Position numbers and translations under genes: made by a program. 64,000 bases of DNA from assembly GCA_030429205.1 (NCBI GenBank), contig JAUICZ010000001.1:982806-1046805 (forward strand), given 5' to 3'. A model generated the notes under the pieces. The model was given only the letters and a program-made list of their open reading frames with translations. It was not told where the DNA came from and searched no databases. Positions 1-64,000 of the stretch are shown one piece after another (the stretch's first letter is position 1; every line of letters starts with the position of its first letter). Origin of the DNA: Bacteroidia bacterium. GTDB lineage: Bacteria > Bacteroidota > Bacteroidia > Chitinophagales > Chitinophagaceae.

Positions 1-38
1 GTGTATGTTTTGTTGAGAATGTGCGGGCAAAGTAAAAC

Positions 39-62
39 AAAAAAGCGAACCAATGGCTCGCT
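39..62 (-). terminator. Rho-independent terminator of ftsX-DUF3098
   Basis: Read on the minus strand, this is an 8-bp stem (AGCGAGCC/GGTTCGCT with one G-U pair), a 3-nt loop and a run of Ts. It sits 50 bp after the stop of the DUF3098 gene, where the operon should end. Confidence 0.6.
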
Positions 63-71
63 AAAGAAGTT

Positions 72-105
72 AACGCTCTCTCCTTTGGAGAGGGGTTGAG
101 GATAG
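72..105. repeat. Small palindromic intergenic element
   Basis: CTCTCC-TTT-GGAGAG forms a 6-bp hairpin (78-92) inside a stretch ending GGGGTTGAGG. There is no T-run on either side, so it is not a normal terminator. From memory, similar sequences recur between genes in Bacteroidota genomes. That this is a dispersed repeat is inference; only one copy is in the window. Confidence 0.35.
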
Positions 106-111
106 GCTCTT

Positions 112-408
112 TTAAGCTTCTGCTACGGCAGCGGGCTTTTTCATAATAGCGTATATCTCTACCGCAAAACCCAGTAGTATCATGATAGGTGCTATGGTAA
201 TACGGGTAGTACTGTATATTTCATCGTAATTAAACTTGGTAGGGTCTTCGCTCTTACCGCCAGACATTAGTATGAATCCCAATACCACCAAAACCACTCC
301 GCCAAGCATAAACATGTAGTTGCTCTTGTCGAACAAAAACTGTTGCTTAGGTGCAGTAGATTTTGCTTCTTGTGCCGGTGCAGTAGTGCTTTTTTGTTTC
401 TTACTCAT
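112..408 (-). CDS. DUF3098 family membrane protein
   Basis: Protein of 98 aa. A Lys/Ala/Gln-rich N-terminus (about 1-27) is followed by two hydrophobic segments (about 30-48 and 70-88) with a short polar loop containing GGKSEDP. Small two-TM proteins of this type (DUF3098) are found next to ftsX in Bacteroidota, and here the gene follows ftsX by 23 bp on the same strand. Function is unknown. The position suggests a link to cell-division or envelope work, but that is inference from neighbourhood only. A terminator lies downstream. Confidence 0.75.
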   Translation of the reverse strand: MSKKQKSTTAPAQEAKSTAPKQQFLFDKSNYMFMLGGVVLVVLGFILMSGGKSEDPTKFNYDEIYSTTRITIAPIMILLGFAVEIYAIMKKPAAVAEA

Positions 409-431
409 AACAACAATATTACTAAACTAAT

Positions 432-1289
432 TTAATATAGGTCGTCCACACTCATTTTCAGGTATTTTATTACCGAACGGTGGGTACTTAATAATGATAT
501 TAATACACCTGTAACGATCATACCACCCATCAGTAGCATCATATTACCGGTATCGTGTAAAACTTTTAAACTCGGCAGCTGACTTTCAAAAAAGGTAATT
601 GCCAGGTACAGAGCCAGCATGGCTACAACACCGCTGATGAGCCCGTTGATAACAGCCCGCTGGTCGAAGGGGCGCGTAATAAACTTACGGGTAGCGCCCA
701 CCATCTGCATGGTTTTTATCAAAAAACGGTTGCTGAACATTGCCAGCCTCACGGTATTGTCTATCAGTATCACCACGATCACGAATAGCAGCAGTGCAAT
801 GGTACCCATTACCACCCCTATCTTCCTGAAGTTCTCATTCATGTTATCTACCACTGTATTGGGGTAGCTCACATCGCGCACAATGTTGCTCTGCATAATA
901 AAGTCGCGCACCTGCTCCAAATGTTCGGGGTTTACATATGCAGCATCTAGCTTTATGTTGATGGACGGATACAGCGGATTAAAATCCAGTATCTCTGTAT
1001 AGTCCTCACCACCGGCACTAAAGAAATCTTCTGCCGCCTCTTCCTTCGTTATCGGTTCTACAGATCGTACAAAAGGTTGTTCTTCCAGTATGGCAGCCAG
1101 TTTGGTCAGGTTTTCGTCTCGGGTATTATCATGCAGTATCACCTCTACCGCCACATTTTCTTTAAATGCTTTGGTGAGCATGCGCCCGTTCATTACCAGC
1201 CAGCCCAGTGTGCCCAGCATAAACAGTACCAGCGATATACCTACTATCGCATAAACATAAGACGGTTTGCCTCTTTTTCGGGATGCCAT
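432..1289 (-). CDS. ftsX: Cell division protein FtsX
   Basis: Permease-like subunit of the FtsEX complex, an inner-membrane ABC-type machine that controls peptidoglycan hydrolases at the division septum. With the start at MASRKRGKPSY it has 285 aa: a basic N-tail, TM1 (about 12-33), an extracellular domain of about 130 residues, then three TM segments near the C-terminus, which is the usual FtsX topology and length. The open frame extends 13 codons upstream, but those residues are unlike FtsX and overlap the promoter box, so 1289 is preferred. ftsE is not in the window. DUF3098 follows, probably in the same transcript. Confidence 0.9.
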   Translation of the reverse strand: MASRKRGKPSYVYAIVGISLVLFMLGTLGWLVMNGRMLTKAFKENVAVEVILHDNTRDENLTKLAAILEEQPFVRSVEPITKEEAAEDFFSAGGEDYTEILDFNPLYPSINIKLDAAYVNPEHLEQVRDFIMQSNIVRDVSYPNTVVDNMNENFRKIGVVMGTIALLLFVIVVILIDNTVRLAMFSNRFLIKTMQMVGATRKFITRPFDQRAVINGLISGVVAMLALYLAITFFESQLPSLKVLHDTGNMMLLMGGMIVTGVLISLLSTHRSVIKYLKMSVDDLY

Positions 1290-1298
1290 ATTCAGTGC

Positions 1299-1306
1299 CA
1301 AAAGTA
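1299..1306 (-). promoter_or_regulatory. Putative -7 box of ftsX
   Basis: TACTTTTG on the minus strand matches the Bacteroidota -7 consensus TAnnTTTG. It lies only 10 bp before the chosen ftsX start, implying a nearly leaderless mRNA. No clear -33 TTTG was found. Confidence 0.4.
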
Positions 1307-1439
1307 TAAAATTACAGCAGAATTGCACTGTAACAAGAGGTGGTGTATTATTTTAACAAAAGACATATGTTTTAGTAGTTCTCCACAGTGCGCACCACTC
1401 AAAAACACAAATGAGTATCTTAGCCCCAAGCGATATTTT

Positions 1440-2570
1440 ATGCAAGACTTGAGACAATTTTTTGCCGCACAACATTTTATAGAGACCAAAGAAGATGGTA
1501 CTTACGAGCCTCATCAACTGGGGGCACAGGCACAGTATTTTATTGACGATAACTTCGATTGGGAAGATGCTGATATAGTGATAGTAGGTTGTGGAGAGCA
1601 AAGAGGTTCAGATAGTGAACTGCCTTACAGTAATAGCCCCGATGCTATACGTGAGGAGCTGTATAAGATGTACAACTGGCACGGTATAAAAATTGCCGAT
1701 GCGGGTAATATACTCGAAGGGGCAGATGTGTACGATACCCGTGCTGCTTTACGTACGGTACTGAAAGAGCTGCACGATGCAGGTAAAGTAGTAGTGGTGC
1801 TGGGTGGTTCTCAGGACTTGACCATGCAACAATACGAGGCATTTAAAAATGCAGAACAGATCATACAGGCTACGGTAACGGATATGCTCATTGACATGGA
1901 CGAGACAGAAACCGTAACTGCACACAGCTTTTTAATGGATATGCTCACAGAGCAGCCGAACTTTATAGCTCACTACAACCATATTGGTTTTCAGAGTTAT
2001 TATGTACACCCACGCATATTAGAGACGCTGGATAAACTGCGTTTCGACTTTTACAGAGTAGGTGTAGCCCGCCAGAATTTAGAAGAGATGGAGCCGGTAC
2101 TGCGCAGCAGCAATATGTATAGTTTTGACATGAAGGCTATTAAGTATGCAGATGCTCCTGCTAATACCACAGGGTCGCCCAATGGGTTTACAGGCGATGA
2201 GGCTTGCCAGTTGATGCGTTATGCAGGTATGGCCACTCATCTGGACTCGATAGGTATTTATGGTTACGATGCCGGAGCAGACCAGCACAACATCACTGCT
2301 AAGCAAATAGCACAAATGCTGTGGTACTTTGTAGATGGTTATTACCTGCGTGGTAAAGAAGCCGGGCTGAAGAATAAAGACCAGTTTCTATCCTTCAATA
2401 TTCAATTTACAGAATACGAGACAGAGTTTATTAAAAGCAAACGTACCAACCGCTGGTGGATGCTACTGCCCGATGGCAGATATGTACCCTGCTCTTACAG
2501 AGATTATCAGGTAGCCAGTGCAGGCGATATACCGGAGCGTTGGTTGCGCGAGCAGGAAAGGCTGGTATAG
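1440..2570 (+). CDS. Arginase/formimidoylglutamase-fold protein, probably degenerate
   Basis: Protein of 376 aa (start MQDLRQFF; the frame extends upstream but those codons overlap the ftsX region and are not protein-like). The overall pattern is that of the ureohydrolase (arginase/agmatinase) superfamily. The usual metal-binding signatures are altered: GGDHS is GGSQD (122-126), DAHxD is near IDMDE (about 155), and SFDxDxxDP is SFDMKAIKYADAP (228-240). Bacteroidota proteins of this shape are often annotated as formimidoylglutamase. With so many Mn ligands changed, normal guanidine or formimino hydrolysis is doubtful. It has its own terminator before hflX. Confidence 0.75.
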   Translation: MQDLRQFFAAQHFIETKEDGTYEPHQLGAQAQYFIDDNFDWEDADIVIVGCGEQRGSDSELPYSNSPDAIREELYKMYNWHGIKIADAGNILEGADVYDTRAALRTVLKELHDAGKVVVVLGGSQDLTMQQYEAFKNAEQIIQATVTDMLIDMDETETVTAHSFLMDMLTEQPNFIAHYNHIGFQSYYVHPRILETLDKLRFDFYRVGVARQNLEEMEPVLRSSNMYSFDMKAIKYADAPANTTGSPNGFTGDEACQLMRYAGMATHLDSIGIYGYDAGADQHNITAKQIAQMLWYFVDGYYLRGKEAGLKNKDQFLSFNIQFTEYETEFIKSKRTNRWWMLLPDGRYVPCSYRDYQVASAGDIPERWLREQERLV

Positions 2571-2587
2571 AGAAATACAAAAAATCG

Positions 2588-2595
2588 TAATTTTG
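2588..2595 (+). promoter_or_regulatory. Putative -7 box of hflX
   Basis: TAATTTTG matches TAnnTTTG and lies 39 bp before the hflX start. Its predicted start of transcription (about 2600) falls at the first base of the terminator-like hairpin at 2601-2620. Confidence 0.4.
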
Positions 2596-2600
2596 CAAGA

Positions 2601-2626
2601 ACCATCCCAAACGGGGTGGTTTTTTT
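2601..2626 (+). terminator. Terminator after the arginase-like gene, at the hflX 5' end
   Basis: ACCATCCC-AAAC-GGGGTGGT gives an 8-bp stem (one U-G pair) and a 4-nt loop, followed by six more Ts. It begins 30 bp after the upstream stop codon and ends 8 bp before the hflX ATG. Confidence 0.7.
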
Positions 2627-2634
2627 ATCAAGAT

Positions 2635-3822
2635 ATGATTGAACAGAAGAGTATAGTTGGAAATATACAGTCGGCGGTATTGGTGGGCCTTATTCATAAG
2701 GATCAAACCGAAGAGCAGGCAGAGGAGTATCTGGATGAATTGGCTTTTTTGGCGAATACAGCAGGTGCAGAGGCGATTAAAACCTTTACCCAAAAACTAC
2801 CACACCCCGATAAGAAAACCTTTGTGGGCAAGGGTAAGCTGGAGGAGATACGTGACTATGTAAAAAGCAAAGGCGTTAAACTGGTGATATTTGATGATGA
2901 GTTGAGTGGCTCGCAGATCAGTAACATCGAGAAAGTGCTGGGTGCAAAAACCATAGACCGTAGTGACCTGATACTGGACATCTTTGCCAGCCGTGCAAAA
3001 ACGGCACAGGCAAAAGTACAGGTAGAGCTGGCACAATACCAATACATCCTGCCACGCCTGCGTGGTATGTGGACACATCTGGAGCGTCAGGCCGGTGGTA
3101 TCGGTTCTCGTGGTCCGGGTGAAACAGAGATAGAGACAGATAGACGTATCGTGAATGATAAGATCAGCTTATTGCGTAAACGGCTCAAAGCAATCGACAA
3201 ACAATCGCAAACACAGCGCAAAGAGCGTGGTACATATATACGTGTGGCATTGGTGGGGTATACCAACGTGGGTAAAAGCACGTTGATGAACGTCATCAGC
3301 AAATCAGAAGTATTTGCAGAGAACAAACTCTTTGCCACGCTGGATACTACTACCCGTAAAATAGTTTACGAGCAAACACCATTTTTGTTGAGCGATACAG
3401 TTGGGTTTATCAGGAAACTACCACACCACCTTGTAGAAAGTTTTAAAAGCACGTTGGATGAGGTGCGTGAGGCAGATCTGTTATTACACGTAATAGATAT
3501 TTCGCACCCTGCGTATGAAGATCAGATGGGTGTGGTGAACAAAACCTTACAAGAGCTCAAGGCTTTTGATAAGCCTATACTTACGGTCTTTAATAAAATG
3601 GATCAGTACGAAGAAAAGGTATTTGACGAGTGGCTGGACGAAGAAGTAAAGCAAGATCTGTTGCAACAGTTGTACGATCGTTGGCAAAGCATTACTGACA
3701 ATAACTGTGTGTTTATAGCTGCGGCAGAAAAGAGAAACATAGAAGAATTCAGGTCGAAGCTCATAGGTATGGTAAGAGAGTTGTATAAAGAGCGCTACCC
3801 GTACATGACCAAGTTTTACTAA
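2635..3822 (+). CDS. hflX: GTPase HflX
   Basis: Ribosome-associated GTPase that binds 50S subunits and splits stalled or stressed ribosomes. Protein of 395 aa from MIEQKS. The N-terminal HflX domain has the glycine-rich FVGKGKLEEI and the linker GGIGSRGPGETEIETDRR. The G domain carries G1 GYTNVGKST (about 208-216), a conserved T region, G3 DTVG and G4 NKMD. The frame opens 39 codons earlier, but that part would run through the upstream gene's end and the terminator, so 2635 was chosen. It stands alone between the arginase-like gene and a small unknown gene. Confidence 0.92.
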   Translation: MIEQKSIVGNIQSAVLVGLIHKDQTEEQAEEYLDELAFLANTAGAEAIKTFTQKLPHPDKKTFVGKGKLEEIRDYVKSKGVKLVIFDDELSGSQISNIEKVLGAKTIDRSDLILDIFASRAKTAQAKVQVELAQYQYILPRLRGMWTHLERQAGGIGSRGPGETEIETDRRIVNDKISLLRKRLKAIDKQSQTQRKERGTYIRVALVGYTNVGKSTLMNVISKSEVFAENKLFATLDTTTRKIVYEQTPFLLSDTVGFIRKLPHHLVESFKSTLDEVREADLLLHVIDISHPAYEDQMGVVNKTLQELKAFDKPILTVFNKMDQYEEKVFDEWLDEEVKQDLLQQLYDRWQSITDNNCVFIAAAEKRNIEEFRSKLIGMVRELYKERYPYMTKFY

Positions 3823-3968
3823 ACAGGTATATTGATTTGTTGTTATATTACGTCTGTATCTCTCTGATTATCATTGAGGCATAGGCTTATGTGTATTTGT
3901 TTTTTTGCTATTCCTTTTGGTGAAAAAAAATAGTAAATTCAAAGTAACTATTAATCAAAACGTACCAC

Positions 3969-4214
3969 ATGAAGCAAACCACACGTGAGCTATTAGTGAC
4001 AACAAAGGTTGCGCAAAGCTGGCGAGACGATTTCGACAGTAATGTGGATGACTTGATGTCAATTGTTAGCAAGGTAGACAATCAGGAGCAGGTAGATAAA
4101 GCAACAGAGCGCATGGATGTATACCACAATACAGTTGAACAGCCTTCATCTTCGCCTCGCAAAAAACATTCAGACGGTGAACGTCCTTTTGAGTTCACAG
4201 TATTTCGTAACTAA
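3969..4214 (+). CDS. Hypothetical small acidic protein
   Basis: Predicted 81-aa soluble protein without signal peptide or membrane segment. It has a charged helical middle (about 20-55, DDLMSIVSKVDNQEQVDKA) and a Ser/Lys-rich C-terminal third. It resembles nothing I recognise. It has intergenic DNA on both sides (146 and 206 bp), so it is probably transcribed alone. There is no overlapping better candidate on the other strand. Coding status is likely but not certain. Confidence 0.5.
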   Translation: MKQTTRELLVTTKVAQSWRDDFDSNVDDLMSIVSKVDNQEQVDKATERMDVYHNTVEQPSSSPRKKHSDGERPFEFTVFRN

Positions 4215-4366
4215 ACACCAGCGTATAGAATAACAATTTACCTTCCTTTTTATTTATTGTAAACAACATTGGTTGCAGCCACGGCAGCAATAAACTGCTA
4301 TTGGTATGCGTTGTTAACATTTTCGGAAAATAGGTGAGTATCCTATGAAATGAAGAATATCAGGTG

Positions 4367-4374
4367 TAGTTTTG
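4367..4374 (+). promoter_or_regulatory. Putative -7 box of dxr
   Basis: TAGTTTTG fits TAnnTTTG and lies 46 bp before the dxr start. A -33 TTTG at the expected distance is not evident. Confidence 0.35.
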
Positions 4375-4420
4375 AAAGATTAATACATACCCCCTAAAAT
4401 AGATAGAGCAATATAAGAGC

Positions 4421-5587
4421 ATGAAACGGTTGGCAATTCTAGGTAGTACAGGGTCTATCGGCACACAGGCATTAGATGTGGTTGCCGCACACCCGGAGCA
4501 GTTTCAGGTAGAGGTGTTGAGTGCCCACAGCAATGCAGAATTGATCATAGATCAGGCAAAGAAATTCCGTCCAAATGCTATCGTGATCACCGATGAAACT
4601 AAATACGAACAGGTAAAAGATGCTTTGGCATTATACCCCATAAAAATATTTGCAGGTAAACAATCGCTGAACGAAGTAGTACAGTGGGACAGTGTAGACA
4701 TGGTGCTGGCCGCTATTGTAGGTTTTGCGGGGTTGTCGTCAACCATGGCGGCTATTGATGCAGGCAAAACAGTGGCGCTGGCCAATAAAGAAACATTGGT
4801 AGTAGCGGGAGAACTGGTGATGCAAAAAGCACAGGAAAAGAAGGTGAGCATCATACCGGTAGACAGTGAACACTCTGCCATTTTTCAATGTTTGGTGGGC
4901 GAGGACTTAAATAGTATTGAAAAAATAATATTGACAGCATCGGGAGGCCCGTTCATCGGTAAAAAACCTAACTACTTACTGAATGTAAAAGCCAGCCACG
5001 CACTGGAACATCCCAACTGGACTATGGGTGCCAAGATCACCATAGATAGTGCAACTTTGATGAATAAAGGGCTGGAGATGATAGAGGCTAAATGGTTGTT
5101 TGGCTTGAAGAATGAGCAGATTGATGTAGTGGTGCATCCACAGTCTATAGTACACTCGTTGGTGCAGTTTACCGACGGTTCTTTGAAAGCACAGATGGGT
5201 TTGCCGGATATGAAACTACCGATACAGTACGCAATGGCTTTCCCGCAGCGTTTGCGTAACGATTTTAAGCGTTTCGATTTTAAAGATTATACAAAACTTA
5301 CATTTGAAGAGCCGGATTACAAAACTTTCCGTAATCTTGCACTCGCTAAAGATGCCATGTATAAAGGCGGTAACCTGCCATGTACTTTAAATGCGGCTAA
5401 TGAAATAGCTGTTGAGGCATTTTTAAGGAATAGGGTCAGCTTTATAGAAATGAGCGACATCATAGAAGGTACTATGCAGCAACTAAGCTTTATAGAGCAC
5501 CCTACTATAGAAGAGTATGAGCAGACAGATAAAGAAGCCAGGGCGGTAGCCACCGAGTTGGTGAAAAACAGCCAATTGGCGTCTTAA
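4421..5587 (+). CDS. dxr: 1-deoxy-D-xylulose 5-phosphate reductoisomerase
   Basis: Second enzyme of the MEP isoprenoid pathway; it converts DXP to 2-C-methyl-D-erythritol 4-phosphate with NADPH in the cytoplasm. Protein of 388 aa, the usual length. The NADPH-binding GSTGSIG is at 8-14. The metal and substrate motif DSEHSAIFQ is at about 148, ASGGPF follows, and the stretch PNWTMGAKITIDSATLMNKG is the conserved core. ANKET (binding loop) is also present. rseP starts 11 bp downstream, so the two are probably co-transcribed, a common arrangement of isoprenoid and envelope-protease genes. Confidence 0.95.
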   Translation: MKRLAILGSTGSIGTQALDVVAAHPEQFQVEVLSAHSNAELIIDQAKKFRPNAIVITDETKYEQVKDALALYPIKIFAGKQSLNEVVQWDSVDMVLAAIVGFAGLSSTMAAIDAGKTVALANKETLVVAGELVMQKAQEKKVSIIPVDSEHSAIFQCLVGEDLNSIEKIILTASGGPFIGKKPNYLLNVKASHALEHPNWTMGAKITIDSATLMNKGLEMIEAKWLFGLKNEQIDVVVHPQSIVHSLVQFTDGSLKAQMGLPDMKLPIQYAMAFPQRLRNDFKRFDFKDYTKLTFEEPDYKTFRNLALAKDAMYKGGNLPCTLNAANEIAVEAFLRNRVSFIEMSDIIEGTMQQLSFIEHPTIEEYEQTDKEARAVATELVKNSQLAS

Positions 5588-5598
5588 AAGAAAAAAGC

Positions 5599-6975
5599 AT
5601 GCAATTGAATACCATATTATTAATGTCCGGTTGGGGAGTACAGGCTTTACAGTTGTTAGCATCACTATCGATACTAATCGTATTGCACGAATTCGGGCAT
5701 TTCTTTTTTGCAAGATTATTTAAAACAAGGGTTGAGAAGTTTTATCTCTTCTTCGACTTTATGTTCCCTTTCCCTAATGTGCTGAACTTTTCTTTATTCA
5801 AAAAGAAGAAAGGAGAGACAGAATATGGTATAGGTTGGTTCCCGATGGGTGGTTATGTAAAGATTGCCGGTATGGTAGATGAGAGTATGGATGAGGAGCA
5901 AATGAAGCAGCCTCCGCAACCTTGGGAGTATCGTTCTAAAAAAGCGTGGCAGCGTTTGTTCATTATGTTGGGTGGTATTATCATGAACATCATCACCGCA
6001 ATGGTGATATATACATTGGTATTTGGTATTTGGGGAGATGAGTACATCCCGCCACAAAACGTTACCTATGGCATACATGCAGATAGTTTAGGTAAGAGTA
6101 TTGGTTTGCAAAATGGTGACATACTGTTGGGTACAGATGGTAAAAAGGCAGAACGCTACAGCCGTATTAAGTATAACATGATCTTTAATGAGGCGAAGAC
6201 CCTTGATGTACTACGCGATGGTAAAGAGGTGAGTATAGATATACCAGAGGGTACGGTGCGCCAAATGATCAAGAATAAATACACATTGGCAGACTTGCGC
6301 ATACCTTTTGTTATAGATACGGTACTGCAAAACAGTGTGGCTGCTGATATGGGATTCCAGAAAGGTGATAGTGTGATTGCGCTGAACGGACAACCTTTGT
6401 CTTTCTTAGGAGAGTTTAACGAAGAGAAGAAAAAGCATGTAGGTGAAGAGATAACTGTAGATGTGGTGAGAGCAGGACAACCTGTAACATTAACAGGAGT
6501 ATTATCTCACGGTGATACAATGGGTACTGTTACCATGATGGATGTATCTAGATACTATTCTACCGTTAAGGTTAAGTATGGTCCATTCAAAGCTATAGGT
6601 AAAGGCTTCTCTTACACTTATCAGAAGTTTGCAGAGTACTTAGATCAATTCAAATTTATATTCACGTCAAACGAGGTGAAGCCTTCTGAAAGTATTGGTG
6701 GTTTTGCCAGCTTTGGTAAAGGGTTTTCTCAACAGTTCGATTGGAGACAGTTCTTAATGTTCACAGCATTCATCTCTATTATACTTGCCTTTATGAACTT
6801 GTTGCCGATACCGGGGCTTGATGGTGGTTATGTATTCTTCCTGATATTTGAGATGATCACCGGTAAGCAGGTGAGCGACAAAGTGATGGGTATTGCCAAT
6901 ACCGTAGGTTTGGTTTTACTGCTGGCACTAATGCTTTATGCTAACGGGTTGGATATTGTAAGGGCTTTTAAATAA
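5599..6975 (+). CDS. rseP: RIP metalloprotease RseP (site-2 protease)
   Basis: Zinc intramembrane protease that cuts anti-sigma factors or leftover signal peptides within the membrane. Protein of 458 aa. TM1 holds the HEFGH zinc motif (30-34). A TM segment near residue 125-145 follows, then two PDZ-like domains (about 150-235 and 235-330), and the C-terminal membrane part with NLLPIPGLDGG, the third metal ligand motif (Asp). All catalytic motifs are intact. It sits directly downstream of dxr; the convergent HDAC-like gene ends 6 bp away with no room for a separate terminator. Confidence 0.93.
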   Translation: MQLNTILLMSGWGVQALQLLASLSILIVLHEFGHFFFARLFKTRVEKFYLFFDFMFPFPNVLNFSLFKKKKGETEYGIGWFPMGGYVKIAGMVDESMDEEQMKQPPQPWEYRSKKAWQRLFIMLGGIIMNIITAMVIYTLVFGIWGDEYIPPQNVTYGIHADSLGKSIGLQNGDILLGTDGKKAERYSRIKYNMIFNEAKTLDVLRDGKEVSIDIPEGTVRQMIKNKYTLADLRIPFVIDTVLQNSVAADMGFQKGDSVIALNGQPLSFLGEFNEEKKKHVGEEITVDVVRAGQPVTLTGVLSHGDTMGTVTMMDVSRYYSTVKVKYGPFKAIGKGFSYTYQKFAEYLDQFKFIFTSNEVKPSESIGGFASFGKGFSQQFDWRQFLMFTAFISIILAFMNLLPIPGLDGGYVFFLIFEMITGKQVSDKVMGIANTVGLVLLLALMLYANGLDIVRAFK

Positions 6976-6980
6976 TCTGG

Positions 6981-7892
6981 TTACAGTTCGAATATATCTT
7001 TAACTGCTTTGTAGGTATTGCAGTGTGCATCTACTATGTGCTTTACAGATGGTGAGTATCCACCACCCATAGCTACGGTTACAGGTATGTTGTGTTGCTT
7101 ACACAGGTTAAATACTACTTCGTCTCTTTGCTTACAGTCGTCAATGCTTAGTTGCATTTTGCCAAACTTATCTGTAGCCAAAACATCTACACCCGATAAG
7201 AAGAAGATGTGCTGGGGTTTTACTTTATTAATGAGTTTGGGTAGCTGTTGGTTGAGTACGTTTAAATACTCTTCGCCTGTAGTTCCGTCTGCCAGCCCAA
7301 TATCCAGGTCGCTTTGCTCTTTTCTGAAAGGGTAGTTGTGTGCACCGTGCATACTGAATGTAAACACTCTGGGTTCGTCTTTAAACAAGGCTGCTGTTCC
7401 ATTTCCCTGATGTACATCCAAGTCTACAATTAGTATGCGCTCTGCGATATTGTTGTGCAGCAGGTAGTTGGCAGCTATGGCAAAATCATTCAGCAGGCAA
7501 AATCCTTCGCCCCTGTCTGCAAAAGAGTGGTGTGTACCACCTGCTACGTTGAGCGATACACCATATTCAATAGCATAGTGTGTACAGTCTATAGTTCCTT
7601 GAGAAATACGTTGTTCTCTTTCTACCAGTGCTGCAGATAGTGGAAAGCCTATTGCGCGCATCTCTCTTTGTGTCAATTCCAGCTGCTTCATTCTGCTCCA
7701 GTAACTTTGGTCGTGAGTGAGTAGAATGATGTCTTCAGCAACTCTTTCAGGGCTAAAAAGGTTGTCTTCTGTTATCACTCCTTCACGCAAAAGTGTTTCT
7801 GGTATCAGCTCGTACTTCACCATCGGGAAACGGTGTCCTTCTGGCAATGGGTGGGCAAATATTTTATTGTAAGCGATCTTCAGCATGGTCAT
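6981..7892 (-). CDS. Histone deacetylase-like amidohydrolase
   Basis: Member of the arginase/deacetylase-fold HDAC/AcuC superfamily, zinc-dependent enzymes that remove acetyl groups from lysines or small amines. Protein of 303 aa. Conserved blocks are GGTHHSFADRGEGFCLLND (His pair of the charge relay), DLDVHQGNGTA (Zn ligands Asp and His), SGVDVL (Zn ligand Asp) and a C-terminal GGGYSPSV with the catalytic Tyr. All expected catalytic residues are present, so it should be active; the substrate is unknown. Start could also be the Met at residue 3. It stands alone, convergent with rseP. Confidence 0.85.
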   Translation of the reverse strand: MTMLKIAYNKIFAHPLPEGHRFPMVKYELIPETLLREGVITEDNLFSPERVAEDIILLTHDQSYWSRMKQLELTQREMRAIGFPLSAALVEREQRISQGTIDCTHYAIEYGVSLNVAGGTHHSFADRGEGFCLLNDFAIAANYLLHNNIAERILIVDLDVHQGNGTAALFKDEPRVFTFSMHGAHNYPFRKEQSDLDIGLADGTTGEEYLNVLNQQLPKLINKVKPQHIFFLSGVDVLATDKFGKMQLSIDDCKQRDEVVFNLCKQHNIPVTVAMGGGYSPSVKHIVDAHCNTYKAVKDIFEL

Positions 7893-7973
7893 GTCTTCTA
7901 ACAGATGTGCAAAGTTATTGTTTATAAGTTCTTAATATTTTGAGTTTAAGGCGTATAGTCGGTACATCTTTCG

Positions 7974-7981
7974 TATTTTTG
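7974..7981 (+). promoter_or_regulatory. Putative -7 box of ssrA
   Basis: TATTTTTG matches TAnnTTTG, 24 bp before the mature tmRNA 5' end, leaving a short precursor leader for RNase P to remove. Confidence 0.5.
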
Positions 7982-8005
7982 CAGACTTAGTTCTTTGAAC
8001 ATTTT

Positions 8006-8374
8006 GGGGCCGACTGGTTTTGACAGCATAGGGTCGGTTTAGTAAGCATGTCGTGCGTTGGATAATTAGCACGTAAATCTGAATATTCGAACTTTTAAAT
8101 GGCGAAAACAATTACGCCATGGCTGCCTAATCAGAGATTAGTGTAACCATTTTGGCCGCAGATGGGCTTTTGTCTGTTGACGTCCCTGCCGCCTAAATCA
8201 ACCATCAACAGGATAGCAGTTGTAGTGTCGCGATGCGATTGTGAAACTTAAGCGACTAGGGTAGCGGTAGGTTCGTTCGGTTCCGGCAGTTGCCCGAAAT
8301 TCAATTCCGAAATAAACATGTAGAAAGCTCTTCGGACATATGTTTGGACGCGGGTTCGAATCCCGCCGGCTCCA
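8006..8374 (+). ncRNA. ssrA: Transfer-messenger RNA (tmRNA)
   Basis: Rescues stalled ribosomes by trans-translation together with SmpB. The 5' GGGGCCG pairs with the 3' CGGCTCC to form the acceptor stem, including the conserved third-position G-U pair read by alanyl-tRNA synthetase. The T arm is GCGGG-TTCGAAT-CCCGC. The tag reading frame at 8101-8130 encodes GENNYAMAA then stop; tags beginning with Gly and ending in AA fit Bacteroidota. The 3' CCA is not encoded after discriminator A8374 (the next bases are CTT), so it must be added by the nucleotidyltransferase. The length is 369 nt, normal for one-piece tmRNA. Confidence 0.96.
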
Positions 8375-8390
8375 CTTTTATTTTTTGAGA

Positions 8391-8966
8391 TTAAATACTC
8401 ATCTTTTTACGAATAACACTTAAATGTTCCGGAGTTATCCCTAAGTATGAGGCGATCATGTACTGTGGAATTTGTTGCTCAATGTTGCGGTAGCGCGTAA
8501 TAAATTCGTGATACCGCTGTTCTGCAGTTTTGCTCATGGTATGCATAGTGCGTTCTTGAAGTGCTACATAACCGTTTTGTGTTTTTACTCTAAAAAAGCG
8601 GTCTATCATATGTATTTGGTCGAATAGCTTGTTTAATTCTGTTCTATGAATCTGTAATACCACACTGTTTGTGATAGCTTGTATGTAGTAGGTGGCGGGT
8701 TGTTCTGTAAGGTATGCATACAGGTCGTTCACCCACCAGCCTTTTATCCCGAATTGAAGAATGTGCTCATTACCTGCATCATCTACATCAAAAACTTTCA
8801 GACACCCTTCAGCTATAAATCGCATATGGTTTGAGTATTCTCCCTGCTTTAATAAGAACTGTTTCTTCTTTAATTCCACAGGATTAAAAGCATCTGTAAT
8901 GAGAGATGTTTCTGCTTCGTTTAACGAAACAAGGTCTTTTATGTTTTGGATCAATAACTCATGCAT
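8391..8966 (-). CDS. Crp/Fnr family transcriptional regulator
   Basis: Protein of 191 aa with an N-terminal cyclic-nucleotide-binding-type beta-barrel (about 20-115; LKKKQFLLKQGEYSNHMRFIAEG resembles the barrel entry) and a short C-terminal region with a helix-turn-helix-like end (MIASYLGITPEHLSVIRKKM). Bacteroidota have many such short Crp-like regulators whose ligand is unknown. There is no Fe-S cysteine cluster, so it is not an Fnr-type oxygen sensor. It is last in the run of minus-strand genes starting at 11825 and may control them; that is inference. Confidence 0.85.
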   Translation of the reverse strand: MHELLIQNIKDLVSLNEAETSLITDAFNPVELKKKQFLLKQGEYSNHMRFIAEGCLKVFDVDDAGNEHILQFGIKGWWVNDLYAYLTEQPATYYIQAITNSVVLQIHRTELNKLFDQIHMIDRFFRVKTQNGYVALQERTMHTMSKTAEQRYHEFITRYRNIEQQIPQYMIASYLGITPEHLSVIRKKMSI

Positions 8967-9025
8967 CTTTAACTAAGCTACTAAAATGATTTTGATATAC
9001 TTTTCTGTAGAAGTACAAAAACATT

Positions 9026-9655
9026 TTAGGCAAACTCAAAAAGTTCTTTTGCCGATTTGCGTATTTTCTGCCTGTATTGTGCTTCATCGGTTTGTGAACG
9101 ATAACCTACTGCTGCTATAACACTGGCATTTAATCCCATATCTTTTAAACCAAGTATCTGATTGTAGGCTCCTTTGTTAAAACCCTCCATAGGGCATGCA
9201 TCTATTTTTAACTCGGCACAAGCAACCAGTAAGTTGTTTAAAGCCAGGTAAGTTTGCTTTTCAGTCCAACTTGTTCTTTGAGCTGCAGACATATTGTTGA
9301 TGTTTTGTTTGATAGATATACCGTATTGTTCCGCAGCTTCAAAATTGCTAGCTTGGTTCTGTGCTATCTTTCCAATGTAGTCGTCTACATGTTTATCATA
9401 GTTATTGGTGTAATTGCAGAAGATAAACAGGTGTGATGCATCGGTTATTTGTGGCTGATCCCATGATGCTTTTCGTAGTTCTTTTCTGATTTCATTATTG
9501 CTGATAATGATCACCTTGTACAGTTGTAGTCCGTATGCGGATACCGATAATCTGATAGCCTCTTTTATAAAATCAATCTCCTGGTAGCCAACTTTTTTAT
9601 TTGTGTCAAATGCTTTTGTAGCATATCGCCAGTTGAGTTTATCTATTAAATTCAT
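9026..9655 (-). CDS. Nitroreductase-family NAD(P)H-dependent FMN oxidoreductase
   Basis: Protein of 209 aa, the usual size of the family. It begins with LIDKLNWRYATKAFDTNKKV, typical of the NfsB-like group (RRSIRxF-type flavin-phosphate-binding segment, here RYATKAF). The middle NNLLVACAELKIDACPMEGFN matches the conserved substrate and FMN pocket, and the C-terminal AAVGYRSQTD is the conserved glycine loop. These enzymes reduce nitroaromatics, quinones or enones with NAD(P)H. It lies 11 bp after the acetyltransferase gene and 59 bp before the Crp-type regulator on the same strand, suggesting a detoxification setting. Confidence 0.88.
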   Translation of the reverse strand: MNLIDKLNWRYATKAFDTNKKVGYQEIDFIKEAIRLSVSAYGLQLYKVIIISNNEIRKELRKASWDQPQITDASHLFIFCNYTNNYDKHVDDYIGKIAQNQASNFEAAEQYGISIKQNINNMSAAQRTSWTEKQTYLALNNLLVACAELKIDACPMEGFNKGAYNQILGLKDMGLNASVIAAVGYRSQTDEAQYRQKIRKSAKELFEFA

Positions 9656-9666
9656 CGCTGTATGTT

Positions 9667-10389
9667 TTATTGTTTTTTGAAGTATTTAAGTTTGAAATCT
9701 TCCTTAAATCCTGTTTTCAGATATAGCCCTTCTCCCATAGAAGATGCTTGTAATGTTGCAAGTTTTGCACCTGCTTCCTGTGCGGTTAAAAGCAGGTATG
9801 TCAGCAACTCTTCAGCATAGCCTTTTCTGCGTTGCTCTGGTATGATACCCATACAATGTATGCCGGCGGTGTTATTTGAGTCTATATATAACATGCCCGT
9901 TCCTACAGGTATTTCATTGTAACTACCAATTTGGTAATCGATAAGGTCCATTGTTTTTATGACAGTTTTAGTATCTATACTATAGCCAAAACATTTCCTG
10001 AATAAAGCACTCCATATAGCAGCATCTTCGTGAGTGCTTACTTTTCTTAAATTCAACTTGTTTGAAGAGTAGAACTCTTTGTTTAGCTCAACAGACATTC
10101 CTGCCAACTCTGATATTGCATCATAGCCATTATTGCTGAGTATTTTTTCAATTAAGAGTACATCCCTACCCCATACAGGTATTGTTATATTATCCATGTT
10201 CCATCTTTCAGAAACAGTATCTAAAGTTGTCTTTTCTGGAACTTTATGAAACCAAAGTTTATTAGGCCATGCAGAATTGCGTACTTTGCTAATTGAAAAT
10301 TTTTCGTTCTGATAATATTGGCCAACGGCAGTACCTGCAATAGTCCATAACTCAGCAAGGTTGTTTGTGTTTAATAGAGTAATATCCAT
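9667..10389 (-). CDS. GNAT family N-acetyltransferase
   Basis: Protein of 240 aa. The C-terminal half (about 110-240) has the acetyl-CoA-binding GNAT core: GIHCMGIIPEQRRKGYAEE contains the Q/RxxGxG/A motif (QRRKGYA), followed by a helix and a terminal YLKTGFKEDFKLKYF segment with the family's conserved GF. The N-terminal half is not diagnostic. Substrate unknown. The start is 1 bp after the stop of the DMT transporter gene, so translation is probably coupled. Confidence 0.85.
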   Translation of the reverse strand: MDITLLNTNNLAELWTIAGTAVGQYYQNEKFSISKVRNSAWPNKLWFHKVPEKTTLDTVSERWNMDNITIPVWGRDVLLIEKILSNNGYDAISELAGMSVELNKEFYSSNKLNLRKVSTHEDAAIWSALFRKCFGYSIDTKTVIKTMDLIDYQIGSYNEIPVGTGMLYIDSNNTAGIHCMGIIPEQRRKGYAEELLTYLLLTAQEAGAKLATLQASSMGEGLYLKTGFKEDFKLKYFKKQ

Positions 10390-10390
10390 G

Positions 10391-10840
10391 CTATTTGTAT
10401 TTTATGATAGTTATTCCGACTATCATGATTAGTATTCCGATAATTTTTTTGATTGATAACGGTTCAACAGTTGTTCCAAACCACCCGTAATGTCCTGCTA
10501 TAGCAGCAAAAAGTATTTGTCCAAAGAGACCAAATGTTACAGTTGTAGAAATGCCTGCACGAGGTATGATGTAATAGAATATAGATACTGCCAGAAAGCT
10601 AAGTACACCCCCGGTAAACCACATGTATACAGGCACAGTTTGCAACTGGGTTGCGCTTGGAAACTGTTTAATTGTAACAACAGCCGTTGTAACTGTGAAA
10701 CAAGCACTAATTACCAATGCTGCAGACGTGGCTAATAATGAGTTGTTAAGTAGTGTTCCCAACCGTGCATTAATACTTCCTTGTATTACTACAAGTATTC
10801 CCACACAGAAGGATAATACTAACAAGGTGGTGTTGTTCAT
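10391..10840 (-). CDS. DMT-superfamily transporter, DUF606/YdcZ type
   Basis: Protein of 149 aa from MNNTTLLVLSF with five hydrophobic segments. The pattern QGSINARLGTLL in the first loop and GILIMIVGITIIKYK at the end fit the DUF606 group of small drug/metabolite transporters. The longer frame adds 20 N-terminal residues that are not hydrophobic and overlap the cyclase gene end, so the internal Met is preferred. The transported molecule is unknown. It lies 7 bp behind the cyclase gene and directly before the acetyltransferase. Confidence 0.8.
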   Translation of the reverse strand: MNNTTLLVLSFCVGILVVIQGSINARLGTLLNNSLLATSAALVISACFTVTTAVVTIKQFPSATQLQTVPVYMWFTGGVLSFLAVSIFYYIIPRAGISTTVTFGLFGQILFAAIAGHYGWFGTTVEPLSIKKIIGILIMIVGITIIKYK

Positions 10841-10847
10841 AGTTTGT

Positions 10848-11825
10848 CTATTTAGTTGTTGTTGGTATGGCAATTGGTCGCATAGGAGAACCGCTCGCAC
10901 CTCGCAGTTTTAGAGATGCTGCAATAAATGCAAACTCATATATCCTGTCTTTTGATAGCTCTTCAAGAAACATTTGCTCTATGAACATCACACCTTTTTC
11001 TGCAAGCAGGTATGTGTGAACGGGTACCCAGTTGTCGTCTTTCTCGGGAGGGAAAGCTTCAAAACTCAGGTTGTCTGCACCCAGTAGCATGACCTCTTTT
11101 TCTTCTATAAGCCATTTTACTGCGTCAAGGCTGATGCCCGGATAATTATCCAGATATTCCTCTGCATGGTCATAAAAAACGGCTTGTCCGGTACGTATCA
11201 GTACTACATCACCTTTTGATAAAGAAGTTCCTTGCTCGTCTAGTGATTCTTGTAAGTCTTTAGCGCTAATACGGTAGTTCGGAGATAAAGTGCCTTTGTA
11301 TGCTTTTACATCTATCAATACCCCTCTGGCAATGATAGCAGGTATCTTTTCAGCTCCTGTTTTTTTCCATCCTTTATCTCCAAGGTGCTCTTCAGGGGTA
11401 AATCCGTTCCATATTTTCCCGTTCAATCCAAAGTGATTTAGAGCATCTATATGTGTACCCATATGAGTATACATTGATATAGCATCGCCTGTGTAACTGA
11501 CTTTCTTGTTCATTTGCTTGCCCAGCCCGTTAGGGTTATCTACTACTGTTCCGTGAGGAGTGTGTGTGAGCCAGTATTGATAGCCGGGGTCTCCCAGTGA
11601 GTGAAAGCTAGGCATGCCTACAAAGTATTCGACACTGAGGTCGTATACTTTCCCATTTGTAACACGAGACAGAATTTGAAGACGTGAAGCGTCTGTCATC
11701 ATGTTAAGTGTGCCGATTTCATCTTTCGAGCCCCATGGGCTCTTGCCAGCAAGTCCTTGCTGTTGTGCTACCACTACATTGCTTAAGGTTAGTAGTAGTA
11801 TGAAAATAGTATTTGTCTTTATCAT
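10848..11825 (-). CDS. Secreted cyclase-family (kynurenine formamidase-like) hydrolase
   Basis: Protein of 325 aa from MIKTNTIF, starting with a signal peptide that ends near VVVAQ. The metal-binding motif THMGTHIDALNHFG is the HxGTHxDxPxH signature of the cyclase/KynB family, with Ala in place of the usual Pro. TLNMMTDASR and GDVVLIRTGQ are further family features. Enzymes here hydrolyse amides or cyclic substrates with Mn or Zn. The signal peptide places it outside the cytoplasm, unlike KynB, so a role in tryptophan breakdown should not be assumed. First gene of a probable five-gene run. Confidence 0.82.
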   Translation of the reverse strand: MIKTNTIFILLLTLSNVVVAQQQGLAGKSPWGSKDEIGTLNMMTDASRLQILSRVTNGKVYDLSVEYFVGMPSFHSLGDPGYQYWLTHTPHGTVVDNPNGLGKQMNKKVSYTGDAISMYTHMGTHIDALNHFGLNGKIWNGFTPEEHLGDKGWKKTGAEKIPAIIARGVLIDVKAYKGTLSPNYRISAKDLQESLDEQGTSLSKGDVVLIRTGQAVFYDHAEEYLDNYPGISLDAVKWLIEEKEVMLLGADNLSFEAFPPEKDDNWVPVHTYLLAEKGVMFIEQMFLEELSKDRIYEFAFIAASLKLRGASGSPMRPIAIPTTTK

Positions 11826-11905
11826 GATCTGAATAATTTGATAATGCAAATTTTCAAACCATTTGCTCTATTTCCATTAAGGTATCTTAAGAAAAGCTGC
11901 AACGC

Positions 11906-13372
11906 CTATTGTTTTGCCAGTTTCTTCCCTTTTTTACGGCCTGTTTGGTTTGGCTTTCTCTTAACCTGAGCTGTAGTTACATTTTTCTGTTTGTCTTTCT
12001 TGTTTTCGTAATCTGTTATCAGTTGCGAAAAGCGTTGTAACAATGTGCTGTTACTCATGAATAGCAACATTAATGGAAAAGCCTTGAAGATGCCTCGTTT
12101 AGCGGTAGTCATATTAAACCATGCCGTAGCATATATCATTGCAGGCAAGCATAGGTATACTATAAGTACACCTATTAAAGGTATGGCAGCATCTCTCGAA
12201 AGTTGTTTTCTGAAGAATATAGTTTCTGCAATAAGCACACCTAAGAAAATATAAATGTACAGGCCGTATAAAACATAGTTCAGTCCACCGAAGAACAGAC
12301 CTTTATTAATAGCCTTGAACCACTCAAAGTATCCATGCTCCGGGTTCAAGTTTAACTCGCTTACAGTGCTTAGGTTTAAGGGCAGATAGTATTTTACAAA
12401 AACCTCTACCCAGGTAAAGTAAAATATAAATGGAATGATGCCGAGTAGCGCAACGTTTAAGATGATCTTGCTTAGTTTTACTTTATCCTTCCATAAAATA
12501 TATGCAGCCAAAAGCCCTGTTGGTGCAATAAATAGCAACGTGTCTAAACGGATGAATGTGGCAAACCCAAACATAAGGCAGCTAAAAAGAAAGATATTCT
12601 GCTGTTTGGTTTTGAAGTGTTTCATCAGAAAATAATAACCTGTAAAAAAGAATACCATGTTGCTATAATCCCAAAGTAAAATATAGGTATACCCATATAG
12701 TTCCGGGATACTGAGCAGTAGCAATACGCCTGCACCTGCTAAAACAGGATGTAGCTTTTCTCTTAGTATATGATACAGCCATACTAAAAAGCAGACGACA
12801 ATAATGCTTAGCCATGTTTTCCCAAACGGATGCACGAACATTTTGTATATGATCTGCAGGTCTGTAATAAAAGGAGGTTTCAGTAAGTTGGGCGTACTCT
12901 TCATTAGGTTTACTGTAAATACAGAGTTGTCTAATGAGTGCTCTTTTAAAGTGTATTCTGCCAGTGCTTCAGGCCCTGATAATACATCGCGCGAATATGC
13001 AGGATACAGAAAACCACGCCACAAGCTAGGTATCATTAAAAAAACTAAAAGAAAAACCATTAATAGTTCATACAGTTTAGGTGTAGTGAACTTTATGTTT
13101 GCGGGCTTAAGAACAGAAAAATCATATCGTTTAAAAGGTATAATTGCAAACAATACCGTTGTAATGCATATAGAAGTAAGCACACTGGTTTTTGTGATGG
13201 GTACATGTGCAAATTCAATGATCATGGGTATGAAGGAAAACATAACCACACCAATCATCTCTGAAACAAAAAAGAGAATAATGGGTTTTAGTTTTATATT
13301 GAACATCCCTAAAAGCCCACGTCCGGTAAAAAATTGTGCTAAAATTAAAAAGAGCAATCCTGCTAAATTCAT
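11906..13372 (-). CDS. Polytopic membrane protein, glycosyltransferase-39-like architecture
   Basis: Protein of 488 aa with about 11-12 hydrophobic segments spread over residues 1-440 and a strongly basic tail (about 455-488, many Lys and Arg). Residues after TM3 include a polar loop with YPAYSRDVLSGPEALAEYTL, and long loops precede TM6 and TM10. The layout resembles lipid-linked-sugar glycosyltransferases (GT-C fold), but I cannot point to a conserved catalytic motif, so function is unassigned. It follows the next gene upstream (13375-13854) by 2 bp, so the two are translationally linked. Confidence 0.6.
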   Translation of the reverse strand: MNLAGLLFLILAQFFTGRGLLGMFNIKLKPIILFFVSEMIGVVMFSFIPMIIEFAHVPITKTSVLTSICITTVLFAIIPFKRYDFSVLKPANIKFTTPKLYELLMVFLLVFLMIPSLWRGFLYPAYSRDVLSGPEALAEYTLKEHSLDNSVFTVNLMKSTPNLLKPPFITDLQIIYKMFVHPFGKTWLSIIVVCFLVWLYHILREKLHPVLAGAGVLLLLSIPELYGYTYILLWDYSNMVFFFTGYYFLMKHFKTKQQNIFLFSCLMFGFATFIRLDTLLFIAPTGLLAAYILWKDKVKLSKIILNVALLGIIPFIFYFTWVEVFVKYYLPLNLSTVSELNLNPEHGYFEWFKAINKGLFFGGLNYVLYGLYIYIFLGVLIAETIFFRKQLSRDAAIPLIGVLIVYLCLPAMIYATAWFNMTTAKRGIFKAFPLMLLFMSNSTLLQRFSQLITDYENKKDKQKNVTTAQVKRKPNQTGRKKGKKLAKQ

Positions 13373-13374
13373 GG

Positions 13375-13854
13375 TTATTTGTTTTCTTTTGAGTTGGCTT
13401 TGTAATGGTCTAGTATTTTATCCATATCAGATGCGCTGTCTATAGTCTCGTACATAAATTGGGAGTCATGCACATACACACAGCCATCTGCTTCACGTAC
13501 ATCATCGCAATCAACTGTTGTTGTTCTTAGGCCACTGTAGTAATAGCATATTACTGGCTCACTTAAAGTAATGTTAGGCATATACTGTTTGTAATACAAC
13601 TCAGGTGGAAGTAGTACTAGTTTTCGCGGAGGGTCAAGAGTATCCATATGTTGTTTAATGTTTCTGAAAAAAACATATGGAGCTCCCCAACGATACTCTC
13701 TCCTTTGTTCAAGACTCATACCGATATGGTCATAAACATTGGTTGTAAAGTTTAGGATCCGTTTATTCAACCATGTTTTGTGTACCGGAATATTAAAATA
13801 TATAGTTATGGCTATTACGGTAAGAATAGTGATAATAAGACTTCTGGTATCCAT
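13375..13854 (-). CDS. Hypothetical N-terminally anchored protein
   Basis: Protein of 159 aa with one N-terminal hydrophobic segment (about 5-22) acting as a membrane anchor or uncleaved signal, then a soluble domain that should lie in the periplasm. The domain has several aromatic-rich stretches (PELYYKQYMP, VICYYYSGL) and three Cys (VICYYY, DCDD, DGCVY). No family was recognised. The stop codon is 2 bp before the start of the large membrane protein, so they probably form a two-gene unit and may work as partners. Confidence 0.65.
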   Translation of the reverse strand: MDTRSLIITILTVIAITIYFNIPVHKTWLNKRILNFTTNVYDHIGMSLEQRREYRWGAPYVFFRNIKQHMDTLDPPRKLVLLPPELYYKQYMPNITLSEPVICYYYSGLRTTTVDCDDVREADGCVYVHDSQFMYETIDSASDMDKILDHYKANSKENK

Positions 13855-14214
13855 GTGTTGGTATACGATTATTAGACAGTTAGGTATATGTTTAGTGTTT
13901 ACACTAGAATAGACGTAGGACTATAGCTAAGGGTTAGTATCCAAGCCATTTTTTTAGGTCATGTTATCAATGGTTTATAGACTAATATTAAATGAGCTTC
14001 TACGCCAACTACATTAATTGTTTGTGGTGAGATCGGGAGCTATAATCTCATTAGAAGAATTGTTAACCGAGATGATTACAAAAAGCTGCCTCAATTAACG
14101 AGGCAGCTTTTTTGTTGCTAATAAGTATAAGGTTATTCAAGTGTAATAGGAAAAAAGGTGTATAGTTAAGTGCGAATTAGCAATAACAGGGCTTATGACT
14201 CGAGTTGCAAAATT
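13855..14214. other. 360-bp intergenic region
   Basis: No open frame with protein-like composition and no tRNA-like structure was seen. Its one clear element is the terminator hairpin at 14081-14113. Upstream of the 13854 start I see no TAnnTTTG box on the minus strand. Confidence 0.5.
14081..14113 (-). terminator. Strong, potentially bidirectional terminator
   Basis: A 12-bp perfect stem (14081-14092 with 14100-14111) with a 7-nt loop, flanked by A-run and T-run, so it can act on either strand. On the minus strand it follows the 14215-14670 gene by about 100 bp. Confidence 0.75.
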
Positions 14215-14670
14215 TTAATTCCCTGCATGTACCTCTCCTGTAACTGTATCAACAAATATGTACGGATGATTAGGGTTTGTGCCAAAAATGAAATAAGGGT
14301 TACTTGCCGTAGGCCCTAAAGGGTTTCTAAGCGTAACATTTGCATAAGGCTCTTTATATCCTGCCTGCTCTTTCAGTTCATTAGCCTTTGGTAAATCCAT
14401 ATCTATTGGCCAGTCAATAACTATATCACCCAACCATGGCTCGTTGTACAATACCGGGTCTCCAAATTCACCCCATGTAGTTGATTTGATAATCACAGTT
14501 GTGTTGTCCGGGTTTTGAAAAACAACGCGAAGCTGATCTATCTTGTTAGGATCTGTTGTTGGACCTCCCGATGCAACACCATCTGCTTCGTACAGTTTTG
14601 CTTCAGGGTACTGTTCTGTTACAATACGGACTGCAATATTCACGCATCCGTTAAAACTTAAAATACTCAT
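14215..14670 (-). CDS. Hypothetical protein with PepSY-like end
   Basis: Protein of 151 aa without signal peptide. The N-terminal AVRIVTEQYPEAKLYEADG and C-terminal PYIFVDTVTGEVHAGN are reminiscent of PepSY-type repeats (residue pairs ending in a V-D-x-x-T-G-x-V strand), but the match is by eye and weak. The middle is rich in Asp, Pro and Trp. It is flanked by non-coding DNA and has its own terminator, so it is probably a single-gene transcript. Function unknown. Confidence 0.6.
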   Translation of the reverse strand: MSILSFNGCVNIAVRIVTEQYPEAKLYEADGVASGGPTTDPNKIDQLRVVFQNPDNTTVIIKSTTWGEFGDPVLYNEPWLGDIVIDWPIDMDLPKANELKEQAGYKEPYANVTLRNPLGPTASNPYFIFGTNPNHPYIFVDTVTGEVHAGN

Positions 14671-14916
14671 AGTTAATAGATTTATCTTCTTGCCTACTCT
14701 GGTAAGTGTTTTCGGCGGCCCACTTGCTTACTCTGTATCGGTTTTCAGCAAACCCGCAAAAGCTTTTGTAATTGTAAAAGTCTGCATTTCCTTTTGCAAT
14801 AGGTACGGGTATTTTTCCCATTGACTTTTTGTTCTGTTTTTTATAATAACAGAACATGCCGATAAAAGGTAAGCTAATGAGCAGATACCTGCGCTGAAGT
14901 ATTCAGGAAAATGGAA

Positions 14917-16602
14917 CTAATAGAAATCGTAATCCCTGCGTACAATATTTAGCCTAATCCCTCCCATAAAATATGTGGTATTCTCTGTTGGATATACAGA
15001 GGCTTCGTATGCTTTTTTACGATACGTAAAACCTGCATCTATAAACAGGTTCTCTTTCAGCTCGTAAGACGCATTGAAGGACGCGAGTGCGCATTGTGCT
15101 TTCGTTCCGTTGATAAGTGATACACCGTATTGTTCAGAGCGAGTATCGTAATCTGCAAAAATATTACCACCGAAGTTGCTGCCCGCAGTATCAGTACTTT
15201 GTTGATAGTACATTGCTTTTGCAGTGAGGTATAGCCTTTTAATAGGTTGATAACGTGCAATACCTATGAGCTCAAAAAAGCCGGCCCCCAGCGGGTGCGC
15301 TAATGGTTGGTTGTAATGAGTATAGTTTGCAGTACTATCGTAGTGTGTATACGTGTACGGACGTACCAGGTTTACTTCACCTTGTATATCTAAATTTTTA
15401 ACGGTGAATGCATCAAAATATTTACCACCCAGCTGTAAACCGAATTTGTTTGCCCAATATCCATTACCTCCCGTTAGTTCACTGAATGTGAACTCGTCTA
15501 AAATAAACTGCCCGTATAGCTGGATGTGTTTTAATGCAATAGCCTTAAAGTTGATGCCCAGCAATACATTATCCGGGCTGCCTAACATGCGCTCTATTTG
15601 ACGATACAGTATTATAGGGTTCATGTAGCTAAACTCATAGCGATCTTTTCTGTCAAATACTACCGCTTCAAATATGCCTACATTAAGCCAGTCGAATGCA
15701 TTGATGCTAAGGTGGTGCATAGTAGCATATTTGCGTGGCAGCCTCCTATCAGACCCACGGTCGTACTGGGGTTTTAATTCCAGATAAAGGTTTTGGTAGT
15801 TAAGTTTCCAAACTCTGGTGTTTAACCTTAAAAAAGTTGCTCCGGCAGAAAAATCGCTCAGGAACAAACTGCGAATCCCATCTCCAATAAAATGTTTGTC
15901 GTATCCGAATGTTACATTGATATGGTCTTTAACAGCTGCAAAGTCTACATGGCTACGCGCTAAAAGGTAATCGTAACTGTTGGTTCCTGTTATCTTATAA
16001 TAGTCAGCACCGGGTACCGCAATAAAGCTGTCTGCCCAGCTACCTGCATGCATTGGTACTTCTTCTTGGTTGTCTGTAAAGTATGTATAGAAGCCAATTT
16101 TGTCAAACAGTCTGCCCCGTACTTCTACACCACGCCCGCTGGTAATTAATGGGTTGTTGGTATTGTTTTGTTCGTATAAACCAACTACACTAATTACAGG
16201 GTTGATAGATAAAAACAGGTCCTTGTTGTTTATGTAAAATAAGTCTGGTTGTTTCTTGTAGAATGTTTTGAAAATAGGTCGTTTAGAATCGAAAGCACCA
16301 GCAGACTCTTCTGCCCATTCTCCATTTACAGAGGTCATGTGCGCTATATTATACCGATCAACTTCTGTCAATCCCAGATAACGTGCTTCTCTTCGTGTGT
16401 CAATTAAAAACTTAACTGCAGATTTACGAGAAGTAGGTTTTACTGTAAGAAACAAGTCGTCGGATAGTTTTCCCGTTCTAGTCTCTAATCTGTCAAGCAA
16501 TTCATAATCAACATGGCCTAGCGGTAAATATGTGGTTTGTGTATGACCAATAGTTATAATAAAACTTGAAAAAAAACTTAACAGTAATGCTTTTTTGAAC
16601 AT
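14917..16602 (-). CDS. Wzi-type outer-membrane beta-barrel (capsule assembly family)
   Basis: Protein of 561 aa with a signal peptide (cleavage near GHTQ). The mature N-terminus (YLPLGHVDYELLDRLETRTG) is the start typical of Bacteroidota proteins annotated as capsule assembly Wzi family. The body consists of alternating amphipathic strands with frequent Tyr/Phe and Asn/Asp turns, ending in NIVRRDYDFY, compatible with a barrel C-terminus. Wzi in Enterobacteria is a lectin that anchors capsule at the cell surface; whether this protein binds polysaccharide is inference. It is divergent to pyrC and has its own promoter. Confidence 0.78.
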   Translation of the reverse strand: MFKKALLLSFFSSFIITIGHTQTTYLPLGHVDYELLDRLETRTGKLSDDLFLTVKPTSRKSAVKFLIDTRREARYLGLTEVDRYNIAHMTSVNGEWAEESAGAFDSKRPIFKTFYKKQPDLFYINNKDLFLSINPVISVVGLYEQNNTNNPLITSGRGVEVRGRLFDKIGFYTYFTDNQEEVPMHAGSWADSFIAVPGADYYKITGTNSYDYLLARSHVDFAAVKDHINVTFGYDKHFIGDGIRSLFLSDFSAGATFLRLNTRVWKLNYQNLYLELKPQYDRGSDRRLPRKYATMHHLSINAFDWLNVGIFEAVVFDRKDRYEFSYMNPIILYRQIERMLGSPDNVLLGINFKAIALKHIQLYGQFILDEFTFSELTGGNGYWANKFGLQLGGKYFDAFTVKNLDIQGEVNLVRPYTYTHYDSTANYTHYNQPLAHPLGAGFFELIGIARYQPIKRLYLTAKAMYYQQSTDTAGSNFGGNIFADYDTRSEQYGVSLINGTKAQCALASFNASYELKENLFIDAGFTYRKKAYEASVYPTENTTYFMGGIRLNIVRRDYDFY

Positions 16603-16644
16603 AGAATGTGATTTCCGCTATGTATACGTTAATATTGTATTTCA

Positions 16645-16652
16645 CAAAAATA
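16645..16652 (-). promoter_or_regulatory. Putative -7 box of the Wzi-type gene
   Basis: TATTTTTG on the minus strand, 42 bp before the Wzi-type start codon, fits TAnnTTTG. It lies in the 84-bp divergent interval shared with pyrC. Confidence 0.4.
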
Positions 16653-16686
16653 AGTTTATTAATTCGTTTTATATATTGATTCAGGT

Positions 16687-18018
16687 ATGGATACGGTTAT
16701 TATTAAGAACGCTACGATAGTTAACGAAGGAGAGCAAATAAGTGGAGACGTATTGGTTAGAAACGGTCGCATTGAGAAAATAGGAGGCACAATTCAAACT
16801 CCTGAACGGGTACCCGAAGTAAATGCAGAAGGTTTGCACTTGTTACCCGGAGTAATAGACGATCAGGTACACTTCAGGGATCCTGGGTTAAAGCATAAAG
16901 CAACTATAGAAACCGAATCTATGGCGGCGGTAGCTGGTGGTGTTACTTCGTTTATGGAGATGCCTAATACACGTCCACCTGCACTCTCTCAAAGAATATT
17001 GGAAGATAAGTATACCATGGCGAAGTATAGCTCTGCTGCTAACTATTCGTTCTTTATGGGGGTGTCCAACGATAATGCTGATGAGGTGCTAAAGACTAAC
17101 GAGAAAAAGAAAGATGTTTGCGGTATAAAAATATTCATGGGATCCAGCACTGGTAATATGCTGGTAGACGACCACATGACGCTGAATAAAATATTTTCAG
17201 AGTCAGAGTTACTGATCGCTACGCACTGCGAGAATGAGGCCATAATTGCAGCAAATAAAGAAAAATATAGTGGTGCGGATAATGTGAGCTATCACCCAAT
17301 GATACGTGATGTAGATGCTTGTTATGAGAGCTCTTTAATGGCAGTGCAGCTGGCCACTAAGCATAATACAAGGTTGCATATACTGCATATAAGTACCATG
17401 AAGGAGCTGCAGTTGTTTACGAACCTGTTCCCTTTAAAAGAAAAAAGAATTACCTCTGAGGTTTGTGTGCACCATTTACATTTTACAGCAGACGATTATG
17501 CTAAACTGGGTACGCAAATACAATGTAATCCTGCTATAAAAGCTCCGGAACATAAAGAAGCTTTGTGGAAGGGATTGCTGGATGATAGACTGGATATAAT
17601 CGCTACAGATCATGCTCCGCATACATGGGAAGAAAAACAACAACCATACCCGCAATCCCCATCGGGTGTACCATTGGTACAACATAGCCTGCTGATGATG
17701 TTGCAATATGTAAAAGAGGGTAGGATATCATTAGAGAAGGTAGTAGAAAAAATGTGCCATGCTCCTGCCACTTGTTTTAAACTTTCTGAAAGAGGTTTTA
17801 TCAGAGAAGGCTACTATGCCGATTTAGTACTTGTTGATCTGAAAGGCAGTACTACTGTTAGTAAAGAAAATATTCTGTATAAGTGCGGTTGGTCGCCTTT
17901 AGAAGGTGTGACCTTGCCTGCAGATATTCGTTACACGTTTGTCAACGGTAAGGCGGCTTTAGAAGATGGCAAGATAAACAGAGCTGTAAGAGGTAAAAGA
18001 CTTTCTTTTGACAGATAA
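16687..18018 (+). CDS. pyrC: Dihydroorotase (first metal His replaced by Gln)
   Basis: Amidohydrolase-superfamily enzyme that closes carbamoyl-aspartate to dihydroorotate in pyrimidine synthesis. Protein of 443 aa. The binuclear metal site is read as QVH at 60-62 (canonical HxH), Lys148 in GIKIFMGSSTG (carbamylated bridging Lys), His180 in THCENE, His234 in HILHIS and Asp308 in DHAPH. All are present except the first His, which is Gln60. FRDPG and EMPNT are standard class I motifs. From memory, DDQVHF is common in Bacteroidota homologues, so it may be a lineage variant rather than a dead enzyme. The stop overlaps the next gene's start (TAATG). Confidence 0.85.
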   Translation: MDTVIIKNATIVNEGEQISGDVLVRNGRIEKIGGTIQTPERVPEVNAEGLHLLPGVIDDQVHFRDPGLKHKATIETESMAAVAGGVTSFMEMPNTRPPALSQRILEDKYTMAKYSSAANYSFFMGVSNDNADEVLKTNEKKKDVCGIKIFMGSSTGNMLVDDHMTLNKIFSESELLIATHCENEAIIAANKEKYSGADNVSYHPMIRDVDACYESSLMAVQLATKHNTRLHILHISTMKELQLFTNLFPLKEKRITSEVCVHHLHFTADDYAKLGTQIQCNPAIKAPEHKEALWKGLLDDRLDIIATDHAPHTWEEKQQPYPQSPSGVPLVQHSLLMMLQYVKEGRISLEKVVEKMCHAPATCFKLSERGFIREGYYADLVLVDLKGSTTVSKENILYKCGWSPLEGVTLPADIRYTFVNGKAALEDGKINRAVRGKRLSFDR

Positions 18019-19352
18019 TGCGTAATGACCAAACCACATTTAACGACCTTTATATATTCCCCTCAAAGGGTAATGACGGCGTAATAGGTTTGCTGGATAG
18101 GACCACTACTGCGGAAGGTAGAACCAATTTATATAAGTATGTAAAACACCCGCCAGATAACTTTGAGCAGTTATCTGCAGCCCAAAAACATATTAAGTTT
18201 TGGGTAAAGCATGCCGAAAGGTGGCCAAAAGTAATTACTAATGGTACACTGGTGATGCTTGAAAAGTTTTTTGAAGCGGCAGATGGTGCTACCGCACCGC
18301 CTTCGGGATTTTCTGTTTTTTTTGGAGAGTATTATCAGAAAATATTTAATAAAGAAGAGTACTTCTTTACCCAATTTTCATTATCGCATATAGCCGACTT
18401 CTTAAACGGATGTAAAGAGCTAACGCTATTACTGAAAGAGAAAGATTTACCTGAACAGTTGAAGACGCAGTTGGGGGAGATGGCCTCCACTCTGGACCAT
18501 CATTTGATTGAACCCCTGATGGCGGTAAATAAAAATACGCCATTTAAAGAGCAGGCAAAGCTCAGCTACCTTGTTCGTAGAGAAATGAAGTATGCTATTG
18601 CACAGCTTGTAAAAATGTATGCTCGTTTAGATGCCATGCAGTCTTTAGCTTGTGCTACAGCACAACATGGTTGGGTGTTCCCGGATCTGCTATCTGCAGA
18701 GCGATTAACTTTTGAAGCTATTGGGTTAACACACCCACTATTGTTCGATGCAACACCATATAATATCAACTTTAACGAGCAACAAAATTTCCTAATACTT
18801 ACCGGGGCTAACATGTCCGGTAAAACGACATTTATGCGCTCTTTGGGTGTGGCAACATTGCTGGCACATTTAGGAATGGGAGTTCCGGCACAGCAAATGC
18901 GTATAAGTTTCTTCAGCGGTATCATTACAAACATGCATGTTGAAGATGATCTGCTGAAAGGGGAAAGTTATTTTTTAGCTGAGGTGAAGCGTATGAAGAT
19001 GACGGCAGAAAAGCTGCAACATGATGCGCCACATCTTGTACTAATGGATGAGCTTTTTAAAGGAACGAACGTACACGATGCCTATGAATGTACACGTGGT
19101 GTAGTAGACGGTCTTTTGAATAAGCCGGCACATTTGAAGATTCTATCGACACATTTATACGAAGTTGCCAGATATTTTGAGGAGCGCAAAGATGTTCTAT
19201 TCTCGTATTTCGTCACAAATATGGACGAGCAAGACAGTTTCCACTTTAGTTACGAGCTAAAGGAGGGTATTTCTAATGATAGAATAGGCTACAGGATACT
19301 GCAAAAAGAAGGTGTTTTAGATATGTTGCGCGGTAATAAGCCCTCTCAATGA
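18018..19352 (+). CDS. MutS-like ATPase lacking the mismatch-binding domain
   Basis: Protein of 444 aa. The C-terminal half is a MutS domain V ATPase: Walker A TGANMSGKTTFMRS (about 262-275), the SYFLAEVKRM block, Walker B VLMDELFKGTN and the THLYEVA switch. The N-terminal part is helical and resembles the lever/clamp region only; the mismatch-recognition domain with Phe-x-Glu of MutS1 is absent, and there is no Smr nuclease domain as in MutS2. The start overlaps the pyrC stop by one base, so it is translationally coupled. Its role is unknown; DNA-structure binding is inferred from the family. Confidence 0.85.
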   Translation: MRNDQTTFNDLYIFPSKGNDGVIGLLDRTTTAEGRTNLYKYVKHPPDNFEQLSAAQKHIKFWVKHAERWPKVITNGTLVMLEKFFEAADGATAPPSGFSVFFGEYYQKIFNKEEYFFTQFSLSHIADFLNGCKELTLLLKEKDLPEQLKTQLGEMASTLDHHLIEPLMAVNKNTPFKEQAKLSYLVRREMKYAIAQLVKMYARLDAMQSLACATAQHGWVFPDLLSAERLTFEAIGLTHPLLFDATPYNINFNEQQNFLILTGANMSGKTTFMRSLGVATLLAHLGMGVPAQQMRISFFSGIITNMHVEDDLLKGESYFLAEVKRMKMTAEKLQHDAPHLVLMDELFKGTNVHDAYECTRGVVDGLLNKPAHLKILSTHLYEVARYFEERKDVLFSYFVTNMDEQDSFHFSYELKEGISNDRIGYRILQKEGVLDMLRGNKPSQ

Positions 19353-19371
19353 TAGATTCACAGAAATTTAT

Positions 19372-19392
19372 CATATTAGAACCTTTAATATG
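19372..19392. other. Inverted repeat between the MutS-like and rhomboid genes
   Basis: CATATTA-7 nt-TAATATG, a perfect 7-bp inverted repeat, 20 bp after the MutS-like stop and 85 bp before the rhomboid start. No T-run follows, so it is not an obvious terminator; it could be an operator or a weak hairpin. Confidence 0.3.
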
Positions 19393-19476
19393 AGGGCGAT
19401 GCAGCTATTAAAGCTTAATTTTGCTCTCTTAGTTGTTAATAGAATCAGGATCTTGTAAGATCTGGAAGAATGTAAT

Positions 19477-20307
19477 ATGACGCAGTTTAGACCTAGTGGG
19501 TTCAATGTATTACCTACTATCGTAAAAAATTTAATTATTGTTAATGCCATTGTGTATTTCGCACAGTTCGTGTCGGGGAACTTTGGTATTGACTTAGTAA
19601 ATCTATTAGGACTTCACTACTGGAAGTCTGAGTATTTCGGAGTTTGGCAGTTTGTAACACATATGTTCTTACATGGTTCAATGGGGCATATATTCATGAA
19701 CATGTTTGCCCTGTGGATGTTTGGTAGTGTGTTGGAGAATGTATGGGGGCCTAAGAAGTTCTTAACGTTTTATATACTTTGCGGGCTGGGTGCTGCTGTT
19801 TTACATATGGCGGTTGTTGGTTACCAGTTCAATTCTATAGAGTCTGCATTTTCAGCATATCAGAATAACCCTACTGCTGCACAATTAGAGCATTTTGGGA
19901 AAGTGCTCAGCAAAATGTCAGGTGCATCGTTAAATATTTCGCCGGGTGCATATGTTAACTCGACTGAAATGATCAAGTCGTTGCATAGCGAACTGTACGG
20001 GTATACATTGGGTAACGGGCAGCATATGCAAGGCCTATTCGATAGTGCAACAATTGGTGCTTCGGGTGCTGTGTTTGGTGTATTGTTTGCATTTGGTTTC
20101 CTTTTCCCAAATACATTGTTGTATATATACTTTTTGGTGCCTATTAAGGCCAAGTATGTGGTAGCTGCATATGCCATTATCGAATTATTTGCAGGCATAC
20201 AAAATTCAGCGGGCGATAATGTAGCACACTTTGCACACCTGGGTGGTATGCTGGTCGCTTTTATCATTTTAAAAATCTGGAAGAACGACAGGCGTAATTT
20301 CTATTAA
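19477..20307 (+). CDS. Rhomboid intramembrane serine protease (catalytic residues intact)
   Basis: Protein of 276 aa with six or more hydrophobic segments. The rhomboid features are all visible: HIFMN after TM1 (His/Asn oxyanion region), the GASGA serine motif with Ser196, and the AHLGG motif with His254 as catalytic partner. An unusual polar insert of about 65 residues (about 120-185) precedes the Ser-containing TM. Rhomboids cut membrane proteins within or beside the bilayer. A second, inactive-looking rhomboid begins 14 bp downstream, so the two are surely co-expressed. Confidence 0.92.
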   Translation: MTQFRPSGFNVLPTIVKNLIIVNAIVYFAQFVSGNFGIDLVNLLGLHYWKSEYFGVWQFVTHMFLHGSMGHIFMNMFALWMFGSVLENVWGPKKFLTFYILCGLGAAVLHMAVVGYQFNSIESAFSAYQNNPTAAQLEHFGKVLSKMSGASLNISPGAYVNSTEMIKSLHSELYGYTLGNGQHMQGLFDSATIGASGAVFGVLFAFGFLFPNTLLYIYFLVPIKAKYVVAAYAIIELFAGIQNSAGDNVAHFAHLGGMLVAFIILKIWKNDRRNFY

Positions 20308-20321
20308 AGACAAAGTAGATC

Positions 20322-21224
20322 ATGATAAGAAATTCGAGAGGAATACCAGCTTTTAATGAGAACGCAGTACTGAAGCTGATCATCGCATCAGGTGTAGGTT
20401 TTGTTTCTTACCATTTAATCAGAGTGATATTATTAGTAGCAGACGCTTCGCCGGGCGTGTTCACTACAATATTTACAGATAACCTTTTATTGCCGCAGGT
20501 GGGCGGTTTCTTTGCAAAGTTCTGGACAGTACTAACCTATGGTTGGGTACACGATGGGTTTTGGATGTTGTTTAGCAATATGGTTTGGTTATATGTATTT
20601 GGATCACTGGTGCAGTCGTTAGTAGGCCACAGGCAGCTGATACCTATGTTCATTTATTGTATGTTGGTAGGTGGTTTGTTTTATGAGTTGGCTCAAATGC
20701 TTCCATACGATTACTTCAGGGGCAGAGCAACTATGGCAGGTGCTCAAGGTGCCATAGTAGGGGTGTCCGTTGCAGCAATAGCACTAGCTCCGGGCTACCG
20801 ATACTATTTTACTGAAACTTTCAAAGTGCCTTTGGTTGTTATTGCTGTTATTTTCTATGCGCTGCAATTAATGAATGCTAATATTCAGTACGAAGGTGCA
20901 CCAATGGCATTACTTATTGGAGGAGCAATAATGGGTTATGGGTATGTGATATTACTGAAGAATGGTGTAAACCTCTCTGGGTGGATATATAATATAACTG
21001 ATAAAATAAATAACCGCTTTGAACCTGATGAAAGAGTGAATGTAAATCGTGCGAGTGCTAAGAGAGGTAAAACAATTAGCCTGTACGATGAGCAAACCAA
21101 CAAAAAGATTACTCAAAGCAGAGTAGATGAGCTTTTAGATAAGATAGGGCAAAAAGGCTACGATGCTTTGACAAAAGAAGAGCAAGAGTTTTTAAGAAAG
21201 GTAAGCGAGGAAAAAGACAACTAG
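20322..21224 (+). CDS. Rhomboid-like pseudoprotease with C-terminal extension
   Basis: Protein of 300 aa. The rhomboid fold is recognisable (WTVLTYGWVHDGFWMLFSNMVWLYVFG corresponds in order to the L1-TM2 part of the neighbour, split here for reading: WTVLTYGWVHD then LFSNMVWLYVFG). The serine motif is GAQGA with Gln142 instead of Ser, and the last TM segment (APMALLIGGAIMGYG) lacks the catalytic His. A soluble C-terminal tail (about 230-300) ends in DELLDKIGQKGYDALTKEE, a small motif often seen at the end of Bacteroidota rhomboids. It therefore looks like an iRhom-type inactive member paired with the active one upstream. Confidence 0.85.
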   Translation: MIRNSRGIPAFNENAVLKLIIASGVGFVSYHLIRVILLVADASPGVFTTIFTDNLLLPQVGGFFAKFWTVLTYGWVHDGFWMLFSNMVWLYVFGSLVQSLVGHRQLIPMFIYCMLVGGLFYELAQMLPYDYFRGRATMAGAQGAIVGVSVAAIALAPGYRYYFTETFKVPLVVIAVIFYALQLMNANIQYEGAPMALLIGGAIMGYGYVILLKNGVNLSGWIYNITDKINNRFEPDERVNVNRASAKRGKTISLYDEQTNKKITQSRVDELLDKIGQKGYDALTKEEQEFLRKVSEEKDN

Positions 21225-21231
21225 CTACTAA

Positions 21232-22383
21232 TTGAAAGAAAAAAAAAGAGGCTTTTTTCGACGTTTTTTAGGCAGCATAGTATTGTTGCTCAACTTGGGT
21301 GCGATACTCTGGTTGGCTCTTTGTGCGTTTGCTGCACAGGCAGACCCGACAACAATAAAATTTATTCCTCTTTTTAGTTTATCTACACCATTTGCCATTG
21401 TAGTAAACATTGCTTTCATAGTGGCATGGGTGTTCTTTTCTCAAAGAAAAATAAGGGCATTATTGTCAATAGCAGTACTGACGGTATGTTATAAGCTTAT
21501 ATTGGTAGTGTTTGCCTTTAACGTTGGCGAGCATAATGATATGGACCCAGCAGAAAACAGGGTTAAAGTAATGACATGGAATGTGCATGGGATGGGACTG
21601 TTCAACGAGCCGCAAAATGATAAAGACGATAAAAAGATCATAGAATACATAGTAAAACAAGACGCAGATATTTTGTGTTTGCCTGAGTTTAATACCCCCA
21701 AAACACAGATAAGAACGGATAATGCAGAAGAAATAATAAAGCAAGGGGGCTACAAAGATTACCGCTTTCAGGCAGATAATACTCTGGGCAGATATACTTT
21801 TTTAGGTACAGCCATTTTCTCTAAATACCCGATACACAATTATAAGTCCAATAAGTTGGGGGCGTACATCTATTTGATACAGGGAGATATTGAGTTCGCA
21901 AAAGGAGATACGGTGAGAATGTTCTTTGTTCACTTAAATACATTTGGACTAAGTGACCACGATCGCGCATATATCGATCAGATCGGGACACAGGAAACTG
22001 ACTTAATGACAGAATTGCGCCGCTCTCGTTCTTTTTTATGGAAGTTTAATTATGCCTTTGCTCGCAGAGCAAAGGAAGTGAAAAAGGCAATTCGGGTAAT
22101 ATCAGAAAGCCCCTACCCGGTAATGGTTTGCGGGGATTTTAATGACCTGCCGGGGTCGTATACTTATACACGATTTACAGAAGCTCTTGAAGACCCTTTC
22201 TTAGAAAAAGGCACGGGATTTGGACGCACATATAATCAGATTCTACCAACATTACGTATAGACTATGTTTTTTACGATCCTGATATGTTGAAATGTATTG
22301 GCTACAGGTCAAAATATACTTCGTTATCAGACCATAATCCGGTAGTAGTGAATTTTGAAATATTGAAGGCTCGGCAAGGCTAA
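21232..22383 (+). CDS. Endonuclease/exonuclease/phosphatase-family membrane protein
   Basis: Protein of 383 aa with a TTG start at 21232; the next Met is at residue 104, which would remove the three N-terminal hydrophobic segments (about 10-95) that are typical of this Bacteroidota subgroup, so TTG is preferred. The EEP domain has VMTWNVHGMG (metal-binding Asn), LCLPEF (metal Glu), FFVHLNT, CGDFNDLPGS (catalytic Asp and Asn) and SDHNPVV (catalytic Asp-His). The active site is intact; the substrate could be a phosphodiester or phospholipid. It begins 7 bp after the rhomboid-like gene. Confidence 0.85.
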   Translation: MKEKKRGFFRRFLGSIVLLLNLGAILWLALCAFAAQADPTTIKFIPLFSLSTPFAIVVNIAFIVAWVFFSQRKIRALLSIAVLTVCYKLILVVFAFNVGEHNDMDPAENRVKVMTWNVHGMGLFNEPQNDKDDKKIIEYIVKQDADILCLPEFNTPKTQIRTDNAEEIIKQGGYKDYRFQADNTLGRYTFLGTAIFSKYPIHNYKSNKLGAYIYLIQGDIEFAKGDTVRMFFVHLNTFGLSDHDRAYIDQIGTQETDLMTELRRSRSFLWKFNYAFARRAKEVKKAIRVISESPYPVMVCGDFNDLPGSYTYTRFTEALEDPFLEKGTGFGRTYNQILPTLRIDYVFYDPDMLKCIGYRSKYTSLSDHNPVVVNFEILKARQG

Positions 22384-22410
22384 GCCATTTTTTTGCATTT
22401 AATTTGTGAT

Positions 22411-23904
22411 ATGTCAGAACTGCATATATATAATTCATATACAAGACAAAAAGAAAAGTTTGAGCCCCTTGTAAAGGGACATGTAGGACTGTACGTGTGT
22501 GGCCCGACGGTATCCGGCGAATCACATCTTGGGCATGCCCGCCCGTATATCACATTTGATGTGGTATACCGTTATCTGACGCATTTAGGTTATAAGGTAA
22601 GGTATGTACGCAACATTACTGATGCAGGGCACTTTGAAGAAGAAGGGCGGGAAGCAGTAGACAAAGTGGCTACTAAAGCTCAGCTTGAAAGACTGGAGCC
22701 AATGGAGTTGGTGCAGAAGTATACTAATCTGTTCCATTGGGGAATGAGGTTGTTTAATAACATAGACCCTAATATAGAACCTACGGCAACAGGGCATGTA
22801 ATAGAGCAGATAAACATGATCGAAAAAATCATTGAAGATGGATATGCTTATGAAGTAAACGGGTCTGTTTATTTCGATGTGAAGAAATATGCAGAGATTT
22901 ACCCATACGGAAAGTTATCGGGCAGAAAGATAGATGAGTTATTGGAAACTACCCGGGAGCTGGACGGACAGGATGAAAAAAGAAACAAGGTCGACTTTGC
23001 ACTTTGGAAAAAAGCTCCGCCAGAACACATCATGAGGTGGAACAGCCCTTGGGGAGAAGGTTTCCCGGGTTGGCATATAGAGTGCTCTGCCATGAGTAGC
23101 AAGTATTTGGGTAAAGAGTTTGATATACACGGTGGTGGTATGGACTTGCAGTTCCCACACCATGAAAGTGAAATCGCACAGTCTACCATTGCACACGGTT
23201 GTGCTCCTGCACGTTATTGGATGCATAATAATATGATCACCATTAACGGCAAGAAAATGGGTAAGAGCTACAACAACGTGATCAAAATAACGGAGTTGTT
23301 TAGTGGTAATCATCCTATGTTAGAGCAGGCGTATCATCCTATGGTAATACGCTTCAATATATTGCAAACACACTACCGCAGTACGCTTGATTTCTCGAAC
23401 GAATCGTTACAGGCATCTGAAAAAGCATTACGTCGCCTATGGGATGCCTATGAAGTGCTCAATAGTTTAAGTGCTAATAGTAACGAGGAAGCAACGGATA
23501 AAGAACTGGACGAGAAGGTGCAAAACTGGTGTGCTGAATGTGCAGACTTTATGAACGACGACTTGAATACTGCAAAGGTAATCGCCAACTTGTTTGAGCT
23601 GGCTCCGGTCATCAACAGTATAAAAGGCGGACAAGTTAAGGCCAATGCAATAAGCAAAAGTACATTCGAGTTATTGAATGTAACCTTTAAAACATACTTA
23701 GAAGATGTACTGGGCTTGCAAGCGCTGAAGGTACAGCAAGATGACAAAATAGATCAGGTGCTTTCTTTATTGGTAGAGATCCGTAAAGACGCGCGTACAA
23801 GAAAAGATTACGCAACATCTGACCTGATACGCGATAAACTGGCCGAAGCAGGTGTTATGTTGAAAGACGAAAAAGATGGAACGATTTCCTGGACGATAGA
23901 ATAA
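22411..23904 (+). CDS. cysS: Cysteinyl-tRNA synthetase
   Basis: Class I synthetase that charges tRNA-Cys. Protein of 497 aa from MSELHIYNS (six extra codons upstream are not conserved-looking). The zinc and adenylate site shows CGPTVSGESHLGHARPY, where HLGH is the HIGH motif, plus IECSAMS and HGGGMDLQFPHHE (Zn ligands). The second signature is KKMGKSYNN (about 282), a KMSKS variant in which Gly replaces Ser; this is a mild change seen in other CysRS. The C-terminal anticodon-binding helical domain is complete. The ABC exporter gene follows 4 bp later. Confidence 0.95.
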   Translation: MSELHIYNSYTRQKEKFEPLVKGHVGLYVCGPTVSGESHLGHARPYITFDVVYRYLTHLGYKVRYVRNITDAGHFEEEGREAVDKVATKAQLERLEPMELVQKYTNLFHWGMRLFNNIDPNIEPTATGHVIEQINMIEKIIEDGYAYEVNGSVYFDVKKYAEIYPYGKLSGRKIDELLETTRELDGQDEKRNKVDFALWKKAPPEHIMRWNSPWGEGFPGWHIECSAMSSKYLGKEFDIHGGGMDLQFPHHESEIAQSTIAHGCAPARYWMHNNMITINGKKMGKSYNNVIKITELFSGNHPMLEQAYHPMVIRFNILQTHYRSTLDFSNESLQASEKALRRLWDAYEVLNSLSANSNEEATDKELDEKVQNWCAECADFMNDDLNTAKVIANLFELAPVINSIKGGQVKANAISKSTFELLNVTFKTYLEDVLGLQALKVQQDDKIDQVLSLLVEIRKDARTRKDYATSDLIRDKLAEAGVMLKDEKDGTISWTIE

Positions 23905-23908
23905 GATT

Positions 23909-25708
23909 ATGAAGAATATATCAAGACTGCTGAAATACCTTGCCGATTATAAGGGCAGGATAGGGGTGTATTTTGTTACCAGCCTGTTGGCAGTGGTGTT
24001 CTCTCTTTTTTCATTTACTATGCTGGCACCGGTATTACAGGTGTTGTTTGAAGGAGTGAGTGAATCGTCATCGAATAAAGGTGTTATCAGCGATATCACG
24101 AACAAAGTAAACCAGACGATATTAGAGTATGATAAATTAACCGCACTTACTTATGCAGTAGTTATTGTGGTTGTGTTCACTATTCTAAAAAACCTGTTTG
24201 TTTACTTGTCGTTAAACATACTCAACCCGATACGTAATGCGGTGATTAGCAGGTTGAGGGATGATATGTATACCAAAGCATTGTCTTTACCTATCGGGTA
24301 TTTTAACGAGGAGCACAAAGGAGACCTGATATCTCGCATGACGAATGATGTCAATGAAGTAGAGATATCTATTATGAATGTTTTGGAGACTTTTATCAGA
24401 GAGCCTTTGACCATCATCATTACATTAGGTTCAATGATTGTTATCAGCCCGGGGCTGACTTTGTTCTTGTTGATACTGCTACCCATTTCAGGTTTGATCA
24501 TTGGTCGTGTTGGTAAATCATTGAAGAAACCTTCTAGTGCTGCACAGGAGCAGCTAGGTGGTATACTTAGTATTATAGATGAGACTTTAGTGGGTATGCG
24601 CGTGGTAAAAGCTTTCAATGCAGAAAAGCACCAACACTTGCGTTTTACCAAGATCAATAATTTGATATTCAGGCTGAAGAATAAAATAGCAATGAGGCGC
24701 GACCTGAGTTCTCCTCTTTCTGAAACACTTGGAATTACAGTAGTGTGTATCATTTTATGGTATGGTGGTAAGCTCATCTTCTCGGAACAAACAACCTTGA
24801 CAGGGCCGTTCTTCCTGGTGTTCATTGGTTTGTTCTACCAAATTATTAACCCTATTAAAAATCTATCTACAGCATTCTATAATATACAAAAAGGTACTGC
24901 TGCTATTGACAGGATGGAAGAGTTCTTGTCGGTAGAAAATACCATTACTGAACCTGCAAACCCGAAACCTATAAATGGTTTTAATAACAAGATAGAGCTG
25001 AAGAATGTACACTTTGCATACGGCAATAAAAAAATACTAAATGGTATTGATCTGACTATTGAAAAGGGTACAACAGTGGCTTTGGTAGGTTCTTCTGGTG
25101 CCGGTAAATCTACATTAGCAGATCTCATCCCCCGTTTCCACGATGTAACAGAAGGAGAGGTATTGATAGATGGTGTAAACATTAAAGACTTCAAATTATT
25201 CGAGCTGAGAAAATTGATGGGTATTGTAAATCAGGATCCGATCTTGTTTAATGATACAATACGCAACAATATAGCATTAGGGGCAGGAGAAACTAAAGAT
25301 GAAGCCGTTATAGCAGCTGCAAAAGTGGCGAATGCACATAGCTTCATCACAAACAAAAATGAAGGTTACGAAACATTGGCGGGAGATAGAGGTGCCAGAT
25401 TGAGCGGAGGTGAAAGGCAAAGGGTAACGATAGCCAGAGCTGTGCTGAAAAACCCCCCGATATTGATATTAGACGAAGCTACTTCGTCTTTGGATACAGA
25501 GAGTGAACGCATTGTGCAAGATGCGATCAATACGCTGATGCAAAACCGTACTAGTTTAGTGATAGCCCACAGGCTCTCTACCATTAAACATGCGGATAAA
25601 ATCGTTGTATTAGATAAGGGTAGAGTAGCAGAGCAGGGCACACACGATGAACTTATAGCCAGAAGTGGTTTATATAAAAATCTGGTAGATATGCAGCAGG
25701 TAAAATAG
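23909..25708 (+). CDS. MsbA-like ABC exporter (fused permease and ATPase)
   Basis: Protein of 599 aa. An N-terminal transmembrane domain with six helices (about 15-320) includes the coupling-helix stretch SLPIGYFNEEHKGDLISRMT. The C-terminal nucleotide-binding domain has Walker A VGSSGAGKSTLADL, Q-loop VNQDP, signature LSGGERQRV, Walker B ILILDEATSSLD and H-loop IAHRLST. It is a half-transporter acting as a homodimer. Its sequence and size fit MsbA/lipid A or lipid exporters; the true substrate is not shown by sequence. It directly follows cysS. Confidence 0.92.
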   Translation: MKNISRLLKYLADYKGRIGVYFVTSLLAVVFSLFSFTMLAPVLQVLFEGVSESSSNKGVISDITNKVNQTILEYDKLTALTYAVVIVVVFTILKNLFVYLSLNILNPIRNAVISRLRDDMYTKALSLPIGYFNEEHKGDLISRMTNDVNEVEISIMNVLETFIREPLTIIITLGSMIVISPGLTLFLLILLPISGLIIGRVGKSLKKPSSAAQEQLGGILSIIDETLVGMRVVKAFNAEKHQHLRFTKINNLIFRLKNKIAMRRDLSSPLSETLGITVVCIILWYGGKLIFSEQTTLTGPFFLVFIGLFYQIINPIKNLSTAFYNIQKGTAAIDRMEEFLSVENTITEPANPKPINGFNNKIELKNVHFAYGNKKILNGIDLTIEKGTTVALVGSSGAGKSTLADLIPRFHDVTEGEVLIDGVNIKDFKLFELRKLMGIVNQDPILFNDTIRNNIALGAGETKDEAVIAAAKVANAHSFITNKNEGYETLAGDRGARLSGGERQRVTIARAVLKNPPILILDEATSSLDTESERIVQDAINTLMQNRTSLVIAHRLSTIKHADKIVVLDKGRVAEQGTHDELIARSGLYKNLVDMQQVK

Positions 25709-25714
25709 TTGCGG

Positions 25715-25722
25715 TATATTTG
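25715..25722 (+). promoter_or_regulatory. Putative -7 box of galE
   Basis: TATATTTG matches TAnnTTTG and lies 16 bp before the galE ATG, directly after the ABC exporter stop. It would give galE its own transcript in addition to read-through. Confidence 0.45.
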
Positions 25723-25738
25723 TATTGAAATACCCCAA

Positions 25739-26779
25739 ATGAGTAAAATATTAGTTACAGGCGGTTGTGGATACATTGGTGGGCACACCATTGTAGACCT
25801 TATAGAAAATGGTTTTGAAGTGATCTCTATAGACGATTTGTCTAAAGGTTCTCTACGAATGAATGAAGGCGTAGCAAAGGTTGTTGGTCATCCGGTGAAA
25901 AACTACAGGGTGAATCTTTGTAACCTTGAAGACACGGAAGCTGTATTCATTGAAAATCCTGACATTGTAGGTATCATACATTTTGCAGCATTTAAATCAG
26001 TGCCTGAATCTGTAGATCACCCACTTAGATACTTTAGAAACAACATTAACTCGTTGGTGAATCTTTTGCAATGCGCTAAAGAAAATAATGTAGCTCATTT
26101 TGTTTTCTCTTCTTCTTGTTCTGTATACGGAAACCCGGAAAAACTACCTGTTGATGAGAAAGCAAAGTTGGCAGAACCGGAGTCTCCATATGCCCGTACC
26201 AAACAGATGGGAGAGGATATTTGTAAAGACTTTTGCAAGGCAAACCCCGGGTTTAATGTTACGCTGTTACGTTACTTTAATCCGGTAGGGGCACACTCTT
26301 CTGCATTAATAGGCGAGTTGCAGGAAAAACCGGAGAATCTGGTACCTGTTATTACTCAAACAGCTATTGGTAAAAAATCAGAGATGCAAGTGTTTGGTAC
26401 GGACTATGATACCCGTGACGGCTCTTGCGTACGAGATTATATTCACGTAATGGATATTGCTAATGCGCACACAAAAGCATTGCAGTATACACTTGAAGGG
26501 CGTAACTCCGAAGCTTGTGAGGTTTTTAATTTAGGTAGCGGTAACGGTGTTACAGTTCTTGAGTTGATTAATGCCTTTGAAAAAATTTCCGGTGAGAAGT
26601 TGAATTATAAACTGGGACCGCGCAGACCGGGAGATGTTGTTGCTGTATATGCAGACAACTGTAAAGCAAGAGCTTGCCTGGATTGGGACATTAAGTATGA
26701 TCTGGAGCAAATGATGGATACTGCATGGAGATGGGAGCAGGCATTGAAAAAGGAAACAGCACAAAGTAGTTTAAAATAA
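25739..26779 (+). CDS. galE: UDP-glucose 4-epimerase
   Basis: Interconverts UDP-glucose and UDP-galactose with bound NAD. Protein of 346 aa from MSKILVTGGCGYIGGHT; the NAD-binding TGGCGYIGGH is at about 6-15. The catalytic Ser/Thr-Tyr-Lys set is visible as SSSCSVYG and SPYARTKQMGE (Tyr-x3-Lys). Conserved RYFNPVGAH and RPGDV follow. The frame opens 10 codons earlier at a TTG, but the promoter box lies inside that region. It is the last plus-strand gene before a bidirectional terminator and a convergent nucleotidyltransferase gene. Confidence 0.93.
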   Translation: MSKILVTGGCGYIGGHTIVDLIENGFEVISIDDLSKGSLRMNEGVAKVVGHPVKNYRVNLCNLEDTEAVFIENPDIVGIIHFAAFKSVPESVDHPLRYFRNNINSLVNLLQCAKENNVAHFVFSSSCSVYGNPEKLPVDEKAKLAEPESPYARTKQMGEDICKDFCKANPGFNVTLLRYFNPVGAHSSALIGELQEKPENLVPVITQTAIGKKSEMQVFGTDYDTRDGSCVRDYIHVMDIANAHTKALQYTLEGRNSEACEVFNLGSGNGVTVLELINAFEKISGEKLNYKLGPRRPGDVVAVYADNCKARACLDWDIKYDLEQMMDTAWRWEQALKKETAQSSLK

Positions 26780-26780
26780 A

Positions 26781-26801
26781 AAAGCGGCATTTGCCGCTTT
26801 T
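26781..26801. terminator. Bidirectional terminator galE / nucleotidyltransferase
   Basis: AAAGCGGC-ATTT-GCCGCTTT hairpin with A-run before and T-run after, in the 24-bp gap between two convergent genes. Confidence 0.75.
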
Positions 26802-26803
26802 CT

Positions 26804-27802
26804 TTATTTAAGATCTATCTCAGTATTATCACCGATATTTAAACTCTGACTCAAGCCGCGCACGTAGGCATCACTACCAATTATAGAAGAGTGTAGTACC
26901 ACTTCATCCAGCTCTGCAAAAGAACCGATAATGCTGTCTTTTATAATGGATGAGTGGATAGTTGTATTCTCACCTATTGTTACATTCGGTCCTATTATAG
27001 AATGACTGATCTTACAGCCTTCTGAAATACTTACCGGTGGTATAATAACACTGGTATCGTATTGGTATGAAGGTTGCTCGTCTGCACTATCTGATTGTTC
27101 TTTTAAAAGAGTAGCGTTGGTGTGCAATAGTGTTTCTTTTTTACCACAATCAAACCAGTTGTTTACACGAAAAGCTTTGAAGGAATGCCCTTGTTCTATC
27201 ATGTATTGTAGCGCATTGGTCAGGTGGTATTCGCCCTCTTCGTTTTTGCGATGTTCCAGGTGTTTGTCAATTGCTTTAAATAAAGCCTCTGTCTCTTTAA
27301 TATAATAAACACCAACCATAGCCATGTTAGACTTTGGTATCAATGGCTTCTCAACCACTTTCAGCACATTGTTATCATCATCCAGTTCCGCAACACCAAA
27401 ACTACGGGGGTCATCTACTTTTCTTACTCCAATTTGTGAAACTTTACTATTGAGAACTTCCTTTACATTATAGTCGCAAATGGTATCACCCAGTACGATC
27501 ATGATATCATCGTTTTGCACAATGTTCTTGGTCAGCCAAATTGCATGGCCGGTGCCCATTCTGTCTGTTTGGTTTACTAATGTGTATGACAGGTTTGGAT
27601 ACTTTTTAGAAAGGTATAAGCGTATCTTTTCACCCAGATAACCTATTACGAATACAAACTCATTAACACCTGCTTCCAATAACTGATCGATAATAACACT
27701 CAAAATGGTTTTACCGGCTATTGGTATCAGTGCTTTAGGCTGTGTGTATGTGAGCGGACGGAGCTTAGTACCTACACCCGCTACCGGGATAATAGCTTTC
27801 AC
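26804..27802 (-). CDS. Sugar-1-phosphate nucleotidyltransferase with beta-helix tail
   Basis: Protein of 332 aa. The nucleotidyltransferase domain (1-235) starts with the signature GVGTKLRPLTYTQPKALIPI (GxGTR-like, Lys instead of Arg), then VLGDTICDYN (metal Asp), VVEKP and GVYYI. The C-terminal part (about 245-325) has hexapeptide-like repeats (ISEGCKISHSIIGPNVTIG) forming a left-handed beta-helix. This matches glucose-1-phosphate thymidylyl- or uridylyltransferase-like proteins; the exact nucleotide and sugar cannot be read from the sequence. Convergent with galE, another NDP-sugar enzyme. Confidence 0.85.
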   Translation of the reverse strand: MKAIIPVAGVGTKLRPLTYTQPKALIPIAGKTILSVIIDQLLEAGVNEFVFVIGYLGEKIRLYLSKKYPNLSYTLVNQTDRMGTGHAIWLTKNIVQNDDIMIVLGDTICDYNVKEVLNSKVSQIGVRKVDDPRSFGVAELDDDNNVLKVVEKPLIPKSNMAMVGVYYIKETEALFKAIDKHLEHRKNEEGEYHLTNALQYMIEQGHSFKAFRVNNWFDCGKKETLLHTNATLLKEQSDSADEQPSYQYDTSVIIPPVSISEGCKISHSIIGPNVTIGENTTIHSSIIKDSIIGSFAELDEVVLHSSIIGSDAYVRGLSQSLNIGDNTEIDLK

Positions 27803-27890
27803 AATTACTATGTTTGGTTGTTTAGTGCATTGAAATGCTTTGTGAAAATACTATAAAAACGGGGATTGGACAGATATGCTTTATTAATAC

Positions 27891-28274
27891 TTAATAAAGT
27901 GTTTTTATAAACTGATCTGACCAGGTGTTTATAGACTCTTTATTACGTATCAGGTTTGACTTATAGGATTGAAACTGAGCCATTAACTGCTGTTGACGGT
28001 TGAGCTTTTCTTTGAGCTTTCTTTTATCTGAAGAGCTGGCATTTTTTACACTATCTCTGGTTTGCTTGATGAATGTATCCATTTGTGTAGCTACATCTTT
28101 AAACAAAATGCCAGCAGCCCTTTCGTTGCCTTCTGCCAAATAAGATACCAGTTGGCGAACCTTCGATTGGAATAAGATACGTTCATCCGGTTGGTCAGAC
28201 GTAGTATTGTTGTTTTGTGCAAAGCTTGTAAAACTAAACGCGCACAAAGCCAAAGCTGTAAGTAGTAGTTTCAT
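27891..28274 (-). CDS. Small secreted helical protein
   Basis: Protein of 127 aa with a signal peptide (cleavage after SFTSFAQ). The mature part is almost entirely helical and charged, with a probable coiled coil at about 60-105 (many Lys, Glu and Gln). No family recognised. It lies between the nucleotidyltransferase and the UbiD-family gene, all minus strand, with 46-88 bp gaps, so co-transcription is possible but not certain. Confidence 0.65.
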   Translation of the reverse strand: MKLLLTALALCAFSFTSFAQNNNTTSDQPDERILFQSKVRQLVSYLAEGNERAAGILFKDVATQMDTFIKQTRDSVKNASSSDKRKLKEKLNRQQQLMAQFQSYKSNLIRNKESINTWSDQFIKTLY

Positions 28275-28320
28275 AATACTGCAATTAAATATATGAAAAT
28301 TGCTGTATTGTTTCTGTTAA

Positions 28321-30228
28321 CTATAAACCATCTTCAATAGCAGCTTCCTCTCCGTACATCTGTGGCTGATACTTTAATGATGGAGAAACAATAAGTTTGC
28401 CAAGGTTAAGGTCTTTCCACTTTTCATCTACCGACTTTATAGTAGCATTGTCTGCTGCGATAATATTAGGCCATGGGCGTTCAAAACCATCCAGTTCTTT
28501 GGTTTTTCTTGTGCCATCCAGCCCGATTATATTTTGCTCGTCGTTATAAAAATGGTCGCGCTTAGGATCCAAGTTGTTACATAAACGCCATAAGGTGTCA
28601 GCAATATCTTCAGCATTAACGGTATGTTCTACATAAAGCACCATTTTTATGCCTTTCATTTCCGGCAATGCACATAACTTTTGGTGAAGTTCTTTTACAT
28701 GTCCTTTGCGTTCTTTTTGAACAGATACAAATACTACAGGAATACTCTTTTTAAGTGCAAGGTTTACATTTATGCTCTTTATTTCAGAGAAAGCCTGTAA
28801 AATGTTCGAAGCACTCAAATTGCTGTTAGGTACATAAGGGGTTAATGGTTCAGATATTTCTTCTTCTTGTTTTCTAGTACCGTCGATACACATTTTACCA
28901 CCAAAGCCAAGTTTGCTGCAACTATGGTCCAGTACATCCATTGGCCCCTGACTGAAATAAATATCTGTAGCAGGGTTTAAGTTGTCGAATACATATTTAG
29001 TCAGGGTTTCATAGTCGTTGATGTCTATCTGCTTATCTGTAATAGCGAGTATTTTATTAAACATCATTTGCCCTGCACCCCACATGGCATTCATTACTTT
29101 CTGTCCTTGCCCTGCATACTCTTTATCTATAGAAGTAATGACCAGGTTGTGAAACACTCCTTCTACAGGCATATTCATATCCTCTATTTCAGGCACCATG
29201 GTCATCTTGATAGGTGCTAAGAAAATACGTTCTGTAGCTTTCCCTAACCAGGCATCTTCTTGCGGTGGTATGCCTACAATAGTTGCAGGGTATACTGCTT
29301 CTTTTTTGTGTGTAATGGCGGTTACATGAAAACGAGGGTACCAGTCTGGCAAAGAATAATAACCTGTATGGTCGCCAAACGGGCCTTCCCATATCAATTC
29401 TTCTTCCGGGTCTACATATCCTTCTATAATAAAGTCTGCATCAGCAGGCACTTCTATTTCGGGTTGAGTGATACATTTTACCAACTCAACACGTTTCTTT
29501 CTTAAAAATCCTGCCAGCATATATTCATCCACATTTTCAGGTAGTGGTGCAGTTGCTGAATAAGTATAAACAGGGTCGCCACCGATAGCTACTGCAACAG
29601 GCATTTTTTTGCCTAACTTTTTATATTCAGTAAAGTGTTTGGCAGATACTTTGTGTTTATGCCAGTGCATACCTGTCATGGTTGGGGTAAACACCTGCAT
29701 TCTATACATGCCTATATTTCTGATATTATTATTGGGATCTTTTGTATGTATAGATGGTAAAGTGATAAACCTGCCACCATCTTTAGGCCAGCATTTTAAT
29801 ATCGGTAGTTTATCCAGATTGGGTTCGTTCATTACCACTTCCTGGCAGGCTCCTCTTCCACTCACTACTTTGGGCATCCAAGATGCGAATTTGCCCAATT
29901 GCGGCAACATGGCCAATTTCTCTAACAGCCCGTTCTTTGGCCCTGTAAGTTTCAAAAACAGGTCTTCTATCTCATTGGCTACTTCGTCCAGGTTGTCTAC
30001 CCCTAAAGCAATGCACATACGCTTTTCACTACCCATACCATTAATGAGTAGTGGGTAATCTGTGCCTGTATTCTCAAACAGCAATGCTTTGTTTCTGTCT
30101 GGCGTTTTAGATACTCTGTCGGTTATCTCTGCAATTTCTAATACAGGATCTACAAAGGTTTTGATGCGCACCAATTCGCCTGCTGCCTCAAGTTTATCTA
30201 TAAATGTTGCTAATGATTTATATGCCAT
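28321..30228 (-). CDS. UbiD-family decarboxylase (menaquinone biosynthesis type)
   Basis: Protein of 635 aa in the UbiD family of prenylated-FMN-dependent decarboxylases. Landmarks are the N-terminal LxxLExxGELxRI-like start, GACQEVVMNEPNLDKLPILK, GMYRMQVF (catalytic Arg), MHWHKHK and the block ELIWEGPFGDHTGYYSLPDW (catalytic Glu and Asp). It is longer than E. coli UbiD (about 500 aa) and fits the Bacteroidota type annotated as menaquinone biosynthesis decarboxylase (futalosine pathway or a related aromatic acid). The UbiX partner that makes prenyl-FMN is not in this window. Divergent to the lipoprotein gene at 30356. Confidence 0.9.
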   Translation of the reverse strand: MAYKSLATFIDKLEAAGELVRIKTFVDPVLEIAEITDRVSKTPDRNKALLFENTGTDYPLLINGMGSEKRMCIALGVDNLDEVANEIEDLFLKLTGPKNGLLEKLAMLPQLGKFASWMPKVVSGRGACQEVVMNEPNLDKLPILKCWPKDGGRFITLPSIHTKDPNNNIRNIGMYRMQVFTPTMTGMHWHKHKVSAKHFTEYKKLGKKMPVAVAIGGDPVYTYSATAPLPENVDEYMLAGFLRKKRVELVKCITQPEIEVPADADFIIEGYVDPEEELIWEGPFGDHTGYYSLPDWYPRFHVTAITHKKEAVYPATIVGIPPQEDAWLGKATERIFLAPIKMTMVPEIEDMNMPVEGVFHNLVITSIDKEYAGQGQKVMNAMWGAGQMMFNKILAITDKQIDINDYETLTKYVFDNLNPATDIYFSQGPMDVLDHSCSKLGFGGKMCIDGTRKQEEEISEPLTPYVPNSNLSASNILQAFSEIKSINVNLALKKSIPVVFVSVQKERKGHVKELHQKLCALPEMKGIKMVLYVEHTVNAEDIADTLWRLCNNLDPKRDHFYNDEQNIIGLDGTRKTKELDGFERPWPNIIAADNATIKSVDEKWKDLNLGKLIVSPSLKYQPQMYGEEAAIEDGL

Positions 30229-30355
30229 GTTCTGTACTTCAGTATATAAACAAATTTCTGAGAGATAGGTTCAACGCTCCAAAGGTAGCACAGCCACAGT
30301 TAATAATTGTAAATTGACAGGCTATAGTATTAGACGTATTTTGGACTCTATAATA

Positions 30356-31003
30356 ATGAAGAATAAACTGGGATATATTGTTTTCTGTTGCATTTGTTTC
30401 TGTGCCTGTAAAGATGATGCTTCACAACAGACAGGAGCATATATCAAAGAAAGGATGAAGAACATACTTAATTATCAGTGTATTGATTCTTGCAGGCAGT
30501 TGATACAGCCTGGAGATCTGCTAGTGAGGCGCGGAGATGACCTGACGAGTAGTATGTTTGCCAGCTTGAATAAGCAAGACAAAAGGTACTCTCATTGTGG
30601 GTTGGCAGTAATAGAGCAAGACTCATTATATGTGATACACAGTATTGGTGGTGAAGACAATCCTGATCAAAAGGTAAAAAAAGAGTTGTTTACTCAGTGG
30701 GTGTCTGTTGCTAATAATTTACGTTTTGCAGCGTATAGATACGCACTGGATGATACAGCAATAAAAACGTTGATAGCGAATGTGAATAGTTACTACACTG
30801 ATCAAAAAATGTTTGACATGGATTTTGATCTGCAAACAGATGATAGACTATATTGCTCGGAGATGATTTATAAAGCATTAAGGAAAACAATTGATGATAG
30901 TATTATTAAACCTGTGTATGGTTATGAAAGATGGTATGTGGGTATAGATAACTTGTACTTGAACGAACAGGCTAAACTCATTTGTGAAGTAGAATATAAG
31001 TGA
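30356..31003 (+). CDS. YiiX-like (permuted NlpC/P60) lipoprotein
   Basis: Protein of 215 aa from MKNKLGYIVF; the N-terminus is a lipoprotein signal with FCAC before Lys (lipidated Cys at about 17). The soluble part has PGDLLVRRGDD, RYSHCGLAVIE (catalytic His), and DDRLYCSEMIY (catalytic Cys), the arrangement of YiiX/YebB-type permuted papain-like hydrolases of the NlpC/P60 superfamily. These act on peptide or amide bonds, often in the cell wall or lipids; the substrate is unknown. The longer frame upstream lacks a signal peptide. A second lipoprotein gene starts 28 bp later. Confidence 0.82.
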   Translation: MKNKLGYIVFCCICFCACKDDASQQTGAYIKERMKNILNYQCIDSCRQLIQPGDLLVRRGDDLTSSMFASLNKQDKRYSHCGLAVIEQDSLYVIHSIGGEDNPDQKVKKELFTQWVSVANNLRFAAYRYALDDTAIKTLIANVNSYYTDQKMFDMDFDLQTDDRLYCSEMIYKALRKTIDDSIIKPVYGYERWYVGIDNLYLNEQAKLICEVEYK

Positions 31004-31011
31004 TAACTTTG
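30981..31011 (+). promoter_or_regulatory. Consensus promoter of the DUF4878-like lipoprotein
   Basis: TTTG (30981-30984), 19-nt spacer, TAACTTTG (31004-31011), an exact match to the Bacteroidota -33/-7 consensus. It overlaps the end of the upstream gene and lies 20 bp before the start codon. Confidence 0.65.
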
Positions 31012-31031
31012 GTAGCATTGAATTGCACAAT

Positions 31032-31472
31032 ATGATAAGACAGTTTTTGTCAGCGTTATTAGTAGTAGCTTTTATTCCGGTTTGGATAGGTTGCCAATCA
31101 GATAGTCCGGAAGGAACGGCACAGGAGTTTCTGAATAGTTTTTATCAAATGGATTTTGATAAAGCAATAGCACTATCTACACCACAACAGGCAGAGCTTG
31201 TAAAACAGGTAGAACAGTTTGCTTCACTTACTTCGGATTCAGCAAGAGCGGTTCGTAAAAATGTAAAAGTAGAGATAGTGAATGTGGCAGTTGATGGTGA
31301 TAATGCTATCATTACATATACCAATTCATTGGAGCCTTCTGAGTCTACTTTGAAGATGACTAAAGAAAGTGGAAAGTGGCTGGCCAATAATTCTAAAGAA
31401 GATATAACCACAGATGTAAGTGCTGAGCCGGAAAACGATGAAAAGGCTGAAGAGCCTGCTAAAGAACAATAA
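31032..31472 (+). CDS. DUF4878-type lipoprotein
   Basis: Protein of 146 aa from MIRQFLSALL (ATG; a TTG three codons earlier is less likely). The lipoprotein signal ends at WIGCQ (Cys about 21). The mature domain (SPEGTAQEFLNSFYQMDFDKA, then a strand-rich region and WLANN) matches the NTF2-like DUF4878 group of lipoproteins. The tail (about 120-146) is very acidic with Glu, Ala and Lys. Function unknown. It has its own promoter and a strong terminator, although the preceding gene is only 28 bp away. Confidence 0.8.
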   Translation: MIRQFLSALLVVAFIPVWIGCQSDSPEGTAQEFLNSFYQMDFDKAIALSTPQQAELVKQVEQFASLTSDSARAVRKNVKVEIVNVAVDGDNAIITYTNSLEPSESTLKMTKESGKWLANNSKEDITTDVSAEPENDEKAEEPAKEQ

Positions 31473-31493
31473 GATCCATTAGATTCATATCTT

Positions 31494-31527
31494 GAAAGGC
31501 TGCTATCATTAGTAGCCTTTCTTTTTT
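31494..31527 (+). terminator. Terminator after the DUF4878-type lipoprotein
   Basis: An 11-bp stem (one G-U pair) with a 6-nt loop, followed by six Ts, 22 bp after the stop codon and 12 bp before the SpmAB start. Confidence 0.8.
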
Positions 31528-31538
31528 ACCTTTAAGCT

Positions 31539-32798
31539 ATGGCGCTAAACTACATATGGGTAGCATTTTTTGTAATAGGTTTTACGGTAGCTGTAATAAA
31601 AGTTATTGCAACCGGTGATGGCAGTATCATGAGTGATATGATGAACGGTATGTTTGATAGTGCCAAAACAGGTTTTACTATTTCAATAGGTTTAACCGGA
31701 ATGATGGCGCTATGGTTGGGCATCATGCGTGTTGGAGAAAAAGGTGGTGTCATTAGTGCGTTCTCAAAAGCCGTCTCTCCGTTCTTTAGAATACTATTCA
31801 GAGGAGTACCTAAAAAACATCCCGCCAGCGGTAGTGTGATGATGAACTTCTCTGCCAATATGTTGGGGCTGGATAATGCAGCTACGCCATTAGGTTTAAA
31901 AGCGATGGAAGAGTTACAAGAGCTTAATGAATCTGATACCACTGCCAGCGATGCACAGATTATGTTCTTAGTGCTGAACACAGCAGGTGTTACATTAATA
32001 CCTACGTCTGTTATTGCCATTACTCAAACACTGGCGATAGAACAAAATGTGGCAAACTTCAATGCTGCTGATATTTTCTTGCCTACGCTCATTGTTACTT
32101 TTATTTCATTTATCGCAGGTATGATAGCTGTTGCAGCGTATCAGAAAATTAATTTATTAAAACTGCCGGTTCTTTTATTTGTAGGTGGTTTTGGCGCTAT
32201 CATTGCTACGCTATATTTCTTTTTATCAAAACTGCCGCCTGAAGAGATGGGGAATGTCATCGGTGCTATAGGTGCGGGTATAATAATGTTGTTGGTGGTA
32301 ATGTTTATTCTTGCCGGTGCGGTGAAGAAAGTAAACGTATACGATCATTTTGTAGAAGGTGCAAAAGAAGGGTTTAAAGTGGCGGTTCGTATAATACCAT
32401 ATTTGGTTGCTATGTTGGTGGCCATTAGTGTGTTCCGCACATCTGGCTGTATGGGATATTTAGTAGATGGCATCGGCGCATTGGTTGCTATGGTAGGCTT
32501 ACCTACAGATTGGGTGGCCGACTTGCCGATAGGTTTGATGAAGCCATTAAGTGGTAGTGGTGCTCGCGGTGTGATGGTAGATGTAATGAAAGCGCACGGT
32601 GTAGATTCATTTCAGGGTAAGCTGGCTGCTATTATGCAAGGCTCAACAGAAACTACCTTTTATGTATTAGCGGTATACTTTGGTAGTGTCAATATCAAAA
32701 ATAGCAAGTACGCTTTACTCTGTGGTTTGTTTGCCGACTTGGTAAGTGTGATCGTCGCTATTATAGTTGCTTATGCCTTCTTCGGGCACCTGCTGTAA
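31539..32798 (+). CDS. Fused SpmA-SpmB nucleoside-recognition-domain membrane protein
   Basis: Protein of 419 aa with about ten hydrophobic segments. Two similar halves are visible: the first (about 1-200) with NFSANMLGLDNAATPLGLKA (the SpmA signature), the second (about 225-419) with MKPLSGSGARGVMVDVM and GSTETTFYVLAVYFGSVN (the SpmB signature). In Bacillus these are two separate spore-maturation proteins; here one chain carries both. Bacteroidota do not form spores, so another transport or core role is likely. A terminator separates it from the upstream gene. Confidence 0.88.
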   Translation: MALNYIWVAFFVIGFTVAVIKVIATGDGSIMSDMMNGMFDSAKTGFTISIGLTGMMALWLGIMRVGEKGGVISAFSKAVSPFFRILFRGVPKKHPASGSVMMNFSANMLGLDNAATPLGLKAMEELQELNESDTTASDAQIMFLVLNTAGVTLIPTSVIAITQTLAIEQNVANFNAADIFLPTLIVTFISFIAGMIAVAAYQKINLLKLPVLLFVGGFGAIIATLYFFLSKLPPEEMGNVIGAIGAGIIMLLVVMFILAGAVKKVNVYDHFVEGAKEGFKVAVRIIPYLVAMLVAISVFRTSGCMGYLVDGIGALVAMVGLPTDWVADLPIGLMKPLSGSGARGVMVDVMKAHGVDSFQGKLAAIMQGSTETTFYVLAVYFGSVNIKNSKYALLCGLFADLVSVIVAIIVAYAFFGHLL

Positions 32799-32799
32799 A

Positions 32800-33381
32800 C
32801 TATGTGGTTTGCTTATTAATGACTTGCTGTGTTTCAGGTGCACTATAGTCACTCATCCATTCAATTAACTCTTCCGGTGACGGGCTGAATTTTAGTATTT
32901 CCCTGATGCGTTCGCTCAAGAAACCTTCCTGTACCATCATGGTGTTTTGGGCTTTCAAAGGGTCGTAATAGCCGTTTATATTCAGTACCCCAACTGGTTT
33001 TTCGTGCATGCCCAACTGCCCCCAGGTTAGAATCTCAAACATCTCTTCCATAGTACCCCAGCCACCCGGTAGTACCATAAAGGCATCACTGCGGTCGTAC
33101 ATTTTCAGTTTTCGTTCGTGCATGGTGTTCACAACAATAAGCTCAGAAAGACCTTCGTGAACAATCTCTTTTTGTTCTAAGAAATGTGGGATAACACCTG
33201 TTACAGTACCATTGTTATTTAGAACACCATCTGCTACAGCGCCCATTAATCCCACCTTAGCCGCACCATATACCAGGTGGATGTTTCTTTCAGCCAACAA
33301 GCCACCAAGCTTATATGCCTGCTCTCTATGAACAGGGTTATAACCTTCTCGTGAACCACAAAATACTGCAATGCTCTTCAT
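32800..33381 (-). CDS. LOG-family protein (TIGR00730), nucleotide phosphoribohydrolase type
   Basis: Protein of 193 aa with a Rossmann fold: VFCGSREGYNP at the N-terminus, VYGAAKVGLMGAVAD, and the diagnostic PGGWGTMEEMFE loop with downstream TWGQLGMHEKPV. LOG-type enzymes cleave the ribose-base bond of nucleoside monophosphates, including cytokinin monophosphates; bacterial physiological substrates are not settled. Single gene, ending 1 bp from the convergent SpmAB gene. Confidence 0.9.
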   Translation of the reverse strand: MKSIAVFCGSREGYNPVHREQAYKLGGLLAERNIHLVYGAAKVGLMGAVADGVLNNNGTVTGVIPHFLEQKEIVHEGLSELIVVNTMHERKLKMYDRSDAFMVLPGGWGTMEEMFEILTWGQLGMHEKPVGVLNINGYYDPLKAQNTMMVQEGFLSERIREILKFSPSPEELIEWMSDYSAPETQQVINKQTT

Positions 33382-33404
33382 GCTAGTTGCTAAATTGAAT
33401 ATGG

Positions 33405-33412
33405 CAAAGTTA
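33405..33412 (-). promoter_or_regulatory. Putative -7 box of the LOG-family gene
   Basis: TAACTTTG on the minus strand, 24 bp before the start codon, fits TAnnTTTG. Confidence 0.45.
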
Positions 33413-33455
33413 TGCCTTTGGGATTAATAGACTATTACCGACTTGTTAAAATGCG

Positions 33456-34670
33456 CTACAGTACCTCTACCTGGTTGTGTAGTAAGTCTTCAAAATTATC
33501 ACGCTTTCTTATTTCGAAGGTCTTACCATTTTTAATCATAACCTCCGCAGGTTTTAGCCTTGAATTAAAGTTGCTACTCATCATATAGCAGTAAGCACCT
33601 GCATTATGAAACTTTAAGATGTCTCCTTCTCGTACTTCATTCAGTACTCGGTCCCAGGCAAATGTATCGGTTTCACAAATGTTACCTACAATTGTATAAA
33701 TGCGTTTCACCCCATCGGGGTTAGATATATTAGAGATCTTGTGGTATGCATCATAGAACATAGGGCGTATCAAATGGTTAAAACCAGAGTCGATACCCAC
33801 GAAAACAGTAGCAGGTGTTTGTTTTATAACATTGGTTTTTACTACAAAACTTCCCGCCTCACTAACTAAGTATTTTCCAGGCTCAAACCATATCTCCAAA
33901 GTACGATTATACTCTGCTTCGAAGTTTTTAACAGCCTCTGTAAGTTGTAGCCCAAGTGTATTTACATCAGTTTCGATTTCATCATCACGATATGGTACTT
34001 TAAAACCACTACCCAGATCTAAGTATTCAAGATCATCAAAATGGCGTGCCATTTCAAACATTACTTCCAAGCCACGTAAGAAAACACCTGCGTCTTTTAT
34101 CTCACTACCCGTGTGCATATGTAAGCCTTGCACATGCAGGTTGGTAGTTTTAACTACGCGTTCAATATGCCTCATCTGGTGTATGGAGATACCAAACTTG
34201 CTATCAATGTGTCCTGTTGATATTTTGTAATTACCGCCGGCTTCAATATGCGGGTTAATGCGGATACAAACAGGGTAGCTATTACCATATTTGTTACCGA
34301 ACCTTTCCAGTATAGAAATATTGTCAATATTGATGTTGACCCCCAGGTCTTTACCTTCTTCTATCTCTGCAAAATCAACACAGTTTGGAGTGAACAAAAT
34401 GTCTTTTGGTTCGAAACCTGATTTTAAAGCCAACTTTACTTCGTTAATACTCACACAATCAATGCAAGAGCCCAGGCTTTTCATATACTTCAGAATATTG
34501 ATGTTGGTCAATGCCTTACATGCATAGAATATGCGTGTAGGGTGGTCTTTAAAAGCCTCCTCTAGCTTATTGTATTGCTCTTTTATCTTCTCTGCGTGAT
34601 ACACATATGTAGGTGTACCATACTCTCTGGCAATTTCAATTAGCTGTTCGTCACTGATCGTGTTGTTCAT
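33456..34670 (-). CDS. lysA: Diaminopimelate decarboxylase
   Basis: PLP enzyme of the alanine-racemase-fold type that makes L-lysine from meso-diaminopimelate, the last step of lysine synthesis. Protein of 404 aa. Lys52 in IFYACKALTN should bind PLP; HMHTGSEI, LDLGSGFKVPY, EPGKYLVSEAG, the CETDTFAWDR block (active-site Cys from the other subunit) and HNAGAYCYMMSSNFNSR are in place. YACKA replaces the common YAVKA. It stands alone with its own promoter; the adhesin locus begins beyond a long non-coding stretch. Confidence 0.93.
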   Translation of the reverse strand: MNNTISDEQLIEIAREYGTPTYVYHAEKIKEQYNKLEEAFKDHPTRIFYACKALTNINILKYMKSLGSCIDCVSINEVKLALKSGFEPKDILFTPNCVDFAEIEEGKDLGVNINIDNISILERFGNKYGNSYPVCIRINPHIEAGGNYKISTGHIDSKFGISIHQMRHIERVVKTTNLHVQGLHMHTGSEIKDAGVFLRGLEVMFEMARHFDDLEYLDLGSGFKVPYRDDEIETDVNTLGLQLTEAVKNFEAEYNRTLEIWFEPGKYLVSEAGSFVVKTNVIKQTPATVFVGIDSGFNHLIRPMFYDAYHKISNISNPDGVKRIYTIVGNICETDTFAWDRVLNEVREGDILKFHNAGAYCYMMSSNFNSRLKPAEVMIKNGKTFEIRKRDNFEDLLHNQVEVL

Positions 34671-34691
34671 CGTATATAATTATAAAGTGTG

Positions 34692-34699
34692 CAAAAATA
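34692..34699 (-). promoter_or_regulatory. Putative -7 box of lysA
   Basis: TATTTTTG on the minus strand, 21 bp before the lysA start, fits TAnnTTTG. Confidence 0.45.
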
Positions 34700-35126
34700 G
34701 AAAAAGAGGAGGTTTAATGTATCAACCTGCTCTTTTAAATCTGTTTATTGAAATATGAATGGCCTTTATTCAATTAAGTAAGTGCACTCGGTAGTATAGC
34801 TCTGTTTATCAGCTTTGCCTTAGATATATTGTTGCAAGAGTGCCAGTGGTATATTTAAGGTGTCTGTTCATACAATTTTAGTAATATTTAATCTCGAGTT
34901 AAGGAACAAATCTTTAGCTGGTTTTTAAAGGTCCAAACAGCTACTTTACGCCATTTTTTCTCATATAATAATTTATTACATGTTTTTTTAAGTTATCTAA
35001 GTCTGCTCTGGGCTTGACTTGTAGCGTTCAAGCTGCGTTTGTTCTGTTTTTTCATAAAACAGTATATCATGCTAGGCTACCAGTTTACTGGTCTACTATT
35101 AAAGTTGGAAATTAGACCATGACTGC

Positions 35127-35170
35127 CGGTTATAAGTTATTTGTTACCAACGATAAGCTATTTATAACCG
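35127..35170. repeat. Inverted repeat upstream of the adhesin gene
   Basis: Perfect 9-bp arms CGGTTATAA (35127-35135) and TTATAACCG (35162-35170) with a 26-nt middle, ending 81 bp before the adhesin start. It could be an operator for two regulator dimers or a hairpin in the leader RNA. Confidence 0.4.
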
Positions 35171-35251
35171 TCTGTTAAACAAGGTTTTTGTGGTTGGTAT
35201 AAGTTATGTTAATTTTATATACTAACCCTCATCAGCCTGTATAATAACGAT

Positions 35252-38200
35252 ATGAAGCACTCTCTAACAACTCACCTTTTGCCTACACTTGTGTTGCTAT
35301 TAATAGCAACAACAGGTTTTGCGCAGCCTAATGCAAGTTTTACTGCAAATATTACAGAAGGTTGTGCCCCTTTGCTGGTACAGTTTAACTCACATTCAAC
35401 AGTACAAACAGGACATACTCATTCATGGGATTTGGCAGGGACACCATCGTCTAAACCCAACCCCTCAAGAGTATTTTCTACAGCAGGGGTATACACTATT
35501 AAACATGTTGTAACTGGTAGTAATGGTACCAGTACAGAAACAAAAACAAATTATATCACCGTTCACCCAACCCCTTCAGTTAATTTTTCAGGTTCTCCTT
35601 TGATAGGATGTCCTCCTCTGACAGTACAGTTTACAGATAACAGTACATTAGGTACGCCGGGGGCAGGTAGTTATAAATGGACATTCATAAATGCACCTAC
35701 ATCAACAGCAAAAAATCCTACAAATACATATACATATGGCCCTTTAGATGTATCGTTAACAGTGACCAATAGTGAAGGCTGCTCGAAAACACTCACTAAG
35801 CAAAAATATGTAGACGTTTATCCTACACCTACAGTTAGCTTTTCAGCTAACAAAACTGATTTTTGCCACACGGCCGGCACGGTCAACTTTACGTCAACTA
35901 TATCAGGCTCTGTTTCATCATATTTATGGGATTTTGGAGATGGGGTAGGCACCAGTACTGCCGCAAACCCGACATACACTTACTCCGGTAACGGACCTAT
36001 CCAGTATACGGTTAAGTTAACGGTCACAGATAACAACGGTTGTAAAACAGTGCATGAAAAACAGAATTATATAAAAGTACATAAGCCAGATGCTCAATTT
36101 ACAGCCCCGGCACAGGCATGTGTAGGTACGAGTGTAAGTTTTACAAACACATCACCTCCGACACCTAATGGTCAATATTGGAATATGGGGGATGGTTCTG
36201 CTGTTAAAACATCACCTAATCCAAGCCATATTTTCTATAGCCCGGGTACATATACAGTAACATTGATAACTGTTTATGGCGGCTGTCTGGACTCAATAAA
36301 AAAGCAAATTAAGATCCTTCCTCAACCGAATATAGACTTCTTTAAGGATCCGGATACATTATGCCCTGCACCGCAAACGGTAAACTTCGAGACTTATGAT
36401 CAATCATTAACTACGTTTGCCTGGAACTTCGGTAACCCTATTGGTGTAGGTAATACAAGTACGCTGAAGAAACCTTCTCACACTTACGGACAAAATGGAA
36501 TTTATAATGTGACTTTGATAGCCGGTGATGCAAATGGTTGTAAAGATACATTGACGAAAGTGGCATTTGTAAAATTATATCCTTTATATCTGGATGCTAC
36601 AGCTGATAAAACAGAAGGTTGTGTACCGTTAACTATCAAATTTGATACAAGAGTATTAAGAGATACAATGCCCCCTATTTTCTATCCATATCCGGTAGCA
36701 AAATATAAGTGGGAATTTGATAACGGTGATACGTCTAATTTAAAGAACCCTATTTATACTTTTACAGATACAGGTATCTACAAAGTGAAGCTAACGATTA
36801 CAACTGTACAGGGGTGTACAGAAGTAGATTCGCTTACCATCAGAGTTGGTGCGAAACCAAATGCTAGTTTTACCGCAGCTCCACTTGTTGTATGTAATAA
36901 GGAACGTGTATACTTTACAAACTTTAGTACAGGTTATTCTCCATTGAATACTCGTTGGACATTTGGTGATGGTGCTGATGCTAACTCGTATCATACTAAC
37001 CACTATTACATATGGCCCGGTAAATACACTGTTAGACTCACTATGTCTCATTATGGTTGTAAAGACGTCATGGAAAAGGTAGAGTACATTACAGTTTTAG
37101 AACCGGGTTCTGAGTTTGAGGTGCGGCCGGATTGTATTAATCCGTTGAAGGTTATAACGAAAAATGAGTCGCTGGGGGATAGCTCGAGAACTTGGTATTG
37201 GGGAGATGGAATGACTGATACAGCTTATGAGCCTACGCACACTTACACTACTGCCGGAACGTATAACATAATGCTCGTAGTTAGTAACCCATCAACCGGT
37301 TGTTCTGATACAATGATACATCCTGTATATGCAGGGCCAAATCCACCTGAAATAATAGCAGATAAAACAACAATGTGTGCAGGAGACACCGTTAAGTTTA
37401 ATGCTTATATGTCAAAAGATACCAGCTGGGCGAGGTTTAAAATTTACGTCAATAACGCAATTATTATAGACACTTCAGATGTGTTTGCTACATATTATTA
37501 TAAGTTTCAGCATGCAGGTTATTACACTATTAAGCTGGTAGCAGAGCAGGATAGCTGTGTAGACTCTGTTGTGAAAAACAGTTGGATACATGTGTCAAAA
37601 CCAGACGCAGGTTTTAGTGTTGATACTAACATTGGCTGTACGCCGCACACCTTCTATTTTACAGATACTTCAAAAGTAGTGCCGTCAGGTGGTACTACTA
37701 TTGCTTCCCGGTTCTGGCATTTTGGTTCGGGGTTATATGATACTGTTAGAACAGCAAAAGACACCGCATCATGGCACTATTCAAATACAGGAGACTATTC
37801 AGTATCGTTAATAGTAGAAGATGCATTAGGTTGTAAAGATACTGCCGAGTACAAAGACTATATTTCTGTACTGAAACCTGTAGCGCAATTCTCTGTAGCC
37901 AACGTTGTATGTGTATGGGACAATGTCCCTTTCACAAATACTTCTATTAACGGAGATACTTATTTCTGGGACTTTGGAGATGGGTTGGGCACCAGTACAC
38001 AGAAAGATCCTCAATACCCTTACAAAGCAAAAGGGTCATTTAACCCTACATTGATTGTTACCGATGCTAAGGGATGTAAGGATACTACCACATTTAATTC
38101 TATTGTAGCTACTAAGCCGGATGCAGGTTTTACGGCTAGTGATTCAATGTCTGTATGTCCGAATATGTTTGTACAGTTTACTAATACATCTGTAAATGCA

Positions 38201-39844
38201 AAAAGGTATCGTTGGAATTTCGATAACGGTAATACTTCAACGTTTAGGGATCCTTCTGTAATATTTAATACGCCTAAAGACTATAATGTGCAACTTGTGG
38301 CTATCGATAGCCTTGGCTGTACAGATACCTCTACTAAACGAATACAGGTATTAGGATATGCAGGGGCGTTCTCTTATACCCCTTTAAAAGGTTGTGTACC
38401 GCTAAAAGTGAACTTTAATTCAAATGTTCTGGGGCAAGTACCATCAATGATATGGGATTTTGGAGACGGTACAACTCAACAAGCTGCAGGTGGACAACAA
38501 TCAATTACATATACATATACAACTCCGGGTAAGTATGTGCCGCAAATGGTATTTAACGACGGATTGGGTTGTAATACAAATAGTGGAGGCGTAGATACAA
38601 TAGAGGTTGATAATGTTAATGCAGATTATACAGTAGAGCCACCATGTCAGTTTACCAGTGTTAAGTTTAATAATACCTCAAGTAGTTTTTTAACTACAAT
38701 AACGAGCAATTATTGGGAGTTCCACGACGCTAATTTTTCTGCTTTGACCAGCCCGACTAAAAAGTATGGTCCTGCAGGTAAATACTATGTTCTATTGGTA
38801 GTCAAAAATGGAAATGGTTGTGTAGATACATTGGAACGTAACATAACAATTCATGAACCAATGGAGGTTTATGCCGGAGATGATACCATAAAATGTTTGA
38901 ACGATAGTGTGCAGCTGTCTCCTGCAGGTGGCGTGTCATACGTATGGTCGCCGGCTACAGATTTGTCTTGTGCAAATTGCGCTAACCCATATGCGTTCAA
39001 TAAAACGAAAACAACATTTAATGTTATCAGTACAGACATAAACGGATGTCATGATACAGATGATGTGGTTATTGATAATAAAACGCATGTAACAAGTGTT
39101 GTAGGTAATGGTGGTGAGATATGTGAAGGGGACGAATTTGTATTGAATGTTTCCGGTGGTCAAACATATTTATGGACTCCGGAAGGTTCTTTAAATAATA
39201 ATACCGGTACCAGTCCGGTTGCATCCCCTGTGGTAACAACAGAGTATCGTGTAGTTGCTTATGAGGGTAGCTGTATCCCTGATACAAATAACGTTGACGT
39301 TATAGTTCATCCTAAACCTGAATTGACAGTAAGAGGAGAACAAACAATAGTGGCGGGTAATACTGCAGATCTATTGGCTTCGGGTGAGCATATAGTCCGC
39401 TTTTTATGGTCGCCATCAGAAACATTAAACTGCTTCGATTGTTCTGCGCCGGTAGCAGACCCAATGAAAACCACTAAATATCGAGTAATTGTATTTACCG
39501 ATTTTGAATGTACAGATACAGGCGAAGTGACGGTAAATGTACTATGCGATAAGAGCCAAGTATTTATACCTAATACCTTTACGCCTAACGGAGATGGAGT
39601 GAACGACATTTTCTATATAAGAGGTGCAGGTATTCCTAGAATTAAATCTTTCAGGGTATATAACCGTTGGGGAGAAGTAATGTTTGAACGTTCGAACGTG
39701 AATGTGAATGATAAGCAAGACGGTTGGGATGGTACTTATGGTGGTAATGTATTGCCTCCTGACGTTTACGTGTACACAGTTGAAGCGTTTTGTGAGAATG
39801 GTGACCTATTAAAATGGAAAGGTGATGTAACGATCATCAGATAA
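35252..39844 (+). CDS. PKD-repeat surface adhesin with type B T9SS sorting domain
   Basis: Protein of 1530 aa with a signal peptide (cleavage near GFAQP). From about 25 to 1210 it is a chain of roughly a dozen or more PKD-like domains of about 85-95 residues, each with a variant of WDFGDG and a YTVxLxVxDxxGC ending; two Ig-like domains with SPATDLSCANCANP-type motifs (about 1225-1430) follow. The C-terminal 95 residues (PNTFTPNGDGVNDIFYIRG ... DGWDGTYGG) are the gliding-motility-associated CTD that sends proteins through T9SS as type B cargo. It should be a secreted or surface-bound adhesin. The PorP/SprF-type gene follows by 7 bp. Confidence 0.93.
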   Translation: MKHSLTTHLLPTLVLLLIATTGFAQPNASFTANITEGCAPLLVQFNSHSTVQTGHTHSWDLAGTPSSKPNPSRVFSTAGVYTIKHVVTGSNGTSTETKTNYITVHPTPSVNFSGSPLIGCPPLTVQFTDNSTLGTPGAGSYKWTFINAPTSTAKNPTNTYTYGPLDVSLTVTNSEGCSKTLTKQKYVDVYPTPTVSFSANKTDFCHTAGTVNFTSTISGSVSSYLWDFGDGVGTSTAANPTYTYSGNGPIQYTVKLTVTDNNGCKTVHEKQNYIKVHKPDAQFTAPAQACVGTSVSFTNTSPPTPNGQYWNMGDGSAVKTSPNPSHIFYSPGTYTVTLITVYGGCLDSIKKQIKILPQPNIDFFKDPDTLCPAPQTVNFETYDQSLTTFAWNFGNPIGVGNTSTLKKPSHTYGQNGIYNVTLIAGDANGCKDTLTKVAFVKLYPLYLDATADKTEGCVPLTIKFDTRVLRDTMPPIFYPYPVAKYKWEFDNGDTSNLKNPIYTFTDTGIYKVKLTITTVQGCTEVDSLTIRVGAKPNASFTAAPLVVCNKERVYFTNFSTGYSPLNTRWTFGDGADANSYHTNHYYIWPGKYTVRLTMSHYGCKDVMEKVEYITVLEPGSEFEVRPDCINPLKVITKNESLGDSSRTWYWGDGMTDTAYEPTHTYTTAGTYNIMLVVSNPSTGCSDTMIHPVYAGPNPPEIIADKTTMCAGDTVKFNAYMSKDTSWARFKIYVNNAIIIDTSDVFATYYYKFQHAGYYTIKLVAEQDSCVDSVVKNSWIHVSKPDAGFSVDTNIGCTPHTFYFTDTSKVVPSGGTTIASRFWHFGSGLYDTVRTAKDTASWHYSNTGDYSVSLIVEDALGCKDTAEYKDYISVLKPVAQFSVANVVCVWDNVPFTNTSINGDTYFWDFGDGLGTSTQKDPQYPYKAKGSFNPTLIVTDAKGCKDTTTFNSIVATKPDAGFTASDSMSVCPNMFVQFTNTSVNAKRYRWNFDNGNTSTFRDPSVIFNTPKDYNVQLVAIDSLGCTDTSTKRIQVLGYAGAFSYTPLKGCVPLKVNFNSNVLGQVPSMIWDFGDGTTQQAAGGQQSITYTYTTPGKYVPQMVFNDGLGCNTNSGGVDTIEVDNVNADYTVEPPCQFTSVKFNNTSSSFLTTITSNYWEFHDANFSALTSPTKKYGPAGKYYVLLVVKNGNGCVDTLERNITIHEPMEVYAGDDTIKCLNDSVQLSPAGGVSYVWSPATDLSCANCANPYAFNKTKTTFNVISTDINGCHDTDDVVIDNKTHVTSVVGNGGEICEGDEFVLNVSGGQTYLWTPEGSLNNNTGTSPVASPVVTTEYRVVAYEGSCIPDTNNVDVIVHPKPELTVRGEQTIVAGNTADLLASGEHIVRFLWSPSETLNCFDCSAPVADPMKTTKYRVIVFTDFECTDTGEVTVNVLCDKSQVFIPNTFTPNGDGVNDIFYIRGAGIPRIKSFRVYNRWGEVMFERSNVNVNDKQDGWDGTYGGNVLPPDVYVYTVEAFCENGDLLKWKGDVTIIR

Positions 39845-39851
39845 TAATACT

Positions 39852-40892
39852 ATGAATAAACTTTTGAGGAATATACTATTAAGTGTTTTTGTGTTAGGGT
39901 GTAGCACCGCCGTTGCACAAGACATTCACTTTTCTCAATTTTACGAGACCTCTATACTTAGAAACCCTTCTCTTACCGGTATTTTTACGGGCGATTATAA
40001 AGTTGGTATCACTTATAGAAATCAATGGAGTAGCATAAGTAAACCTTTCCAAACCGGTTTGGTTACTGCTGAAACAAGGATACCACTGAATGGTGATGCC
40101 GGTGACTTTATCAGCGCGGGTTTACTGGCGTATTACGACAAGGCCGGTAGTATTAACATGCAAACCCTTACTGTGTATCCGGCAGTGAATTATAATAAGT
40201 CGCTGGGTGGTAATAAGAATACATTCTTGTCTGTTGGTTTTACAGGTGGGTTCATTCAGCGCAGCTTTGACCCTTCTAAGGCAACGTTTGATAATCAGTA
40301 CCAGAACGATAGGTTCGACCCTGCTAATCCTACAGGGGAGGTTTTTCAAGATCCGAGTTTTACGCAGTGGGACATGGGGGCAGGCTTCAGTTTAAACAGT
40401 AGTGCGGGCGAGAACAATAATATTAACTACATTATAGGTTTTTCTGGCTATCACTTTTCAAGACCCAATTATTCCTTTTTTAACGACAGGAATATTAATA
40501 CCGATATTCGCTGGAACGGGAATGCCGGTATGAACGTAAAGATGAGTGAAAAGTTTAGTTATCAGCTTCATGCAAACTATACTAATCAGGGTAGTTATAA
40601 TGAAGTGATTGCCGGTGGTTTAGTTGGTTGGAATAAAATGAACCCATCATCAAGTACTGTTCTTTTTGCCATTTACGGAGGTGCTTTTTACAGGTTGAAC
40701 GATGCGGTGATACCTACTTTAAAAGTGGTATATCAGGGTTACTCTTTTGGATTTAGCTACGATGTGAATGCATCATCATTAAGTAATACCAGTAACCTTC
40801 GTGGCGGCTGGGAGCTGACCATATTTAAAACAGGGCTGTTCCGAGATCCTAAATTTGAACAAAGCCGTACGCTTTGTCCGAACTTTTTTTAA
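39852..40892 (+). CDS. PorP/SprF-family T9SS outer-membrane protein
   Basis: Protein of 346 aa with a signal peptide (cleavage near AVAQD). The mature start DIHFSQFYETSILRNPSLTGIF is the PorP/SprF signature, and the rest is a 14-strand-like barrel pattern. Members next to type B cargo genes help to attach or export that cargo at the surface. The 7-bp gap to the adhesin gene makes co-transcription near certain. It ends 9 bp from the convergent LytTR regulator gene. Confidence 0.92.
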   Translation: MNKLLRNILLSVFVLGCSTAVAQDIHFSQFYETSILRNPSLTGIFTGDYKVGITYRNQWSSISKPFQTGLVTAETRIPLNGDAGDFISAGLLAYYDKAGSINMQTLTVYPAVNYNKSLGGNKNTFLSVGFTGGFIQRSFDPSKATFDNQYQNDRFDPANPTGEVFQDPSFTQWDMGAGFSLNSSAGENNNINYIIGFSGYHFSRPNYSFFNDRNINTDIRWNGNAGMNVKMSEKFSYQLHANYTNQGSYNEVIAGGLVGWNKMNPSSSTVLFAIYGGAFYRLNDAVIPTLKVVYQGYSFGFSYDVNASSLSNTSNLRGGWELTIFKTGLFRDPKFEQSRTLCPNFF

Positions 40893-40901
40893 AAACGCAG
40901 G

Positions 40902-41645
40902 TTAAATGCTAAATAGAGCTAAAAATTCTTTTTTCTTTCTTCTGGCGAGAGGTATCTCCGTATTGTCTGATAAAGTGATGTAATTACCGTCTCCTCTATG
41001 GTATGATTTAATGTGTGTCAGGTTAATAATATAAGAGTGATGCACTCTGAAAAACATCTTCTCAGAAAGGGTTGTTTCATATTCTTTTAAAGAATAGCTA
41101 CTTGTATGCTTTTTCCCATTCAAACATATCACCTCTGTGTATGCACCTTTTGCAGCCAGATAGATAATTTCGTTTTTGTCAACAAAACTATGACCTGTTA
41201 ATGTCGGAATTGCCAGTTTGCTACATTGGGACAAAGCACTTGTGTCTGTTAGTTGTTTTCTTAAATGGTTGAAGTTTTCTTTTTTATGAATCTTATTTAT
41301 AGCCTTAGAAGTTGCTTGTTGCAACTCTATAATGTTTATTGGTTTTAGTATATAGTCCAGTGCTTCTGATTTTATGGCCTGTATTGCATATTCATTGTGT
41401 GCAGTTGTAAAAATTACTTCAAAATCTTTGTGTTGTACAGACTCTAAAACTTCGAAGCCATTACCGTCAGGCATTGATATGTCGAGGAAAACTAATTCAG
41501 GCTTTACTTCTTCTATCAGTTTAATGCCACTTTCTTTGCTGTCTGCTACACCTGTTATTGATATGCCTTTTGTATACCGTTCAATAAGGACCTGTAATAT
41601 TGTACGGCTTTTAGTCTCATCTTCAATTATTATGGAGTTGATCAT
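40902..41645 (-). CDS. LytTR-type response regulator
   Basis: Protein of 247 aa. The receiver domain (1-120) has the phospho-acceptor Asp in VFLDISMPDGNGF (about 55), the acidic IIEDE pair at the N-terminus, Thr in FTTAHNEYAI and Lys in ILKPI. The C-terminal LytTR DNA-binding domain (about 145-245) has IIYLAAKGAYTEVICLNGKKH, FFRVHHSYIINLTHIKSY and IPLARRKK. LytTR regulators bind tandem direct repeats about 21-22 bp apart. The kinase gene is 4 bp upstream, so this is its cognate partner. Convergent with the adhesin-PorP unit. Confidence 0.93.
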   Translation of the reverse strand: MINSIIIEDETKSRTILQVLIERYTKGISITGVADSKESGIKLIEEVKPELVFLDISMPDGNGFEVLESVQHKDFEVIFTTAHNEYAIQAIKSEALDYILKPINIIELQQATSKAINKIHKKENFNHLRKQLTDTSALSQCSKLAIPTLTGHSFVDKNEIIYLAAKGAYTEVICLNGKKHTSSYSLKEYETTLSEKMFFRVHHSYIINLTHIKSYHRGDGNYITLSDNTEIPLARRKKKEFLALFSI

Positions 41646-41649
41646 AGCG

Positions 41650-44600
41650 TTAGTTTTTATGAATATTGACAGGGATTTTTATGGTCACCGTTGTTCCTTT
41701 TAATGGGGAGTTCTTGTCAATGATATGCATACTTATAGGTTTGCTTCCCATATTGTTATATGTTTTTATTCTATCTTCTATCAATTGTAGCCCCCTTGAA
41801 ATGTAGCTATCATACTGTTTGTTCTTGATGCTTTTAGCAGCCTCACGGCCTATCCCATTGTCGTCAATAATGCACTCAATGTAACCGTTGTTCGTTTTTT
41901 TGAAGCAGATCTTTACCAAGCCTTTTTCATTTTTATGTGCAATGCCATGTTTAATGGCATTTTCTATAAAAGGTTGCACTAATAATGAAGGCATTTCTAT
42001 CAGATCAGTTTGTAAGCTTTCATCAACTTCTATTTCATAGTTCATCTTGTCTTCAAAACGTAGTTTCTCAAACGATAAATAAAGAGATAGTAGTTTTATC
42101 TCATTCTTTAAAAGGATAAATTTATTTGTTGATGACTCTAAGAATAAACGCATTAAATATGCTAATTGGGTAAGGTATTGATTGGCTTCTTCAACATCAT
42201 GATTGATGATAAAATGCTGAATAGAATTGATGGTGTTGAAAACAAAATGAGGGTTCATTTGAGACTGTAATGCCGTTAGCTCAAGTTCAGCAATTTTTTT
42301 CTGAATGGTTGCATGTTTTCGTACTCGTTTTATAGCTCTTTGGAAGTAGTTTCTAATTGCTAATGTAATAATGATGAGTAGAACGGGTATGACGATGATC
42401 CAAAACAGGGGCCTTTGCCAAAAAGCAGGTTTGATATAGATATTAACTTCAGTAGAGGGAGACCACAATATCTTATCGGTACTTGCCTGTACAATAAGAT
42501 TGTAATTCCCCTGAGGTACATTTGTAAGTATTATATTAGTCTGTTTTTTTGAAAGGTATGTCCAGCTCTGGTTACTCTTGTCTGACTTGTATCTGTACCA
42601 TACATTTTGTTGTGAATAGTTAGGGTAGGCGCAACCTATTTCAAGGTTGTTTTGTTGTCTTTCTAAACAGACTGCAGAGTGCTTATATACATCTTGTATA
42701 AAACTTTCTCCCGAAGCAATAAAAGAAGTTATGAGTACAGGTATCTTTTTATCAGTGGCGGATTTATTTGTTTTCCCGGGATCAAAAGATATCATTCCCG
42801 ATTTAGTACCCAGGAAAATACGCCCTTCAGCGTCAGTTGATTTAACATTGAAGTTGAAATCGTTACTGATCAAGCCATCTTTTTCTGTGAAATGCAGAAT
42901 CCTGTTATCGCAATATTTGTATAACCCTTTTACAGTGCTAAGCCATAAGTTGTCATATTTATCCACTACTACAGAGGATATGACTTTCTCACTGATGCCT
43001 TTAACAGCCTTTATTTTAGTTGTCGTTAAAGAAAGTTTATATAGCCCGTCTCCTGTAGTGCCTATATATAAATCATTTCCTTTTTGGGCAATGCTCCATA
43101 CTCTAATTTGTGTTGGTGAAGCGTTGTCAATCTTTTTAAATACTTGCTTTTGTTCTGTACTGTTCGCTTTTGTATAATACAAGCCATTGTCAGTGCCTAT
43201 CCATATTGTACCAAAACTATCCTCATAGATCGTCCATATACTATTGCTATTCAAACCGCAACTATCTTCGGTTGTATATCGATTGAGCATATTTTTCTTA
43301 CTGTCCCATATGTATAATCCACTTGTACCGGTACCTATCCATAAACGATCGGCTGCGTCTTTATGTAATGACCAAACAAGGTAAATACCTGAGAGGACAT
43401 TGGGCATATAAAGAGAAAAATAATTGCTTTGTTTAACGAATAGTCCAGATTCACCACCTGCTATGATTTGATTATTGTTTTCTAAAAAACAATTAATTGT
43501 ATAGTTACTTATCAAAGATTGGTTTGCAATTTTTAATGGATACACTCCTTCCAACGTGTATTTATTACTGAGCTCATTGAATGCCAGCTTATTGATTGTA
43601 CCTTGCTTAAAACCAGTCCAGATAAAGCCTTGTTTGTCCTGATAAATAGCTCGAACATAGTTGTTAGTTAACTTTCCTTTTTTATATGCAGTGGAGTATT
43701 TGGAGAATTGACTCTTGTTTTTATTTACTTTCAATAATCCTGAAACAGTGCCCATCCAAAAAGTTCCGGTATTATCTTCAATAAAAGAGTTTGCGGCATC
43801 ATTAGAATATGCTATATGGTCGCTTATTGTAAAGCTGTCTATAGTATTGGCAGATGTATTCAGTTCATATATACGTTCCAGATCTGTATAGTATATAAAG
43901 TCTGATTTGTGAGAAGAGGCAACTTTATAATAGGCGATATTGCCAAAATTTTGCGTTATACTTCTTTTCTGAAAACGAATGGTTGTATCATATGTAATTT
44001 TACCCAGTCCTGTCCAATCAATAAAATAAAGATCACCGTATCGGTCTTCAACATAATCTACTGCATTATTTAAAATCCCAGGTATTGGTGTGATCTCTTT
44101 ACTTTTTAGATCAAATACATATACTTTGCTTTTTGTACATACGACCAGACCGTCATCACAATAGGCAAGTGCATCTATGCTTTCATCGCAAATAGTATAA
44201 TGCTTTGTAATATCGTTATCAGGATCAATCAGCCCGATTTTGCCATCTGAATAGCCTACCCATATGTTATTTTCGATAGCCTTAAAACAGTTCACTCTTG
44301 TATTATGAGATGAAGGGTAGCGTTTGAATTTTTGTTCTTTTCTAACAAAACAACTAATTAAACCACCCCAACTGCCTACCCATATATTTTTATTGTCATC
44401 TTCGTAAATACTACCTATGGCATGTACCCAGTTATTACTTTTTTGTCTGAATACTGAGTTGTGTGTTTTGAATGAATTTCCATCATAAATGCATAGCCCG
44501 TTGTAGGTGCCTACCCAAAGTAATCCATAACTATCCTGATATACTTCCAGAACATTATTATGAGGTAGTCCGTCTTCTGTAGTAAACAATACATAGTCAT

Positions 44601-44673
44601 AACCAATGCTTTGGGCAGTAGAGTTCAGGCTGGGAAAGCTGATAAGTATAACGAGTGCAATGCGTGCAATCAT
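41650..44673 (-). CDS. Propeller-type LytS-like sensor histidine kinase
   Basis: Protein of 1007 aa from MIARIALVIL (signal peptide ending near STAQS; 7 more codons are possible upstream). The periplasmic part (about 25-690) is a two-bladed-propeller array of Reg_prop repeats (DSYGLLWVGTYNGLCIYDG type), then a Y_Y_Y domain (about 690-765, VWYRYKSD, SWTYLS), one TM (about 775-795), a coiled linker and a His_kinase domain of the LytS type: QMNPHFVFNTINSIQ with the phospho-His, QPFIENAIKHG (N box) and DDNGIGRE (G box). Such kinases often sense polysaccharide fragments in Bacteroidota, but here the ligand is unknown. Confidence 0.93.
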   Translation of the reverse strand: MIARIALVILISFPSLNSTAQSIGYDYVLFTTEDGLPHNNVLEVYQDSYGLLWVGTYNGLCIYDGNSFKTHNSVFRQKSNNWVHAIGSIYEDDNKNIWVGSWGGLISCFVRKEQKFKRYPSSHNTRVNCFKAIENNIWVGYSDGKIGLIDPDNDITKHYTICDESIDALAYCDDGLVVCTKSKVYVFDLKSKEITPIPGILNNAVDYVEDRYGDLYFIDWTGLGKITYDTTIRFQKRSITQNFGNIAYYKVASSHKSDFIYYTDLERIYELNTSANTIDSFTISDHIAYSNDAANSFIEDNTGTFWMGTVSGLLKVNKNKSQFSKYSTAYKKGKLTNNYVRAIYQDKQGFIWTGFKQGTINKLAFNELSNKYTLEGVYPLKIANQSLISNYTINCFLENNNQIIAGGESGLFVKQSNYFSLYMPNVLSGIYLVWSLHKDAADRLWIGTGTSGLYIWDSKKNMLNRYTTEDSCGLNSNSIWTIYEDSFGTIWIGTDNGLYYTKANSTEQKQVFKKIDNASPTQIRVWSIAQKGNDLYIGTTGDGLYKLSLTTTKIKAVKGISEKVISSVVVDKYDNLWLSTVKGLYKYCDNRILHFTEKDGLISNDFNFNVKSTDAEGRIFLGTKSGMISFDPGKTNKSATDKKIPVLITSFIASGESFIQDVYKHSAVCLERQQNNLEIGCAYPNYSQQNVWYRYKSDKSNQSWTYLSKKQTNIILTNVPQGNYNLIVQASTDKILWSPSTEVNIYIKPAFWQRPLFWIIVIPVLLIIITLAIRNYFQRAIKRVRKHATIQKKIAELELTALQSQMNPHFVFNTINSIQHFIINHDVEEANQYLTQLAYLMRLFLESSTNKFILLKNEIKLLSLYLSFEKLRFEDKMNYEIEVDESLQTDLIEMPSLLVQPFIENAIKHGIAHKNEKGLVKICFKKTNNGYIECIIDDNGIGREAAKSIKNKQYDSYISRGLQLIEDRIKTYNNMGSKPISMHIIDKNSPLKGTTVTIKIPVNIHKN

Positions 44674-44701
44674 ATTTAAATATAAGGTAATCAAGTGTTT
44701 A

Positions 44702-44726
44702 AAGGCTGCTCATATTGAGCAGCCTT
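44702..44726 (-). terminator. Hairpin after the Cys-rich secreted gene, before the kinase
   Basis: A perfect 11-bp stem (AAGGCTGCTCA/TGAGCAGCCTT) with a 3-nt loop, 57 bp downstream of the 44783 stop. The T-run on the minus strand is short (TTT), so termination may be partial and allow some kinase expression by read-through. Confidence 0.55.
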
Positions 44727-44782
44727 AGTTAGTTACCTATACTAAGCAAAATGCAGTATAACTTTATATATAGTATTTTGTT

Positions 44783-45223
44783 TTATGGCTGACAATCAAA
44801 TACTAGTTTATGAGAACCATTTGCAAAGACGTATGTTGCCATTATTTTGTTAGAGATAGTGTTGCAGGCAGCACAATCCGCAACGTTATAATATACACTA
44901 GGACCTCCTGCATAAAAAAGAATCCCGGGGCCGTTAGGGTCTACCAAACGCAAAGCCCATGCACATTGCACAGGGCAATCTCCACCGCCAAGCTGAGGTG
45001 CGCATTCACTTCTTTGTAGGGACCCCGCAAAAAATGGATCTAACCCTTGCTGAAGTCTGCATGGGTTGGGGGTTTCCCATAAAAACTCCAGATCGCAACT
45101 AGATTTATTTTCAATGGTCCAAATACCACAATTAGGATTACAAGGTGGTGGAGAGGTTTGAGCATAAGTGTTGGATGATAAAAAAAACACAAATGCAGTA
45201 ATTAAGAAAAATACATTTTTCAT
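44783..45223 (-). CDS. Cysteine-rich secreted protein, unknown family
   Basis: Protein of 146 aa with a signal peptide (cleavage near TYAQT). The mature 125 residues hold ten Cys (for example PPPCNPNC, SSCDLEF, DCPVQCAW, ADCAACN, FDCQP), which is unusual for a cytoplasmic protein and suggests five disulfides. Many Pro and Gly, no T9SS C-terminal domain, so export should stop in the periplasm or use another route. No family recognised. It lies between groEL and the LytS-like kinase, own terminator downstream. Confidence 0.7.
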   Translation of the reverse strand: MKNVFFLITAFVFFLSSNTYAQTSPPPCNPNCGIWTIENKSSCDLEFLWETPNPCRLQQGLDPFFAGSLQRSECAPQLGGGDCPVQCAWALRLVDPNGPGILFYAGGPSVYYNVADCAACNTISNKIMATYVFANGSHKLVFDCQP

Positions 45224-45421
45224 AGTAAGTAAATTGTTTGATTAATGCCTACTCTTGTTCGGATTTTCGGCATAGTCCGAGATTTAGGGGTAGGTGTTGC
45301 TAAATCCAAAATGAAATTCGCTTTTAGTATCAACAGTAGCTAACACCCTTTTATAACTGGTAAGTATATCAAATAACTGGTACTGTCAGTTAATATCTGT
45401 TATGCTGATAGTTTTACATAA

Positions 45422-45454
45422 ACAATAAAGCCCCGCAATGCGGGGCTTTATTGT
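45422..45454 (-). terminator. groEL terminator
   Basis: A 15-bp perfect stem around CCCCGC/GCGGGG with a 3-nt loop; the A/T-rich arms let it work on both strands. It starts 22 bp after the groEL stop. Confidence 0.85.
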
Positions 45455-45475
45455 TATATCGAGTAATTAATTTAA

Positions 45476-47116
45476 TTACATCATACCCGGCATACCGCCC
45501 GGCATACCACCACCGTGGCTGTGTCCTGCATCCTCAGGCTCTGGATTGTCAGCTATCACACACTCTGTAGTTAGTAACATACTAGCGATAGATGCTGCAT
45601 TCTCAAGCGCTACACGAGTAACTTTCGTTGGGTCGATAACTCCTGCAGCCATCATGTTCTCATATACTTCTGTACGAGCGTTGAAGCCAAAGTCTGCTTT
45701 ACCTTCTTTCACTTTCTGTACTACGATAGAACCTTCGATACCCGCATTTCCAACTATTTGACGAAGTGGCTCTTCAAGAGAACGACGAACGATAGCTACA
45801 CCTGTAGTCTCGTCCGCGTTATCACCTTCTAATGTAGCGATAGACTCGATAGCACGGATAAGTGCGATACCGCCACCAGGTACGATACCTTCTTCAACAG
45901 CCGCGCGCGTTGCATGTAGTGCGTCGTCTACTCTGTCTTTCTTCTCTTTCATCTCTACCTCTGTAGAAGCACCTACATATAATACAGCAACACCACCGCT
46001 TAGCTTAGCTAAACGCTCTTGTAATTTCTCTTTATCGTAATCGCTGGTTGTAGTTTCTATTTGCGCTTTGATCTGGTTAACGCGAGCATCGATGTTCTCT
46101 TTCTCACCTTTACCACCAACAACTGTTGTGTTGTCTTTATCGATAGTTACGCTTTCTGCCTGACCAAGTTGCTCGATAGTTGCGTTCTCAAGTTTGTAAC
46201 CTTGCTCTTCGCTAATTACAGTACCACCTGTAAGTACAGCGATATCCTGTAGCATTTCTTTACGACGGTCTCCAAAACCTGGAGCTTTAACAGCAGCGAT
46301 CTTTAATGAACCACGTAGTTTGTTTACTACTAGTGTAGCCAGAGCTTCACCGTCTACATCTTCAGCAATGATCAATAGCGGACGTCCGCCTTGTACAGTG
46401 CTTTCCAGTAGAGGAAGAATATCCTTCATTGTGCTGATCTTCTTATCGTAGATCAGGATGTAAGGGTTATCCAACTCTGTTTGCATTTTCTCTGTGTCAG
46501 TAACAAAGTATGGGCTTAAGTAACCACGGTCAAACTGCATACCTTCAACAACGTCTACCGTTGTTTCTGTACCTTTTGCTTCTTCTACAGTTATAACACC
46601 TTCGTTACCTACTTTCTCCATCGCTTGAGCGATCAACTTACCGATTTCGTTATCGTTGTTTGCAGAGATAGTTGCAACTTGTTCAATTTTTTGGTTGTCG
46701 TTACCTACTTTCTCAGATTGAGATTTAAGGTTTTCAACTACAGTGTTTACTGCTTTGTCAATACCGCGTTTGATGTCCATTGGGTTAGCCCCCGCTGCAA
46801 CATTTTTCAAACCTTCGGTAATGATAGACTGAGCTAAAACCGTTGCAGTAGTAGTACCGTCACCGGCAACATCTGCAGTTTTAGAGGCTACTTCTTTCAC
46901 CATTTGAGCACCCATGTTCTCGATCGCATCTTCCAGCTCAATTTCCTTAGCTACACTAACACCGTCTTTAGTTACAGATGGTGCACCAAACTTTCTGTCA
47001 ATAACTACGTTACGACCCTTTGGGCCTAATGTAACTTTCACTGCATTTGCTAATGCATCCACACCCGCTTTCATTTTATTGCGAGCCTCTGTATTAAAAA
47101 ACAATTGTTTCGACAT
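45476..47116 (-). CDS. groEL: Chaperonin GroEL
   Basis: ATP-driven folding chaperonin (Hsp60), forming a double heptamer with GroES. Protein of 546 aa. It shows [17 protein letters not shown], the ATP-site [39 protein letters not shown] and ends in the flexible Gly-Met tail [12 protein letters not shown]. Fully standard. groES lies 48 bp upstream on the same strand, the normal operon order. A strong terminator follows. Confidence 0.98.
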
Positions 47117-47164
47117 GATATATTTATTTTTTTATCAGTTTAAGTAAAATGTTTTCAAAAAAGC

Positions 47165-47446
47165 TTAGACTACTGCCAGGATATCGCTTTCGCGCATGAT
47201 CAGGTAGTCGTTACCTTCTAAAGAAAGCTCTGTGCCAGAGTATTTACCGTAAAGAACTGTGTCGCCCTCTTTAACCGTCATTGGTTCATCTTTTTTACCC
47301 GGTCCTGCAGCTATCACTACACCACGTTGTGGCTTTTCTTTAGCAGAATCGGGGATGATGATCCCGCTTGCAGTTTTCTCTTCAGCTTCAGCAGGCTGCA
47401 CAATCACCCTGTCGTGTAGGGGAGTGATGTTTACGTTCTTAGACAT
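47165..47446 (-). CDS. groES: Co-chaperonin GroES
   Basis: Lid of the GroEL chamber. Protein of 93 aa with [19 protein letters not shown] and the mobile-loop/beta-barrel motifs [16 protein letters not shown] and [14 protein letters not shown]. Normal length. First gene of the groES-groEL operon. No CIRCE element (TTAGCACTC-N9-GAGTGCTAA) was found upstream, so HrcA control at a standard site is not supported. Two GCATAT-type palindromes lie in the divergent interval shared with the peroxiredoxin gene. Confidence 0.97.
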
Positions 47447-47493
47447 GATTCTTTATAATTTTTAGTGTTAATAATATTTATGTACTTTCATAA

Positions 47494-47506
47494 GCATATT
47501 ATATGC
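47494..47506. promoter_or_regulatory. Palindrome GCATAT-T-ATATGC near groES
   Basis: Perfect 6-bp inverted repeat with a 1-nt centre, 48 bp upstream of the groES start. A second, GCATATATGC (47594-47603), lies closer to the peroxiredoxin promoter. Candidate operators for a shared stress regulator; inference. Confidence 0.35.
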
Positions 47507-47620
47507 CACTAGGCAGTGCAGCGGCAAATTTGCGACATTTTTTCAGTTTTTGGTAAATACCCTTGATTTATTGGGTTTTCGGCCAGTCAAAATTGCATAT
47601 ATGCATATTGATATTATCAT

Positions 47621-47651
47621 TTTGACAGCATGGCTACATCATTTACATTTG
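47621..47651 (+). promoter_or_regulatory. Consensus promoter of the peroxiredoxin gene
   Basis: TTTG (47621-47624), 19-nt spacer, TACATTTG (47644-47651): exact Bacteroidota -33/-7 match, 16 bp before the start codon. Confidence 0.65.
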
Positions 47652-47667
47652 TTTCAAAACAAGAACT

Positions 47668-48138
47668 ATGGCTATTGAAAAAGGACAAAAGGCACCCGAT
47701 TTTACATTATTTGACAGCGATAAGAACGAAGTGTCTTTATCTGCATTAAAAGGCAATAATGTTGTATTGTTATTCTACCCATTAGCGTTTACAGGCACAT
47801 GTACAAAAGAGGTGTGTATGGTGCGCGATAGTATGGCGCAGTACAATAATGCAAATGCTAAGGTATTGGGTATTTCTATCGATAATGTATTTATACAGGA
47901 CAAGTTCAAAAAAGAGCATGAACTACAGTTTCCGTTATTGAGCGATTTCAATAAAACTACTATCAAAGACTATGGCATTGTACACGATACGTTTGCCTTT
48001 GGTATGAAAGAAGTAGGTAAGCGCTCTGCTTTTGTACTGGATAAAGAAGGTGTGGTACAGTATGCAGAGGTTTTAGATGTACCATCTGAATTGCCAAACT
48101 TCGATGCGATTCAGGAAACACTAAATTCATTGAACTAA
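47668..48138 (+). CDS. Peroxiredoxin, PrxQ/BCP type
   Basis: Thiol peroxidase of 156 aa that reduces H2O2 and organic peroxides. Cys45 in PLAFTGTCTKEVC is the peroxidatic residue and Cys50, five positions on, is the likely resolving Cys of the atypical two-Cys PrxQ class. The segment AFTGTC replaces the usual PxxxTPGC (no Pro-Gly before Cys), a modest variation. Arg (in MVRDS) completes the active site. Divergent from groES, with its own consensus promoter and a terminator shared with the convergent gene. Confidence 0.9.
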   Translation: MAIEKGQKAPDFTLFDSDKNEVSLSALKGNNVVLLFYPLAFTGTCTKEVCMVRDSMAQYNNANAKVLGISIDNVFIQDKFKKEHELQFPLLSDFNKTTIKDYGIVHDTFAFGMKEVGKRSAFVLDKEGVVQYAEVLDVPSELPNFDAIQETLNSLN

Positions 48139-48158
48139 GTGTGAATATGAATAATAAT

Positions 48159-48187
48159 AGAAAAGCCAACGTTTAGTTGGCTTTTCT
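48159..48187. terminator. Bidirectional terminator after the peroxiredoxin gene
   Basis: A 12-bp stem (AGAAAAGCCAAC/GTTGGCTTTTCT) with a 5-nt loop. The stop codon of the convergent gene lies on its right arm. Confidence 0.8.
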
Positions 48188-48794
48188 ATTTAAAGAAGCT
48201 AAAGGAGTCTATAACTTTGCTTTTCTTAATATTTGCAAACTTTTGTTGGTAGTCTAGTTTTCGTTTGGACGTAGAAGGAGTACCTATTAACTCTATGGAG
48301 GTTTTGCTTGTTCTTATAGATTTTACTCCACCTGTATTTTTATTATTGATTAGCACACCCGGTGAAACTAGTTGACTAATATTATTGCAAACAGTTATTG
48401 TAGCACTATCATTAATAAACATTGTGGAGCATTTTTGATTGCGTTCAGTTTTTACCGGGCTTATAGGCTCTATGTTCGCATACTTCCCTTCATTCACAAA
48501 TAATCCTATTTGAGATTTCCTGTCTATTATAATATGCTCGTTTTGAGGGTGTTTTTTTAATTCTGAAAAATTAGTTGGTATTTCAGCGCTAAAAGAATCC
48601 TCAATACCAACAATTTCAATAAAGTTAGAGTCAACCCATACGTTATATACAATGTTTAGATGTACAGGTAAAAAACCACCTACAGCAGTTGGACCATATT
48701 GTACTTTGTATCTGGCAAAAGCGCTTTGAGCATTTGCGTTGTTAAAATTTAGTATTAGAATGCAAGAGAGTATAGTAAGGTAAATGTGTTTCAT
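48186..48794 (-). CDS. Hypothetical secreted protein
   Basis: Protein of 202 aa with a signal peptide (cleavage near NANAQS). The mature part is strand-rich with VYNVWVDSNFIEIVGIEDSF and a Lys/Ser-rich C-terminus (TSKRKLDYQQKFANIKKSK). No T9SS domain, no lipobox, no family recognised. It lies 36 bp from the ppx gene on the same strand but is probably not functionally linked. Confidence 0.65.
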   Translation of the reverse strand: MKHIYLTILSCILILNFNNANAQSAFARYKVQYGPTAVGGFLPVHLNIVYNVWVDSNFIEIVGIEDSFSAEIPTNFSELKKHPQNEHIIIDRKSQIGLFVNEGKYANIEPISPVKTERNQKCSTMFINDSATITVCNNISQLVSPGVLINNKNTGGVKSIRTSKTSIELIGTPSTSKRKLDYQQKFANIKKSKVIDSFSFFK

Positions 48795-48830
48795 GTTATA
48801 AGTGGTATAAGGTAATGGCTAATGCTGATG

Positions 48831-49724
48831 TCAACCTTTTTTTGTTTCGTTTAATTTGGCGTACTGCATTTTAATCAAGCCGTCTGCCAACCCTATTTTT
48901 GGTACATATATACGTGGCGCTCCTGCCCATTTCATGATTGAGCTGTATATCTGCAATGCAGGCACAATAACATCAGCCCTGTCTCTTCTAAAGCTATATA
49001 TATGCATACGCTCTTCTAAAGTGTATGAGCTTAGTTCTTTCAGGTAGTCCTTCAGCAGGTCCAGAGTTAGCGCCCGACCTTCTTTACGTTTTGATATGGA
49101 GAATGTTTTGTTGATATTACCGCCGGTACCAATAGCCTCAAGTGGTTGATGTTTTTTTGTGGCTTCTTTTATCATGAGCCTCATTTCGTCCCACTGCTTA
49201 TCACTTACTTCATTATTTAATAAGCGAATTGTACCTACGTTGAAAGAATGCTTGAACTTTGTTTTCCCTTTAGCAAACAAGGTGACTTCAGTGCTACCTC
49301 CGCCAACATCTATATACAGGTAAGATTTTTCTTCATTCAGGTTGTCTGCAATATGGGTTTCGTATAGTATTGTAGCTTCTTGCATACCGGTAATTATGTT
49401 GATCTTTATACCGGTTTCTGCCTTTATTTGTTTCATTATTTCTTTGCCATTATCTGCATCACGCATGGCAGATGTAGCACAGGCCTGTAAGCCTTCTACA
49501 TCGTAGATGTCCATCAGTAGTTTGTATATCTTGATGGTATCTACAAGCTTTTTTCTTCTTTCTTCTGAAATATAGCCTTTAGAGAAAACATCAAAACCTA
49601 AACGTAAAGGTATACGTAACAGCGTGAGTTTAGTGTAATCAACAGTGCCGTCTTTATATTCTTTCGCTTCCTCTATTAATAGCCTTGCGGCGTTAGACCC
49701 TATGTCAATAGCTGCTAGTATCAA
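48831..49724 (-). CDS. Ppx/GppA-type phosphatase
   Basis: Exopolyphosphatase/pppGpp phosphatase family, ASKHA fold. Protein of 297 aa, the short form with only the two ATPase-like subdomains and no C-terminal HD part. It shows AIDIGSNAARLLI (phosphate 1), YIDVGGGSTEVTLF (phosphate 2) and AIGTGGNINK (adenosine-like loop). It hydrolyses polyphosphate ends or the 5' phosphate of pppGpp. It starts 1 bp after the ppk1 stop, so synthesis and breakdown of polyphosphate are coupled. Confidence 0.9.
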   Translation of the reverse strand: MILAAIDIGSNAARLLIEEAKEYKDGTVDYTKLTLLRIPLRLGFDVFSKGYISEERRKKLVDTIKIYKLLMDIYDVEGLQACATSAMRDADNGKEIMKQIKAETGIKINIITGMQEATILYETHIADNLNEEKSYLYIDVGGGSTEVTLFAKGKTKFKHSFNVGTIRLLNNEVSDKQWDEMRLMIKEATKKHQPLEAIGTGGNINKTFSISKRKEGRALTLDLLKDYLKELSSYTLEERMHIYSFRRDRADVIVPALQIYSSIMKWAGAPRIYVPKIGLADGLIKMQYAKLNETKKG

Positions 49725-49725
49725 A

Positions 49726-51795
49726 CTAATGTTGTTTGTTATACAGGTATTCGTATATTTTTTCCTGAGCTCTCACTATTTCATCGTTCTCATCTCTTTG
49801 AACATAAATGTTCTTTTGCTCATTATCTAATATACGAGCTTTTACATTTCCTGATAACTGAATATTTAAGATGTTGATAAGTTCTTCTTTAATGTCATTA
49901 TCCAGTATAGGGCATGCCGCTTCTACCCGATGGTCCAGGTTACGTACCATCCAGTCGGCAGATGAAATGTAAACTTTCGGATCGCCTCCGTTATGGAAGA
50001 CAAATACACGTGCGTGCTCCAGGTATGCATCTACAATACTAATTGCTTGTATAGGTTTTTTAAATGCCTTTTGCTCTGTATACGCGCAACAGTTACTTCT
50101 AATTATTAGTCTTACATCTACACCAACTTTTGCTGCTTCATACAGTTTTGCAATAAGTGGCTCATCAACTAAGCTGTTGAGCTTAACCGTTATTTGCGCC
50201 TCTTTTTTGTTTTTATGCGCATTTATTTCGTTGTCAATGTACTGTATAAAGTAGTCGCGCATATTAGTTGGCGATACAGGTAATGTTTTACATTTGGCAA
50301 GTATACTCAGGTCTGGCTTATCAGACTCCAGTAAAGAGAATATATGGTTTACATCCATAATTATCTTTTTATTGGTAGTCAGCAGGCAGTGGTCTCCGTA
50401 TACTTTTGCAGTACTCTCGTTAAAATTACCGGTAGAAAGAAATGCATATTGTTTTGTACGTCTGAACTCTTTCTTTTTAATGATGCACAACTTGGCATGT
50501 ACTTTCATGTTGGGTACGCCAAGTACAACCTTAACCCCTTCTTCTTCAAGCTTCTCTTTCCAATACAAGTTATTCTCTTCGTCAAATCTGGCCCTTAGTT
50601 CCAGTGCTACAGTCACAGTTTTGCCGTTGCGTACCGCGTTAACCAGCGCGTTCACAATTTTTGATTCGCGTGCCAAACGGTAAGCTGTAATTTTTATGCT
50701 TTCTACAAACGGGTCTATCGCTGCTTCTCTTAAAAGATCTATTATCGGATCAAAAGAATGGTAAGGAAAGTTGAGCATCACATCCTTTTTCTCCATTACC
50801 TCCATGATGCGGCATGGTTGCTTAAGCTCTGGATGAACAAATGGTTTTGGACGAGGTTGAATGTCGTCAAACACAGATGTTGGGAAATCCATAAAATCTT
50901 TAAAGTTATGGATGCGTCCACCTGGTATCAGGTTGTCTTTCTTAGAAAGGTCTAAACGTTTGATGAGATAGTCTAGAATATTTGCATCAATATTTCTATC
51001 GAACACAAAACGTGTTGCTCTGCCTTTTTTTCTGTTTTTTAAACCCTCTTCCAGTTCTGCAATAATATTGGTGTTTTCGTCATTATCTATTTCCAGTTCT
51101 GCATCGCGCGTTACCTTAATAATATGGCCTAAAAATCTATTGAACCCAAACGGAGCAAAGAGGTTGGGGAGGTTAAAACGAATTATATCTTCTAGTAGAA
51201 TAATATCGTGTACCCCTTCTTCTGACGGCAGAATTACAAAGCGTGGAAGTACTTTTGTAGGGATCTCTATCATTGCATAACGGTGTAGCATGGGGTTGTT
51301 AGTGTTACCCAGTACACAAGCAAGATAAATAGACTTATCTCTAAGCAAAGGAGAGTCGGGGATACTTTCGATCATCAAAGGGATGATCTGTGTGCGTACC
51401 TTGTCGTTGAAGTAAGAAGTGACAAACTCTTTTTGCTCTTTACTGAGCTGTCTTTCTGTCTTTATGAAGATGTTCTTCTTCTGCATTTCTGCAATTACTT
51501 CTGCGAAAGCCTCATCAAAAACAGTTTGCTGGTAAATGGCAATCTGCTGAATCTCACTCAGTATTTTTTGTGGGTTTTGCTCCAGGTGTACTCTTGCGGC
51601 TTTACCCAAACGTACCATTCGGCTTAGGGTTGCAACACGTACTCTGAAGAACTCGTCCAGGTTATTAGAGAATATCCCGAGAAAGCGCAACCTGTCGTAT
51701 ATGTAGTTTGCAGGGTCTTTTGCCTCCTGCAGTACACGTGCATTGAATGATAGCCAGCTAATGTCTCTTGCAATGGTCCGTTTACTTGATTTCAC
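49726..51795 (-). CDS. ppk1: Polyphosphate kinase 1
   Basis: Makes polyphosphate from ATP reversibly. Protein of 689 aa, standard length. N-domain start WLSFNARVLQEAKDP, the middle HSFDPIIDLLREAAIDP, the catalytic His in NMKVHAKLCIIKKK (autophosphorylated) and the second His in MVRNLDHRVEAACPI are in place. The C-terminal phospholipase-D-like domain is complete. The ppx gene follows directly. A TAnnTTTG box lies 28 bp upstream. Confidence 0.95.
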   Translation of the reverse strand: MKSSKRTIARDISWLSFNARVLQEAKDPANYIYDRLRFLGIFSNNLDEFFRVRVATLSRMVRLGKAARVHLEQNPQKILSEIQQIAIYQQTVFDEAFAEVIAEMQKKNIFIKTERQLSKEQKEFVTSYFNDKVRTQIIPLMIESIPDSPLLRDKSIYLACVLGNTNNPMLHRYAMIEIPTKVLPRFVILPSEEGVHDIILLEDIIRFNLPNLFAPFGFNRFLGHIIKVTRDAELEIDNDENTNIIAELEEGLKNRKKGRATRFVFDRNIDANILDYLIKRLDLSKKDNLIPGGRIHNFKDFMDFPTSVFDDIQPRPKPFVHPELKQPCRIMEVMEKKDVMLNFPYHSFDPIIDLLREAAIDPFVESIKITAYRLARESKIVNALVNAVRNGKTVTVALELRARFDEENNLYWKEKLEEEGVKVVLGVPNMKVHAKLCIIKKKEFRRTKQYAFLSTGNFNESTAKVYGDHCLLTTNKKIIMDVNHIFSLLESDKPDLSILAKCKTLPVSPTNMRDYFIQYIDNEINAHKNKKEAQITVKLNSLVDEPLIAKLYEAAKVGVDVRLIIRSNCCAYTEQKAFKKPIQAISIVDAYLEHARVFVFHNGGDPKVYISSADWMVRNLDHRVEAACPILDNDIKEELINILNIQLSGNVKARILDNEQKNIYVQRDENDEIVRAQEKIYEYLYNKQH

Positions 51796-51822
51796 TAATT
51801 CCTGTTTTTATTCAACAATGCA

Positions 51823-51830
51823 CAAATCTA
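51823..51830 (-). promoter_or_regulatory. Putative -7 box of ppk1-ppx
   Basis: TAGATTTG on the minus strand, 27 bp before the ppk1 start, fits TAnnTTTG. Confidence 0.45.
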
Positions 51831-51880
51831 ATAGCTACAAAGGCTGTAGCATTACATTCTAAGATACAAAAACAGTTAAT

Positions 51881-52372
51881 TTACAATTTCTTAATCTGGT
51901 CGATGATGTTGCTGGTAGAGTATCCTTCAACAAAAGGAATGACTTCAACGGTGCCTCCGTTACTTTGTACAAAATCCGCACCTACAATGTTATCGATAGT
52001 ATAGTCACCCCCTTTTACTAAAACATCAGGGCAGACTGTTTTAATAAGGTTTTCGGGAGTGTCTTCTTCAAACAAACAAACGGCATCAACACATAATAAT
52101 GATGCCAGTTGAAATAGCCTGTCTTGCTCGTGATTAACAGGTCTCTCTTCGCCTTTCAACCTGTTTACAGAGCTATCAGAATTCAAACCAACAATAAGGA
52201 TATTCCCTAATTCAGCAGCTTGCGCCAATAGCTGTAAATGTCCCTGATGTAGTATGTCAAAACACCCGTTGGTGAACACAACCTTTTTGCCAAGATGATG
52301 CCATGCGCTGGTTTTGCGCTTTAATTCTGATTGGTCAAGTATTTTTTCTTTTATCCAGTCTAGCTTAGGCAT
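51881..52372 (-). CDS. rfaE2: D-glycero-beta-D-manno-heptose 1-phosphate adenylyltransferase
   Basis: Activates heptose-1-phosphate to ADP-heptose for lipopolysaccharide inner core. Protein of 163 aa from [10 protein letters not shown]. It has the nucleotidyltransferase motif [20 protein letters not shown] (HxGH), [18 protein letters not shown] and [16 protein letters not shown]. It is the stand-alone second half of HldE (RfaE). The start overlaps the stop of the upstream membrane-protein gene by 8 bp; a longer frame exists but reads into that gene. Confidence 0.92.
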
Positions 52373-53366
52373 CTGCTTTTTTTCTGTTGTTGTAGATTGG
52401 TAGGAGTATGATTGAGATAACACCAAATATTACTACTACACCGGTTTGTACGGTCCACGATACCCAGCCAAAAGCCAGCCCGTAGGCTTGTGCAATACCG
52501 TAAGAAGAAAGTATCTGACCGACAAGTAAAGGGTAAGCCCCAATACCGCCTTGAGTAGCGATCATACCTATACTACCAAAAATAAGCACCACTAATGCGC
52601 ATAACCCTGATAGGTGTTCCAGTTGAGACATGCTCCAGAATCCCATATAAACCAGAAACCAGTACGATGCCCATATCAGCGCTGTGTACAGTAAGAACTT
52701 GCCTCGCTTCTTTAGTTTAAATATAGACTTTACGCCATCCCCTAAACCGGTAAAAAATTGCCCTACTTTAGTATGCTTAATACGCTTTAACAGCAAGAAA
52801 AAGGCTATGAGCCCTACAGCAAATACTACTACCAATATTTGAAAGTAAATAGATGTGAGTACACCTTTAGCATCGCTGGACATTTCTCCAAATAGTTGAC
52901 CAGCATAATTACCTATAATATCAGCCTGTAGCACAAAAGCTGACACCGTAATTAATATAAGACATACAACGTCAAACGCACGCTCGGCAACAATCGTACC
53001 TATCATTTTATCTGCGGGCACCTTCTCATATCGTGCTAAAACAGTACACTTAGCTACTTCTCCTGCTCTTGGTATGACCAGATTGCCTATGTACCCTATC
53101 ATTACAGAGAATACAGTATTGGTAGTAGAGGCTTTAACATCAACCTCTTCCAGTAAAAGCTTCCACCTTACAGCACGGAAATAATGTGATAAGAAACCTA
53201 CAAGAAAAATAGGAATCAGTAACCAAAGACGAACGCCTTTAATTGCTGCCATCATGCTATCCTTGTCCTCATCAGATAATTGATTGGACATGTAAATAAT
53301 AATGGCAATGCCCAGCCCAAGGAAGATGATATACTGCAATGCCGTGAGCAGGACTTTTTTACTCAT
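52365..53366 (-). CDS. Lysylphosphatidylglycerol-synthase-type TM (UPF0104) protein
   Basis: Protein of 333 aa with about eight TM segments and the family motifs [54 protein letters not shown] and [13 protein letters not shown]. The group includes the flippase-like domain of MprF and AglD-like proteins; none of the soluble synthetase domain is present. Role unknown, possibly lipid or lipid-linked sugar transfer. It sits between panD (9-bp gap) and rfaE2 (8-bp overlap), the rfaE2 link pointing to the envelope. Confidence 0.85.
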
Positions 53367-53375
53367 AAAACGGTT

Positions 53376-53720
53376 TTATAGTTTGTTGTTTTCGTTAGGG
53401 AAAATAACTGTAGGCTCGTGTTTTTTCGCTTCTTCAATATCCATTGAAGCATATGATATCACGATAACGGTATCGCCAACAGATACTTTTCTGGAAGCCG
53501 GACCATTCATACAAATCATACCAGAGCCACGTGTGCCTTTGATCACATATGTTTCCAAACGTTCGCCATTTTCAATATCTAATACCTGAACCTTCTCGTG
53601 CTCCAGTAATCCGGCTGCATCCATCAGGTCTTCGTCAATAGTTATACTACCCATGTAATGCAGGTTAGCTTCTGTAACCTTTACACGGTGTATTTTCGAC
53701 TTCATTAATTCTATCTGCAT
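53376..53720 (-). CDS. panD: Aspartate 1-decarboxylase
   Basis: Makes beta-alanine for pantothenate. Protein of 114 aa. It self-cleaves at Gly24-Ser25 (in HYMGSITID) to form the pyruvoyl group; Lys9, Tyr22 and the [13 protein letters not shown] loop are present. Standard length. It heads the panD/flippase-like/rfaE2 run. Confidence 0.95.
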
Positions 53721-53727
53721 AGCGCCG

Positions 53728-53735
53728 CAAAGGTA
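53728..53735 (-). promoter_or_regulatory. Putative -7 box of the panD operon
   Basis: TACCTTTG on the minus strand, only 7 bp before the panD ATG, fits TAnnTTTG and suggests a leaderless or nearly leaderless mRNA. Confidence 0.45.
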
Positions 53736-53843
53736 TACAAAATTGAAAAATGATTATGATTGAACTGAACTAAGTTAAATAATATAAACTTTACATATTA
53801 ACTGTGCTATTTTAGTTATTATCGTAGTGAAAATGCTACATAT

Positions 53844-54146
53844 ATGTCGAAAAACGAGAAAATACAGCTGATACATCCTGAGGGTAAGAATGCACCGCGC
53901 ATTAGTATGTACAATTATGAGATCTTCAGCGAGGCGATTATCCAAACACTGACAGCATACCAGCCACTGACATTGTCAGAAATAGCGGAATATGTAGGCG
54001 TTTATCTTGCAAAGAATAATATTGAGTTTAAAGGTTCTATTGAGTGGTTTACGGTTTCTGTAAAGCAACATCTTGAAGCGGAGCAGATAATTGATACCGC
54101 AATTGAAAAAGGACGGAAGATGCATCGCTTGTCTGATGCTATTTGA
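53844..54146 (+). CDS. Small conserved-looking helical protein, unknown
   Basis: Protein of 100 aa, soluble, no signal. Alternating helices and a compact central part (QPLTLSEIAEYVGVYLAKN, WFTVSVKQHLEAEQII) give a winged-helix-like look, and the C-terminus is basic (EKGRKMHRLSD). Bacteroidota have similar short proteins of unknown function, possibly the DUF6958 group (from memory). No operon partner; a terminator follows. Confidence 0.7.
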   Translation: MSKNEKIQLIHPEGKNAPRISMYNYEIFSEAIIQTLTAYQPLTLSEIAEYVGVYLAKNNIEFKGSIEWFTVSVKQHLEAEQIIDTAIEKGRKMHRLSDAI

Positions 54147-54166
54147 TAATACAGGTTGTAAATAAA

Positions 54167-54192
54167 AAAGGCGAGCCATATGGCTCGCCTTT
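54167..54192. terminator. Bidirectional terminator before rplI
   Basis: An 11-bp perfect stem (AAAGGCGAGCC/GGCTCGCCTTT) with a 4-nt loop between the convergent 53844 gene and rplI. Confidence 0.8.
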
Positions 54193-54211
54193 AAAATATA
54201 TTGTAAGTCAA

Positions 54212-54658
54212 TTACTCACCACTTACTTCAAACTCAATCTCGATCACATTCTCTTTACCGAAGTCTATTTGAGCCTGGTGTGTACCTGCTTCTTTAATAT
54301 CTTCCGGAATAGTGATACGACGACGATCGATCTCGTAACCTTTTTGCTCACGTATAGCACGTGCTAACTGAATAGAGGTAACAGATCCGAAGATCTTACC
54401 GCTAGTACCAACCTTAGCACCTATTTTAACAGGGCTTGCTTTAAGTACTTCAGTTACTTTAGCTATTTCAGCCATTAATTTGTCCTCGCGCTTTTGGATT
54501 TGCTTGCGACGCTCTTCTAACTCTTTCAAATTAGTTTGGCTGGCCTCAACTGCAAATTTTTGAGGTATTAGGTAGTTACGGGCATATCCCGGCTTAACTT
54601 CTACCAGCTCATGGGCTGCGCCCAGGTTGTCTACATCTTTAATTAATATAATTTGCAT
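54212..54658 (-). CDS. rplI: Ribosomal protein bL9
   Basis: Large-subunit protein of 148 aa with the N-terminal rRNA-binding domain (LIKDVDNLGAAHELVEVKPGYARNYLIP pattern), a long connecting helix (about 40-75) and a C-terminal domain. Standard length. Third gene of rpsF-rpsR-rplI; 10 bp after rpsR. Confidence 0.97.
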   Translation of the reverse strand: MQIILIKDVDNLGAAHELVEVKPGYARNYLIPQKFAVEASQTNLKELEERRKQIQKREDKLMAEIAKVTEVLKASPVKIGAKVGTSGKIFGSVTSIQLARAIREQKGYEIDRRRITIPEDIKEAGTHQAQIDFGKENVIEIEFEVSGE

Positions 54659-54668
54659 GATCAGTTTT

Positions 54669-54935
54669 TTACTTTAATAGATCTGTTACGTATGGTAAAA
54701 TAGCCATTTGACGAGCCTTTTTGATAGCTTGTGCTACTTTACGTTGATATTTTAGAGAGTTACCCGTAATACGGCGAGGTAACATTTTACCTTGTTCGTT
54801 AATGAATTTCTTCAAAAATTCAGCATCCTTGTAATCAATATACTTGATGCCCATTTTCTTGAAACGACAATATTTCTTAGGACGTTTTTCAACGCGTGTT
54901 GTTGTCAGGAATTTTATATCGTTTTGTCTAGCCAT
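54669..54935 (-). CDS. rpsR: Ribosomal protein bS18
   Basis: Small-subunit protein of 88 aa with the [28 protein letters not shown] core. Forms a heterodimer with bS6 and binds 16S rRNA. It carries the conserved basic stretch [18 protein letters not shown] near the N-terminus. 19 bp after rpsF. Confidence 0.97.
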
Positions 54936-54954
54936 TTTGTACTTTTTTTAAGGT

Positions 54955-55326
54955 TTACGCTTCTTCTGTTTGAGGTGCAGCTGTAGCAGATACTTTGTTA
55001 CGCTTTTTAGCGTTGTATTCTACAGCATACTTGTCCAGTTTAGTGATCATGTGGCGCATTACAGCTTCGTCCCTGTTCATGTCTATCTCCATAGGAGAGT
55101 TCATGCTAGGGTCTGCCTGGTACTCAAGTACCCAGTAAAGGCCTGTTGTTTTTTTATCGATCGGGTAAGCTAGAGAGCGTAAGCCCCATGCATTCTGGTG
55201 AACAATTTTTCCACCGTTTTTTGTAACGTACTCTGCGTACTTCTTTTGTGCAGCTTTGTAATCATCTTCTGCCAGTACAGGAGTGAAAATGACCATCAGT
55301 TCGTAGTCCTGAAGTTCTGTTGCCAT
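54955..55326 (-). CDS. rpsF: Ribosomal protein bS6
   Basis: Small-subunit protein of 123 aa with the ferredoxin-like fold (YELMVIFTPVLAEDD, LRSLAYPIDKKTTGLYWVLEY, MNRDEAVMRHMITK) and a short charged tail. Partner of bS18. First gene of the operon; it is preceded by a structured 5' leader. Confidence 0.97.
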   Translation of the reverse strand: MATELQDYELMVIFTPVLAEDDYKAAQKKYAEYVTKNGGKIVHQNAWGLRSLAYPIDKKTTGLYWVLEYQADPSMNSPMEIDMNRDEAVMRHMITKLDKYAVEYNAKKRNKVSATAAPQTEEA

Positions 55327-55355
55327 AATTTTGGTTTAATTAAAAAATAATGTTT

Positions 55356-55415
55356 GTCCCTCATATCCGGCAGCAACGCTGGGTACCCTTTCGGGCAGCC
55401 GAATATTTTCGGGAC
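55356..55415 (-). promoter_or_regulatory. Structured rpsF leader RNA, likely S6:S18 autoregulatory site
   Basis: On the minus strand, GUCCC at the predicted 5' end (55415-55411) pairs with GGGAC (55360-55356). Inside, AUAUUCGGC pairs with GCCGGAUAU (9 bp). The closed part holds a CCC-GAAA-GGG hairpin and a possible CAGC-GUU-GCUG hairpin. Such leaders are known in other bacteria to bind the bS6:bS18 complex; the sequence here is assigned by position and structure only, not by a database match. Confidence 0.6.
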
Positions 55416-55417
55416 GG

Positions 55418-55451
55418 CAAAGGTAAGTAGTTTTTCTGAAATATGTACAAA
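55418..55451 (-). promoter_or_regulatory. Promoter of rpsF-rpsR-rplI
   Basis: TACCTTTG (55418-55425) with TTTG at 55448-55451 on the minus strand, 22-nt spacer. It places the mRNA start at the first base of the leader stem. Confidence 0.6.
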
Positions 55452-55474
55452 TATTTACATCTCAAACACAAAAA

Positions 55475-55502
55475 CTCCCACCACGTTACGGCGTGGCGGG
55501 AG
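55475..55502 (-). terminator. Terminator of the 55529 gene
   Basis: On the minus strand CTCCCGCCACG and CGTGGTGGGAG pair over 11 bp (one G-U) around a 6-nt loop, then TTTTTG. It begins 27 bp after the stop codon. Confidence 0.8.
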
Positions 55503-55528
55503 CGAAAATATGAAAAACACTAACTATT

Positions 55529-56086
55529 TTATTTTTGAGTAGCTGTATATACTACGTCTACAGCGTATACACCCGCAGGGTAAGCAAATCCCGGAGTAGC
55601 TTTATACTTGATGTCGAAAGTTTGGTTACCACCACGGCTACCCCCTTCTATAAGATCTTGGTCAGCAGCAGTAAGGCTGGCATATGCAGTGCTTGAGAAA
55701 GGAGAAGCAATGGCACCACCGGTGTTGTTACCTGTAACTTTCAGGTTAAGAACATTTTGTACCGGCATAGTTGGAGCAGGTGTTGTGTTACCAGAGTAAG
55801 TAAAACTGGCTGCATTAGCTTTTACGGTTACGTCGAAGTCTTTGTTAGAACGTACTTTCAATTGTTGGTCGTTACTTTCCACACCGTTAGCGTAATCGTT
55901 AACAGAGTTGAAAGGGATAGTTACGTCAGAACCGATAGAATTACCATTACCGGTGAAAGTGATCTCGATTGCATTACTCAACTGTAGTTTTACAGTTTGA
56001 GAAGCATTAGCTGATTGATTTGTGCTTTGAGCGTTAGCAGAGATAGTTACTGTTGCGAAAGCTGCGATTGCGATTAATTTTTTCAT
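55529..56086 (-). CDS. Secreted beta-rich protein, unknown
   Basis: Protein of 185 aa with a signal peptide (cleavage near SANAQS). The mature part is Ser/Thr/Asn-rich with alternating strands (VKLQLSNAIEITFTGNG, QQLKVRSNKDFDVTVKA) and ends in PAGVYAVDVVYTATQK, giving an overall look of WxL, fimbrial or DUF4402-type beta-sandwich proteins. Assignment to a family is uncertain. It is expressed alone from a promoter preceded by two direct repeats, and has its own strong terminator. Confidence 0.7.
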   Translation of the reverse strand: MKKLIAIAAFATVTISANAQSTNQSANASQTVKLQLSNAIEITFTGNGNSIGSDVTIPFNSVNDYANGVESNDQQLKVRSNKDFDVTVKANAASFTYSGNTTPAPTMPVQNVLNLKVTGNNTGGAIASPFSSTAYASLTAADQDLIEGGSRGGNQTFDIKYKATPGFAYPAGVYAVDVVYTATQK

Positions 56087-56143
56087 TTTTTGAAGATTTA
56101 GAATGTTTAAGAATTTATTTTTTGTTTTGGTTAATTGTTAAAG

Positions 56144-56151
56144 CAAATGTA
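56144..56151 (-). promoter_or_regulatory. Putative -7 box of the secreted beta-rich gene
   Basis: TACATTTG on the minus strand fits TAnnTTTG, 57 bp before the start codon. No -33 TTTG is present at the expected distance, which suggests dependence on an activator. Confidence 0.5.
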
Positions 56152-56180
56152 TACCCGCAAATAGGGCTGGCACTGAATTA

Positions 56181-56213
56181 TTCGGAGTTTGGCAGGGATC
56201 TTTCGGAGTTTGG
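56181..56213 (-). promoter_or_regulatory. Two perfect 12-bp direct repeats, 21-bp period
   Basis: TTCGGAGTTTGG occurs at 56181-56192 and again at 56202-56213 (plus-strand reading), 21 bp start to start, two DNA turns. The nearer copy ends about 30 bp upstream of the -7 box on the minus strand. This is the phasing of sites for LytTR or other tandem-binding activators. Confidence 0.6.
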
Positions 56214-56243
56214 TATAATGTGCAGGTTTTTAGCATAAAAATA

Positions 56244-56265
56244 GGGCGTCGGTAAACCGACACCC
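56244..56265 (-). terminator. Terminator of the 56293 gene
   Basis: On the minus strand a 9-bp stem (GGGTGTCGG/CCGACGCCC, one T-G pair), 4-nt loop and a T-rich tail (TATTTTT), 27 bp after the stop. Confidence 0.75.
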
Positions 56266-56292
56266 CATTATTATTGTACTTACAGAAAGTAG

Positions 56293-57681
56293 TTATTGTA
56301 TCACTAATCGTTTTGTAACTGTTTTATTTTCAGCTGTTTCAATTCTTAGAAAGTAAATGCCTTTAGGCAGGTTATTAATGTCCAAGCGATGATGGCTTTG
56401 GTGAGGCGGGGTTAATGTAATCTGGGTTTGCCCTACCATATTAAATAATGTGATGTTGCGAAGAGATTCTCCTTTACTATCAATAGCAACATAGTTACTG
56501 GCAGGGTTAGGGTAAATATCAATTGTTGTTGAAGCGGTAGCACGATTTTCTATACCTACATTAAAATAATGTTCATAGTACATGTAGGAAACTGTAAATG
56601 GGCTGGTTTGTTTAGTACCATTAACATATAAGTAAGCTTCCATTTTTGTGGGGTCACCATTATTATTATATGTAAGCTCTACATCAGTTTTGTCACTCCA
56701 TGTTTTGCTGGTAGTATCCCAGCTTTCATAAGTAACTACAGAAGGCTTGTCCATGCTGTTGAATGTGCGCATATCTCTGCTATTATTTATCCATACGTTG
56801 TTTACAGTGTCTTTTACTTGGATAATGTTGTATTTGCGCATATTGGTAGCATTGTGGTAGCTTGTGCTGTCTTTGTACATATCTACCCATTTACTACTGC
56901 TATTGTTATAGGTTTGGTATATATCTAAAGTGTCTCTATTGGCAGCATCATAATATATATTGGCTTTAAAGCTTGGTACCCATGCGTTGCTTATTCTATC
57001 ATAAACAATACTCTCTGTCATGTTGCCATTAACATCGTAGCTATATACGGCTTTGTACGCCGGGGCATTGCTTATATTATTATAACCACTGTCTAAGGTT
57101 ACTTTGTTGTTACTGTTATACTTGTAGTAGTATGCAAAGGTGTTTGTCCATGTAGTGCCTCCCCATGTTTGGTAAGCTTCTGTTATAAGGTTGCCGTTTG
57201 CATCGTAAACACCATTCTCTCTTTCTGAGTTGGTGAATAAAGGAGCAGAGCCTTGAGCATCTGTAAAGCTCGTTCTGTGGTTATTCGCATCGTAAGACGA
57301 AATGTAACGTTCGTTCATCTCAAACCCGGCACCCTGATCGCTAAAGCGGTACACTGTATCTGTAAATATGGTATTGTATTCCGGGTCGACACCATAATCG
57401 TAGTATTCCAGGTATTCATAATCAAAACTGGAGCCTCTGGCATTGGAGTATTTGTATATCCCACTGTCTGATATAGACAGGCCGGATCCGGTACTTCCAT
57501 AAAAACTAGAGGAGCTCAATCGCCAATATGTGTTTGTTGTTTTTGCTTTGGCTCTATTGTTTTCAGCTTTTAATGATTTAATATGTTTTCTGAATGCGTC
57601 AACATTGCCAAATTTATTGGGTAGAGCATAACTACTATTTAATGTCAGTAGAAAAATAAAGGTCGTTAGCAGGTATTTCAT
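56293..57681 (-). CDS. T9SS type A cargo protein with YD-like repeats
   Basis: Protein of 462 aa from MKYLLTTFIF (signal peptide to about SYALP; the frame's 12 earlier codons are not signal-like). The body (about 50-375) has tandem motifs like YDANGNLITEAYQTW and YDVNGNMTESIVYDR, resembling the short repeats of RHS/YD proteins. The last 75 residues (YPNPASNYVAIDS ... LPKGIYFLRIETAENKTVTKRLVIQ) are a type A T9SS sorting domain, so it is exported and attached at the surface. It has its own promoter and terminator. Confidence 0.85.
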   Translation of the reverse strand: MKYLLTTFIFLLTLNSSYALPNKFGNVDAFRKHIKSLKAENNRAKAKTTNTYWRLSSSSFYGSTGSGLSISDSGIYKYSNARGSSFDYEYLEYYDYGVDPEYNTIFTDTVYRFSDQGAGFEMNERYISSYDANNHRTSFTDAQGSAPLFTNSERENGVYDANGNLITEAYQTWGGTTWTNTFAYYYKYNSNNKVTLDSGYNNISNAPAYKAVYSYDVNGNMTESIVYDRISNAWVPSFKANIYYDAANRDTLDIYQTYNNSSSKWVDMYKDSTSYHNATNMRKYNIIQVKDTVNNVWINNSRDMRTFNSMDKPSVVTYESWDTTSKTWSDKTDVELTYNNNGDPTKMEAYLYVNGTKQTSPFTVSYMYYEHYFNVGIENRATASTTIDIYPNPASNYVAIDSKGESLRNITLFNMVGQTQITLTPPHQSHHRLDINNLPKGIYFLRIETAENKTVTKRLVIQ

Positions 57682-57695
57682 AAAATGAGTTTTAT

Positions 57696-57703
57696 CAAAT
57701 ATA
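57696..57703 (-). promoter_or_regulatory. Putative -7 box of the 56293-57681 gene
   Basis: TATATTTG on the minus strand, 14 bp before the start, fits TAnnTTTG. Confidence 0.45.
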
Positions 57704-57858
57704 TCGTCGAAACTCACCGTTTGTTACAATTGCATTGCAATAATTTTGTTAAATAGATATTGCATTTAACTGACAGTTGTACCATAGCTAAATGACAATG
57801 CTATTATAATACTATATATGTGTTGTATTAGTTTTATGTCACACCCAACAAAATACCT

Positions 57859-59796
57859 ATGAAGTTTAGTTACGCATTGCTATTGTGCATCCTCTTCAAT
57901 TCTGTTCAGGCGCAGCAAATAATATTTAAGGAAGATTTTAATTCTTATCAGGGACTTAATATACCCAACTGGGATACAAAAACACATACAGCATCAGTAG
58001 GGTGGCGTACCAGCGACATGTATAATTTATATTGCTCTTATAGTAAAATACCACAGTATGCATATTTCGAAAGGGTGGCTGCAATAAGTGATTGCGAGGG
58101 GTTTGTTCCACGGCCAAATCATAATGTATTTATGTTCTCAAAGCCTATCGACCTTTCTCAGGTTACACAAGGTGCGGTGTTAAAGTATGACTCTTACTTT
58201 TTTAAGAGAACCACTAAAAGTCAAACAGAGCATGCAACCGTTGAGATATCAGTAAACAAAGGTGTTAGTTGGACAGTGATACATGACGTTCCGAAAGGGA
58301 AAACTGAAGATTCCCTTGATACTCACTATATAAACATTTCTCAATACATAGGCTACAGTAATGTTTTGATAGGGTTTCGGTATAATGATGGCGGTGGTGT
58401 ACATCAAAATGGTGGATGGACAGTAGATAACATAGAACTATTCAGGCCGGAGCAAAAAGATCTGGCGCTTACACATTTTTACCCCGAAAAAGAAGTTAAA
58501 GGCTACCGTGTTATCAATAATGGTTTCTCGCATACAGGTGAGGTGCGTAACTATGGGTTGGATACGATAAAAGAGTTTATAGTGAATTATCAAAATGCAG
58601 GTGGCGTGGTGATGTCGGATACTTTTTTAAATATATCTATCCCTCCTTTTGCAACGTATAGTTTTACACATAAGGTAAAGAATGTACTATCTGCAATTGG
58701 AGCATTAGATGTTACGGCTTGGGTAACTACACCGGGAGATAATAATGCAACTAATGATACCCAGCGCATAGTTGTGAATGGCGTACAATTTATACCAAAG
58801 AAGAAAGTATTGCTGGAAGAAGGTACCGGTAACTGGAATATGTTTGCCCCAAGGGGATATACTTATATGGATGCTGTAGCCACGGATGGTAATGTTTGTT
58901 TGGTATCCGTGCATGGCGGCGACCCTATGGAATACGATGAGTATAGCGACTACCTTTATAACCTGGACTATTATTTCGCACAATATTTTTTACTGGACAG
59001 AAAAGTGAGCCCTGATGAAACCAACTTTTACGAAATGATCAATGAGTATGCAGGCCATTTTGGTTTTGCAGATCTGGAGATACATGGCTACATCGCGCAG
59101 AGCGGCAGGGCAGAAGTGGGTGTGACAGTTAAGCCTGCAATAAACATGAAGGGGGATTTTCGGTTGGCTTTAATTCTTACAGAAGATAACGTTTCAGGCA
59201 CCGGCGACGATTGGAGGCAATATAATATGCATTATTCAGGAGGTAAAAACGGACCGATGGGTGGCTATGAAAATAAGCCGGATACCATACCTGCTGCTGA
59301 AATGGAATATAATTATGTTGCCAGATTGATAAGCCCCGCACCTGATGGCGGAAAAACATTTGCGACAGAATTAAAGGCAGGTGCTGATTACTGGCATAAG
59401 TTTTCGGTAGCGCTGAAACCGGAATGGGACAGGAATAAATTGAGAGCAACTGTTGTATTGTTGCGCGAGGATGATACTACTGTACTAAACAGTAATTGTC
59501 TCAGTTATTTCTTATCTGTTAGTGATGATGATTTTGAGCAAGAGTTTAAAGCAGGATTATACCCTAACCCGGCAAACAGTTATACTAATCTTGAGTTTGA
59601 AGCTAAGCAGGAGGGAAGGACTGTTATTGCTGTATACGATATAAGTGGTAGAATACAATATAGTACTAGTTACAGCGCTATAATCGGAACAAACAAAATA
59701 AAAATACCTACGGCATCGTTACCTACAGGTTTATACATTTTACAGTTGAAGAACAAAACAGAGAAGCGTACATTTAAATTGCATGTGGTACACTAA
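57859..59796 (+). CDS. T9SS type A cargo with choice-of-anchor and Omp28-like domains
   Basis: Protein of 645 aa, signal peptide to about VQAQQ. First domain (about 20-195) is a jelly-roll type (FKEDFNSYQGLNIPNWDT, GGWTVDNIELF), usual in secreted Bacteroidota proteins. A middle part (about 200-310) has CARDB-like strands. Then an Omp28/thioredoxin-like domain starts at LLEEGTGNWNMFAPRGY, where the usual CxxC is Asn327-x-x-Ala330. The C-terminal 80 residues (LYPNPANSYTNLEFEAKQEG ...) are a type A T9SS domain. The MoCo-sulfurase-like gene follows 48 bp later. Confidence 0.85.
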   Translation: MKFSYALLLCILFNSVQAQQIIFKEDFNSYQGLNIPNWDTKTHTASVGWRTSDMYNLYCSYSKIPQYAYFERVAAISDCEGFVPRPNHNVFMFSKPIDLSQVTQGAVLKYDSYFFKRTTKSQTEHATVEISVNKGVSWTVIHDVPKGKTEDSLDTHYINISQYIGYSNVLIGFRYNDGGGVHQNGGWTVDNIELFRPEQKDLALTHFYPEKEVKGYRVINNGFSHTGEVRNYGLDTIKEFIVNYQNAGGVVMSDTFLNISIPPFATYSFTHKVKNVLSAIGALDVTAWVTTPGDNNATNDTQRIVVNGVQFIPKKKVLLEEGTGNWNMFAPRGYTYMDAVATDGNVCLVSVHGGDPMEYDEYSDYLYNLDYYFAQYFLLDRKVSPDETNFYEMINEYAGHFGFADLEIHGYIAQSGRAEVGVTVKPAINMKGDFRLALILTEDNVSGTGDDWRQYNMHYSGGKNGPMGGYENKPDTIPAAEMEYNYVARLISPAPDGGKTFATELKAGADYWHKFSVALKPEWDRNKLRATVVLLREDDTTVLNSNCLSYFLSVSDDDFEQEFKAGLYPNPANSYTNLEFEAKQEGRTVIAVYDISGRIQYSTSYSAIIGTNKIKIPTASLPTGLYILQLKNKTEKRTFKLHVVH

Positions 59797-59844
59797 ATAG
59801 TATTGATACTATTATTATATTTATATGACAAACCCCTAGTGCAT

Positions 59845-61266
59845 ATGTCGGTACATATAGATAGTAATGTAACAATAGAACAGGCATTTCAAGATTTTAT
59901 AGCGTCTTATCCTCAGTATAAGGCCACAGAAATGTTAGACGATATCAGAGCGAAAGATTTTAAAAGGCTCGATAATAACGGGCATACTTATCTGGATTTT
60001 GTAGGTGCCAATATATACCCTGAATCTCTGATCAGAGAGCATCAGGACTTTCTACTGAAAGATGTATACGGTAACCCGCATTCTGCAAACCCTACGTCTA
60101 GCCTGGCAACAAAGCACTGTGATCATGCACGTAATTACGTGAAGGAATACTTTAATGATGCGGATGATGACTATGATGTAGTGTTTACACTAAATGCCAG
60201 TGGCGCTTTAAAGCTTATTGGCGAGGCATACCCTTTTTGTCCTGAAAGTACTTATGTGTTGTTGGTGGATAATCACAATTCCGTAAACGGTATCAGAGAG
60301 TTTGCACGATGTAAAAACACAAACTTTAAATATGCTCCTGTAAAAGATAAAACGTTGCAGATAGATGAAGAGGCGCTAGAGCAAATTTTATCAGACGGAC
60401 AAGGTAAAAACAAATTGTTTGCCTACCCGGCACAGTCCAACTTTTCAGGAGTTAAGCATAGTTTAGACTGGATACATAAAGCGCAGAAAAATGGTTGGGA
60501 TGTTTTGCTGGATGCTGCCGCATATGTGCCTACTAATCAGTTAGATCTTTCTAAGCATAAACCAGAGTTTGTCTCTATTTCTTTTTACAAAATATTTGGC
60601 TACCCTACAGGTATAGGTTGCTTGTTAGTTAAGAAATCAATTCTTTCTAAAATGGAGCGCCCGTGGTTTGCCGGTGGTACTATCGAACTGGCATCGGTAC
60701 GTGGCGATGGGCACTTTTTTGCAGAAGATGAAGAGGGTTATGAAGATGGTACGATCAACTTCTTAAATATACCTGCAGTAGAAATGGGCTTGAAGTTTAT
60801 CAAGAGCATTGGTATTGATAACATCCAAACACGCATAACATCTTTGGCAGACTGGGTGCTGAAGGAGATACTACCGTTAAAGCATGATAATGGTGTGAAC
60901 TTAATAGAGCTTTACGGGACAGAAGATCTTAATAATAGAGGCGCAACACTAACGTTTAATATCTGCGACCAGACAGGTAAAACTATCTTTTACGAAGATG
61001 TTGAAGAGGGTGCAAATAAGCTGGTAATATCTTTACGTGCAGGATGTTTTTGTAACCCCGGTTTAAGCGAGATCGTAGGTAAGTTTACCGAAGATGTGAT
61101 GCGTCCGGTTTTTGAGTGTGGCGAAAAAGTAAGCTATAATGAGTTTGTAAACAGTAAAAAGTCAGACTATGTAGTAGGAGCAATACGCGCTTCTTTTGGC
61201 TACGTTTCTAACTTTAAAGATGCGTACACTCTGGTGGAGTTCATAAAGTCGTACCTCAATAAGTAG
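59845..61266 (+). CDS. MoCo-sulfurase-like PLP enzyme (aminotransferase class V fold)
   Basis: Protein of 473 aa from MSVHIDSNV. It has the class V aminotransferase/cysteine-desulfurase plan: YLDFVGANIYP, GNPHSANPTS, TLNASGALKLIGEAYPF, and the PLP Lys in SFYKIFGYPTG, then RAGCFCNPG with a Cys pair near 400 (candidate persulfide Cys). It resembles the N-terminal half of Mocos/ABA3, which move sulfur to the molybdenum cofactor, but lacks the MOSC half. Function not proven; no molybdenum gene is nearby. The upstream 14 codons of the frame are not conserved-looking. Confidence 0.85.
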   Translation: MSVHIDSNVTIEQAFQDFIASYPQYKATEMLDDIRAKDFKRLDNNGHTYLDFVGANIYPESLIREHQDFLLKDVYGNPHSANPTSSLATKHCDHARNYVKEYFNDADDDYDVVFTLNASGALKLIGEAYPFCPESTYVLLVDNHNSVNGIREFARCKNTNFKYAPVKDKTLQIDEEALEQILSDGQGKNKLFAYPAQSNFSGVKHSLDWIHKAQKNGWDVLLDAAAYVPTNQLDLSKHKPEFVSISFYKIFGYPTGIGCLLVKKSILSKMERPWFAGGTIELASVRGDGHFFAEDEEGYEDGTINFLNIPAVEMGLKFIKSIGIDNIQTRITSLADWVLKEILPLKHDNGVNLIELYGTEDLNNRGATLTFNICDQTGKTIFYEDVEEGANKLVISLRAGCFCNPGLSEIVGKFTEDVMRPVFECGEKVSYNEFVNSKKSDYVVGAIRASFGYVSNFKDAYTLVEFIKSYLNK

Positions 61267-61779
61267 TTATTTTTTATTCAGTATTGTTTTGGCTCTGGAT
61301 CTGAACGCAGCTGTACAGCCATGTTCTAGCTGGTCTTCTATTATGGCATGTAACTCTTGTTTTATCTCTGGGTAATGTTTCGACAAGTTGTCTAAAACAG
61401 TCATAGAAAAAACACGTACTGCAATAGCTTCTTTTGCATCAGCAAGGAAATCAAAACAAAGGTTCATTACATCACCATGGTGTTTTTCGGGTATATCTAT
61501 GTATTGTAATGCACGTACTACATTTCTTTTTACAGCCACATGAATATCTGGTTCAGACATTCTTTTAAGCATGGCATCAATATAGGGGAGTATCATCTCG
61601 GGGTGCTTTTCGCCTACTTTGCCTAATGCATGAGCACTTCGTTGTACTACACGGTATTTGTCAAACAAAAACAAGTCCATCAACTGTTGAAACCGCTCGT
61701 CGTTGTTGCCTATCCAGCTGGCAACAAGTTCTATGTTTTCTTTTGAATTCTCTGTAAGAAGCTGTTCTCTGAGGTTCAT
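61267..61779 (-). CDS. HEAT-repeat-like protein
   Basis: Protein of 170 aa from MNLREQLLTE; the much longer frame upstream is antisense to tex and was rejected. It is a run of helical pairs with HEAT-type features (AHALGKVGEKHPEMILPYIDAM, AVKRNVVRALQYIDI, IAVRVFSMTVLDNLSKHYPE). Such modules bind proteins. No enzyme motif. Divergent from tex with a 79-bp interval; convergent with the MoCo-like gene, 0 bp apart. Confidence 0.8.
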   Translation of the reverse strand: MNLREQLLTENSKENIELVASWIGNNDERFQQLMDLFLFDKYRVVQRSAHALGKVGEKHPEMILPYIDAMLKRMSEPDIHVAVKRNVVRALQYIDIPEKHHGDVMNLCFDFLADAKEAIAVRVFSMTVLDNLSKHYPEIKQELHAIIEDQLEHGCTAAFRSRAKTILNKK

Positions 61780-61807
61780 ATGTGCAAATATGTTGAAATA
61801 TTTTCTT

Positions 61808-61837
61808 TTTGAATCTCGAGTGTGAAAATTACATTCG
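61808..61837 (+). promoter_or_regulatory. Putative promoter of tex
   Basis: TTTG (61808-61811), 18-nt spacer, TACATTCG (61830-61837), one mismatch from TAnnTTTG, 21 bp before the tex start. Confidence 0.4.
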
Positions 61838-61858
61838 CAGTTCTTAAATAGAAATAAG

Positions 61859-64000
61859 ATGTTGGATTTTGCAAAAGGAGTAGCAGAAAAACTAAGTTTA
61901 AAAGAAGTAAGTGTAAAAGCTGTATTGCAGTTGTTGGAAGAAGGGGCAACCGTGCCCTTTATCGCCAGATACCGTAAAGATCGCACAGGTGCACTGGACG
62001 AAGTACAGATACAACAGATACAGGAAGAGGCCCGCGCGCAGAAAGAGTTTGCGGACAGGAAAGCGTTTATAGAAAAGACCATAACAGATCAGGAGAAGAT
62101 GACTGATGAGCTGCAGAAGAAAATAAATGCTGCAACTACATTGGCAGAGCTGGAAGACATATACCTGCCTTACAAACCAAAACGCAGAACAAAAGCTCAG
62201 GTAGCCAGAGAGAATGGTTTGGAACCGTTGGCTACTCAATTGCTAGAGCAAGGCAACTTTGATATTGCTGCGAAGGCAAAAGAGTTTATCAACGATAAGG
62301 TAGAAACAGAAGAAGATGCGCTACAGGGAGCACGTGATATTATTGCTGAGATAGTAAATGAAGATGCTGAGGCACGTGCTAAAATGAGGAAGCTATATGA
62401 GCGTTCTGCAACAGTACAAAGCAAGGTGATGGCGGGTAAAGAAGAAGAAGGTGCAAAGTTTAAAGATTACTTTGAATTTGACGAGCCTGTATCTAAAATA
62501 CCATCGCATAGAATGTTGGCAGTAATGCGTGGTTTCATGGCTGGAGTGTTAAGGTTAACAATAGCACCATCAGAAGAAGAAGCATTGATGCTGCTGGAAA
62601 AGCAGTTTGTAAAAGCAAATAACGAAGCAGCAGAGCATGTAAAGAAAGCCGTAAAATCGGCATACAGAAGGTTGTTACAGATGGCCATGGAAAGTGAGTT
62701 TCGTATGAACCTGAAGATGCAGGCTGACGAAGAAGCGATCAATGTATTTGCTGAAAACTTGCGTCAGTTGTTGTTGAGTTCGCCACTAGGTAGCAAGCGC
62801 ATATTAGCAATAGACCCCGGTTACCGCACAGGTTGTAAAGTAGTTTGTCTGGATGAGAAAGGAACGTTCTTAAAAACCGACTTAATATATGTACACGAAA
62901 AGAACAGATTGGCAGATGCAGAGCATAAGGTTCGTTCTTTGGTAGAACAACACAAGCTGCAGGCGATCGCTATTGGTGATGGAACTGCGGGAAGAGAAAC
63001 GGAGCAGTTTATAAAAAAGCTGAACTTAGGCTTACCTATATTCTTAGTGAACGAAGACGGAGCATCTATATACTCAGCATCAGAAGTGGCGAGAGAAGAA
63101 TTCCCCGATCAGGATGTAACAGTGCGTGGTGCTATTAGCATTGGTCGTAGGTTGATGGATCCTTTAGCAGAGCTAGTTAAAATTGAACCTAAGAGCATAG
63201 GAGTAGGACAGTATCAGCATGATGTAAATCAGGTGCGTTTAAAAGAACGTCTGGACCAAACTGTAGTTAGCTGTGTAAACACAGTAGGCGTTAACCTGAA
63301 TACTGCCAGTAAACACCTGTTGAGCTATGTAAGTGGTATTGGTCCGTCTATAGCAGAGAATATAGTTACATACAGAAATGAGCAGGGTAAGTTCGTCTCT
63401 CGTAAACAGCTTTTAGAGGTGCAGCGTTTAGGTAACAAAGCATACGAGCAGTGCGCCGGTTTCTTGAGAGTAAAAGAAGGTGATAATCCATTGGACGCAA
63501 GTTCTGTACACCCTGAGTCTTACGGGCTGGTAGAACAAATGGCCAAAGACCTGAATGCTGAAGTGGGTGCACTAATAGGCAATGAAGAATTGCTATCTCA
63601 AGTTGAGGTAAAGAAATATATTACTGAAGAAGTAGGTAAGCATACAGTAGAAGATATTCTTAAGGAACTGAAAAAACCCGGTCTGGATCCTCGTAGTGAA
63701 GCACAGCATTTTGAGTTTGCGAATATCTACGGTATTGAAGATGTACAGGTAGGAATGATCGTACCGGGCATTGTTACAAACATCACCCGCTTTGGTGCAT
63801 TCGTTGATATTGGTGTAAAACAAGATGGACTGGTACACGTTTCAGAAATTGCGCACAGGTACATTACTGATCCTAATGAGGCGTTGAAGTTGAATGATAA
63901 GGTGAATGTAAAAGTGTTGGAAGTGGATATGAACAGAAAGCGTATTGCACTATCAATAAAACAAACACAAGAGCCACCGGCAGGGGGTGCCAAGCGTAAA
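61859..64000 (+). CDS. tex: Tex-family S1 RNA-binding protein (cut by window end)
   Basis: 714 codons are present and no stop is reached at the window edge; the protein is nearly complete because family length is about 710-780. It starts MLDFAKGVAEKLSLKEV. N-terminal Tex domain (VPFIARYRKDRTGALDE), the YqgF/RuvX-like nuclease-fold region (AIDPGYRTGCKVVCLDEKG), the helix-hairpin-helix (NIVTYRNEQGKFVSRKQLLEV) and a C-terminal S1 domain (VGMIVPGIVTNITRFGAFVDIG) are all seen in order. Tex proteins act in transcription and RNA handling. Divergent from the HEAT-like gene. Confidence 0.93.
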   Translation, partial: MLDFAKGVAEKLSLKEVSVKAVLQLLEEGATVPFIARYRKDRTGALDEVQIQQIQEEARAQKEFADRKAFIEKTITDQEKMTDELQKKINAATTLAELEDIYLPYKPKRRTKAQVARENGLEPLATQLLEQGNFDIAAKAKEFINDKVETEEDALQGARDIIAEIVNEDAEARAKMRKLYERSATVQSKVMAGKEEEGAKFKDYFEFDEPVSKIPSHRMLAVMRGFMAGVLRLTIAPSEEEALMLLEKQFVKANNEAAEHVKKAVKSAYRRLLQMAMESEFRMNLKMQADEEAINVFAENLRQLLLSSPLGSKRILAIDPGYRTGCKVVCLDEKGTFLKTDLIYVHEKNRLADAEHKVRSLVEQHKLQAIAIGDGTAGRETEQFIKKLNLGLPIFLVNEDGASIYSASEVAREEFPDQDVTVRGAISIGRRLMDPLAELVKIEPKSIGVGQYQHDVNQVRLKERLDQTVVSCVNTVGVNLNTASKHLLSYVSGIGPSIAENIVTYRNEQGKFVSRKQLLEVQRLGNKAYEQCAGFLRVKEGDNPLDASSVHPESYGLVEQMAKDLNAEVGALIGNEELLSQVEVKKYITEEVGKHTVEDILKELKKPGLDPRSEAQHFEFANIYGIEDVQVGMIVPGIVTNITRFGAFVDIGVKQDGLVHVSEIAHRYITDPNEALKLNDKVNVKVLEVDMNRKRIALSIKQTQEPPAGGAKRK

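What the first reader, a model, noticed from the sequence alone, without database searches (positions are those of the whole stretch)
55356..55451. Compact structured leader in front of rpsF-rpsR-rplI
Seen: the predicted mRNA starts at GUCCC, which pairs with GGGAC 51 nt later; within it there is a 9-bp helix and a CCC-GAAA-GGG hairpin. The promoter (TTTG-N22-TACCTTTG) ends where the stem begins. Known: bS6:bS18 represses its own operon through leader RNAs in several bacteria. Inference: this is the Bacteroidota version.
Basis: partly seen in the sequence, partly recalled or inferred. Interest (0 to 1): 0.5.

Follow-up and report, generated by a model that had tools for sequence, protein, structure and literature searches.

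The report
Ribosomal-protein leader that copies rRNA
The messenger RNA for ribosomal proteins S6, S18 and L9 in this bacterium begins with a small folded element that looks like the spot on ribosomal RNA where S6 and S18 bind, so the cell probably uses it to turn the operon down when it has enough of these proteins; it is a lineage-specific version of a known kind of switch.

Summary
The structure is real and conserved. It lies on the minus strand before rpsF-rpsR-rplI. 58 leaders from 16 genera of one family (Chitinophagaceae: Taibaiella, Flavipsychrobacter and relatives) support three helices by compensatory change (89.8% of cells paired against 76.8% in shuffles; 173 double changes against 58). 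The promoter sits at a fixed distance from the stem. Family 16S rRNA has CC-N-A-UUGC in the same context at the S6:S18 site; the proven E. coli S6:S18 leader has AAUCCG. Best reading: an autogenous bS6:bS18 operator that copies the rRNA site. It is not 'the Bacteroidota version': strong model matches were confined to one clade of the family (phylum outside the order not searched with the model). Other genera carry a different, also covarying, three-way-junction leader with the same UCCA core, or a short leader. Rfam does not recognise it, but its RpsF_leader model rings only in E. coli among 14 controls. New variant of a known kind; ligand and mechanism are inferred.

The parts
55448..55451 (-). 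-33-like TTTG of the rpsF promoter
   Evidence: sequence; weakly conserved: 35 of the 56 leaders with a -7 box have TTG/TTTG 16-25 nt upstream of it
55418..55425 (-). -7 box TACCTTTG (consensus TAnnTTTG)
   Evidence: 56 of 58 leaders have it; in 55 of these the stem's UCC starts exactly 3 nt later; consensus from passages of PMC7366714 and PMC9723704
55411..55415 (-). P1, 5' strand GUCCC, at the predicted transcription start
   Evidence: of the 4 P1 pairs in A2, 3 have double changes, 88.9% of cells paired
55398..55406 (-). P2, 5' strand AUAUUCGGC
   Evidence: 7 of 9 pairs with changes on both sides, 89.4% of cells paired
55384..55397 (-). P3 hairpin UGCCC-GAAA-GGGUA; length and sequence vary widely in relatives, closing pair U-A or C-G in 57 of 57 distinct rows
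   Evidence: 7 of 7 pairs with changes on both sides, 91.0% of cells paired
55372..55383 (-). conserved bulge CCCAGCGUUGCU, proposed bS18 recognition strand; invariant CC = 55382-55381, UUGC = 55376-55373
   Evidence: of 58 leaders: CC in 58, UU in 57, UUG in 52, exact UUGC in 40; same order of elements in the 16S strand after helix 23
55363..55371 (-). P2, 3' strand GCCGGAUAU
55356..55360 (-). P1, 3' strand GGGAC
55327..55355 (-). 29-nt A/U-rich unstructured spacer to the start codon, no Shine-Dalgarno sequence seen
   Evidence: sequence, fold; in the 58 leaders the rpsF ATG begins 10-34 nt after the element
54955..55326 (-). rpsF (bS6)
   Evidence: Pfam PF01250 96.6 bits
54669..54935 (-). 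rpsR (bS18)
   Evidence: 53% identical to E. coli S18; E. coli K60 and R63 are K72 and R75 here, R61 is K73
54212..54658 (-). rplI (bL9), named by sequence and place
   Evidence: order rpsF-rpsR-rplI on one strand in 107 of 107 loci
55474..55503 (-). terminator-like site behind the upstream gene, which suggests that rpsF has its own transcription unit
   Evidence: consensus scan

Best explanation
It is a cis-acting autogenous operator of the rpsF-rpsR-rplI operon. The mRNA starts within or next to P1; P1, P2 and P3 form one long arm with a bulge of about 12 nt on the 3' side, between P3 and P2. The bulge presents two invariant cytosines and, mostly, UUGC, which resemble the strand of 16S rRNA beside helix 23a that bS18 grips (C719-C720 in E. 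coli numbering). When bS6:bS18 is in excess over rRNA, the heterodimer binds the leader and lowers translation of rpsF, and by coupling of rpsR and rplI, perhaps with faster decay of the mRNA. Shown here: structure, covariation, promoter phasing, gene context, clade distribution, resemblance to rRNA. Inferred: that bS6:bS18 is the ligand (about 0.8); that the effect is repression of translation rather than of transcription or stability (about 0.6).
For: Covariation in all three helices on 58 leaders: 0 of 500 shuffles reach any of five measures, slid structures pair 30-50% of cells. 58 of 58 aligned leaders are followed by the rpsF N-terminus; operon intact in 107 of 107 loci. On the tree the 40 rows with the element plus two with divergent forms make one branch, SH-aLRT 100. 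CC is invariant; in E. coli the equivalent pair is needed for regulation and copies C719/C720 of rRNA, contacted by S18 K60 and R63 (PMC4647458, parts 1-3 of 5 read); both residues are kept in this bS18. 16S of family genomes reads GAAC[A/U]CC-N-A-UUGC after the helix 23 hairpin in 9 of 9 family genomes in which the 16S pattern was found (12 of 37 genomes searched had it in all). In the three of these that carry this leader, CC-N(2-6)-UUGC occurs nowhere else in the 16S stretch examined, one stretch being truncated and one partly masked. The E. coli leader reads hairpin-AAUCCG-stem and scores 110 bits with Rfam RF02893.
Against: The third base of the known CCG is A in the window and in 43 of 58 leaders, G in 13, U in 2. 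In the three genomes with both, the rRNA has CCG and the leader CCA (G457, G588, G351), so that base does not track the rRNA. Exact UUGC is in 40 of 58; the rest are UUGU 10, UUCC 5, UUGA 2, one other. Spacing from CC to UUGC is 2 nt in rRNA, mostly 4 (2 to 5) in leaders. In six of the nine family 16S the pattern has a second hit far from the site. The rRNA comparison was made after seeing both sequences. RF02893 does not match, though that model rings in E. coli alone of 14 controls. No binding or expression data. No start codon or Shine-Dalgarno sequence lies in the structure, so how binding would block initiation 29 nt downstream is not evident.
Confidence: 0.76

Rival explanations
1. The leader is an autogenous operator, but bL9 (rplI product), or bS6 or bS18 alone, is the ligand.
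For: rplI is in the operon in 107 of 107 loci; in operons of E. coli or B. subtilis the ligand of a leader is most often not the product of the immediately downstream gene (PMC7247131, passage).
Against: The conserved nucleotides resemble the S18 site of 16S rRNA; in E. coli neither protein alone represses (PMC4647458). No bL9-binding leader is known to me (recall).
Confidence: 0.08
2. Transcription attenuation: the leader stem competes with or acts as a terminator; U-rich sequence (AUUAUUUUUU) follows P1.
For: A U-rich stretch follows P1 in the window and, by eye, in many relatives.
Against: The terminator scan finds none on the minus strand in the leader, only the upstream one; in the window the U run starts several nt after the stem. 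I did not search for an alternative antiterminator helix.
Confidence: 0.08
3. A 5'-terminal stability element: the stem at +1 protects the mRNA from 5'-end-dependent decay, without a protein ligand.
For: P1 lies at a fixed distance from the -7 box in 55 of 58 leaders.
Against: Stability alone does not explain the invariant CC and nearly invariant UU in the bulge or the resemblance to rRNA. It may hold in addition to the main reading.
Confidence: 0.08

Closest known systems
Widespread S6:S18 rpsF leader (Matelska 2013 and Fu 2014, not held, known through PMC4647458, PMC7247131 and PMC10931766; Rfam RF02893 for the E. coli type)
   Same: In front of rpsF; stem, hairpin and bulge with two conserved cytosines that copy C719-C720 of 16S rRNA; E. 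coli AAUCCG, here mostly UAUCC[A/G].
   Different: Mostly CCA in place of CCG; bulge of about 12 nt with UUGC in most; extra P1 stem at the predicted transcription start; no Shine-Dalgarno sequence seen in the stem; not matched by RF02893.
Chlorobi S6:S18 leader (PMC7247131: section 5 and passages read)
   Same: Lineage-restricted leader of the rpsF operon, proposed ligand S6:S18.
   Different: Said by its authors not to appear to resemble the rRNA; its sequence and structure were not visible to me, so no direct comparison was made.
Class B leader of other Chitinophagaceae genera (this work, alignment A4)
   Same: Same gene and -7 box; a variable hairpin followed by [U]GUCCA or close forms and a CCCA/UGGG closing stem; 16 pairs, 95.1% of cells paired, 43 double changes against 12 in shuffles (14 leaders).
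   Different: Three-way junction with an extra AAUCUG-type hairpin; no P2; UCCA lies directly before the closing stem; no UUGC.

Membership tests
S6:S18 complex-binding rpsF leader | Lies in the 5' UTR of the operon with rpsF and rpsR | tested here: met
   (that it is transcribed is inferred from the promoter)
[quoted passage not shown]
   P2 stem, P3 hairpin, bulge of about 12 nt; covariation
S6:S18 complex-binding rpsF leader | The two conserved cytosines of the bulge | tested here: met
   58 of 58; window C55382-C55381
S6:S18 complex-binding rpsF leader | Full CCG trinucleotide | tested here: not met
   CCA in the window; CCG in 13 of 58 leaders
S6:S18 complex-binding rpsF leader | Resembles the S6:S18 site of 16S rRNA | tested here: met
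   compared with knowledge of both sequences, and with a spacing difference
S6:S18 complex-binding rpsF leader | Binds S6:S18 and represses rpsF | not testable with these tools
   needs experiment
Rfam RF02893 RpsF_leader | Score over the gathering cut-off of 37 bits | tested here: not met
   no match at E<=10 in the window, none at E<=1 in 16 loci, 11 of them with this leader, 0 of 118 genomes of the phylum over cut-off; control: E. coli 110 bits
Chlorobi S6:S18 leader | Its consensus sequence and structure | not tested
   figures and supplements not available here

The most novel reading that the evidence does not exclude
Within one bacterial family the S6:S18 operator has been rebuilt at least twice (bulged long arm in the Taibaiella clade, three-way junction in others) and lost elsewhere, keeping little more than a UCC[A/G] strand next to a hairpin; the bulged form additionally copies a feature of the lineage's own rRNA (UUGC where, as I recall, E. 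coli has UGGC). mRNA operators would then follow rRNA drift, in bacteria whose bS6, bS18 and bS21 also hide the anti-Shine-Dalgarno sequence.
Probability: 0.4. Interest if true: 0.6.

Novelty: new variant of a known kind. Interest (0 to 1): 0.45.

Why it matters
It gives strong comparative evidence for a structured rpsF leader, and a likely bS6:bS18 site, in a Bacteroidota clade. There, ribosomes do not recognise Shine-Dalgarno sequences because bS21, bS18 and bS6 hide the 3' tail of 16S rRNA (PMC9976891, start of abstract in a search listing; passage of PMC10931766). A repressor that cannot act by covering a Shine-Dalgarno sequence must work in another way, so this is a clean test case. Two unlike architectures in one family are a natural experiment on how an RNA copies a protein-binding site of rRNA.

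Tried and rejected
Rfam at permissive thresholds on the window, on 16 loci and on 15 more: no leader family; the weak PyrG_leader match overlaps the upstream terminator. The AGC-GUU-GCU mini-hairpin of the minimum-energy fold: complete in 22 of 58 leaders, rejected. Attenuation: no terminator-like site on the minus strand in the leader. A phylum-wide element: leaders of 22 non-family loci and 20 further loci do not show it by eye; the model itself was not run outside the order. 16S of the window's own genome: not found in the held assembly, so 16S was read from other genomes (12 of 37 matched). Alignment A3 held four loci on the wrong strand and was discarded for A4. A4 holds the 14 leaders that a pattern picked out, so its CCA and TGG are partly by selection; its two inner hairpins are not. 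By that pattern 11 of the 40 genus representatives are class B. The labels B, C and D are rough (pattern-based; L250 is class B by A4 but labelled C). Of the 68 genomes with a match, seven score 20-28 bits away from rpsF or not checked against it (G342 at 28.1 bits and G367 lie elsewhere; G263, G543, G608, G615, G626 not checked); I take them for chance. Literature: Matelska 2013 and Fu 2014 are not held, so I cannot say whether their alignments already contain such leaders; the listings showed no paper on this element that I recognised. That E. coli 16S reads UACCGGUGGCG at the site is recalled.

Full report
What is there. The window carries rpsF, rpsR and rplI on the minus strand. Every element in the finding is at the stated place. 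The 61-nt element folds well below shuffled sequence (z -4.34, 0 of 200).

Comparison. Genomes of the window's family are unnamed in the search, but named records with similar rpsF are Chitinophagaceae; the nearest are MAGs labelled Taibaiella sp. BROCD030, UBA6221 and UBA5543 at 82-83% identity. rpsF was found in 376 of 394 genomes of the family. 59 upstream regions were read first, of family and other loci. Twenty-two with the element were aligned (A1). I call this element class A. A covariance model (R1) matched 68 of 394 family genomes at E<=0.05. Of these, 59 score at least 31 bits, in 16 of 101 genera. Next to rpsF: 56 of the 59 shown by translation, two more by coordinates (G631, G345), one not checked (G467). 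Two weaker matches (G632, G611) also lie directly before rpsF; seven others do not or were not checked. The window's own genome has one match, the leader. A rebuilt model (R2) found, in 248 genomes of the order, five strong matches, all in the family, and three weak ones at 22 to 26 bits outside it. In 48 named loci it found 12 leaders, among them those of Taibaiella soli and Flavipsychrobacter MAGs, and none in the loci named Chitinophaga, Thermoflavifilum or Pseudoflavitalea.

Structure. In 58 leaders from 16 genera, aligned to the model (A2), the 20 pairs of P1, P2 and P3 form in 89.8% of cells; shuffles give 76.8%, and sliding the partners gives 30 to 50%. 17 of 20 pairs have changes on both sides; there are 173 such cells against 58 in shuffles. 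That alignment was fitted to the model, which favours the structure. The MAFFT alignment of 22 gives 88.7% against 79.9% and 55 double-change cells against 22.7; there two of the five measures are reached by some shuffles (2 and 15 of 500). P3 varies most and covaries in all seven pairs; P1 is the least variable and so the least tested. The conserved unpaired strand is the bulge between P3 and P2, YCC[A/G]nnnUUGC: CC in 58 of 58, UUG in 52, exact UUGC in 40.

Start of the transcript. 56 of 58 have TAnnTTTG, and in 55 the UCC of P1 comes exactly 3 nt later. The box lies at -12 to -5 in a flavobacterium, so transcription should begin within a few bases of the stem. This is a prediction.

Why S6:S18. 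In E. coli the S6:S18 complex represses rpsF through a leader whose two conserved cytosines copy C719 and C720 of 16S rRNA, contacted by S18 K60 and R63 (PMC4647458, parts 1-3 of 5). The E. coli leader reads hairpin-AAUCCG-stem (my reading of its fold). Here the arrangement is hairpin-YCC[A/G]...UUGC-stem. In the 16S of nine family genomes the strand after the helix 23 hairpin reads GAAC[A/U]CC-N-A-UUGC. A search for CC-N(2-6)-UUGC over the 16S stretch, up to about 1.5 kb, hits that site in all nine and in one genome of another family of the class, not in two more distant members of the phylum. In six of the nine there is a second hit far away; in the three that carry this leader it is the only one, with the caveat that one of the three stretches is truncated and one partly masked. 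The bS18 of the window keeps K60 and R63. Against: the third base is A rather than G in most leaders and differs from the rRNA in the three genomes with both; the spacing is longer by about two; 18 of 58 leaders lack exact UUGC.

Evolution. One tree of concatenated bS6, bS18 and bL9 pieces of 100 loci puts the 40 class A rows and two divergent forms (L005, L059) on one branch with SH-aLRT 100 (quick method, one support measure). Other genera carry class B: CCCA-[AAUCUG-type hairpin]-[variable hairpin]-[U]GUCCA-UGGG, whose 16 pairs form in 95.1% of cells against 77.9% in shuffles (14 leaders). Many others, including the Chitinophaga loci, have a short leader with neither (class C). So 'the Bacteroidota version' is too wide.

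Mechanism. The likeliest course is repression of translation initiation by bS6:bS18, with possible loss of mRNA. Bacteroidota ribosomes do not use Shine-Dalgarno pairing, and I see no such sequence in the structure; the start codon lies 29 nt downstream, in the 58 leaders 10 to 34 nt. How binding blocks initiation is the open step.

Known or new. RF02893, the Rfam family for this kind of leader, does not see it. That is weak evidence of novelty: among 14 control genomes the model rings only in E. coli and not in B. subtilis, although the B. subtilis leader binds S6:S18 in vitro (stated in PMC4647458). The two founding papers are not held. I therefore file it as a new variant of a known kind: it works like the S6:S18 leader, while the full CCG, one stated feature of that motif, is not met in the window.

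Noticed in passing
L122-L161, L224-L271 upstream of rpsF: Many class B and class C leaders of the family carry a CAGGG box just before the start ATGAACAAT, while class A leaders lack it and mostly start ATGGCAACA. In class C a GCCC at the predicted 5' end could pair with it near the start codon.
   Followed up: no
L193-L201: In families of the phylum outside the window's class, six of nine leaders read (L193, L195, L196, L199-L201) have CCTGCTC, a hairpin, and CCA close to GGA or AGGG; they may correspond to the published Chlorobi type, which I could not see. No Rfam match at E<=0.5.
   Followed up: partly
L005, L059, L127, L137, L152: Divergent leaders (genera g3, g214, g123) with a similar arm and a CC..UUGC strand but other helix sequences; one search shows no model match in G017, the genome of L005.
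   Followed up: partly
L012, L013, L015, L016: In another family of the class the leader begins with a small CCCG-(N)-CGGG hairpin right after the -7 box.
   Followed up: no
window 55474-55503: Terminator-like site on the minus strand behind the gene at 55529-56086, between it and the rpsF promoter.
   Followed up: partly
L202-L210: The base after C719-C720 in 16S rRNA varies in this bacterial family (G in four, A in two, C in two, U in one of nine genomes), although CCG is described as the recognition triplet elsewhere.
   Followed up: partly
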